31,545 nucleotides of DNA, taken from a virus. Under the pieces are notes generated by a model that saw nothing but the letters and a program-made list of their open reading frames with translations, searched no databases and was not told the DNA's origin. The position numbers and the translations under genes are program-made. The stretch lies in IMG/VR virus record IMGVR_UViG_3300031952_000093, positions 1 to 31,545 of that record. One strand, given 5' to 3'. Below, one piece after another: positions 1 through 31,545 of the stretch; position 1 is the first letter of the stretch, and each line of letters starts with the position of its first letter.

Positions 1-394
1 CTATTGCTGGATCACGCGAATCCCGAACCAAAAAGGCCTTTAGGATCTGATATTTTAAATCAATCGGATAAAATTCCTTTGCCGTCAGGATTTTTTCAAG
101 CAATTCATGAATTCGAGGGATGACCTCAAAATCTTCATTCCCTCCGATGTCCCCAAGTGATATTAAATCCATGTCCCTTCTAAGGCATTTCTTTAACTTG
201 AAAACCGCAATCACGGGATCCATATCAGGATCTTTTGTTTCTTCAAGAATTGCATTTATTTTTTCCCCATCGGAGAGATATTTATCAGAAATTATCTCAT
301 CTACCATGTCCCCATTCTCGGCAAGATCGGCCTCTATTTGCGCGGCCATTTCCCGAATATTAGTTGTTCCTTCTTCTTTTGGTTCTTGTGCCAT
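1..394 (-). CDS. Acidic protein, partial; candidate small terminase by position
   Basis: An open frame runs from an ATG at 394 to the left edge (131 codons seen, C-terminus missing). The start is supported by GGTTGAT three bases upstream of the ATG. The protein is acidic and looks mostly helical, starting MAQEPKEEGTTNIREMAAQI, with no motif I can name. It is the last gene of the minus-strand group and starts 16 bases after the methyltransferase stop. If the window ends are joined, it would gain I-V-S-K and then a TAG at 31538-31536, just upstream of the large terminase. That position is typical of a small terminase subunit. The role is inferred from position only; no helix-turn-helix is evident. 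Confidence 0.7.
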   Translation of the reverse strand, partial: MAQEPKEEGTTNIREMAAQIEADLAENGDMVDEIISDKYLSDGEKINAILEETKDPDMDPVIAVFKLKKCLRRDMDLISLGDIGGNEDFEVIPRIHELLEKILTAKEFYPIDLKYQILKAFLVRDSRDPAI

Positions 395-410
395 TTTATC
401 AACCCAAAAA

Positions 411-1202
411 TCACGGTAACTTGGTAACTTCCGTATCAACCGGGGGGGATATAAAGTTATTCAAGATTTTTTGTTGTGGCTTCTCGCGGGCTTTTATGCC
501 AATATCCCTCCTTTTTTTGATAATAGATTCATATTCTGATTTTATCTCGAATCCATTATATTTTATACCAAGTTGTTCCGCGGCCTGAATTGTGGTTCCG
601 GTTCCTAGGAATGGATCTAAAACTGATTCGGGTTTAAGTTTATTGAACAAGTAAAACCAAAAATCCCACGGCTTATATGCTGGATGGGGATATTGGTCAG
701 TATTGGTAAATTGGTTTTTTGGAATCTTGAGAGTAATCACGTCACGGATAAGTTGGATGTTCTTGATCTTGCCATAGAACAAGATTGGCTCCCAATGCGA
801 ATTAAAGCCTTCGGCATTCGGTTTATGCCAAATCCTGATCTGATAATCGGGCTTGCGATAAATTATCCAATTGGCCAATTCCGCACAACCGGGGGTTAAA
901 ACAATTCCCTGGCATATCCGCGTCAATTCAGGAAACCAAGAATCAACCCACTTGAAAAAATCTTGCCCCCAATCATCATTGAAGGTAATCTTGACATCCT
1001 TCATTTCAAAAGGTTGCTTCTTCTTGCGGTTCAAGGTTCCCTTTCCCTTGCCGCACCGTTTAGAAGATAACCCCGTCTTTTTTTGAATATTATATGGGGG
1101 ATCAGTTATTGCCAATTCAAATTGCCCATCCTGAAATAGTGGTAAATAGTCCCGGCAATCCCCGATGATATATGTATTAAACGGGGGGATGGTTTTTTCC
1201 AT
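411..1202 (-). CDS. DNA methyltransferase, beta-class (DPPY)
   Basis: S-adenosylmethionine-dependent DNA methyltransferase of 263 aa, N4-cytosine or N6-adenine type. The catalytic motif TDPPYN (DPPY at residues 34-37) comes before the SAM-binding motif LDPFLGTGTT (195-204). This order is the permuted arrangement of beta-class enzymes. The stretch between holds the variable target-recognition region. The ATG at 1202 is needed to keep the conserved IIGDCRDYL segment, so the 26-base overlap with the upstream zinc-ribbon gene is real. No restriction endonuclease lies beside it, so it probably protects viral DNA from host restriction or marks it. Target sequence unknown. Confidence 0.92.
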   Translation of the reverse strand: MEKTIPPFNTYIIGDCRDYLPLFQDGQFELAITDPPYNIQKKTGLSSKRCGKGKGTLNRKKKQPFEMKDVKITFNDDWGQDFFKWVDSWFPELTRICQGIVLTPGCAELANWIIYRKPDYQIRIWHKPNAEGFNSHWEPILFYGKIKNIQLIRDVITLKIPKNQFTNTDQYPHPAYKPWDFWFYLFNKLKPESVLDPFLGTGTTIQAAEQLGIKYNGFEIKSEYESIIKKRRDIGIKAREKPQQKILNNFISPPVDTEVTKLP

Positions 1203-1638
1203 ATTCTTTCATCCAACGGGAAACTTCCCCGATCAATGTGAAGCCCGCGCAAGAACCCGCGATAAATACATTCCCACAAGTCTTGCATGTTGCCTTGTTC
1301 TCATCAAAATTGACTTCTATCTTAGCCTTTTTACATTTTGGGCAATATTTAGGCCGTTTATTGCGGCCCTTATATTGTGATCGAACCGAATGAATCAACC
1401 ATTCAATTGCATAAGTTGGAACGGGAGGATCGGGCTTGTAGTCCTTTAATTCTTTCATTAAATTCTTTCCAAAACCATCCCCTAATCCTGGAATCTTTAA
1501 CTTTTCGACATCCTTTTCCTTGGAAACAAGGTAACCTGATTCATGCACCTTATCAAGCTGAACTAGCTGATTGGTATCCAAAGTTTTTTCTGTTTTTTCT
1601 TCGGGCTTATCGGCCACGGGCTTGTTAAATTTGACCAT
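1177..1638 (-). CDS. Zinc-ribbon protein
   Basis: Protein of 153 aa with a lysine- and glutamate-rich N-terminal half and a C-terminal zinc ribbon: CPKCKKAKIEV followed about 20 residues later by CKTCGNVF. The second half resembles the treble-clef or ribbon fold used in nucleic-acid or protein binding. Its ATG shares one base with the stop of the upstream 64-aa gene (TAATG), so the two are translationally coupled, and its 3' end overlaps the methyltransferase start by 26 bases. Function is unknown; a DNA- or RNA-binding accessory role is a guess from the ribbon. Confidence 0.8.
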   Translation of the reverse strand: MVKFNKPVADKPEEKTEKTLDTNQLVQLDKVHESGYLVSKEKDVEKLKIPGLGDGFGKNLMKELKDYKPDPPVPTYAIEWLIHSVRSQYKGRNKRPKYCPKCKKAKIEVNFDENKATCKTCGNVFIAGSCAGFTLIGEVSRWMKEYGKNHPPV

Positions 1639-1832
1639 TAGGCCTCATCCTTGTTCCATGATAATATATCCTTGATCTTATCGAATTTAGGATATTTTTC
1701 GAGAAGCTTCGGATTTGAATCATATACATATTGGAATAATTCATCTAATTCGCGTTTTACGACCGATCCACCAAATTTATATGACCGTGGAACATATATG
1801 CCAATTTGTTTCATTCCTTTTGCGGGGGGCAT
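1638..1832 (-). CDS. Small hypothetical protein (64 aa)
   Basis: First gene of the left minus-strand operon. The ATG at 1832 has GAAGGTT about six bases upstream. The product is a basic 64-aa protein with a short beta-like start (KQIGIYVPRSY) and then a helical, charged remainder. It ends in a TAATG overlap with the next gene. I do not recognise a family. A second Met (residue 7) could serve as start but lacks a clear ribosome site. The N-terminal pattern could belong to a ribbon-helix-helix protein, but this is weak. Confidence 0.7.
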   Translation of the reverse strand: MPPAKGMKQIGIYVPRSYKFGGSVVKRELDELFQYVYDSNPKLLEKYPKFDKIKDILSWNKDEA

Positions 1833-1867
1833 TGTTGAACCTTCTTGTTGGTATTTTACTTTATGTT

Positions 1868-1925
1868 ACTGATATATTAAAATAAAATACCGATAATTTA
1901 AACTTTTATATTGCCCGGTTGGCAA
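1868..1925. promoter_or_regulatory. Divergent promoter region between groups A and B
   Basis: AT-rich stretch between divergent genes. A TATA-like element reads cttttatatt (1903-1912) on the plus strand and AATATAAAAG on the minus strand. A second one, TTAATATATC, lies on the minus strand at 1880-1871. Archaeal transcription usually starts about 25 bp downstream, which gives leaders of about 20-50 nt for the minus operon and about 90 nt for the plus gene at 2024. Assignment rests on sequence pattern and gene orientation only. Confidence 0.5.
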
Positions 1926-1983
1926 ATGAATTTAATAGGATCGAATAAGATGTTTGATCACACATTGTTGTTCATGCTTCATT

Positions 1984-2005
1984 GGCCTGAAAAGGCCTTT
2001 TTTTT
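1984..2005 (+). terminator. Hairpin plus T8 in the leader (attenuator-like)
   Basis: A perfect 5-bp stem GGCCT/AGGCC with a GAAA loop (1984-1997) is followed by eight T. It sits after the plus-strand TATA-like box and only 18 bases before the ATG of the first plus-strand gene. A transcript from the box would stop here as a short RNA of about 70-75 nt, or read through into the operon. The region also holds a 31-codon open frame (1926-2018) starting with ATG. Whether this is an attenuator, a small RNA end or a leader peptide is open. Confidence 0.45.
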
Positions 2006-2023
2006 CCCTTCATGGTGAAAATA

Positions 2024-2221
2024 ATGATAGAGGAACGCGAAGGTTACCCGTGTGTTATCAACAAGACCACGGATGCAATTCTCGTTAAATGTCAAAATCT
2101 AATTCATGCACAATTAACCGAAGATTCCATAAAATTACAAATCGAGCAAAACCAGGCTTCGGTTGCCGTTACTTCCATAATCTCATTAGATTTAACCGGA
2201 ATAACCTTAAATGATTTATAA
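2024..2221 (+). CDS. Small hypothetical protein (65 aa)
   Basis: First gene of the plus-strand group B. I place the start at 2024 rather than the in-frame ATG at 2012, because GGTGA (2014-2018) lies five bases upstream of 2024 and overlaps the earlier ATG. The product begins MIEEREGYPCVINKTTDAIL and is rich in beta-forming and polar residues, with a repetitive feel of short strands (ILVKC, IKLQIEQ, VAVTSIISLDL). No family recognised. It is separated from the next gene by 117 bases holding a promoter, so it is probably its own transcription unit. Confidence 0.7.
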   Translation: MIEEREGYPCVINKTTDAILVKCQNLIHAQLTEDSIKLQIEQNQASVAVTSIISLDLTGITLNDL

Positions 2222-2267
2222 TAATTAACTCTTTTTATTATATTGTTTCAGAAATTTTGAACCCCGA

Positions 2268-2334
2268 TAGTTTTATATATCTAAAGACTATTATTTCTAT
2301 TATCCCCAATATTTCAAATATTTTCAAGGTGGAT
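2268..2334 (+). promoter_or_regulatory. Promoter and ribosome site for the group B operon
   Basis: A strong TATA-like box, ttttatatat (2271-2280), stands about 60 bp before the ATG at 2339, placing the likely transcription start near 2303. AGGTGGAT (2327-2334) four bases before the ATG is a near-perfect match to the archaeal anti-Shine-Dalgarno. The upstream 2222-2267 stretch is AT-rich with no gene. Confidence 0.6.
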
Positions 2335-2338
2335 AATA

Positions 2339-2476
2339 ATGAAAAAACAATTTAGCGCGTCCATAGATGAGGCCATTCTTGCCGAATTTACACGGATCAC
2401 GGATGAGAATCATCAAAACCGTTCGGCAATCGCGGAGGATCTCATCAAGGATTGGAACATAAAAAATCGAAAGTGA
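2339..2476 (+). CDS. Ribbon-helix-helix protein (45 aa)
   Basis: A 45-aa protein with the shape of a minimal CopG/Arc-type ribbon-helix-helix DNA-binding protein. A short beta strand (KKQFSASID) is followed by helix one (EAILAEFTRITDE) and, after a turn with NRSAIAEDLI, helix two (AEDLIKDW). These proteins dimerise and bind DNA through the paired strand. The gene follows a clear promoter and ribosome site, and its 3' end lies five bases before the ATG of the next gene. It probably regulates this operon or the late genes. Too short for common gene-length cut-offs. Confidence 0.8.
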   Translation: MKKQFSASIDEAILAEFTRITDENHQNRSAIAEDLIKDWNIKNRK

Positions 2477-2481
2477 TCAGG

Positions 2482-2904
2482 ATGCATCAAGCCATGTCAA
2501 AAGAAATTCGGGCATTTTACCAGAATGTAATTGGTGAAATGAACCGCGTTTGTGATCTTCTAATGCTCGATGAACCTGAATCTTACAAGGCTTTCATGAA
2601 GCTTTCAAAAGAAAAGAACCCTTATTTCGATACGGCTCTTTCTTGCATTGCCCTAGCAAAGGTGCACATGGAATTATTAGAAGCCAAGATGCCCGAACAT
2701 GTTAAAGAACAATTCCATGAATCGATCCTTGACCACATGACCAACCCGGCATGGTTCCTTCATGAGGCATCCGATGAACCTATTGCATTGGTTAGTTCTC
2801 CCGACGGCCTTAAGGCAATCAATGCGGATCAATTAACGAAATTAACGCAAGAAGTCATCGAAAAGGCAAAAAATAAATCAAAAAGCAAATTCGAGGACAT
2901 CTAA
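2482..2904 (+). CDS. Hypothetical helical protein (140 aa)
   Basis: Start placed at the ATG at 2482 because GTGATC lies just upstream, the same arrangement as the ATG at 3238. The frame stays open to a TTG at 2452 inside the previous gene. The product is mostly helical and acidic in the middle, with a Lys-rich tail (EKAKNKSKSKFEDI). I recognise no domain. It sits between an RHH protein and the SSB-like gene in one tightly packed operon, so an early DNA-related role is possible but not shown. Confidence 0.75.
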   Translation: MHQAMSKEIRAFYQNVIGEMNRVCDLLMLDEPESYKAFMKLSKEKNPYFDTALSCIALAKVHMELLEAKMPEHVKEQFHESILDHMTNPAWFLHEASDEPIALVSSPDGLKAINADQLTKLTQEVIEKAKNKSKSKFEDI

Positions 2905-2905
2905 A

Positions 2906-3232
2906 ATGTCAGTAACCCCACCTCGTTTAACGGCATCCTTGTCCCGCAAGATTGCAACGGCACAATATGAATCGGTGGATTTTTTTACGAGCTTTTCTCT
3001 CGATCTTCTATCAAATGAGCATCCCGTTCAAAGGTTGGCTTGGATGACGGCCATTCTTGAAAGCTTCATGCACGTTAAGGAGCGCGAGATTCTAGACGCG
3101 GTTAATAAGAAAAATCTACCAACCTTGTTTGAACTAATACAAAAGGTTCGGGAAAGTAGAATACAGCAATCCTCTCAAGTCAATAAGATTGACTTCAAGA
3201 AACTTCCAGGTAGTGATCCCAATTTAAGGTGA
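2906..3232 (+). CDS. Hypothetical protein (108 aa)
   Basis: Begins one base after the preceding stop and ends just before the SSB-like gene. The 108-aa product looks helical with an aromatic-rich centre (SVDFFTSFSLDLL and RLAWMTAILESFMHV) and a basic C-terminus (NKIDFKKLPGSDPNLR). No family recognised. GAGG about ten bases upstream is a weak ribosome site, so coupling to the upstream gene is likely. Its stop codon TGA (3230-3232) lies within the GGTGATC ribosome site of the next gene, a sign of coupled translation. Confidence 0.75.
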   Translation: MSVTPPRLTASLSRKIATAQYESVDFFTSFSLDLLSNEHPVQRLAWMTAILESFMHVKEREILDAVNKKNLPTLFELIQKVRESRIQQSSQVNKIDFKKLPGSDPNLR

Positions 3233-3237
3233 TCAGC

Positions 3238-4206
3238 ATGAGTCAAAAAACACAATTGCCCCCGGCAAACAATATCTATGAATGCCTTACGAAGGCGCCC
3301 AATTCCCCCGTGCCTAGCCTGAAAGCCATAGTTGTGAAGGTTCAGGAACCAAAGGCTTTCACGGGCAAGGATGGGAAGCCAGGAACCCGCGTTGCATTGA
3401 GAATTCGGGACCCGACGGGAGAAATTTCTTTTACCATGTTTAATCCCCCAAAGGTTCCCGAAGTCAATGATATTCTGGATATAACTTCGGGTTATATCAA
3501 GCCCCCGTATCAACCTGGAGGGGCTAATGAGCTAGGCCTTTCCCAATGGAATAGTTCGGTTGTTACTATGGGCAAGGGTCAAGCTCCCCAGGCCGTCCAA
3601 GCTCCCCAACCTCAAGGCCAGGATCCCGCGGCACAATTCTTCGGATTGCAACAAAAACCAAATCCGCAACCGGCCGCGGCCCCGGTTACCCAATGGGTTC
3701 AACCCGTGCATCCCGTTACACAACAAAGCCCCGCAATGCCGAATTGGGCAACCGGATCACAAGGCTTCTTGCCCCCGGTTCAAGCCCCGGTTCAGGCACC
3801 AACCCCGCAACCGGCCCCGGTTCAACAAGCACCAACGGCACCTATTCCAAGTGAGGAATATCCCGATGGGGATTCCTTGTACAAACCGGATGTCGCTTCG
3901 GCCATTCTTGCACTTTCGGAAAATCTTGTAATGTTAAGTTGCAAGATCGAAGAAGGAATCAAAGAAACCAATCAAAATCTCTCGGCAATCTATCAAGAAC
4001 TGATGACGGGAGGGGTTGATTTGGATTCAAAATTCGATGAGATATATAAAAGATTGGTCAAAAACGGGATAAAACCGGAAATTATCTTCGCGGCCCTGGC
4101 GAAGGCTTGCGCGGAAACCAACGGCCTAGTGGATCATAAAACGGCAATAGGGGTTTTCGCAACCGAAAAAGGAATAGACATAAATGATATAATCGGAGAA
4201 AAGTAA
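3238..4206 (+). CDS. SSB-like OB-fold protein with Pro/Gln linker
   Basis: A 322-aa protein in three parts. Residues 12-112 look like a single OB fold of the RPA/SOSS-B type: strand-rich, with KAIVVKVQEPKAF, GTRVALRIRDPTGEISFTMF and VNDILDITSGYIKPP. Residues about 113-215 are a disordered Pro/Gln/Ala-rich linker with repeats such as QAPVQAP. Residues 216-322 are helical. Such proteins bind single-stranded DNA during replication and repair. The start at 3238 has GGTGATC three bases upstream; a GTG at 3229 is the ribosome site itself. In bacterial SSBs the tail recruits partners; here the structured C-terminal part may do so (inference). Confidence 0.8.
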   Translation: MSQKTQLPPANNIYECLTKAPNSPVPSLKAIVVKVQEPKAFTGKDGKPGTRVALRIRDPTGEISFTMFNPPKVPEVNDILDITSGYIKPPYQPGGANELGLSQWNSSVVTMGKGQAPQAVQAPQPQGQDPAAQFFGLQQKPNPQPAAAPVTQWVQPVHPVTQQSPAMPNWATGSQGFLPPVQAPVQAPTPQPAPVQQAPTAPIPSEEYPDGDSLYKPDVASAILALSENLVMLSCKIEEGIKETNQNLSAIYQELMTGGVDLDSKFDEIYKRLVKNGIKPEIIFAALAKACAETNGLVDHKTAIGVFATEKGIDINDIIGEK

Positions 4207-4231
4207 TTCTTTTTTTTTAATGGTGAAGCAC
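4207..4231 (+). promoter_or_regulatory. T-tract followed by ribosome site overlapping a decoy ATG
   Basis: After the stop at 4206 comes a pyrimidine run ending in T9 (4210-4218), which could terminate archaeal transcription in part. It is followed by ATGGTGA, where GGTGA (4222-4226) is the ribosome site for the ATG at 4232. The same layout, T-run then ATGGTGA then ATG, precedes the gene at 2024. Confidence 0.4.
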
Positions 4232-5290
4232 ATGGACTTAGAAAGAGCAATTATCAAAACGTTTTGGCTAAAAAGCCTCGAGGGACATCGAAAGTTGCAA
4301 GATAATGAAACGCGGTTTTCACATTCCCCCGAATGTTCATATTACCTTTATTATGAGAAGATTTATCCCGAAGATGAACCGGATCCTGATTCCCCGATCT
4401 TCGTTAAGGACGCGGGCGGGGTTATAACGGTGAAAAATTCCAAGGCCGTGATTGGCACCTGGATTCATGATGGAATCGAGCATTATTTGAAAACTATTGC
4501 CCGTTGTGAAGATAAAACAAAATTCATGAATGATAAAATCTTCATGTCGGGATCAATCGACATCCACTATTATGACTCTATGGATAAGATCGGGGATATT
4601 AAAACGACCTCGACTTATGTGTTTCCCGTGGTAGTTGGGCAACGGGCACCAATTTCGGATACATATTCCGAAGCAAAACGGGAAATCTCGATAATTCAGG
4701 CCAATCATTATGCCCATGTCGAAAAATGTCCCGTTTTTTGCATCATTTGGGTGGATCGGAATGATGGGCCTTTCAAGATCGAAGAATTTGTTACCGATGA
4801 GAAGTTGTTTAATGAAGTAATCAAAAAATGCGAGGATGTCTTGGAATGTGTCAAGATTTACAAGGAATCCAAGCAAATTCAACTTCCACGATATTCGGGA
4901 ATTTCATTATGCGATCTTGGCAAGAAAAAGGAATGTTATTGCCGTCATAAAATCGGGGGAACCACGGATCAAGATTTTCCAGATATATCTCCCGCGCGTT
5001 GTCCCGGCCGTGATTCGATCAGGATGAGATTGAAGCTCGAGGCAACACATTCAACCCTCCCACAATTTGCAACAAAAGCCAATCTTGTTCCTCAATTACC
5101 CCGGTTTGAAACTATGGTGGATGAATATACCGAGGAACGCGAAGAAATCTGGTATTGCAAAATTTGTAACAAGCCCCTGGAAAAGGTTACTGACTTCAAG
5201 GCGGGAATGTACACGGCGCAACATTTATGGTTCGATCACAAGATCCGGGATTTTAGAACCGAAGGATTGCCAGGAAAGCCATTTGTGTGA
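4232..5290 (+). CDS. Cas4/RecB-like PD-(D/E)XK nuclease with C-terminal zinc finger
   Basis: A 352-aa nuclease. Residues 1-270 show the RecB/Cas4 pattern: GTWIHDGIEHYL with His79, GSIDIHYY with Asp110, GDIKTT with Asp122 and Lys124, and QANHY with Gln156 and Tyr160. Cys35 (SPECSYY) plus Cys227, Cys235 and Cys237 (SLCDLGKKKECYCRH) match the four-Cys iron-sulfur cluster of Cas4 and AddB. Residues 309-336 add a finger, CKIC then HLWFDH (C-x2-C, H-x4-H), absent from usual Cas4. Such enzymes resect or process DNA ends. The start at 4232 follows from GGTGA five bases upstream. No cas1 or cas2 is present, so the role is viral recombination, replication or defence evasion. Confidence 0.88.
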   Translation: MDLERAIIKTFWLKSLEGHRKLQDNETRFSHSPECSYYLYYEKIYPEDEPDPDSPIFVKDAGGVITVKNSKAVIGTWIHDGIEHYLKTIARCEDKTKFMNDKIFMSGSIDIHYYDSMDKIGDIKTTSTYVFPVVVGQRAPISDTYSEAKREISIIQANHYAHVEKCPVFCIIWVDRNDGPFKIEEFVTDEKLFNEVIKKCEDVLECVKIYKESKQIQLPRYSGISLCDLGKKKECYCRHKIGGTTDQDFPDISPARCPGRDSIRMRLKLEATHSTLPQFATKANLVPQLPRFETMVDEYTEEREEIWYCKICNKPLEKVTDFKAGMYTAQHLWFDHKIRDFRTEGLPGKPFV

Positions 5291-5310
5291 AATTAGGAGC
5301 ATGAACAACA

Positions 5311-5571
5311 ATGAAAATAATAACCGTTAACTTATCAGAACCGCAAGTTAAAGCCTTGCAAGTTCTCCAGGACCTCGGCATGTATCCATCCCGTTCGGAG
5401 GCCATTCGGGTTGCGATTCGTGATTTTCTAATAGAGGAATTAGAATTCGGGAAACCAATTGAAGAAGTTGGCAAAAACAAAAAGAATCCTGAAATAAAAT
5501 CAGAACTTGGAAAAATCTTGAAAAAATTGAATGAAGAACCCGAGGTGGAGATATGCAAGTTGCGACCTTGA
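5311..5571 (+). CDS. Ribbon-helix-helix regulator, first of a tandem pair
   Basis: An 86-aa CopG-family protein. The strand KIITVNLSEPQ is followed by helix one (VKALQVLQDLG) and helix two, with the conserved SRSEAIRVAIRDFLIEEL. The C-terminal third is Lys/Glu-rich and probably flexible or used for partner contacts. It starts 11 bases after GGAG, and its end overlaps the next gene by 19 bases. It is clearly paralogous to that neighbour: both share the phrase G-M-(Y/F)-x-(S/N)-RSEAIR and the FL...EL helix end. A heterodimer is possible. Confidence 0.88.
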   Translation: MKIITVNLSEPQVKALQVLQDLGMYPSRSEAIRVAIRDFLIEELEFGKPIEEVGKNKKNPEIKSELGKILKKLNEEPEVEICKLRP

Positions 5572-5798
5572 ATATTCCATCTATTTATTTGGATACAATT
5601 GCCAAATTAGTTTCAATTGGCATGTTCCAAAACCGTTCGGAGGCTATTCGGCACATGGTACGGGGTTTTCTGAAAAGAGAACTGAACATGGTCGAAGCAT
5701 TGATTGATCTCGAGGGTATTGAAGTTAAACCCGCGGAAATAAGGAAAAAATCGGGACCAATCGACATGAGAACAATAAAGGGGGGTTGGAACAAGTGA
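5553..5798 (+). CDS. Ribbon-helix-helix regulator, second of a tandem pair
   Basis: An 81-aa CopG-family protein: strand QVATLNIPSIY, helix one LDTIAKLVSIG, then NRSEAIRHMVRGFLKREL. GAGGTG five bases upstream of the ATG (5553) supports the start even though it lies inside the previous gene. The tail is basic (KPAEIRKKSGPIDMRTIKGG). Its stop forms a GTGA overlap with the GTG start of the nuclease downstream. Tandem RHH genes probably arose by duplication and may bind operators together, for example at the promoters of groups A, B or E. Confidence 0.87.
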   Translation: MQVATLNIPSIYLDTIAKLVSIGMFQNRSEAIRHMVRGFLKRELNMVEALIDLEGIEVKPAEIRKKSGPIDMRTIKGGWNK

Positions 5799-6544
5799 TA
5801 AGAGAAGAAGATGGAAACTTCATTGATTTTCGGGAATCCCAGGACATGCTTTCTATCGCGTCACAACGAAACTTCAATGTTAAACGCTTAACATTTGAAG
5901 ATCATGCATCAGATCCATTCAAGGTTGCCCGATGGGTTCAGATAACCCGCGGGGATCGAGAATGTGGAGATATTGCGAATTACAAGGCCGTCGGGGAGAT
6001 TAAAACCATTCAGGATGCAATGGGTTGGGAGCATTTTATATGGCAATGCCATAAGATGCTTTGGACGGGTAAATATGTTGCCGTTTTCATCCGTGATTAT
6101 GTTTATGGCCGTTTTCAAATGATAAAAACCCGCGTCATGACTGATGAAAGCATTTCAGCAACCGAGCATCGAATCCAGGTCAAATGCGCGAAGCTTCGGA
6201 TCCCCGTTTTCTATTGTGCAACAATGGATGATCTTTTCAATCGAATGGAATATTGGCTAGAGAAATGCAATGAGGCCCCGAAGCCTATCAATACCTACAA
6301 TGACCATAAATCGAAATTTGAAACCCCGGTGGTCATGTTATGTGGAATCGCGGGAATTGGAGAGGTTCATGCGCGCATGTTCCTTTCCATTTCTAAAACA
6401 ATAGGCCGTTTAGCCTTGGATTGCGAAGAAATGGACCTCAAGGGTTTTACCGCGCATTATAGCAAGATTAAAGGCCTTAAAAGCGCGTATTGCGAAAAGG
6501 CTTGGAGAGCATTCCACCAACCCGTTTTAGAGGATGAATCATGA
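5795..6544 (+). CDS. XPF/ERCC4-like nuclease with helix-hairpin-helix
   Basis: A 249-aa protein resembling the nuclease half of archaeal XPF or Hef. GDIANYKAVGEIKTIQDAM (residues 58-76) matches the GD...ERKxxxD catalytic pattern, with Asp59, Glu68, Lys70 and Asp74; the usual ERK is EIK here. Residues about 178-240 (MLCGIAGIGEVHARMF, FSIxxxxG-like KIKGLKSAYCEKAW) look like the tandem helix-hairpin-helix that binds branched DNA. I chose GTG at 5795 (GTGA overlap with the upstream stop, AGGGGGG nine bases before) over TTG at 5786. These enzymes cut flaps and forks, fitting the neighbouring Cas4-like nuclease and SSB. Confidence 0.82.
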   Translation: MIREEDGNFIDFRESQDMLSIASQRNFNVKRLTFEDHASDPFKVARWVQITRGDRECGDIANYKAVGEIKTIQDAMGWEHFIWQCHKMLWTGKYVAVFIRDYVYGRFQMIKTRVMTDESISATEHRIQVKCAKLRIPVFYCATMDDLFNRMEYWLEKCNEAPKPINTYNDHKSKFETPVVMLCGIAGIGEVHARMFLSISKTIGRLALDCEEMDLKGFTAHYSKIKGLKSAYCEKAWRAFHQPVLEDES

Positions 6545-7227
6545 ACAATCCAAAGAGGCCGTTGACCAATTACAACCGCAAGCAAGGGGCCGATATTTTT
6601 ACCTTTTCATTGCCCCGCAACACATGCCTGGCTCACAAAACCAAATTGTGCTTTGAACGGTGCTATGGCCGCAAAAGGGTATTCTTAACTCATGACGTTT
6701 TAGGCCGATATATCAAAAATCTTTCAGATAGTAAGGACCCTGATTTTGAATCTTGCGTGATCGATCAGATCATTCGGGAAAAAGTCGATTACATCAGGAT
6801 ACATACTATCGGGGATTTTTATTCGCAAGCCTATTTTAACAAGTGGGTTACAATAGCTAGGATTTGTCCCGCAACTAAATTCCTTGCTTACACGCGGAAT
6901 TGGGAACTGAATGCTTATCTTCTTCCAGATAATTTCAAGCTATATTATTCCGTGGATGTTACTACAACCAAATTCAATCCGACAATCCACCGTCGATCCA
7001 CCATGTTTTTCCCCCCTCCCGAGGTCAAGGTTTATGCTCATCTTGAACCTTTATCCCGGCCTGAATTCGAGGGAAGGATATGCTCTAGTAGATGCTCGCA
7101 TTGCAAGACTTGTTGGAATGGCCGATTCAATATTGCATTCCCGATTGTTACCAATCTTGGCGTTACATATAAATCGGAAACTTTGGATTATTATTCGATT
7201 CCAAAAAGAACCCAGGTGAAAGCATGA
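6541..7227 (+). CDS. GP88-family phage protein
   Basis: A 228-aa protein with the signature of the phage GP88 family. An N-terminal Cys set C-x7-C-x3-CYG (Cys29, 37, 41) is followed by RIHTIGDFYSQAYFNKWVTI (86-105), FLAYTRNW (114-121) and a C-terminal cluster CSSRCSHCKTCWNG. The family is widespread in mycobacteriophages and other tailed phages; its biochemical role is not established, and a metal- or radical-SAM-like fold has been suggested. Start at 6541 has GAGGATGA upstream and an ATGA overlap with the XPF-like gene, implying coupled expression. Confidence 0.85.
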   Translation: MNNPKRPLTNYNRKQGADIFTFSLPRNTCLAHKTKLCFERCYGRKRVFLTHDVLGRYIKNLSDSKDPDFESCVIDQIIREKVDYIRIHTIGDFYSQAYFNKWVTIARICPATKFLAYTRNWELNAYLLPDNFKLYYSVDVTTTKFNPTIHRRSTMFFPPPEVKVYAHLEPLSRPEFEGRICSSRCSHCKTCWNGRFNIAFPIVTNLGVTYKSETLDYYSIPKRTQVKA

Positions 7228-7901
7228 CAACTATGGTTAATCACATTAAGAACATGGGAAAAAATGAATGTGAAATTGTTTTTGCCAAAAATATCGAAGA
7301 TTACAACTATAAACGGTGGACTTGTGCCCACGGCCAGGTTTATTATTTCGATATTGAATGCGAAAAGTGGAAAGTGACGCATTTTATTAAATATGGGAAT
7401 CAATTGGGTTGTGGTTGCAAGGTTCCGTGTTCTCCAAATGAAAACCGTGGGTTAATTACACTTGAACGGCATTTGGATTTAATATCAGATATAGTTGGCG
7501 AATGCCCTTATTGCGCGAATAAAAAATCAACCGTCCTTGGATCCTATCCGCGTTGTGTTGTCATTCAATGCGATAGTTGCGGATCCCCAAGAACAATTAA
7601 ACCTGATGAAATATGGGAAGAAATTCGGGACTTACAAGAAAAACGAGAAGAACGCGAGCGCGAAATTCACCAATTGGTAATGGATAGAAAGTATATTAAA
7701 TCAAACATAAAGCATTATCAAGAAACAATTAGTTTCTACAAAAAAAATGGTAAAAATTTAATTCAAGAAGCAATAAATAAAGAAAAGGCTAAAATATCCC
7801 GTGAAATGAAGGATGCAATCAAAGAAATTAAAGAAAACAAAGATAGATTAAAAAAACTAAATGTAGTTGGTGCCCGTGGAAAACAATCAACCCTTAGATA
7901 A
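7224..7901 (+). CDS. Zinc-binding coiled-coil protein
   Basis: A 225-aa protein. The N-terminal part holds several Cys (CAHG near 34, CGCKVPC at 63-69). A ribbon follows with Cys94-x2-Cys97 (CPYC) and Cys116-x2-Cys119 (CDSC). Residues about 128-215 form a long, highly charged coiled coil (EIRDLQEKREEREREIHQL and KDAIKEIKENKDRLKKL). The start has AGGTGA four bases upstream and an ATGA overlap with the GP88 gene. The combination suggests an oligomeric nucleic-acid- or protein-binding factor; no family name is justified. Confidence 0.8.
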   Translation: MTTMVNHIKNMGKNECEIVFAKNIEDYNYKRWTCAHGQVYYFDIECEKWKVTHFIKYGNQLGCGCKVPCSPNENRGLITLERHLDLISDIVGECPYCANKKSTVLGSYPRCVVIQCDSCGSPRTIKPDEIWEEIRDLQEKREEREREIHQLVMDRKYIKSNIKHYQETISFYKKNGKNLIQEAINKEKAKISREMKDAIKEIKENKDRLKKLNVVGARGKQSTLR

Positions 7902-8361
7902 TCCTTTTTCATTTCTTTTGATTTTTGGATCCCGAAACCTGGCTAATCATCCTTGTGATTGGGATGATAATACCGGGATAAGGAATTATGTTCGAGCAAG
8001 GTTGGCCGATCTTCATTTGAATCCCGAACGGGTTGCCATATTGTCGGGGGGGGCATCAGGTCCCGATATATGGGGGATAGAATGGGCAACCAAGAACGGA
8101 TTTTTTACACTCGAGGATAAGCCTGATTATTCCCGTTATGGCCGAGGTGCCCCGATCATGCGCGATAAGGCAATGGCTGAAAAATGTGACATGGCTATTG
8201 GTTTTTGGGATGGTGAATCCAAGGGAACGGCACATACTAAAAAATTCATCCTTGACTTGCAAAAGCCATTAATCTTCTATCAACTTCGGATAGGTATAAG
8301 AGGGGATCCATATTTTACTTGGAGCATCCGTAACGACCGTTTTTCCCGCCTTTCCGTGTAA
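7876..8361 (+). CDS. SLOG-like (DUF2493/YspA-type) nucleotide-binding protein
   Basis: A 161-aa Rossmann-like protein. FLLIFGSRN (13-21), VAILSGGASGPDIWGIEWA (53-71), YGRGAPIMRDKAMAEKCDMAIGFWDGESKGT (88-118) and KPLIFY follow the DUF2493/SLOG pattern. SLOG proteins bind nucleotides or nucleotide-derived signals. The start is uncertain: TTG 7867, GTG 7870 and GTG 7876 are all in frame, none with a strong ribosome site; I use 7876. The gene overlaps the upstream gene by 26 bases or more and closes group B, ending seven bases from the convergent membrane-protein gene. Confidence 0.82.
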   Translation: MENNQPLDNPFSFLLIFGSRNLANHPCDWDDNTGIRNYVRARLADLHLNPERVAILSGGASGPDIWGIEWATKNGFFTLEDKPDYSRYGRGAPIMRDKAMAEKCDMAIGFWDGESKGTAHTKKFILDLQKPLIFYQLRIGIRGDPYFTWSIRNDRFSRLSV

Positions 8362-8374
8362 CTTTTTTTATCTA
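8362..8374 (+). terminator. Oligo-T terminator between convergent genes
   Basis: cttttttta (8362-8370) directly follows the stop of the SLOG-like gene and resembles an archaeal oligo-T terminator for the plus strand. Similar runs close the plus-strand genes at 12014 and 29764. No hairpin is evident here. Confidence 0.45.
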
Positions 8375-8712
8375 TTCAGGATCATTATTTGAGTAATGAG
8401 AAGCCCGATTAGAACCAAGGTTGTAATGATCCCGAACAAGTCTATTGCTAAACTTGCCTTGTTATAGTACACGGATTTTAGTTTTTGTCGGGGGATAGGA
8501 TTGATCCAATGCAAGAGATTTTGGATCTTCTCTCGGATCCTGGCTCCTTGGTATAACTCATTATACCAGGCCGTTTGTGCCGTCACGGCATTATACAAGT
8601 TAATTTTATGCGATATTTCATCAAAAAGAGAAAAATTACATTGATATTGACCGGCCGAAAGGCACAATCCCAGGAAATCACAATCCGCGCAATTACTTTT
8701 TGTTTTGAGCAT
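8368..8712 (-). CDS. Small membrane protein with Cys-rich N-terminus
   Basis: A 114-aa protein with CADCDFLGLC (Cys8, 11, 17) at the N-terminus, a polar middle with many aromatic residues, and one C-terminal membrane segment (LFGIITTLVLIGLLITQIMIL, about residues 90-110). It is the last gene of group C and overlaps the upstream zinc-protein gene by 20 bases. No signal peptide. The layout suggests a tail-anchored protein with a cytoplasmic metal-binding head; function unknown. Confidence 0.75.
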   Translation of the reverse strand: MLKTKSNCADCDFLGLCLSAGQYQCNFSLFDEISHKINLYNAVTAQTAWYNELYQGARIREKIQNLLHWINPIPRQKLKSVYYNKASLAIDLFGIITTLVLIGLLITQIMILNR

Positions 8713-9139
8713 CAGTAATCGCCTTGATAGGATCCTTGATCAAGGATTTACTCAATATAATCACGGGAAAACCTAATCGAACCAGGCCTTTGAAATGCTT
8801 TTCGCATAAAATTTGTCCCCCGTTATTGATATTCCACCATGCTGTATTCTTGCAATTCTTGACATCGCATTCAGGCCGGTTAGATGGGGACATCATTTCA
8901 CAAGGGATTAACTTCGCGTGATAACCTTGTATCGGGGGACCTGGTTGATTACAAACCGGGCATATTGCCGTCAGTTTATTCATGACGGGTTTTTCTTCTT
9001 TGATAATTTCAGGACCAACTTTTTCATCCTTAAGGCAATAACATTCAAAATGGATAGGAACTTCCGTCCCGTTTTCCAATTTGGTTGATCCATTGTCTTT
9101 ATTCATGGGCTTTCCGCAAGCATGACAATTTTTTTCCAT
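8693..9139 (-). CDS. Multi-zinc-finger protein (148 aa)
   Basis: Three metal-binding groups are visible: Cys5-x2-Cys8 with His30, Cys33 and Cys35; Cys60-x2-Cys63 with His74 and Cys80; and Cys91, Cys96 with Cys112-x2-His115. The second and third resemble small HNH-like or RING-like knuckles, but no catalytic HNH motif is seen. I place the start at the ATG at 9139, with AGGTGA five bases upstream; a GTG at 9148 is part of that site. The stop of the small upstream frame (9145-9147) lies inside the same ribosome site. Function unknown. Confidence 0.8.
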   Translation of the reverse strand: MEKNCHACGKPMNKDNGSTKLENGTEVPIHFECYCLKDEKVGPEIIKEEKPVMNKLTAICPVCNQPGPPIQGYHAKLIPCEMMSPSNRPECDVKNCKNTAWWNINNGGQILCEKHFKGLVRLGFPVIILSKSLIKDPIKAITDAQNKK

Positions 9140-9144
9140 TTTGG

Positions 9145-9300
9145 TCACCTATTAGCTTCAAATAGACAAGGGGCATTCTTGACGGGTTTAGATCCGTGCT
9201 TGCACAATGCGCAAGATATTATTCCAATCCACTTGCATCTTTGGCATTGGTTTCCCGCGTGTAATGGATTACACGGGGTTTCTTGGGCTTGAATGGACAT
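9145..9300 (-). CDS. Small Cys-rich protein (51 aa), overlapping frame
   Basis: A frame from ATG 9300 to TGA 9145 encodes NQCQRCKWIGIISCALCKHG followed by a short tail ending CLFEANR. The two C-x2-C pairs are spaced like a zinc ribbon, and the stop falls inside the ribosome site of the next gene, as in other coupled pairs here. It overlaps the 65-aa frame at 9219-9416 by 82 bases in another frame. There is no good ribosome site at 9300. Either it is a separate gene or the C-terminal part of the upstream one after a frameshift. Confidence 0.55.
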   Translation of the reverse strand: MSIQAQETPCNPLHAGNQCQRCKWIGIISCALCKHGSKPVKNAPCLFEANR

Positions 9301-9416
9301 TTTGCACAATCTCGTTTTTTTGGATATGTTTCATGAAGGCATCCTTGTTCAGAAAACCAATTACAATTATTGGCATTCTTCACAAGGATTTTCTTCTTTG
9401 GGTTCTCCATATACAT
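9219..9416 (-). CDS. Small Cys-rich protein (65 aa)
   Basis: The frame encodes four spaced cysteines (NCNWFSEQGCLHETYPKKRDCAKCPF), a plausible metal site. With ATG 9416 it overlaps the methyltransferase gene by 50 bases. An internal GTG (residue 12) would reduce that to 17 bases, but neither start has a clear ribosome site. The 3' half is overlapped by the other Cys-rich frame (9145-9300). I cannot tell whether one or both are expressed. Confidence 0.5.
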   Translation of the reverse strand: MYMENPKKKILVKNANNCNWFSEQGCLHETYPKKRDCAKCPFKPKKPRVIHYTRETNAKDASGLE

Positions 9417-9978
9417 CGGTTTTCATGCTCCCAATTTTACTATCATTGCAAGCATGACAATTAAAATCCTCGAGGGATTGTTGTGTTTTTACTTCCCTCG
9501 TTATTATTATATCATTATGGGATCCAGCCAAATTCAACAAATAAATATCAGTCATTTCATAACCGCGCTTTCGGCCCATCCCCGTTGAATTATAACCAAA
9601 GAAATATATAATTCCACCGGGTCTTAGGACTTTATCAAAGGCATTTTTGTACATGGTAATTTCTTGGTGCTTTTCATTATTATAGGTTCTAACGGCCTGA
9701 TTTGAAGAATATGGAGGATCCGCGATGATTAAATCAAATGATTTGACATAATCTTTGAGAAAATCAAGTACATTCATTTGAAAATAGGGTTTTGGCAACC
9801 CATCCATAATATCAACATAAATAACGTTTTTTTTAGTGAATCTTGTTTGACCCGCAAAAGGAATTAGGACATCAGATCGCAATTTCAGCTCAGGTTGAAG
9901 TATTTTCTTTACGAACCTAATTTCAAATGTCCAAGGTGACATTTCCCAAGCACCAATCCTTTTTCTTATAATTCTCAT
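9367..9978 (-). CDS. DNA methyltransferase (DPPY) with C-terminal Cys pairs
   Basis: A 203-aa class I SAM methyltransferase. The SAM motif LIPFAGQTRF (38-47) precedes DLIIADPPYSSNQ (82-94, DPPY at 87-90), then LRPGGIIYFFGYN (118-130). The order is that of N6-adenine-type enzymes, with little room for a target-recognition domain. The tail carries Cys174-x2-Cys177 and Cys199-x2-Cys202, a likely zinc knuckle. ATGA overlap with the upstream DUF1937-like gene. Differs in class from the enzyme at 411-1202. Could modify DNA or another substrate; no endonuclease partner nearby. Confidence 0.85.
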   Translation of the reverse strand: MRIIRKRIGAWEMSPWTFEIRFVKKILQPELKLRSDVLIPFAGQTRFTKKNVIYVDIMDGLPKPYFQMNVLDFLKDYVKSFDLIIADPPYSSNQAVRTYNNEKHQEITMYKNAFDKVLRPGGIIYFFGYNSTGMGRKRGYEMTDIYLLNLAGSHNDIIITREVKTQQSLEDFNCHACNDSKIGSMKTDVYGEPKEENPCEECQ

Positions 9979-10340
9979 GGTTTGATTAATTCCTCATATA
10001 GATATACGGGCTTCTTTTGTCCCATGAAGTATCCATATTCTAAAATGCACCCGCGGGATTCTTGCCAACCGGGAGAAAGGATCAACCCGTCACATTTTTC
10101 CATTATTGCAATATCCAGGTCATACCAAAAATCAGGATCCCGTTTTTTCGCAAGATCCAGCCAATGGGAATGTGTCAAGGGGCATATAATCTTGAATCCC
10201 CGATCTAGCAATTCATTGGTCTTTTCGATTACCGAGGCCATGTTTTCTTCAATGTTTCCCGAATAGGGATGAGCAATGTAGAAAAGCTTGTTTTCTTTAG
10301 GCTTTATTGTTGTTGTTCCACGTTTAATTATGTTTTGCAT
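9975..10340 (-). CDS. DUF1937-like nucleoside deoxyribosyltransferase-fold protein
   Basis: A 121-aa protein matching the DUF1937/DUF4406 pattern: FYIAHPYSG (20-28), IICPLTHSH (51-59), RDPDFWYDLD (67-76), CDGLILSPGWQESRGCILE (83-101). The fold is related to nucleoside 2-deoxyribosyltransferases, which cut or transfer the base of deoxynucleosides; activity of this family is largely untested. The start at 10340 has GGTGA six bases upstream and overlaps the preceding gene by 17 bases. Together with the SLOG-like protein it may act on nucleotide pools or nucleotide signals (inference). Confidence 0.85.
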   Translation of the reverse strand: MQNIIKRGTTTIKPKENKLFYIAHPYSGNIEENMASVIEKTNELLDRGFKIICPLTHSHWLDLAKKRDPDFWYDLDIAIMEKCDGLILSPGWQESRGCILEYGYFMGQKKPVYLYEELIKP

Positions 10341-10959
10341 CCTTTTTCACCAACAATTCTTTTAAATTTCGAGCATCCTTAATCCGTTGTAACCAGGTAT
10401 ATTTTCGATGCTTTGCTTCCGATATTGATTGAGCATATTTCAATTTCTGAATATCCGTGAAAGGCTTACTAATGAATCGACGGTATTCGGGTTCCTTTGG
10501 ATCCGGGACATAATAACCCCAAGATTCCGTCCTGAAATTCACTTTTTCTAAAGTCCATTCCGGATCGAATGTCCCGACGGCCTTTCCCGTTTCATCCCGA
10601 ACCACTTGCATCATGCCTTCTTTTGTTTGAACATAGATTGCATCGGGGGGGATAGTATCAAGTGAAAAATCAGCATTCTTCGTTATTAGAAATACAGATT
10701 TACCCTCCCGTTCCGATGCTTCAAAATCGGCCTGATTATTCATTATTTCTTGAATAAGATCCTCGGGGATTGCTTCGGATTCATCTATCACAAATTCTTC
10801 GGGCATCAAGGCCTTGTTTCCCGCCAAAATCTCATCATGACCTTGGGATTTTGTGGGTTGCTTATACTTCAAATGTTCATTATAAATGTTTGAACCGGCC
10901 TTATGCCTGGCTTCGCGTTTCAATTTTTCCGTGCATTTTGGACAAATATATTCGGCCAT
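10324..10959 (-). CDS. Zinc-finger hypothetical protein (211 aa)
   Basis: First gene of group C. The ATG at 10959 has GGTGAT three bases upstream, so the longer frame back to 11118 is not used. The N-terminus carries CPKC (Cys6, Cys9) followed by His residues near 18 and 27, a possible zinc finger. The rest is acidic in the centre, then strand-rich (AIYVQTKEGMMQVVRDETG), and ends in a basic helix (WLQRIKDARNLKELLVKK). No family recognised. Its promoter is shared with the AbrB-like gene. Confidence 0.75.
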   Translation of the reverse strand: MAEYICPKCTEKLKREARHKAGSNIYNEHLKYKQPTKSQGHDEILAGNKALMPEEFVIDESEAIPEDLIQEIMNNQADFEASEREGKSVFLITKNADFSLDTIPPDAIYVQTKEGMMQVVRDETGKAVGTFDPEWTLEKVNFRTESWGYYVPDPKEPEYRRFISKPFTDIQKLKYAQSISEAKHRKYTWLQRIKDARNLKELLVKKDAKHN

Positions 10960-10984
10960 TTTATCACCAAAAGGATTAAATATT

Positions 10985-11034
10985 AAATCTGATTTAGAAT
11001 ATATAAATCTTATCCATCTAAAATCTGATTTATA
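10985..11034. promoter_or_regulatory. Shared divergent promoter with paired operator-like repeats
   Basis: The 75 bp between ATGs at 10959 (minus) and 11035 (plus) contain a symmetric TATA element, gaatatataaa (10998-11008), that can serve both strands. The 12-mer aaatctgattta occurs at 10985-10996 and again at 11021-11032, a 36-bp direct repeat that brackets it. The right copy ends two bases before the plus ATG, over the expected plus transcription start near 11030. The left copy covers the expected minus start. The arrangement suits repression of both operons by one protein, most simply the AbrB-like product of 11035. Confidence 0.65.
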
Positions 11035-11262
11035 ATGAAGAAAATAATTAACGTTAATAAAGGCAAAACGGCCCGAACCATTACCATTCCATCCGATTAT
11101 TTCAAGATACATGAGCACCGCAAGGCCGCGATTGTGGCTTTTGATTTTATTGAATCGGATGAGGGGATAATAACTTTAACCCCCGTTCGGGAGCAACCCG
11201 TGATTCACCAAAGAAATGGCATCCCCCCGTTCGATCAACAGAATAGCCCAAGGTTCGGATAA
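11035..11262 (+). CDS. AbrB-like swapped-hairpin DNA-binding protein
   Basis: A 75-aa protein with the AbrB/MazE-type pattern: KIINVNKGKTARTITIPSDYF, then a strand-rich segment AAIVAFDFIESDEGIITLTPV. These proteins dimerise through a swapped hairpin and bind DNA. The tail (HQRNGIPPFDQQNSPRFG) looks disordered. The start codon lies very close to the predicted transcription start, so the message would be nearly leaderless. Its position at the divergent promoter with operator-like repeats suggests autoregulation and control of group C. Confidence 0.8.
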   Translation: MKKIINVNKGKTARTITIPSDYFKIHEHRKAAIVAFDFIESDEGIITLTPVREQPVIHQRNGIPPFDQQNSPRFG

Positions 11263-11430
11263 ATGAAAACAAGAATTTATATTGAATTGGAACAATTAAT
11301 GGGGGATAAATTCGAGCGCGTTGCATCAATTCAAGAAACCCATGAAGTTACCGAATTGGCTAATCTTGAATCAAAATTTTTGAAAATGTTACAAGCATTC
11401 ACGGATCGACTAAAGAAGATGAATGAATAA
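11263..11430 (+). CDS. Small hypothetical helical protein (55 aa)
   Basis: Starts directly after the stop of the AbrB-like gene (TAA then ATG) and ends in a TAATG overlap with the next gene, so translation is coupled on both sides. The 55-aa product starts MKTRIYIELEQLMGDKF and continues as a charged helix (NLESKFLKMLQAFTDRLKK). It may be a coiled-coil protein. No family recognised. Confidence 0.7.
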   Translation: MKTRIYIELEQLMGDKFERVASIQETHEVTELANLESKFLKMLQAFTDRLKKMNE

Positions 11431-11618
11431 TGTGCCAAGTAACAACTACAATCCTAAAAGTCACTTGCCCGGTTTGTCGAGGCTTCGGGGCAATAGATGA
11501 CGGCCAGGATTCATTTCACAATCTAAAGGCCAAATGTCCCTATTGTAATGGTCATGGCCATGTATATCGTTATTATGACCACGTAGAAGGAGAAATGTTA
11601 GAGATTGACCAAGAATGA
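11430..11618 (+). CDS. DnaJ-type zinc-finger-like small protein
   Basis: A 62-aa protein with two CxxCxGxG-like repeats: CPVCRGFGAI (13-22) and CPYCNGHGHV. This is the zinc-binding unit of DnaJ-type central domains, also used by stand-alone small proteins. No J domain is present. TAATG overlap upstream and ATGA overlap downstream. Function unknown; protein-folding or nucleic-acid binding are both possible. Confidence 0.78.
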   Translation: MCQVTTTILKVTCPVCRGFGAIDDGQDSFHNLKAKCPYCNGHGHVYRYYDHVEGEMLEIDQE

Positions 11619-11770
11619 GCAGCGAAAATTGTAAAAATTGCCTAGTTTTATACAATAACAAGCATCTTGAAGCCAAGCTCGCCAAAATTGAAGATATTCT
11701 TAACCGGGTACTTGATTCGACATATAGATGCAAGTTAATTCGGGAAGTATTGGAAGGAAAAGGTGATTGA
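11615..11770 (+). CDS. Small CxxC protein (51 aa)
   Basis: Starts in an ATGA overlap with the previous stop. The 51-aa product begins MSSENCKNCLVLYNNKHLEA and continues as an amphipathic helix (KLAKIEDILNRVLD), with a later Cys (YRCKLIREVLEGKGD). A single C-x2-C plus the later Cys could bind metal in a dimer. Its last codons GGTGAT form the ribosome site of the next gene. Too short for usual cut-offs, but its fit into the overlapping operon supports it. Confidence 0.7.
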   Translation: MSSENCKNCLVLYNNKHLEAKLAKIEDILNRVLDSTYRCKLIREVLEGKGD

Positions 11771-11771
11771 C

Positions 11772-12014
11772 ATGAGCAATGAAAAGAATCCGCGGAAATG
11801 GACATCATGGGGATATGCTTCCACGATCTTGATTTTTATCGGGGGACCCTTGGTTTCCTTGTTACCTGAATCGGCACTTGGTTGGATAATTTATACCGGG
11901 GCCTCGATTTTGGGAATGGTATATACCTTGAAAAATCGCGATAAGGCAATTTTCGCGCAATTCGCGTATTATACACTTTGGAATGTAATCGCAATTCTAA
12001 CAAGGCTAATTTAG
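11772..12014 (+). CDS. Small membrane protein (80 aa), possible holin-like
   Basis: Start at 11772 has GGTGATTGAC upstream. Three hydrophobic segments are seen: WGYASTILIFIGGPLVSLL, ALGWIIYTGASILGMVYTL and FAQFAYYTLWNVIAIL. The N-terminus is charged (MSNEKNPRKW). The size and segment number are compatible with a holin, but no lysis enzyme is recognised nearby, and small membrane proteins of other roles look the same. Last gene of group D, followed by terminators. Confidence 0.75.
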   Translation: MSNEKNPRKWTSWGYASTILIFIGGPLVSLLPESALGWIIYTGASILGMVYTLKNRDKAIFAQFAYYTLWNVIAILTRLI

Positions 12015-12047
12015 AAAAAAAACCGGCACCCATGGCTGGATGCCGGT
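12015..12047 (-). terminator. Intrinsic-type terminator for the virion operon
   Basis: Read on the minus strand: ACCGGCA, a 12-base loop, TGCCGGT and then a run of T (complement of the A-run 12015-12022). The 7-bp GC-rich stem is perfect. It lies downstream of the last virion-operon gene (stop at 12100) and directly beyond the stop of the convergent plus-strand gene. Confidence 0.7.
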
Positions 12048-12072
12048 AAAACGCGAATGTCAAAATGGGCTT

Positions 12073-12101
12073 GCCCCTCACGGGGGCTTTATCTTTTTTT
12101 T
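12073..12101 (+). terminator. Intrinsic-type terminator for group D
   Basis: Plus-strand stem GCCCC (12073-12077) and GGGGC (12083-12087) with a five-base loop, followed by tttatctttttttt to 12101. It lies beyond the plus-strand gene end and overlaps the end of the minus-strand gene at 12100. With the opposite terminator it forms a convergent pair. Confidence 0.65.
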
Positions 12102-12480
12102 AGGTTGGAAGCATCTTGACCAGGTAGGACATTAACCATCCCGCGAATAGAAAAATTACAATAATGATCCATTTCTTTGCTTCATTCTTGACCATTTTGT
12201 TGGCTTCTTCTATTGGGATTGCGGATATATATGCCGCGTTAACCCTTGCGGATTGGCTTGGATTATCAGCAATTGCCCGCGTTTTTAGGCTTGCTAATTT
12301 GACCAATTCATCCTTATCCATTATTCCGTCCTTTTGCATTTGAATTATGACATCCTCGAATTCCTGAACGGATAGTTGATTATCGGCCAGGACCTTCATT
12401 ATGAAGGCATCTAATTCGGAGGTTGTGCTTGGGGTTCCTTGGCTTGGGGTTGTGCTTGGGGTTGTGCTTGGGGTTGACAT
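12100..12480 (-). CDS. Tail-anchored small membrane protein, Ser/Thr/Pro N-terminus
   Basis: A 126-aa protein. Residues 1-20 are a low-complexity Ser/Thr/Pro segment (MSTPSTTPSTTPSQGTPSTT) coded by a 12-bp tandem repeat. A helical domain follows (LDAFIMKVLADNQLSVQEFEDVII...), and a single membrane segment lies near the C-terminus (KWIIIVIFLFAGWLMSYLV). The repeat lies inside the end of the upstream gene in another frame (70-base overlap). Last gene of the virion operon; two consecutive membrane proteins here could be a lysis or envelope-contact pair. Function unproven. Confidence 0.75.
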   Translation of the reverse strand: MSTPSTTPSTTPSQGTPSTTSELDAFIMKVLADNQLSVQEFEDVIIQMQKDGIMDKDELVKLASLKTRAIADNPSQSARVNAAYISAIPIEEANKMVKNEAKKWIIIVIFLFAGWLMSYLVKMLPT

Positions 12481-13007
12481 GGGGGATCTACCTTTTTGTA
12501 CAATATTTCTGTTTTCTTTTTTTCAATTTTACTTTTCTCGAGGGCCTTTAGATTCGCGTCATAAGTTATACACGCGTCATCTAGCATTCTTTTTAGCATT
12601 GTAACTTCCATGACTTTAAGCTCTAATTGTTCATTTACCTGGCTGATTTGATTGGTTACTTTATCGAGAAGTTTTCTCTTTTGCAACGCGCGGGATTGCC
12701 CGGCCTCGATTTTCAGGCCAACCACAACAAGCGCGGGAACGGATCCGAGCAATAGGAGCAAGAATGTATTATAATCCCAATTCCATCCCGTTGGTTGATT
12801 TGACCAAGGGGGAATCCAGGATCGAGGATCCCCCGTTCCCGTGTATCTAACGGTATTACAAAAATATCCTATTGCAAGGATCAGGACAAAAATCAAAATT
12901 GTTTTCCAAAGTAACTTAGAATTGATTTTTGGGGGCTTGTAATTAGGATTGGTAGCGCGTTCCGTCATTTCTTCTTCTAATTCATCCCAATCGACAATGT
13001 TTTCCAT
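12411..13007 (-). CDS. Two-span membrane protein with coiled coil and Pro/Gln tail
   Basis: From the ATG at 13007, 198 aa. Acidic N-terminus, membrane segments at about 33-52 and 81-100, a coiled coil at about 103-172 (KRKLLDKVTNQISQVNEQLE), and a Pro/Gln/Ala tail (PCQPQAQPQAQPQAKEPQAQ) coded by the same repeat that starts the next gene. A TTG at 13028 would extend it by seven residues. Neither start has a strong ribosome site. It follows the tail-hub gene. Topology resembles a membrane-bound spacer protein; a lysis role is possible but unsupported. Confidence 0.75.
   Translation of the reverse strand: MENIVDWDELEEEMTERATNPNYKPPKINSKLLWKTILIFVLILAIGYFCNTVRYTGTGDPRSWIPPWSNQPTGWNWDYNTFLLLLLGSVPALVVVGLKIEAGQSRALQKRKLLDKVTNQISQVNEQLELKVMEVTMLKRMLDDACITYDANLKALEKSKIEKKKTEILYKKVDPPCQPQAQPQAQPQAKEPQAQPPN
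12428..12480. repeat. 12-bp tandem repeat read in two frames
   Basis: The minus strand carries copies of a 12-bp unit close to ACCCCAAGCACA, two perfect and others broken by one variant segment (CCAAGGA). In one frame it codes Pro-Gln-Ala-Gln repeats (end of 12411-13007), in the other Ser-Thr-Thr-Pro repeats (start of 12100-12480). Confidence 0.85.
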
Positions 13008-13043
13008 GAGAAAAGAATGATCTTGCAAGTTAATATTTATTTC

Positions 13044-16000
13044 TTAAATATCCCAACCAACTATGACCCAATCTAAATTTATCCAATTGCCTTGAGTAAT
13101 GCTGGAAAATATATCAATCTTCCGATCTTCCGATACGGCTGAACTTACGTAAGCTTGCAAAGGTTGATTAACTGATTGAACGGATGCACCAACCCCATTG
13201 AAACTTCCCGTGTTTCCAAATTTTCTAAATAGGAAAAATGCTGCCACACTAGATGACCTATAAGAAACCTGGATATGCACGGCCCGAACCCCATCGGGAA
13301 TGATCGCTGATAAATTAACGGTTGACCATCCCGGGGCCGTTGTTAACGCGGTTCTTGAGAAGTCATAAGCCGTGGCTTCCGGGGTCCGTTCTTCACGGGT
13401 TCCTGATCGCAATCTATTATCGGGATTTTGTTGTGTTATAGTACCTTGGGTTGTGGATGATTTTGACGCGTCATAGGATGTGCCTTGCGAATCCCCATCC
13501 CGTCCAATGCTCTTATAGACATCCATGAACTCTTTATATGTGATAATATTATTAACAAGCCACATTTCTGAAAAGTCGTTTTTCAGATCGATAGGATCTA
13601 CCTGAATAACGAGGTAGTTATCACGCGGGACAATCCGAACCCCGTCATCCCATTCAAAATCAATTGTCTTGCCGGGTTGGATGAATCCTTGGCTTTTGAC
13701 CCGAAGTTTTATAAAATAGGTCAAATAATTTTTAGTTGGATTTGTATAAATGTTGAAACGGTTTATGGCTAAATCAACGGCCTCGTTATGGTTCAAAATG
13801 TTTGAATCTTGAAGCTTTATGAACGATATTCCTTCCGTTCCTTCGATTGCTGGATTCCCAATATGGACATATCGAACCTGGGTTTCATTGTTCTTAGCCC
13901 CTATTACCTCACTTCTTGATATTCGCATGTCAACCTTATCAATCGAAATAACGGCCACTTGTGGATGCCCGTAGGTCCATCTTATGCCCGTTGCGATAGG
14001 TTGATTTAACATTTGAACCTTTCCATCGGGTTCATAATAAATTGCTCGTTTTTCTAAATGGCGCATGAATTTTACAATATCTTGAATTGGCATTTGCCAA
14101 TTTCGCTTATATGGTGAAGAAACACTTGAAATTGTTCCCGCATAAAGGAAACACGGGAAAATACGTTCTGGTATTAACTGAAAACCGATAGGAATAATGG
14201 GGGGAATAGCAGCAATGAAAACGTTGTTTCCATTCAATATAAACTTCAAATGGTCCTCGCTCTTAAACAAAGTATTGTTGATTGCTGGAGCGACATAATT
14301 CAAAATCAATGGTCTTGCTAAATCTAATTCATATTTTTGTAATGCTTCATAATCTAAACCGACAAATTTTATTGATGAAATTGACTTTTCAGTATTTGAT
14401 CGGGGATTAAACATGCGCCCGATGATACTAGTCAAACCAAATCCATCTACAAATTCATAAAAATAACTTTCCTTGTAATAAAGAAGTGATTCAGGATCGG
14501 TATAAAGTACAGCTTCACTTGGCTTTCCGGTTGCCTCGACGCGCAATTCAAGGGAGGCCGCAACGGGTTCTGGAATTAAGGCTCTCACTATTAATTTAGA
14601 ACCGGTAGATGGGGAAACCTCGTTTAACCAAAATTGAGGATAATTACCTGGTGTTAATTGATCGCCAATATCATAACCAGGGGTTGGCGTAAGTTTTCTA
14701 CATAATCCATTTATCGGCAACCAAATCGCGGCAAATTTATCATTTATTGTGGCATAAAATGATATATTGCTGAATTGATATTTATTTGAATCCAATGATC
14801 GGGCCGAAAGTGTATTAAATATAGGCCAACTCATTACGAATGTTTTAAATTGGCTTAATGTGGCATCCCAAAGGCTTATTGTAAAAAAAATACCGGATAT
14901 ATCCCGGCCTGAAACCCAACAAGCATTATCCGGTGTTGGTTGTACACCGGATTGTAATAATACACTTGTAAAAGTATTTAGACCTGAATCATAAACAAGC
15001 CAACGCGTGTTGGTTCCATCTTGAATCCCAAAAATATAAACTGATGTACTATCGCGGATCATTGAACCCGTCCAATGAACCCCATAGGTTGCATTGACTA
15101 TGAAACCCGTCGTTAATGTATAAGTGTTCCTTAAAACCCATAGATTAGTAGTTTCATTTAAAGTATATGATCGAATCAAGGTAACGGGATTGGCCGGGAC
15201 GGGATTAAATGCCGTTATTATGCCCATGTAACCATTAGGGATTCCTTGAAGGAAAAATAACACGCGCTCGAATTGCGGGGGATCGGGAACGGCAACCCAT
15301 GAGGCACCAGAATACCGACTTATCTTTGAAAAACCCCCGGTATAATTGTGATAAACCCAATCTCCTAAATTGTTGCCTAGAACCTTATCATAGGCCGCAA
15401 TGTATTGGGCATGGATTGTTTGTGAAAAGCCACGATAAATGCTCCAATTTACTGAATTATTGAATTCTTGACCTAATATATAAGTTGGACCTCCCGTAAA
15501 TGATCGGAGAACCCGAATGTATCCTTGTGATAATTGATAACCAAATGGACCACATTCAATTGCAATTTTAAAGAAACCGGGATTCGATCCATCGGATAAA
15601 TATCCTTTATCTTGTAATTCATAAACGCCTAATCCAGCATTATAGAGCTTTAAATATGAATTTGTAATCTTTGCCGAAACATTTTGATTAGTATCCGAAA
15701 AGAATTCCAACAAGTTGAAAGTTGTTGGAGAAAATGGAATAACGAAAGGGCCGAACTTTTTCCCATCCACCGATAAAATCCAATTGCTTCCCGTTGGGTT
15801 ATATCCCATTTCAAAAGTGTGCCATGCGTTAGGAACAAACAAATTTGCTATGATCTGAACCCAAGTGACGTTATTTCTAATTTCAAGGTTGCCGGTTGAA
15901 TCTACGCGCAATTGAATAGATAAACTACCATTGGAATCTCGAATTCCAAAAACAAAATGACCGGTGCTTGGTAATTGTTCAAATGCTATATCAATTAACC

Positions 16001-16223
16001 AGGGGCTTGTTCGATTTTGAGTAATTATTTTATTTGCTGGATTATGGACTAGGTTTCCCGTGGCCGTCACGGTATATCGTGATACTTTTGTATTCAGTTC
16101 AGGATCGGTAATTACCTCAAGAATCCCAACAGAATATGTCCATTCTGAAAATGATGCTAATGTACCAAGGGGCCAACGTAAAAAATTCTCATAAAGATGA
16201 TATTTAGGATCCAAAACCGTCAT
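13044..16223 (-). CDS. Large tail hub / receptor-binding protein (1059 aa)
   Basis: The longest gene. Residues about 20-200 look like a concanavalin-A/laminin-G beta sandwich (SPWLIDIAFEQLPSTGHFVFG, NAWHTFEMGYNPTG, WILSVDGKKFGPF). Residues about 200-560 are strand-rich repeats that could be a propeller. Residues about 590-930 resemble a tail-hub protein (YLTYFIKLRVKSQGFIQPGKTIDFEWDDG, then NYLVIQVDPIDLKNDFSEMW). The C-terminal 100 residues form another beta domain (VRAVHIQVSYRSSSVAAFFLF). It follows the tape-measure and distal-tail-like genes, the usual place for hub and adhesin. Likely forms the tail tip and contacts the host. ATGA overlap with the upstream gene. Confidence 0.8.
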   Translation of the reverse strand: MTVLDPKYHLYENFLRWPLGTLASFSEWTYSVGILEVITDPELNTKVSRYTVTATGNLVHNPANKIITQNRTSPWLIDIAFEQLPSTGHFVFGIRDSNGSLSIQLRVDSTGNLEIRNNVTWVQIIANLFVPNAWHTFEMGYNPTGSNWILSVDGKKFGPFVIPFSPTTFNLLEFFSDTNQNVSAKITNSYLKLYNAGLGVYELQDKGYLSDGSNPGFFKIAIECGPFGYQLSQGYIRVLRSFTGGPTYILGQEFNNSVNWSIYRGFSQTIHAQYIAAYDKVLGNNLGDWVYHNYTGGFSKISRYSGASWVAVPDPPQFERVLFFLQGIPNGYMGIITAFNPVPANPVTLIRSYTLNETTNLWVLRNTYTLTTGFIVNATYGVHWTGSMIRDSTSVYIFGIQDGTNTRWLVYDSGLNTFTSVLLQSGVQPTPDNACWVSGRDISGIFFTISLWDATLSQFKTFVMSWPIFNTLSARSLDSNKYQFSNISFYATINDKFAAIWLPINGLCRKLTPTPGYDIGDQLTPGNYPQFWLNEVSPSTGSKLIVRALIPEPVAASLELRVEATGKPSEAVLYTDPESLLYYKESYFYEFVDGFGLTSIIGRMFNPRSNTEKSISSIKFVGLDYEALQKYELDLARPLILNYVAPAINNTLFKSEDHLKFILNGNNVFIAAIPPIIPIGFQLIPERIFPCFLYAGTISSVSSPYKRNWQMPIQDIVKFMRHLEKRAIYYEPDGKVQMLNQPIATGIRWTYGHPQVAVISIDKVDMRISRSEVIGAKNNETQVRYVHIGNPAIEGTEGISFIKLQDSNILNHNEAVDLAINRFNIYTNPTKNYLTYFIKLRVKSQGFIQPGKTIDFEWDDGVRIVPRDNYLVIQVDPIDLKNDFSEMWLVNNIITYKEFMDVYKSIGRDGDSQGTSYDASKSSTTQGTITQQNPDNRLRSGTREERTPEATAYDFSRTALTTAPGWSTVNLSAIIPDGVRAVHIQVSYRSSSVAAFFLFRKFGNTGSFNGVGASVQSVNQPLQAYVSSAVSEDRKIDIFSSITQGNWINLDWVIVGWDI

Positions 16224-16705
16224 TGAAAAACTACCTCGAAGTTGCCTTTCACTTTAAATAGGTTTTCCTTTTGTGCAAAAGACGGCACCAATTCAGAAAG
16301 ATAACCGTTCACATAATCTACCATTATATCACTTGTATTTGCGAATTGCCAATATTGATTTGTGGCAAATTTAACAAATAGGTACAAATTGGGATTTGAT
16401 ATTCTCCTATGCCGTGCAAAGAATCGGTTGACCAAATTGGCTTGATCGAGAGTATTTACCTTGAGCCAACCTTCAAATGGAATTGATACCGACCATTCTC
16501 CTAATGGAACGGCAAACGAAAATCCACCAGGAAAAACTTCTTTATTTACCGCGTTTCCGATAGAAGGGGCATTGGCTTCTAAATACAGAAATAAATATGT
16601 ATATCCAAATTGGAAGTTGGCCAGGTCTATATTGTCCGGATCCGACCAAATTTGAGTAGTTGAATTATTTTCGATGAGGGTTAAACCCGGTTCAGGTGCA
16701 ACCAT
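16220..16705 (-). CDS. Distal-tail-like protein (161 aa)
   Basis: A strand-rich 161-aa protein between tape measure and hub, the position of distal tail proteins. Segments such as FSFAVPLGEWSVSIPFEGWLKV and LYLFVKFATNQYWQFANTSDI suggest a beta sandwich. Distal tail proteins form the ring joining tail tube to the tip. The family call is by position and fold impression only. One base separates it from the tape-measure stop, and it overlaps the hub gene by four bases. Confidence 0.65.
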   Translation of the reverse strand: MVAPEPGLTLIENNSTTQIWSDPDNIDLANFQFGYTYLFLYLEANAPSIGNAVNKEVFPGGFSFAVPLGEWSVSIPFEGWLKVNTLDQANLVNRFFARHRRISNPNLYLFVKFATNQYWQFANTSDIMVDYVNGYLSELVPSFAQKENLFKVKGNFEVVFQ

Positions 16706-16706
16706 T

Positions 16707-17786
16707 TTAATCCACCAGAAATGCTTGTTTTTGTATTTGACGTGCTAATCTATTTATTTGTTCATCATTCAACAAGATGGGATTCGTTATATTTGTGTTA
16801 TAGGTTCTTGATTCTTTTGAACCACTTTCCGCGCCTCCCGATGCAACCGCGCGTGTGAATGCCGTTAACATTTCAGGATTCATGACCAATTCTCCCGCGT
16901 GAACAATTGCGGGGCCGGTTGACATTACCGTTCCACCCTCGGCCAACCGTGCTAACCTAGGAATATCGGGGAACCAATTCAGAAAATCCATCATGTTCAG
17001 AAAATCAATGAACGCGTTGATTATGTCGATAAAGAAATTTATAAATGCTTTGAACCCGTCAACAATGGCATTCCAAATAGCCCCGGCATTATCTATCAAC
17101 CAGGTTATCCCTTGGGCTATCCAGGTAAAAAATTGGGTAATATATGGAATGATGGGCATGATAACATTTTGAATTATCCAAAGCAAGACATCATTGATAA
17201 CCATGACCACTTTAATGATTGCATCGAGCATTCCTGAATCAACTAGTCCCTGGATCAAGGCCATGACAACCTCGACAACCGCGGAAGTAATTGCGACTAG
17301 CTGTTCAAAAACCCCTGAATCAACTAATTTTTGAATTACGAATCCGATCAATTCAAAAATCACGGCAACAATTGGCATTAGGGCCTCGATGATAGGCATT
17401 ATTGCCATCATGAGATTTATAATAATTGGAACCAACTTCTCGATAACCGGGCCTATCATTGTCCCGATCATTGTTGCTAATTGGGTAATTGCCCCTATAA
17501 CCGTCGGGGAGAAAATTTGCTTGATAACATTTTGAAGAACGGGCATTAATGTTTGTTTCAAAATTCCGCTGAAAATAGAAAACAATTGTGCAAAAGGTTT
17601 TAGAAGGCTAACAATGGGTTCAAGAATCTTGTTCAGGATGTCCCCCATGCCCATTGCTTCTTTCATTTGATTGCCAATGTTACCTATAACCCCCGTTGCG
17701 GTTTTACCCATGCTTTGAAGCCCTTTTCCAAGGCCTCCCATGAGGCCTTTAGCTCCCTTGGCAACCATTCCAAAGATTGCAGCCAT
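16707..17786 (-). CDS. Tape measure protein
   Basis: A 359-aa hydrophobic, helical protein rich in Ile, Met and Gly, with long membrane-like helices (about 95-265) and the C-terminal turn typical of tape measures, LAEGGTVMSTGPAIVHAGEL (281-300). It sits directly after the tail chaperones. Tape measures set tail length at about 1.5 angstroms per residue, so a tail near 50-55 nm is expected. The start shares a TAATG with the end of the frameshifted chaperone. Short compared with many siphoviruses, consistent with a short tail. Confidence 0.88.
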   Translation of the reverse strand: MAAIFGMVAKGAKGLMGGLGKGLQSMGKTATGVIGNIGNQMKEAMGMGDILNKILEPIVSLLKPFAQLFSIFSGILKQTLMPVLQNVIKQIFSPTVIGAITQLATMIGTMIGPVIEKLVPIIINLMMAIMPIIEALMPIVAVIFELIGFVIQKLVDSGVFEQLVAITSAVVEVVMALIQGLVDSGMLDAIIKVVMVINDVLLWIIQNVIMPIIPYITQFFTWIAQGITWLIDNAGAIWNAIVDGFKAFINFFIDIINAFIDFLNMMDFLNWFPDIPRLARLAEGGTVMSTGPAIVHAGELVMNPEMLTAFTRAVASGGAESGSKESRTYNTNITNPILLNDEQINRLARQIQKQAFLVD

Positions 17787-18028
17787 TATCTATGCCTTTT
17801 CATTTTTGAACTCATATCTTTTATTCCCTTTTCCTGGGCTTGTTGTTCGGCCTCGATCATTGCCCCCCAAAATATCTTCTTGGGCTTGTCGAGGGCTTTG
17901 TATTCTTCGGAGGTTAAGCCTAATGCCCTCCGAAAGTTAAATTCATCCAACATTAGGGCTAGCTCGGGATTTTCTCTAATCCAGGCTTGTCTTGCCCCTC
18001 GAGTTTTATATCGAACAATCTCGGATGC
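17786..18028 (-). CDS. Tail assembly chaperone T segment, made by -1 frameshift
   Basis: An 80-aa frame without its own suitable start continues the upstream chaperone frame after a -1 shift on the A9 run at 18029-18037. It begins ASEIVRYKTRGARQAWIREN and ends KDMSSKMKRHR at TAA 17788-17786, in a TAATG overlap with the tape measure. A TAG lies in this frame just upstream of the slip site, so it can only be reached by shifting. The fusion from ATG 18336 is about 183 aa. In phages the equivalent G-T fusion binds both tape measure and tail tube protein during assembly. Confidence 0.85.
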   Translation of the reverse strand, partial: ASEIVRYKTRGARQAWIRENPELALMLDEFNFRRALGLTSEEYKALDKPKKIFWGAMIEAEQQAQEKGIKDMSSKMKRHR

Positions 18029-18336
18029 TTTTTTTTTATGCTATTGAACCGGGATTCGATTGCTTCGGCAACTTCGGCAAGAAGATCGAAGCTTAACTCG
18101 ATATCATCTAAATCGGCCTCATCCGCAAGATACTTCTCATCCATCTTTGGATTAATGACCATTTTAAACATGATCAAGTTTCGCAAGTTGAGGGATGCAA
18201 TTCCTCGCCGTTCATCATTATCTATTTTATCCAACTTATCAAATTCTCGAACGGCAATGTCGATAATCTGATACGGGACGGATTCCCGAACCTCAAAAGT
18301 TTTCTTTCCAATTATTATGTTTTTAGTCTTTGCCAT
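17959..18336 (-). CDS. Tail assembly chaperone G
   Basis: A 125-aa protein from ATG 18336 (GATGATT upstream; an in-frame ATG at 18345 is less likely). It starts MAKTKNIIIGKKTFEVRESV, with an acidic helical centre (ADEADLDDIELSFDLLAEVA), between the tail tube and tape-measure genes, exactly where lambda-type gpG lies. Near its end the codons ATA AAA AAA AAG contain a slippery A AAA AAG heptamer that allows a -1 shift into the T segment. Unshifted ribosomes add 22 residues (HPRLFDIKLEGQDKPGLEKI...) and stop at 17959. Confidence 0.85.
   Translation of the reverse strand: MAKTKNIIIGKKTFEVRESVPYQIIDIAVREFDKLDKIDNDERRGIASLNLRNLIMFKMVINPKMDEKYLADEADLDDIELSFDLLAEVAEAIESRFNSIKKKHPRLFDIKLEGQDKPGLEKIPS
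18028..18038 (-). promoter_or_regulatory. Slippery site for -1 programmed frameshift
   Basis: On the minus strand nine A followed by G (18037 to 18028). In the chaperone frame this reads ATA AAA AAA AAG, containing A AAA AAG, the same heptamer as in E. coli dnaX. Slipping back one base continues as GCA TCC GAG and opens the T segment. Confidence 0.8.
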
Positions 18337-18367
18337 TTGAATCATCGCGTTAAAAAAGGGTTAAATA

Positions 18368-19645
18368 TTACACTTGAATGACGGTTGACCTCTCGTAATA
18401 ATCAAGGTTAAAGTCATCCTTGCTAATTGCGGTAACTATTGCACCGGGCATGGTCTTAAATTCCGCGTCAATCCCCATTATCGAATCATCCTTGCCAGGA
18501 ACCATTTCAGGATGATCCGACAAGTACATTTTATCAATTGCGATTTGGATATAATGGTTCGCGTCGATTTGGAATTTAACTAGCAACGGCATGGCGGTAA
18601 CATAAGCATTTACCGATGTGTTGATCAGATCATAAAGGATTCGGGAATTTGGGAAGTAATGCAAGGTTGCGGTAAATTCCAAGGTTCCAATGGATTTAAA
18701 CGAGGCATAACAATCTCCAACCACCGTTTTTAATTCGGCCCCGTTTTCGATGCTAATCTTGACTGAATCACAAATATCCTTCACAATCGGGGATTTTGAA
18801 TTGTAGGTTAATGTTAATGTATCAACATTGCACCATTTCATCATTAATTCATTTCCCGGATCGGCCGGGATAGGTAATCCAACCGTTCCATCTATTGCCT
18901 TTGCAACAATAAAACCAACGGCCTGAACGGCATCGGCCGATTTTTCCGCGGTTAATTCCCAGGTCTTTATGAGCATTCCAAGCATGTCAACACAAATAGT
19001 TTCCGCGGCATTGACATTTGGAATCAGAACATGACTTGCAAAGGTTGGAAGATCCGAACCAACCCCCATAGTATGTAACCAGGGTCCCTTGAAAATCTCG
19101 CAAGAAGCCCCGTTGATACCGGCCGGGGCCGCGGGAACGGTTATGTCAATCGTTACCGTGTTGGCCGTGTTGGATAGGATGAGCAACCGGGTTCCATTAT
19201 AGATTCCCGAAGTAATTTTAATCATGTCCCCGATATGGGCATTTACTGAAAGGCCTCCCGTTGTTAATGTTAGAACGGCCGAACCCGAACCTGATAAAAC
19301 GACATCAGTTTTCGCCGGGGCATAACTAGTTCCCGAAGTTATGCAAGAACCTAAAACCCCATGAATGAACCTTGCGGATTGTAAATAAAAATTCAAGGAT
19401 TCCTCGACGGGATCATAACCAAGCTCGCTTATGAGGTTCGGTAATCGGCCTCCACCGATTGTATATCGCCTTTCCCTTTTTAACTTCGGCCGAAGGATCG
19501 CAACTTCTCCTTCTTCGGGAATATCCAAAGATAGAGTTTTAGTTAATTGTGCATCCTTCACGGCCTCGGGAATTCGGAGGCCCCCGCGTTCAAGAATAAA
19601 AGAAATTTTGGAATTATCCCGGTGGTAAGAATCTACATGCGACAT
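18368..19645 (-). CDS. Major tail (tube) protein
   Basis: A 425-aa protein placed just before the tail chaperones, the position of the major tail tube protein. It is strand-rich, with a Gly/Ser/Thr-rich inserted region (residues about 110-185, for example GSGSAVLTLTTGGLSVNAHI) that may be an extra surface domain, and tube-like ends (KMYLSDHPEMVPGKDDSIMG and FKTMPGAIVTAIS). The start is the ATG at 19645 with TGATC three bases upstream; the ATG at 19654 is less likely. Longer than typical tube proteins of about 200 aa, probably because of the insert. Confidence 0.75.
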   Translation of the reverse strand: MSHVDSYHRDNSKISFILERGGLRIPEAVKDAQLTKTLSLDIPEEGEVAILRPKLKRERRYTIGGGRLPNLISELGYDPVEESLNFYLQSARFIHGVLGSCITSGTSYAPAKTDVVLSGSGSAVLTLTTGGLSVNAHIGDMIKITSGIYNGTRLLILSNTANTVTIDITVPAAPAGINGASCEIFKGPWLHTMGVGSDLPTFASHVLIPNVNAAETICVDMLGMLIKTWELTAEKSADAVQAVGFIVAKAIDGTVGLPIPADPGNELMMKWCNVDTLTLTYNSKSPIVKDICDSVKISIENGAELKTVVGDCYASFKSIGTLEFTATLHYFPNSRILYDLINTSVNAYVTAMPLLVKFQIDANHYIQIAIDKMYLSDHPEMVPGKDDSIMGIDAEFKTMPGAIVTAISKDDFNLDYYERSTVIQV

Positions 19646-19673
19646 GACGATCATGTAATTACTCGATTCATCC

Positions 19674-20414
19674 TCATTTAAATCTTGCTTTAAACACTTT
19701 CATGGCAAGATTTTTCGTGTTGAATTGTGCCTTGATAGGAGCCAGGATTGAAACTATCTGATTGATAAAATTATCATATAATCGCTTAGCTTTATTCCGT
19801 CCATTTAATAAAATTAGATTATACCAACCTGATCGGGCATCAGGATCCTTCAATTTCTTTCCCCGACGGCCAACATTCAAATGTGACCGTTGAAGTGATT
19901 GCTTCGGATGTCGTAACCAGGTTGTGGGCATCTTGTTCACGGGTTTAGCATAAGGAATCTTTGGGGTTCCCAATTTAACCGAAAATGGACCTACCTTTTT
20001 TTGAAAGTCATCTATGCTATTTAATCCATCTTCAACCCCATCTTCAAGTGCCTCTCGCAATGCGCCCGTGTCCCGCGGGGCCGTCGTGTTGATAAGACCG
20101 GAAACCCCTCCGCGGCCAGGACCCATCAGATATTCCCGCAATGGTTCATAGAGGATTGATTCGAGAAGTGTTGCAACATTTTTATAATTAAATTCCCGAA
20201 CCTTGTATTTATCCAAATCATCAGTAATCGCAACTTCGATGATAATATCCATTCCTAGTTCTCCCATTGGACCTAGGTTTCTGTGATAGGGGGTTACCTT
20301 TGCGCGGCCGGGTTGACCCTTGGCCTTTTGTCGAATCTTTTGACCGGCCTTATGTGCCCCCGCGCGCACGGCCGGGGACTTAACAATTCTAGGTGGCCGT
20401 TTCTTTTTGCCCAT
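19674..20414 (-). CDS. HK97 gp10-like tail completion / neck protein
   Basis: A 246-aa basic protein carrying TAPRDTGALREALEDGVEDG (about residues 110-129), the hallmark of HK97 gp10-type proteins that complete the head-tail joint. The N-terminus is very basic (GKKKRPPRIVKSPAVRAG). It sits between the capsid-side adaptors and the tail tube gene, as expected. Upstream of the start lies a direct repeat TATCTTAAAT-TATCTTAAAG that also covers the end of the preceding gene. Confidence 0.78.
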   Translation of the reverse strand: MGKKKRPPRIVKSPAVRAGAHKAGQKIRQKAKGQPGRAKVTPYHRNLGPMGELGMDIIIEVAITDDLDKYKVREFNYKNVATLLESILYEPLREYLMGPGRGGVSGLINTTAPRDTGALREALEDGVEDGLNSIDDFQKKVGPFSVKLGTPKIPYAKPVNKMPTTWLRHPKQSLQRSHLNVGRRGKKLKDPDARSGWYNLILLNGRNKAKRLYDNFINQIVSILAPIKAQFNTKNLAMKVFKARFK

Positions 20415-20430
20415 ATATTACCACAACATA

Positions 20431-20450
20431 CTTTAAGATAATTTAAGATA
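20431..20450 (-). repeat. 10-bp direct repeat TATCTTAAA, possible operator
   Basis: On the minus strand TATCTTAAAT is followed at once by TATCTTAAAG. The second unit extends into a 14-mer, TTATCTTAAAGTAT, that recurs on the plus strand at 29466-29479 in the promoter region of the lone regulator. It may be a binding site for one of the RHH proteins; it could also be chance in AT-rich spacers. Confidence 0.35.
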
Positions 20451-20877
20451 CTTCTCGAACCTTGCCTTTTCGGAAAGCTTGGACCTCGAATTGTATCCAC
20501 CAAGATCCTCGACGTGAAAATTGTTCGAGGGATGCAATTTCAAGACGGTTATAAACTTCGGTAACGGCAATCTTGATAGTTATATCCCTAAAGTTATTAT
20601 AAATGTTTTCCGCGTCATTTTGGTGACCGGCCTTAATGAGAATCATGTAAGAATCAGCATAACCCGTTCCATTTCTCCCGCGGCCAAGGCCTAATTCATC
20701 CACGGTTGTCGAGGGCAATTGTATCAGGATGACGCGTTTTCTTCGCAAGATTCGCAATAATTCAGGATCATTCTCATTAGTAAAATCGAACCTATTACCC
20801 TGGGATCGCAATTCAACAATACTTGGCCGGTTCACAATCCATTGTCCATTTTCGATAAGAGGGGTTAACGCGAACAT
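20443..20877 (-). CDS. Head-tail joining protein, tail-terminator-like by position
   Basis: A 144-aa protein from ATG 20877, one base after the upstream stop, with GGGGGAT and GGTGA just before it. The frame is open back to a TTG at 20913, which I do not favour. It has alternating strands and a central helix (ILIQLPSTTVDELGLG, IKIAVTEVYNRLEIASLEQF, SWWIQFEVQAFRKGKV). Its place between a connector-like gene and the gp10-like gene suits a head closure or tail terminator protein. No firm family match. Confidence 0.65.
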   Translation of the reverse strand: MFALTPLIENGQWIVNRPSIVELRSQGNRFDFTNENDPELLRILRRKRVILIQLPSTTVDELGLGRGRNGTGYADSYMILIKAGHQNDAENIYNNFRDITIKIAVTEVYNRLEIASLEQFSRRGSWWIQFEVQAFRKGKVREVS

Positions 20878-20878
20878 T

Positions 20879-21214
20879 TCACCGATCCCCCGGCCTGAAA
20901 TGCCACAATGCAACTAATTTATAACGACGGGCTATGAGCTTGATCATCGCGTTATCTTCTTCTCTAATTGGAATCGCCTTATCGTCGTCGAGAACCCGTT
21001 TGTAAATTACAAAAGCAAAAGCCTTTAATAGATTAAAAGTATCGGCCATTATTGTTCCCGCGGGAACATTAAATATTCCATTGATTAAATCGCGGGCCTT
21101 GCGTTTAAGCATGATATTCTTTGACTTGGAGATTGTGTTATCACCGGCAACGGGTTCCCCGTCGAAAACCTCATCGGCAATCTCTTTATCATCCATGTAA
21201 AATTGTTCGGACAT
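20879..21214 (-). CDS. Head-tail connector-like protein (111 aa)
   Basis: A helical 111-aa protein following the major capsid gene, the usual place for the gp6-like connector that binds under the portal. It starts MSEQFYMDDKEIADEVFDGE, with a conserved-looking helical core (NVPAGTIMADTFNLLKAFAF) and a basic C-terminus. Its stop is embedded in the ribosome site of the next gene. Function inferred from gene order. Confidence 0.65.
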   Translation of the reverse strand: MSEQFYMDDKEIADEVFDGEPVAGDNTISKSKNIMLKRKARDLINGIFNVPAGTIMADTFNLLKAFAFVIYKRVLDDDKAIPIREEDNAMIKLIARRYKLVALWHFRPGDR

Positions 21215-21250
21215 GAATCATTATATAAAAAAGAAGTATAAAAAAGGTTC
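21215..21250 (-). terminator. T-rich termination / promoter signal after the capsid gene
   Basis: On the minus strand two six-T runs follow the capsid stop (CCTTTTTTATACTTCTTTTTTATATAATG). Oligo-T tracts terminate archaeal transcription, and TTTATATAAT also resembles a TATA box for the next gene. Either or both would allow capsid mRNA to be made in excess of the tail genes. Confidence 0.4.
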
Positions 21251-21252
21251 GT

Positions 21253-22173
21253 TTAAGCGACGGTAATTCCATCCATCCATGCGATCATGTTCCCATCTAT
21301 GACCTCGATGGAAAACTTCTCGCGGACGGAATAACCCCATGTGTAATAGCCCGTCCTGAAAACTTCTTGTTCAATTTCACTTGAAAGAAGGCCCCAACCG
21401 GCCTCATCCACGGGAACCCGAACCATAGCAATCATGGTATTTGCCGCGGATGTAACATTGGCTTGGATATTGTTAGAAGGCAAAATCATGCCTCCATTCA
21501 ATTTTCCAATCGCCATTGCTAGGTTGTTTCCTTCCCGATAGGGACTCAAGAAGTTCTTGAGCTTGTTGTAAATCGGGAAGCTCATTGCAATGTCAACCGG
21601 GTATTGGGCTAGACCTTGGCTTGCGAACCAATCCAATGCTGCCTCGATATCAGCTTGGGCATTTTCGAGAATGCCGTCAGCATTGGCATCAATTTTCCAA
21701 TTGCCCGAAGGACCTCCCAGGTCATGGGTTGCCGTTGAAACAATCCCCTTAACCGCGTTGGGTGCATCTCCACGGAATCCGATAACGTCCTCTTTAATCT
21801 TGACCTTTTGACGCAATCGGCCAAGAATAATTGGAAGCCGGTCCCTATTTGCGAACATGAGCTTCCAATGGTCGATCAATCGTTCGGCCGATTTGTAGAT
21901 TTGAGGAAGTTTCGTGATGACGGAGGTTCCACCAAGCTCGGCATTAGACTCACCGGGGACCATGCCATATTCCGCGTCCTCGATATCATCCCATGTCGGG
22001 GTTTCCGTTTCGTTTTTGCCGTCGAATGCAATCGGGGTTACGTAAGGCGCCAACCGACGGATAAGCAAAGGTTGGTCATGGAAGGTTTGAACCAACCGAT
22101 TCCCAAAATGACGGAAATCGGCAAGCAAGGGGGCATCGATCCCATCGCGTCCAACTAGTGGGTTTAGACTCAT
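21253..22173 (-). CDS. Major capsid protein, HK97 fold
   Basis: A 306-aa protein after a scaffold-protease and a decoration-like gene, the standard place for the capsid protein. The N-terminal part is helical (LLADFRHFGNRLVQTFHDQP). The middle has the spine-helix/P-domain look (ENAQADIEAALDWFASQG, PVDIAMSFPIYNKLKNFLSP), and the C-terminal part ends in strands (YTWGYSVREKFSIEVIDGNM). No long scaffold domain is fused at its N-terminus; scaffold is supplied by the upstream protease gene. Start ATG 22173. Confidence 0.85.
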   Translation of the reverse strand: MSLNPLVGRDGIDAPLLADFRHFGNRLVQTFHDQPLLIRRLAPYVTPIAFDGKNETETPTWDDIEDAEYGMVPGESNAELGGTSVITKLPQIYKSAERLIDHWKLMFANRDRLPIILGRLRQKVKIKEDVIGFRGDAPNAVKGIVSTATHDLGGPSGNWKIDANADGILENAQADIEAALDWFASQGLAQYPVDIAMSFPIYNKLKNFLSPYREGNNLAMAIGKLNGGMILPSNNIQANVTSAANTMIAMVRVPVDEAGWGLLSSEIEQEVFRTGYYTWGYSVREKFSIEVIDGNMIAWMDGITVA

Positions 22174-22175
22174 GG

Positions 22176-22640
22176 TTAAATCACTCCCAACCTGACCAGG
22201 ACTTCATTATCCGTGCCTCCCGCAACTAATCCAACCTCGACCTTGCCAATCTTAACCGCAACACCGGCACCGGCCGCGGCCACGATCTTGCCCGAGGAAT
22301 ATTCTGCGAAGGCATCAGCATCCGTTACGACCGTTTCACCCGCCTTTAAGACCAATCGCACAATAACCCCTGGTTGAATGCGAATATAATCAATGGCCTC
22401 ACCGGGAACGGCATAATCACTATTGGGCTTTCCCGAAATCATGGGAATGTGGCTTCTTTGAATGTCGAATATGCAAAACGGGACGGCCGGGCTTGCACCT
22501 AAAATCTTAAGTTGGTTATCGGCCGTTCCCTTGCATCCAACAAGTCCTTTTACTATGCCTTGTGCCCCCTCGAAAAGCTTGGCTCTATCAAATGCCTGGA
22601 GAGAACGACCGGCTATTAGAACTGCTTTTGTTACGGCCAT
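22176..22640 (-). CDS. Capsid decoration-like protein
   Basis: A 154-aa protein from ATG 22640, two bases after the protease stop, with GGATGGT upstream (the in-frame ATG at 22655 lies inside the protease gene). The composition is Gly/Ala/Val-rich with many strands; the C-terminal half (FAEYSSGKIVAAAGAGVAVK) resembles DUF2190-type capsid stabilisation proteins. Its place just before the capsid gene supports a cement or decoration role. Family assignment is tentative. Confidence 0.7.
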   Translation of the reverse strand: MAVTKAVLIAGRSLQAFDRAKLFEGAQGIVKGLVGCKGTADNQLKILGASPAVPFCIFDIQRSHIPMISGKPNSDYAVPGEAIDYIRIQPGVIVRLVLKAGETVVTDADAFAEYSSGKIVAAAGAGVAVKIGKVEVGLVAGGTDNEVLVRLGVI

Positions 22641-22642
22641 GT

Positions 22643-23965
22643 TTAACCATCCCATTCGTCCTGATTGACATATTTACCGTGCTTCAATGAGAATCGAAGC
22701 CCGGCCTTGTTGCTTGTAGCGCGTGGCTTATCCTGGGGGATTGCCGTGCCCTTGTCTTGACCCTTGGACGCGTGACTTGCGAACCACAAAGCCCCGTTCA
22801 CAAATTCGGGGGTTTTGCCGTCAAAATCTTTCGCGTCACAATTGTGGGTCTTGGTCAAAGTGTCTATATCTCCCATCAGCTCCTTGTTCTTGTAACCTGA
22901 TAAAAGAGCATCTTGGGCTTTGATAGTTTCCTTGGCCAATTTAAGCTCGGCCTCGGCTGCCTTGATCGAATCAATGTTGGCAACCTTGGCTTTCAACTCG
23001 GCATTCTCCCGGATCAGCTTTTCCCTATCGGCGGAATCGCAACCCTCTTCATCTTCGGGCTTGACATCCACCGTGGGCTTTTTTTCTGGTTCGGGAACCA
23101 TTATTTTATCGCCTTGTTCTTCGGGATCTTCTAGTTCACATTCATTGAGGTAAATCATTGCCGCGCGGGCGAGAATTTCTTCGGCCGTCGAATCGGGATT
23201 ATCTGATTGGATTTTTCGCGCGATCTCCATGATCGACCGTTGTTGATCAAGATCAACAAAGTCTATGCTATCATAGGCCATTCGATTAATATTTATTAGG
23301 CCGTTACTAGCCCGCGGGGCAACCGTTACATGCGATAACATGGATGGATAAATTGCGACTTTAGCCTTTCCTTTTGAATCCCCAAGCACCTGGAGGGCCT
23401 TCTCATCCCGAGGTTTATTTGTTGCCGCGATGTGATCGACAATAAGATTGGCCTGAATTTCATCATAGTATTGCCCATCCAATTCTCCCGAAGTTAAATC
23501 TTCTTCATACGGATAACCGATGGAATAGCCTTTCTTGACAACGGCATTATCGAAAAAATGGTGATCGGCACAAAGAACATTTTTTCCCTTTGGGCAAGCT
23601 TTAATTTCGGCCCAACCTTGAATTTTTTCCTTTCCTGAATACATGCCATAGTTTCCGTTGTTCATTGGTGGATGCTCATCCAAGATTGGAACAATTCTAC
23701 CAATATTTTTTTCCAGGTCAACCCATCTTTTCAGCTTTCGGCCGTCAGCATATTGTAAAACCCCTTCGCGGGCAATTGGTTGATTTTTCAAGGTCAACGC
23801 GTCCAATTGCTTTGTGTCACGCGCGGGAGGTTCAGCAATACCGAATTTCTTTCGGCAATGAGAAAAGGCCACGGCAATGGCCTGGTCATCATTCATTCCT
23901 TCTTTATTCAAGATTCCAATTTTCTTTTGCACACAATCCCGAAATTCTAGTGATTTGGTTGACAT
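22643..23965 (-). CDS. Prohead protease (DUF2213-like) fused to scaffold
   Basis: A 440-aa protein. Residues 8-42 hold a helical module with a DCVQKK...DQAIAVAF..C pattern common in phage head proteins. Residues about 60-230 match the DUF2213 protease: IAREGVLQYADGRKL, ILDEHPP, KGYSIGYP with candidate nucleophile Ser148, and NLIVDHIAAT with candidate His178. From about 240 it becomes acidic and coiled coil (EKLIRENAELKAKVANIDSI), then a basic tail with GLRFSLKHGKYVNQDEW that may bind capsid protein. Protease and scaffold in one chain allow self-removal during maturation. Confidence 0.82.
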   Translation of the reverse strand: MSTKSLEFRDCVQKKIGILNKEGMNDDQAIAVAFSHCRKKFGIAEPPARDTKQLDALTLKNQPIAREGVLQYADGRKLKRWVDLEKNIGRIVPILDEHPPMNNGNYGMYSGKEKIQGWAEIKACPKGKNVLCADHHFFDNAVVKKGYSIGYPYEEDLTSGELDGQYYDEIQANLIVDHIAATNKPRDEKALQVLGDSKGKAKVAIYPSMLSHVTVAPRASNGLININRMAYDSIDFVDLDQQRSIMEIARKIQSDNPDSTAEEILARAAMIYLNECELEDPEEQGDKIMVPEPEKKPTVDVKPEDEEGCDSADREKLIRENAELKAKVANIDSIKAAEAELKLAKETIKAQDALLSGYKNKELMGDIDTLTKTHNCDAKDFDGKTPEFVNGALWFASHASKGQDKGTAIPQDKPRATSNKAGLRFSLKHGKYVNQDEWDG

Positions 23966-23975
23966 GGTTTTTCTC

Positions 23976-24338
23976 CTAAATCGTTATATCTTGAGCAATA
24001 AACACGCGGCCCCGTTTTAGGGTTGATATAATCCCCGATAATGTCATCTCAATATCGAACCAATAATTGACATCCCCGACAACATTTAGTGTATTTGCGG
24101 GGAGAATGTGGATTTTAAATTCTCCATTTGTGGGATCCGACATTTCAATTTCGACGGGGGAACCTCCCGCGTCACTATTTTTTCTTTGTAATATATAAAT
24201 TGTATCCCCGCGGGCTTCTTTGATCGAGAAAACTAAACCTGAACCCGTTATATCCAACGGGGTTCCCGATTGCTTCACAATACATTTTAGATCGAAATTG
24301 TCCCCGCGATAGAATGCAAAATCTGAATTTGTTGACAT
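23976..24338 (-). CDS. Ig-like / BppU-N-like virion protein (120 aa)
   Basis: A 120-aa beta protein with the sequence feel of the N-terminal domain of lactococcal-type baseplate BppU and related Ig-like modules: FAFYRGDNFDLKCIVKQSGT, DITGSGLVFSIKEARGD, and VNYWFDIEMTLSGIISTLKRG. These modules attach fibres or decorate capsids. It lies between the small 42-aa gene and the protease, in a block of probable surface proteins. Confidence 0.68.
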   Translation of the reverse strand: MSTNSDFAFYRGDNFDLKCIVKQSGTPLDITGSGLVFSIKEARGDTIYILQRKNSDAGGSPVEIEMSDPTNGEFKIHILPANTLNVVGDVNYWFDIEMTLSGIISTLKRGRVFIAQDITI

Positions 24339-24340
24339 GG

Positions 24341-24469
24341 TTAAGGACCCTCGGTTATCTCGATGGTTAAAGTTGATTCGGGAATTATTTCAAGGTCGAG
24401 CGCGGCCCCGTTAAAGCCTGGAAAGTATTGTTGATCCAGGACATTGCCAAGGGAAATCCATCCGATCAT
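24341..24469 (-). CDS. Small virion-region protein (42 aa)
   Basis: A 42-aa frame, one base after the stop of the membrane-protein gene and two bases before the next ATG, starting MIGWISLGNVLDQQYFPGFN and ending LTIEITEGP. GGTTGGT lies three bases before the ATG. It fills the only gap in this stretch of the operon, on the coding strand and tightly spaced, so it is likely real. Unknown function; short beta-type peptide. Confidence 0.65.
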   Translation of the reverse strand: MIGWISLGNVLDQQYFPGFNGAALDLEIIPESTLTIEITEGP

Positions 24470-24470
24470 T

Positions 24471-24710
24471 TTACCAACCGTCGATTTTTTTTAATTTTAC
24501 AAGTATTGATATAATTCCAATTGCAATACCAATATCAAAAATCATGGCAATCGAGAGAATGAATAATATATCGAAAGTGTACATTAACATCAATTCAAAA
24601 AAACGTTGATCAACATGATTATTATAAAGTGCCTCGATTAACCAAGACAATATGCAAGATGGAAAGAATAAAACCATCATTAAAAAATAAAACGTGGCTT
24701 GGATTCTCAT
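24471..24710 (-). CDS. Small two-span membrane protein (79 aa)
   Basis: Two hydrophobic segments, QATFYFLMMVLFFPSCILSW and MLMYTFDILFILSIAMIFDI (extending to GIAIGIISILV), separated by a short polar loop with NNHVDQRF. ATGA overlap with the fibre-like gene upstream. A membrane protein inside a virion gene block is unusual; a holin-like role or a host-membrane role in entry or release is possible but unproven. Confidence 0.7.
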   Translation of the reverse strand: MRIQATFYFLMMVLFFPSCILSWLIEALYNNHVDQRFFELMLMYTFDILFILSIAMIFDIGIAIGIISILVKLKKIDGW

Positions 24711-26272
24711 GGTTCTTTCACCATTTTGTGACTTACGGGTAATCCCGCCATTAGATTGACGGTCAACGTATATTTTGCAACCAGGCCGGTTATCCCATCA
24801 TGATTATTTGCGTTGGCCTTTGAGTCATAGGTTTCAACAATTGAACCCGTGTGAACATTGCCCGTGAAAGTATTGACCACATAAACATTTTCATGTGTTA
24901 AACCAAGGATTCGATTCAAAAGGTTTTCCAGGGCCGTGAAATTGGTTGCAAGGCTTCCCACATCCGCAATGTTGGCCAGGATATTATTTGAACCATCAAA
25001 TTGCATCAGGTCCGTTTGATCCTTGATCGCGGTGATCGTGTTTTCTGGTGAAATTCGTAAAATCTTGCTGCTCGACGGCATCCAATAGAATCTATCTCGT
25101 ATATAAAATTGCAAGTTGAAAACTTGCAATGCAAAAACATCCCCGGCCTGATAATCTGATATTTGAAATGATGCACGAACCCCCCATAACTGATCCTCAG
25201 CTATATCAGTAAATGGACCGGATGCAACAATGGTTGGAACCCCATTTCTAATCAAATATATCAAATAAGATGCAAAAGCACCATAGATGTTTGATACATT
25301 TAACAAATAATCAGGATTCCCCGTCAAGCTTCTATAATGCAATTCGATAATTATTGGATCTATCAACGGTTCGAGCATGGCATCAATTACATCTAGATCG
25401 GGGGACCATGATGCCTCTATCGTTAATCGGTATTGTTCTTGTCCCATTGTCGTATTACTGATATAGTTGGCGGTTAAGGCATTCCACACGGCATCAGCGA
25501 TAAAAGTCGCGTCTATAATCCCCGCGTCGTTAATCCGCGCTTGGATATTGTTTAACCCGTCGAAAGTCAACTTGTTAGCCTGGGATAGGATGGTTGCAAT
25601 ATCCGCGGCAAGAACCCCCGCGTTGTTAATCCTTGCTTGAATGTTATTAGAACCATCGAATTGAAGAAGATCCGTCTTGGCTTGAATTGCCGTGGCCTTT
25701 GTATCAACCCCGCCAATTGCCGCGAGAACATTTGACTCATCCGCGGGATCCAAGGGAAGATTATCGGTTTTTGCTTGAATATTATTTGTAGTTATAACTA
25801 TTGCACCTTGGACAAGTGCTAATTTTTCAAGTGATCCCGTGGTTCGATCATAGGTTTGCCCCGCGTCCTTGTTCAGGATCAAATCAATAACTGAATTGGC
25901 GAATGGCGGAGTCATGCTTGATATTAATAATTCATCCAGGTTATTTGCAACCAAGGCCGCATTGGATTCAGTTAAGACATTCGTTTTTTCCTGGGTTGTT
26001 AGACCGTTGGCAACCCGTTCCAAGTCATCCCGATTGGATCCGATTGCATAACGATCAGGATTTTCTAGGCCAGCTCCCCCGTCACAAATAAAGGCTATTT
26101 CAACGGTTCGATTATAACCCGCATAAGAATAACGATAGAAACCTGATCCAACCTCGGCCATTGCCGCGGCATTTACCAATACCGTTCCATCAGTAACTTT
26201 CCGAACCGTTATGGTGGGACTTAATCCCGTCTTGGGAACCCCGCGATCATTGAAATATGCTGTAAGTATCAT
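24707..26272 (-). CDS. Repeat-containing fibre-like virion protein (521 aa)
   Basis: Residues 1-60 look like an Ig-like attachment domain (MILTAYFNDRGVPKTGLSPT, then GSGFYRYSYAGYNRTVEIAF). Residues about 80-270 and 415-455 contain repeats: DLLQFDGSNNIQARINNAGV (201-220), KLTFDGLNNIQARINDAGII (234-253), DLMQFDGSNNILANIADVGS (421-440), often preceded by (A/T)I(Q/K)(A/D)(K/Q)TD. Such phrases occur in long trimeric fibre stalks. Between them, residues 280-400 form a strand-rich domain. It overlaps the lectin-like gene by one base. Likely a head or neck fibre, since it is encoded near the portal and not after the tail hub. Confidence 0.7.
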   Translation of the reverse strand: MILTAYFNDRGVPKTGLSPTITVRKVTDGTVLVNAAAMAEVGSGFYRYSYAGYNRTVEIAFICDGGAGLENPDRYAIGSNRDDLERVANGLTTQEKTNVLTESNAALVANNLDELLISSMTPPFANSVIDLILNKDAGQTYDRTTGSLEKLALVQGAIVITTNNIQAKTDNLPLDPADESNVLAAIGGVDTKATAIQAKTDLLQFDGSNNIQARINNAGVLAADIATILSQANKLTFDGLNNIQARINDAGIIDATFIADAVWNALTANYISNTTMGQEQYRLTIEASWSPDLDVIDAMLEPLIDPIIIELHYRSLTGNPDYLLNVSNIYGAFASYLIYLIRNGVPTIVASGPFTDIAEDQLWGVRASFQISDYQAGDVFALQVFNLQFYIRDRFYWMPSSSKILRISPENTITAIKDQTDLMQFDGSNNILANIADVGSLATNFTALENLLNRILGLTHENVYVVNTFTGNVHTGSIVETYDSKANANNHDGITGLVAKYTLTVNLMAGLPVSHKMVKEP

Positions 26273-27207
26273 TATCGAGTCACCGGCATTGATTTAAAAT
26301 GGAATAGATCAACCTCGATTGTCCTGGCCGTGGTTGTTGTCGGGATAATTTGAAGAAATTGTAACATGCCCGTTCCACCCGCGGGAATATTAGCATCCGA
26401 TATTGTGCCATTCAAAGCATTATTAATCCAAAATTCCATTGACGTTCCATTGGCCGCGCGTCTAATCATCAGATTTATCCAACTTGTATCATAAGCAATT
26501 CCCGTGTCTTGCCTGGTTTGTGTTGCACCATTCCGAACCACGCGGAACCAATTTGTATCCGCGGCCAACCGTTCAAAATAAACCCCGTTAGTGGATGGAT
26601 TCGCGGTTGAATCTAAACAAATACCAATCCTGACAATATGATCCGTATTTGTCGCGGGAGCGCGTATAATCCACCGGATCATGTCGAATTGTTCCATCAG
26701 GACACGGCCAATGTTCCCCGCGGATCCAGGATAGAAGCTTGCAACTTGGCTAATCGTGGTTCCCGAAGTTCTTAGAAGGATTCCAGGATGGTTTGAAACC
26801 CCGACATTACTAGTTAGGGATCCGTTTGTGAATGACCAACCACGGTTACCGGCCTCCCCCGTTTCCGTGCTTGCGAATATAAAATCATCCATTTCTTCAC
26901 AAACATAAAGGGGATTATATTCTATCCCCCAAAGGCGGCCGGCCGAATCCTTGACAAGCAAGCATAGCTCACGCGGATCGACATAAAGCCTTCTAAAGCC
27001 CGCGGCCGGGCTTGCCGGGGCCGCAACTTGATTTTTCAAGTCAACGAACCCTGGGGCTTCCAAGTTATCATTAGAGTCAATCTTGACCGTGGAACTAGAC
27101 AACTTTCGGCCCGATGTCCCGTTGAATTTCGCTATGCCTAAATCGGTTGCAACCGCGGGGCCGATCACGTCATTCACGGCCGGGGCTTTGCTTGGAATCG
27201 ACATCAT
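26272..27207 (-). CDS. Lectin-like (concanavalin-A-fold) virion protein (311 aa)
   Basis: Residues 1-100 are a stalk-like segment (GIAKFNGTSGRKLSSSTVKI, RRLYVDPRELCLLVKDSAGR) common in fibre proteins. Residues about 105-311 resemble a concanavalin-A/laminin-G sandwich (DFIFASTETGEAGNRGWSFT, IGRVLMEQFDMIRWIIRAPA, SWINLMIRRAANGTSMEFWI, RTIEVDLFHFKSMPVTR). These domains bind sugars or surfaces. ATGA overlap with the portal gene. Two consecutive Met codons at the start; GAGG upstream supports either. Confidence 0.72.
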   Translation of the reverse strand: MMSIPSKAPAVNDVIGPAVATDLGIAKFNGTSGRKLSSSTVKIDSNDNLEAPGFVDLKNQVAAPASPAAGFRRLYVDPRELCLLVKDSAGRLWGIEYNPLYVCEEMDDFIFASTETGEAGNRGWSFTNGSLTSNVGVSNHPGILLRTSGTTISQVASFYPGSAGNIGRVLMEQFDMIRWIIRAPATNTDHIVRIGICLDSTANPSTNGVYFERLAADTNWFRVVRNGATQTRQDTGIAYDTSWINLMIRRAANGTSMEFWINNALNGTISDANIPAGGTGMLQFLQIIPTTTTARTIEVDLFHFKSMPVTR

Positions 27208-28838
27208 GCTTTCCTCTTTTCGCGGATTGCAACTAAATCCGTGTGTGAAAGGCCTGATTTGAATAACTCTTTAAGCACGGCATTTACCGGCCGAACCCCC
27301 GCGTTGATCTTGTCGAATATCACGCGCGCGAGGTTAGCCTTTGTATCATGTTCTGAATCTCCCTCGGGGGATGGAATTTCTTCGTTGACTTGTTCAGATT
27401 GAACCGTCCCGCCTTTGGCCGGGGGTTCCTCAATGCCGGTTTCTTCTAATGGATTTTCGGATGGTTCAGTCAAATCCTCTTTGAAAGAAATAGAAGCCTT
27501 TGTTTGTGCCGTCGGAGGCATTTGGCTTGGGAAGTTTTTATCGATCCAGCTTTCCAGCAATAGATCACCGTCGGGGCCGTCGATTAGAGGTAATCCACAA
27601 ATCCGCATGGCCTGATTTACCGTGAACAATTGGCTTCCAGCAAGCACGGTTGAAACATTGGTTGCAAGCATCGCGCTTCGTTTTTGCTCATCGGCCTTTA
27701 TATCGATCCGCCAATCAATCTCGAATTCGCGGGATTCGAGCATTGAATCCAGGATAACATAAGCGCGTTTCATGTATTCTTCGGATGATTCCTGAATGCC
27801 CCCGTATATTTCGGCCATGTTGTCCTGATCCGTTTCCGAACCCGTGACCGTCCCGGTTTGAACCCCCCTCATTCTCATTTGAGGAAAACCCGTTCCCGCG
27901 GCCGTATCCTCGAAATAGGATTGTTGGGTTGCGTCATAGTCATAACCGGCCGACATCCCAGGGGTTACCGAGGTTTTCATGTCGGGAGAATGAACAATAA
28001 TCGAATCTTGAACAAGTCCTTTGTAGGTTTCGGCCCAAAGCTTGGCATCTTCTTGTGTATTTATGCCTTCAATCTCGATATCCAATTGTCCAAGGCCGCG
28101 TTGGGTTACAATTTGTGCAAAATTTTGGGCAATTGATTCAGATCGAAGGATGGTTCGATAAACCGCAAGCAATTCGGGAATCCCTTGTTCCTCATTGCCG
28201 AACGGGTCACTTGTGTTTTTCCAAAGGACGGCCCGATCAGCTTTTATGTCATAACGCATGTATAAATTACCGAGAAACAATCGAGGATGAAACATTGTAA
28301 CATTTCCTTGATCGTCATACTCGATATCTTCGCGCCAAATCGGGGTTACATGAATTTTTAATTTTGATTTTTGGCCAACCCTGGAAACTTCTCTTACAAA
28401 CCATAAGCATTGCCCGAAGGTTCTTCGGAGAAAGTTGGCCTGGATGAATGTTTGTTTTAAATTATATTGATAGTTTAATTCCCACAATCGGGTTTCTAAT
28501 CGGGGGGTTAGTGGTTCCTTTTCTAATTTGGTTTGAATGAAAAACCAACCATAATGAAAACTATTAACCACGGAAACCCAAGAAATGAAACGGCCTTTCG
28601 GGGATAATGCGGCTGCATATAAAGCCTCGCGGGGAACCATGTCGTTAGCCGGTATCATCATGCCGATAAAATCACTAGAGGCATAAGGATCCTCTCTTAG
28701 AAAATTGTTTCGATGAGAAAACGGGTCATAGGCCGTATCCCGCGCGATCTTCTTTCCAAAGGTGCGCGATGGGGGCAACGGCCTTGTAGTTGATAAAAAC
28801 TTCAAAGGAGGATTGTTGGAGGTTGATACTATGGCCAT
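27204..28838 (-). CDS. Portal protein
   Basis: A 544-aa portal candidate, upstream of protease and capsid and downstream of the terminase. The N-terminal half has typical wing-domain patterns (ISWVSVVNSFHYGWFFIQTK; WREDIEYDDQGNVTMFHPRL). The core has a long helix region and the loop before it (QMRMRGVQTGTVTGSETDQD, then NMAEIYGGIQESSEEYMKRA), as in DUF935/DUF1073-like portals. Residues about 440-520 are acidic and disordered, ending in a basic helix. Twelve copies would form the DNA entry ring at a capsid vertex. Confidence 0.85.
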   Translation of the reverse strand: MAIVSTSNNPPLKFLSTTRPLPPSRTFGKKIARDTAYDPFSHRNNFLREDPYASSDFIGMMIPANDMVPREALYAAALSPKGRFISWVSVVNSFHYGWFFIQTKLEKEPLTPRLETRLWELNYQYNLKQTFIQANFLRRTFGQCLWFVREVSRVGQKSKLKIHVTPIWREDIEYDDQGNVTMFHPRLFLGNLYMRYDIKADRAVLWKNTSDPFGNEEQGIPELLAVYRTILRSESIAQNFAQIVTQRGLGQLDIEIEGINTQEDAKLWAETYKGLVQDSIIVHSPDMKTSVTPGMSAGYDYDATQQSYFEDTAAGTGFPQMRMRGVQTGTVTGSETDQDNMAEIYGGIQESSEEYMKRAYVILDSMLESREFEIDWRIDIKADEQKRSAMLATNVSTVLAGSQLFTVNQAMRICGLPLIDGPDGDLLLESWIDKNFPSQMPPTAQTKASISFKEDLTEPSENPLEETGIEEPPAKGGTVQSEQVNEEIPSPEGDSEHDTKANLARVIFDKINAGVRPVNAVLKELFKSGLSHTDLVAIREKRKA

Positions 28839-28876
28839 GATTGTTCCCGCCTTGATTAAATAAAAAATATGGGATT

Positions 28877-29344
28877 TTAACCCCGTTTCACAAAAACGAT
28901 AAATGTAATTCCACTTGGGAGAGTATAACCCGACAAATAACCATAACCGGCCTGATCTTGCTCATCTAGAATCACATGCAATTTTGAATGATCCCGAACC
29001 TGAATAACTCGAAACTTCCCGGCCGTGAGGGGTTCATTGGCTATTCCCTTGCTTTCAAAAGCTTTGGCTTTATTATCCTCGGCCAATTTTTTCGCGGCCT
29101 CGATTTTATAAGCCTCTAATTTCTTTTGTGATAATTCATATTCCAATCTCTCAATTTCAGTCATCTTGGAAGGATCCTTGGCCAGGATCGGAATATCCGC
29201 ATTTAGAGCTTCTTTCGGATCTCCCCCGTTGGCCGGGTTATCCTCGCAAGTTGCAACATGTTTATCCAGCATTGCTTGTCGAGTATATGTATCCCCACAA
29301 TATTGGCAAATCAATTTAGATTTTTTGTCGGTATTTAATGCCAT
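28877..29344 (-). CDS. Zinc-finger protein at head of virion operon (155 aa)
   Basis: Starts at ATG 29344 with GTGATC three bases upstream, so the longer frame to 29413 is not used. A finger, Cys13-x2-Cys16, His29 and Cys33 (CQYCGDTYTRQAMLDKHVATC), is followed by an acidic linker, a charged helix (ERLEYELSQKKLEAYKIEAA) and a C-terminal strand-rich part (FRVIQVRDHSKLHVILDEQD). First gene after the promoter; could be a virion component or a DNA-contacting packaging factor. Function unknown. Confidence 0.75.
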   Translation of the reverse strand: MALNTDKKSKLICQYCGDTYTRQAMLDKHVATCEDNPANGGDPKEALNADIPILAKDPSKMTEIERLEYELSQKKLEAYKIEAAKKLAEDNKAKAFESKGIANEPLTAGKFRVIQVRDHSKLHVILDEQDQAGYGYLSGYTLPSGITFIVFVKRG

Positions 29345-29390
29345 TTTGATCACGCGTTTTAATGGCCGATAGATAGGTGCCCGGCCATGA

Positions 29391-29560
29391 TATATAACAC
29401 CATTAATTAGCATTTAAAGATTAGGGAAACACTCGAATTTTAAGTGTAATATAAAGCATGTTATTTTATCTTAAAGTATATTAGCCCATTTGATCCGGGC
29501 ATAACCGATAAATTTATAAGACCTTGGATTCATATAGTTATATAAGTAATATACATAAAT
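29391..29560. promoter_or_regulatory. Divergent promoter region for virion operon and lone regulator
   Basis: About 220 bp without a gene between ATGs at 29344 (minus) and 29573 (plus). Minus-strand TATA-like boxes: GTTATATATC (29400-29391) and GCTTTATATTAC (29457-29446). Plus-strand TATA-like boxes: ataaatttataag (29508-29520) and ttatataag (29538-29546). The 14-mer ttatcttaaagtat (29466-29479) shared with the 20431-20450 repeat lies in the middle and is a candidate operator. Several boxes on each strand suggest more than one start site. Confidence 0.5.
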
Positions 29561-29572
29561 AAGATGATTCAA

Positions 29573-29764
29573 ATGGAAAAACGCACAACCATCCAATGCG
29601 GTCAAGTTGTTGCCGATAGATTGCGAAAATATGAAGTTGCTTTTGATAAGAATCGGGATGAAATGCTTGCCTATCTCATGGACGCGTCAAAATTAGAATA
29701 TGTTATCAAGCTTCAAGCCCAAATTGCTGACCTGAAAACCGAGGCCGATCCGGTTCCTACTTAA
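29573..29764 (+). CDS. Lone small RHH-like regulator (63 aa)
   Basis: Start at 29573 (GATGATT upstream; ATG 29564 possible). The 63-aa product has a strand (KRTTIQCGQ), helix one (VVADRLRKYEVAF) and helix two (RDEMLAYLMDAS), a ribbon-helix-helix pattern, then a short coiled helix (EYVIKLQAQIADLKTE). It is the only plus-strand gene inside the terminase-virion region and shares its promoter zone with the virion operon, so it probably regulates late transcription. RHH assignment is moderate. Confidence 0.7.
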   Translation: MEKRTTIQCGQVVADRLRKYEVAFDKNRDEMLAYLMDASKLEYVIKLQAQIADLKTEADPVPT

Positions 29765-29786
29765 ACTTCTTTTTTTATCTTTCTGA
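29765..29786 (+). terminator. Oligo-T terminator after the lone regulator
   Basis: cttctttttttatctttc follows the stop at 29764 at once and overlaps the end of the convergent terminase gene. It is similar to the T-runs after 8361 and 12014 and likely ends the plus-strand transcript. Confidence 0.45.
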
Positions 29787-31520
29787 TCCAATTGTGGGTT
29801 GTGTCGATTTTCCCATGAGCCATATTTCCGCGCTGACAATTGAATCGAGCAAGTCATACTCATGTTTTTTCCCCGCATTAGTATTAAGGGAAAATTCCCT
29901 TACCTCTTTATTGAATCGATCATAGGCTTGCGCGGCCTCATTAACGAAAAAGGTAAAATCCATCCCAGGAACCCCCATCATTGTTGTCATGCCGTCCCGG
30001 ATCCTTTGTAACTTATCTTTGGTATTTGATTTAATGGCCGGGGGGGAAAACAAATACATTTTCCCTTGTTTAGTCAATTCCCGTTTCAATTCCCGCGTGA
30101 TTGTTCGGCCATAAGTTTCTTTTTGTGAAAAGTTGCCTTCAACCCCCCAAATGCGGATTTTCCATTTCTCCAATAGTCGAGCTAGGGCCTTCGCGGCATC
30201 GGGCAAGCCCGCGCGGATAACTACCAGGTCCAAGACAAAATAGCAACCTTGATACTTGGCGATCACGGCCATGCATATTCCGTGGCCGGTCTCTCCACCT
30301 GGATCTATCCAAAGGTAGATCGGGATTCGATATTTGAATGCAAAATCAATGAATGAATTTAGGTCATGGAACCTAGGGGTTGGCATGTTGACCATAGGCC
30401 TGATTCGGTCCTTGTCGAAAAAGTTGCCTTTGGGATTGGACGCGATTAATAAATATTCCGAAAAAAAGACATCGGGGCTTTTACCTTTATCGAGCAATTC
30501 CAGGTATTTTTCCATCAGGTCCTCGATGGAATAACGTTCAGGATAGAGAGTCTTGTACAGATCCCGGTTCTTGATCTTGACCGTGAATTTCTTGACCATT
30601 ATCTTATTGCCCTCAAAATCAAACCGGGGCAATCCATCCTCAAGCAAAGGTTTTAACTCGTAAGACCATGAACAATCAACAAGGGGGGGAACATTAGCAT
30701 CCTTAATGGCCGGGAATTGAAATACCTCGAATGTAGGTTTAGTCTTTAACCAAAGATAACCATCATTATCCGCGTCATAACCCTTGATTGTCCCGGTAAC
30801 TAAAATCCTTCCATCAAGGCCCGCGGCCGGGATTAATTTGTTATCCACAATTCGACGGAATTTAGCCATCATGACATCCGAAAGAGGTTCATCTTGAATA
30901 TCATCCAGCATGACTAAATGGGGATGAGTCCCGGTAATGGCGCCCGTTTTGAATGCCGAACAAGTCAACCCCGGCCGCGAACCTTTTGGTTGAAATGAGA
31001 AATATTTTCTTAAGGCCGTGCTTGGTCGATCCTCATCTATCATGTAACCATAAAAATCCAGGATGAGGGGATTACTTTGGAGATTTTGAACAACCGAAAG
31101 CATGTTGGCCATTGCCAAATCTTTATCCCATGCGATATTTAGAACCCCGCGGAATCCATCTTTATGTTCACAGATATTTTCTCCCATGTAACCATTCGTA
31201 ATAAAGGATGATTTGAAATGGTCACGCGGGCATAGGAAAACGGCCTTGCGAATCCCTGAATCGAGGATGCTTCCCCAATGTTTATGACAACGGCCAAGGG
31301 GGCTTGGATTGTAAAAGTTATGCTCGTTTAACCAAAATACTTCATACCACTTGGCATAAGTTATATCCAGGATTGCGGGCCGCGTCCAAATCAGTTTTCC
31401 CATTTGGTCGATCTTCCAAATCTCGCCTTTCCAATGCCGTCCCGTCATCGGAGGCATTTCTTCGGGGATGTCGGGAAGTTTTTTCGGCCGGCCTTTTGGC
31501 ATTGGTTTAGGAATAACCAA
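29775..31520 (-). CDS. terL: Terminase large subunit
   Basis: A 581-aa packaging motor, numbered from TTG 31520. The ATPase has a Walker-A-like CPRDHFKSSF (97-106), Walker B HLVMLDDIQ (201-209, acidic pair 206-207) and the coupling motif VTGT (241-244). The nuclease has WIDPGG (Asp406), VEGN (Glu461) and HEYDLLDSIV near 560. The frame stays open to the right edge of the window, so the true start may be the TTG, the ATG at 31502, or outside; no strong ribosome site is visible. It cuts concatemers and pumps DNA into the prohead through the portal. Confidence 0.92.
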   Translation of the reverse strand: MVIPKPMPKGRPKKLPDIPEEMPPMTGRHWKGEIWKIDQMGKLIWTRPAILDITYAKWYEVFWLNEHNFYNPSPLGRCHKHWGSILDSGIRKAVFLCPRDHFKSSFITNGYMGENICEHKDGFRGVLNIAWDKDLAMANMLSVVQNLQSNPLILDFYGYMIDEDRPSTALRKYFSFQPKGSRPGLTCSAFKTGAITGTHPHLVMLDDIQDEPLSDVMMAKFRRIVDNKLIPAAGLDGRILVTGTIKGYDADNDGYLWLKTKPTFEVFQFPAIKDANVPPLVDCSWSYELKPLLEDGLPRFDFEGNKIMVKKFTVKIKNRDLYKTLYPERYSIEDLMEKYLELLDKGKSPDVFFSEYLLIASNPKGNFFDKDRIRPMVNMPTPRFHDLNSFIDFAFKYRIPIYLWIDPGGETGHGICMAVIAKYQGCYFVLDLVVIRAGLPDAAKALARLLEKWKIRIWGVEGNFSQKETYGRTITRELKRELTKQGKMYLFSPPAIKSNTKDKLQRIRDGMTTMMGVPGMDFTFFVNEAAQAYDRFNKEVREFSLNTNAGKKHEYDLLDSIVSAEIWLMGKSTQPTIGSER

Positions 31521-31545
31521 TTCAGCAAGTGGATCTACTTGCTTA

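Follow-up and report, generated by a model that had tools for sequence, protein, structure and literature searches.

Tail genes and overlapping frames at the locus

The window, by which we mean the whole stretch of 31,545 nucleotides that was analyzed (IMG/VR record IMGVR_UViG_3300031952_000093, positions 1 to 31,545), carries on its minus strand two overlapping open frames, G and T, that lie between a putative tail tube gene and a tape measure gene (Table 1). The gene directly downstream had been called the tape measure in the preliminary description of this locus, and its matches to PHROG tape-measure profiles bear this out. The sequence ATA AAA AAA AAG, with nine consecutive A residues (the A9 run) in the frame of the putative chaperone, is likewise present exactly as it had been described. 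The run contains two overlapping in-frame slippery heptamers, A AAA AAA (at 18037) and A AAA AAG (at 18034). G is 128 amino acids long if translated from ATG 18345 and 125 amino acids long if translated from ATG 18336, and it ends 22 codons past the slip site in the 0 frame.

The coordinates earlier given for the -1 frame also hold. This frame is closed by a TAG (18043 to 18041) directly before the run; from there, 84 open codons lead to a TAA (17788 to 17786) that forms a TAATG junction, in which the last A of the T stop also begins the tape-measure ATG (17786). A -1 shift would join 103 codons, counted from ATG 18336, to the 80 codons of T that follow the slip, and the predicted length of 183 amino acids for this fusion (GT) is correct from that start. 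The preliminary description had also noted that T has no good start of its own. Indeed, no ATG, GTG, or TTG occurs within the first 25 codons after the slip, and the earliest candidate, ATG 17953, lies 5 nucleotides past the G stop and lacks a Shine-Dalgarno motif.

Table 1. Features of the tail chaperone region, with coordinates in the window
Feature	Coordinates	Strand	Basis
G, putative tail assembly chaperone, made by standard decoding	17959..18345	-	Open frame; position between tube and tape measure
Slip site ATA AAA AAA AAG	18028..18039	-	A9 run at 18037-18029
T, segment of the -1 frame with 80 codons past the slip	17786..18040	-	Open frame; coding-like codon usage
GT, fusion of 183 aa predicted from the -1 shift	17786..18336	-	Sequence and inference
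Tape measure protein, 359 aa	16707..17786	-	PHROG tape-measure profiles, best E=5.3e-13; overlaps T stop
Putative tail tube protein, 428 aa	18368..19654	-	Weak Phage_tube_2 match, E=0.0092, below Pfam cut-off; position
Candidate downstream RNA structure	17953..18027	-	Folding compared with shuffles

Coding signal in the T segment

Of 12,982 off-frame control windows of 80 codons, only 114 were stop-free, and none of these reached the score of T, which makes T almost certainly coding. No stop interrupts the 25 codons that lead from the slip to ATG 17953, and their score of +4.3 bits ranks at the 55th percentile of windows from real genes. This shorter stretch is matched by 36 of 17,160 off-frame windows (0.2%, or 1.2% of those that are stop-free), values that, like those for the whole segment, are frequencies and not independent probabilities, as the control windows overlap one another. 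The signal ahead of ATG 17953 argues that the T protein starts upstream of this codon, at or near the slip site, and it speaks for a fusion rather than for a separate T gene.

In principle, T could be a separate protein of 55 amino acids that is translated from ATG 17953 by reinitiation after G terminates 5 nucleotides upstream. The short distance to the G stop would suit such a mechanism, as would the many starts of this virus that have no Shine-Dalgarno motif, but the stop-free and gene-like 25 codons in front of the ATG (the joint property found in 0.2% of off-frame windows) are then left unexplained. The structural model also speaks against it. Predicted with AlphaFold without an alignment, T is all-helical (mean pLDDT, 70), and one helix, of moderate confidence, precedes Met 17953. 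The T domains described so far are produced as fusions, which we count as a further argument against a separate T, and overall we consider this explanation highly improbable. A search of BFVD and the PDB with the T model matched no known fold. The corresponding model of G, a beta-hairpin followed by helices, is of low confidence (pLDDT, 46) and too poor for a fold search.

After the slip, the score of the 0 frame in the overlap is -0.3 bits, compared to +4.3 bits for the -1 frame. A 0 frame that does not look coding past the site is also what would be predicted, over the same 22 codons, if the A9 run were truly ten A residues in the virus and one base had been lost in sequencing or assembly, in which case G and T would form one uninterrupted gene of 183 amino acids. 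A single added A fuses the frames exactly, and homopolymers are where such errors fall. Set against this, about 20 other homopolymers of 7 to 8 bases lie inside intact genes, so the contig gives no sign of homopolymer damage, and the break sits at the very gene and position where tailed viruses recode. A lost base is, in our judgment, very unlikely.

The slip site and the proposed mechanism

The idea that the A9 run is remarkable by itself was rejected, as runs of this kind are within chance in synonymous shuffles: when synonymous codons were shuffled among the genes of the window, a mean of 2.66 A9 runs per genome was obtained, and the probability of one in G was 0.21. The decamer AAAAAAAAAG was found twice, compared to an expectation of 0.86 from dinucleotide shuffles. 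Unlike the run alone, the combination of features at the G site exceeds chance. There are 76 in-frame X XXY YYZ sites in the genes of the window, few of them with a -1 frame that runs well beyond the stop, and the G site is the only one from which a long -1 frame opens that is more than a neighboring gene with a recognizable start.

Other slippery sites that lead into a neighboring frame, at 12522 and 5777/5780, were judged to be ordinary overlaps, as the downstream gene has a start codon of its own that follows a purine-rich motif. In the region from 12100 to 13028 (minus strand), two frames overlap, the heptamer A AAA AAG stands at 12522, and the -1 frame is open for 138 codons; since the second of the two frames has its own ATG behind AAGGT, the overlap is probably an ordinary one. 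The region also carries a PQAQ repeat. From 5553 to 6544 (plus strand), a ribbon-helix-helix gene and the one that follows it overlap at AAAGGGGGGTTGG, where the G run is more likely a ribosome site than a slippery one.

We consider it likely that the locus encodes a lambda-type G/GT pair of tail assembly chaperones with a -1 frameshift, as had been proposed from the first reading of the sequence. The position, the slip site, the direction of the shift, the open T frame, the coding signal before ATG 17953, the lack of a Shine-Dalgarno motif at that codon, and a parallel layout in annotated archaeal viruses are all consistent with this prediction. We infer the slippage itself, its ribosomal nature and its efficiency, and the chaperone roles of G and T; the simplest explanation is that ribosomes slip into the -1 frame at A AAA AAG. 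Most ribosomes would complete G and terminate at its stop, and a minority, positioned at A AAA AAG (or A AAA AAA) of the A9 run, would slip back one base and read 80 more codons in the -1 frame, yielding GT. By analogy with lambda, the tape measure may be coated by many copies of G and few of GT, and T may recruit tail-tube subunits.

Upstream of the slip site, no Shine-Dalgarno-like stimulator was found. The candidate structure downstream folds at -18 kcal/mol (z=-1.56, or z=-2.16 with flanks), marginally better than shuffled sequences. Some frameshift sites of tailed phages have been described without stimulators (PMC5009743), and in E. coli, 40% frameshifting was obtained with nine A residues in a cassette from a recoded magnesium chelatase (PMC3711429).

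The same run could act at the level of transcription, with RNA polymerase adding one A so that part of the mRNA carries ten A residues and reads into T. Runs of more than 7 A residues serve transcriptional realignment in bacteria (cited in PMC3711429). Slippage by the polymerase at this site would give an identical protein without the need of an RNA stimulator, and none is evident at the locus. We know of no case of an archaeal RNA polymerase slipping on such a run of A residues, and we count this against a transcriptional origin. Also against it, both A AAA AAG and A AAA AAC are standard sequences for slippage by ribosomes, and translational frameshifting is how the haloarchaeal parallels are described (PMC5009743, PMC8211752). 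We regard transcriptional slippage as unlikely, and we give very little credence to the more specific proposal that a tailed virus of a nonhalophilic archaeon sets its G:GT ratio by slippage of the archaeal RNA polymerase on the A9 run.

Parallels, relatives, and probable host

The closest parallels to the predicted ribosomal frameshift come from the haloarchaeal viruses HCTV-2 (KC292028) and HVTV-1 (KC117377), in which the genes follow the same order: tail tube, G, a joined GT coding sequence, a short tape measure, and a protein of about 150 amino acids. The tape measure is 435 amino acids long in HCTV-2 and 480 in HVTV-1, compared to 359 in the window, and the protein that follows it in the window has 161 amino acids. 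The shift has the same -1 direction in these viruses, and the only slippery heptamer of HCTV-2 is A AAA AAC; HCTV-2 stops directly after the slip site, whereas G in the window continues for 22 codons past the nine A residues. No sequence similarity was detected between the tail proteins of the window and those of these two haloviruses, so the parallel lies in layout and mechanism. The -1 frameshifts of these haloarchaeal viruses have been reviewed (PMC5009743, PMC8211752). Recoding of tail chaperones by a -1 shift is already reported for haloarchaeal tailed viruses, and its novelty was overestimated in the preliminary description.

In HHTV-2 (NC_021340; L069:2860-2960), the chaperones are annotated as two separate genes. 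The -1 frame there runs upstream of the annotated second start with residues like those of the HCTV-2 T (LRAAVRRSK compared to LRKAVRSGD), which suggests an unannotated frameshift at GAG GAA AAC TGA. As this frame extends upstream of the annotated start, annotation alone can hide such frameshifts.

With the G/GT system of phage lambda, the locus shares the position before the tape measure, the -1 direction, and the order of G and T. The lambda slip site is G GGA AAG, as opposed to A AAA AAG or A AAA AAA in the window, and there is no sequence match with lambda. The heptamer A AAA AAG is shared with E. coli dnaX and with A-run recoding sites such as that of archaeal and bacterial magnesium chelatase, but those genes are unrelated, and no Shine-Dalgarno stimulator is seen upstream at the locus.

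A set of distant viral contigs (L046, L047, L053, L054, L056, L058, L059, and L063, e.g., L058:1641-2254, and L062:15366-15934) also shows what appears to be a G/GT -1 frameshift ahead of a large downstream gene. The slip sequence in these contigs is an invariant T TTT TTT (T TTT TTA in L062) with GGAGG just upstream (except in L062), and T has at least 34 codons after the slip without a start codon. The terminase kin of these contigs are bacterial phages. When a G family from distant contigs was compared by profile with G of the window, no relation emerged.

A profile search against tail-chaperone families had been suggested as a check; neither G nor T matches any family in Pfam or PHROGs. 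Such proteins diverge fast. No sequence relatives of G or T were found in profile searches and viral-contig scans, nor did scans of viral contigs with G, the tape measure, the tube, or the capsid return relatives. With the terminase, four scan designs retrieved kin at 22 to 32% identity only. The genome scan gave no match with the terminase alone and four haloarchaea with a Walker-B-guided terminase alignment. Among 393 genomes of the haloarchaeal phylum, there were five weak terminase matches and no capsid match.

The terminase, portal, and head protease are recognizable in the window, which identifies a tailed virus. Across phage, plasmid, and genome collections, the best terminase matches are haloarchaeal, at 24 to 33% identity (PhiCh1, phiH, Natrialba, Halorussus, Haloarcula, and haloarchaeal plasmids). 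T7-like phages match the nuclease part of the terminase, and bacterial-type contigs match the terminase as well. A zinc ribbon of the TFIIB type (E=1.3e-5, which does not reach its curated cut-off) and weak matches to RPA, an archaeal SMC-related protein, and DUF2240 point in an archaeal direction. The earlier label of an archaeal-type virus is supported only indirectly, through these weak domain matches and the terminase. The G+C content of the window is 42%, and so low a value speaks against a haloarchaeal host. On sequence grounds, we consider an archaeal host likely.

If the predicted frameshift is real, -1 recoding of tail chaperones would extend to an orphan virus of 42% G+C without a close sequenced relative; within the reviews PMC5009743 and PMC8211752, such recoding in archaeal viruses is confined to those of haloarchaea. 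It would also restore the 80-codon T segment, which start-based gene calling truncates. Only one case of cellular -1 frameshifting is documented in archaea (PMC8211752), and the locus would be an added candidate for recoding tests in these organisms.

Genes of replication or transcription with an archaeal look lie at 1177 to 1638 (minus strand), 3229 to 4206 (plus strand), and 7224 to 7901 (plus strand); they comprise the TFIIB zinc ribbon, an RPA-like OB fold, and the archaeal SMC-related coiled coil, all weak matches. A Gp88-family protein (Pfam GP88, E=3.5e-22) is encoded at 6541 to 7227 (plus strand); its phage matches are mostly mycobacteriophages, and here it occurs in a probably archaeal virus.
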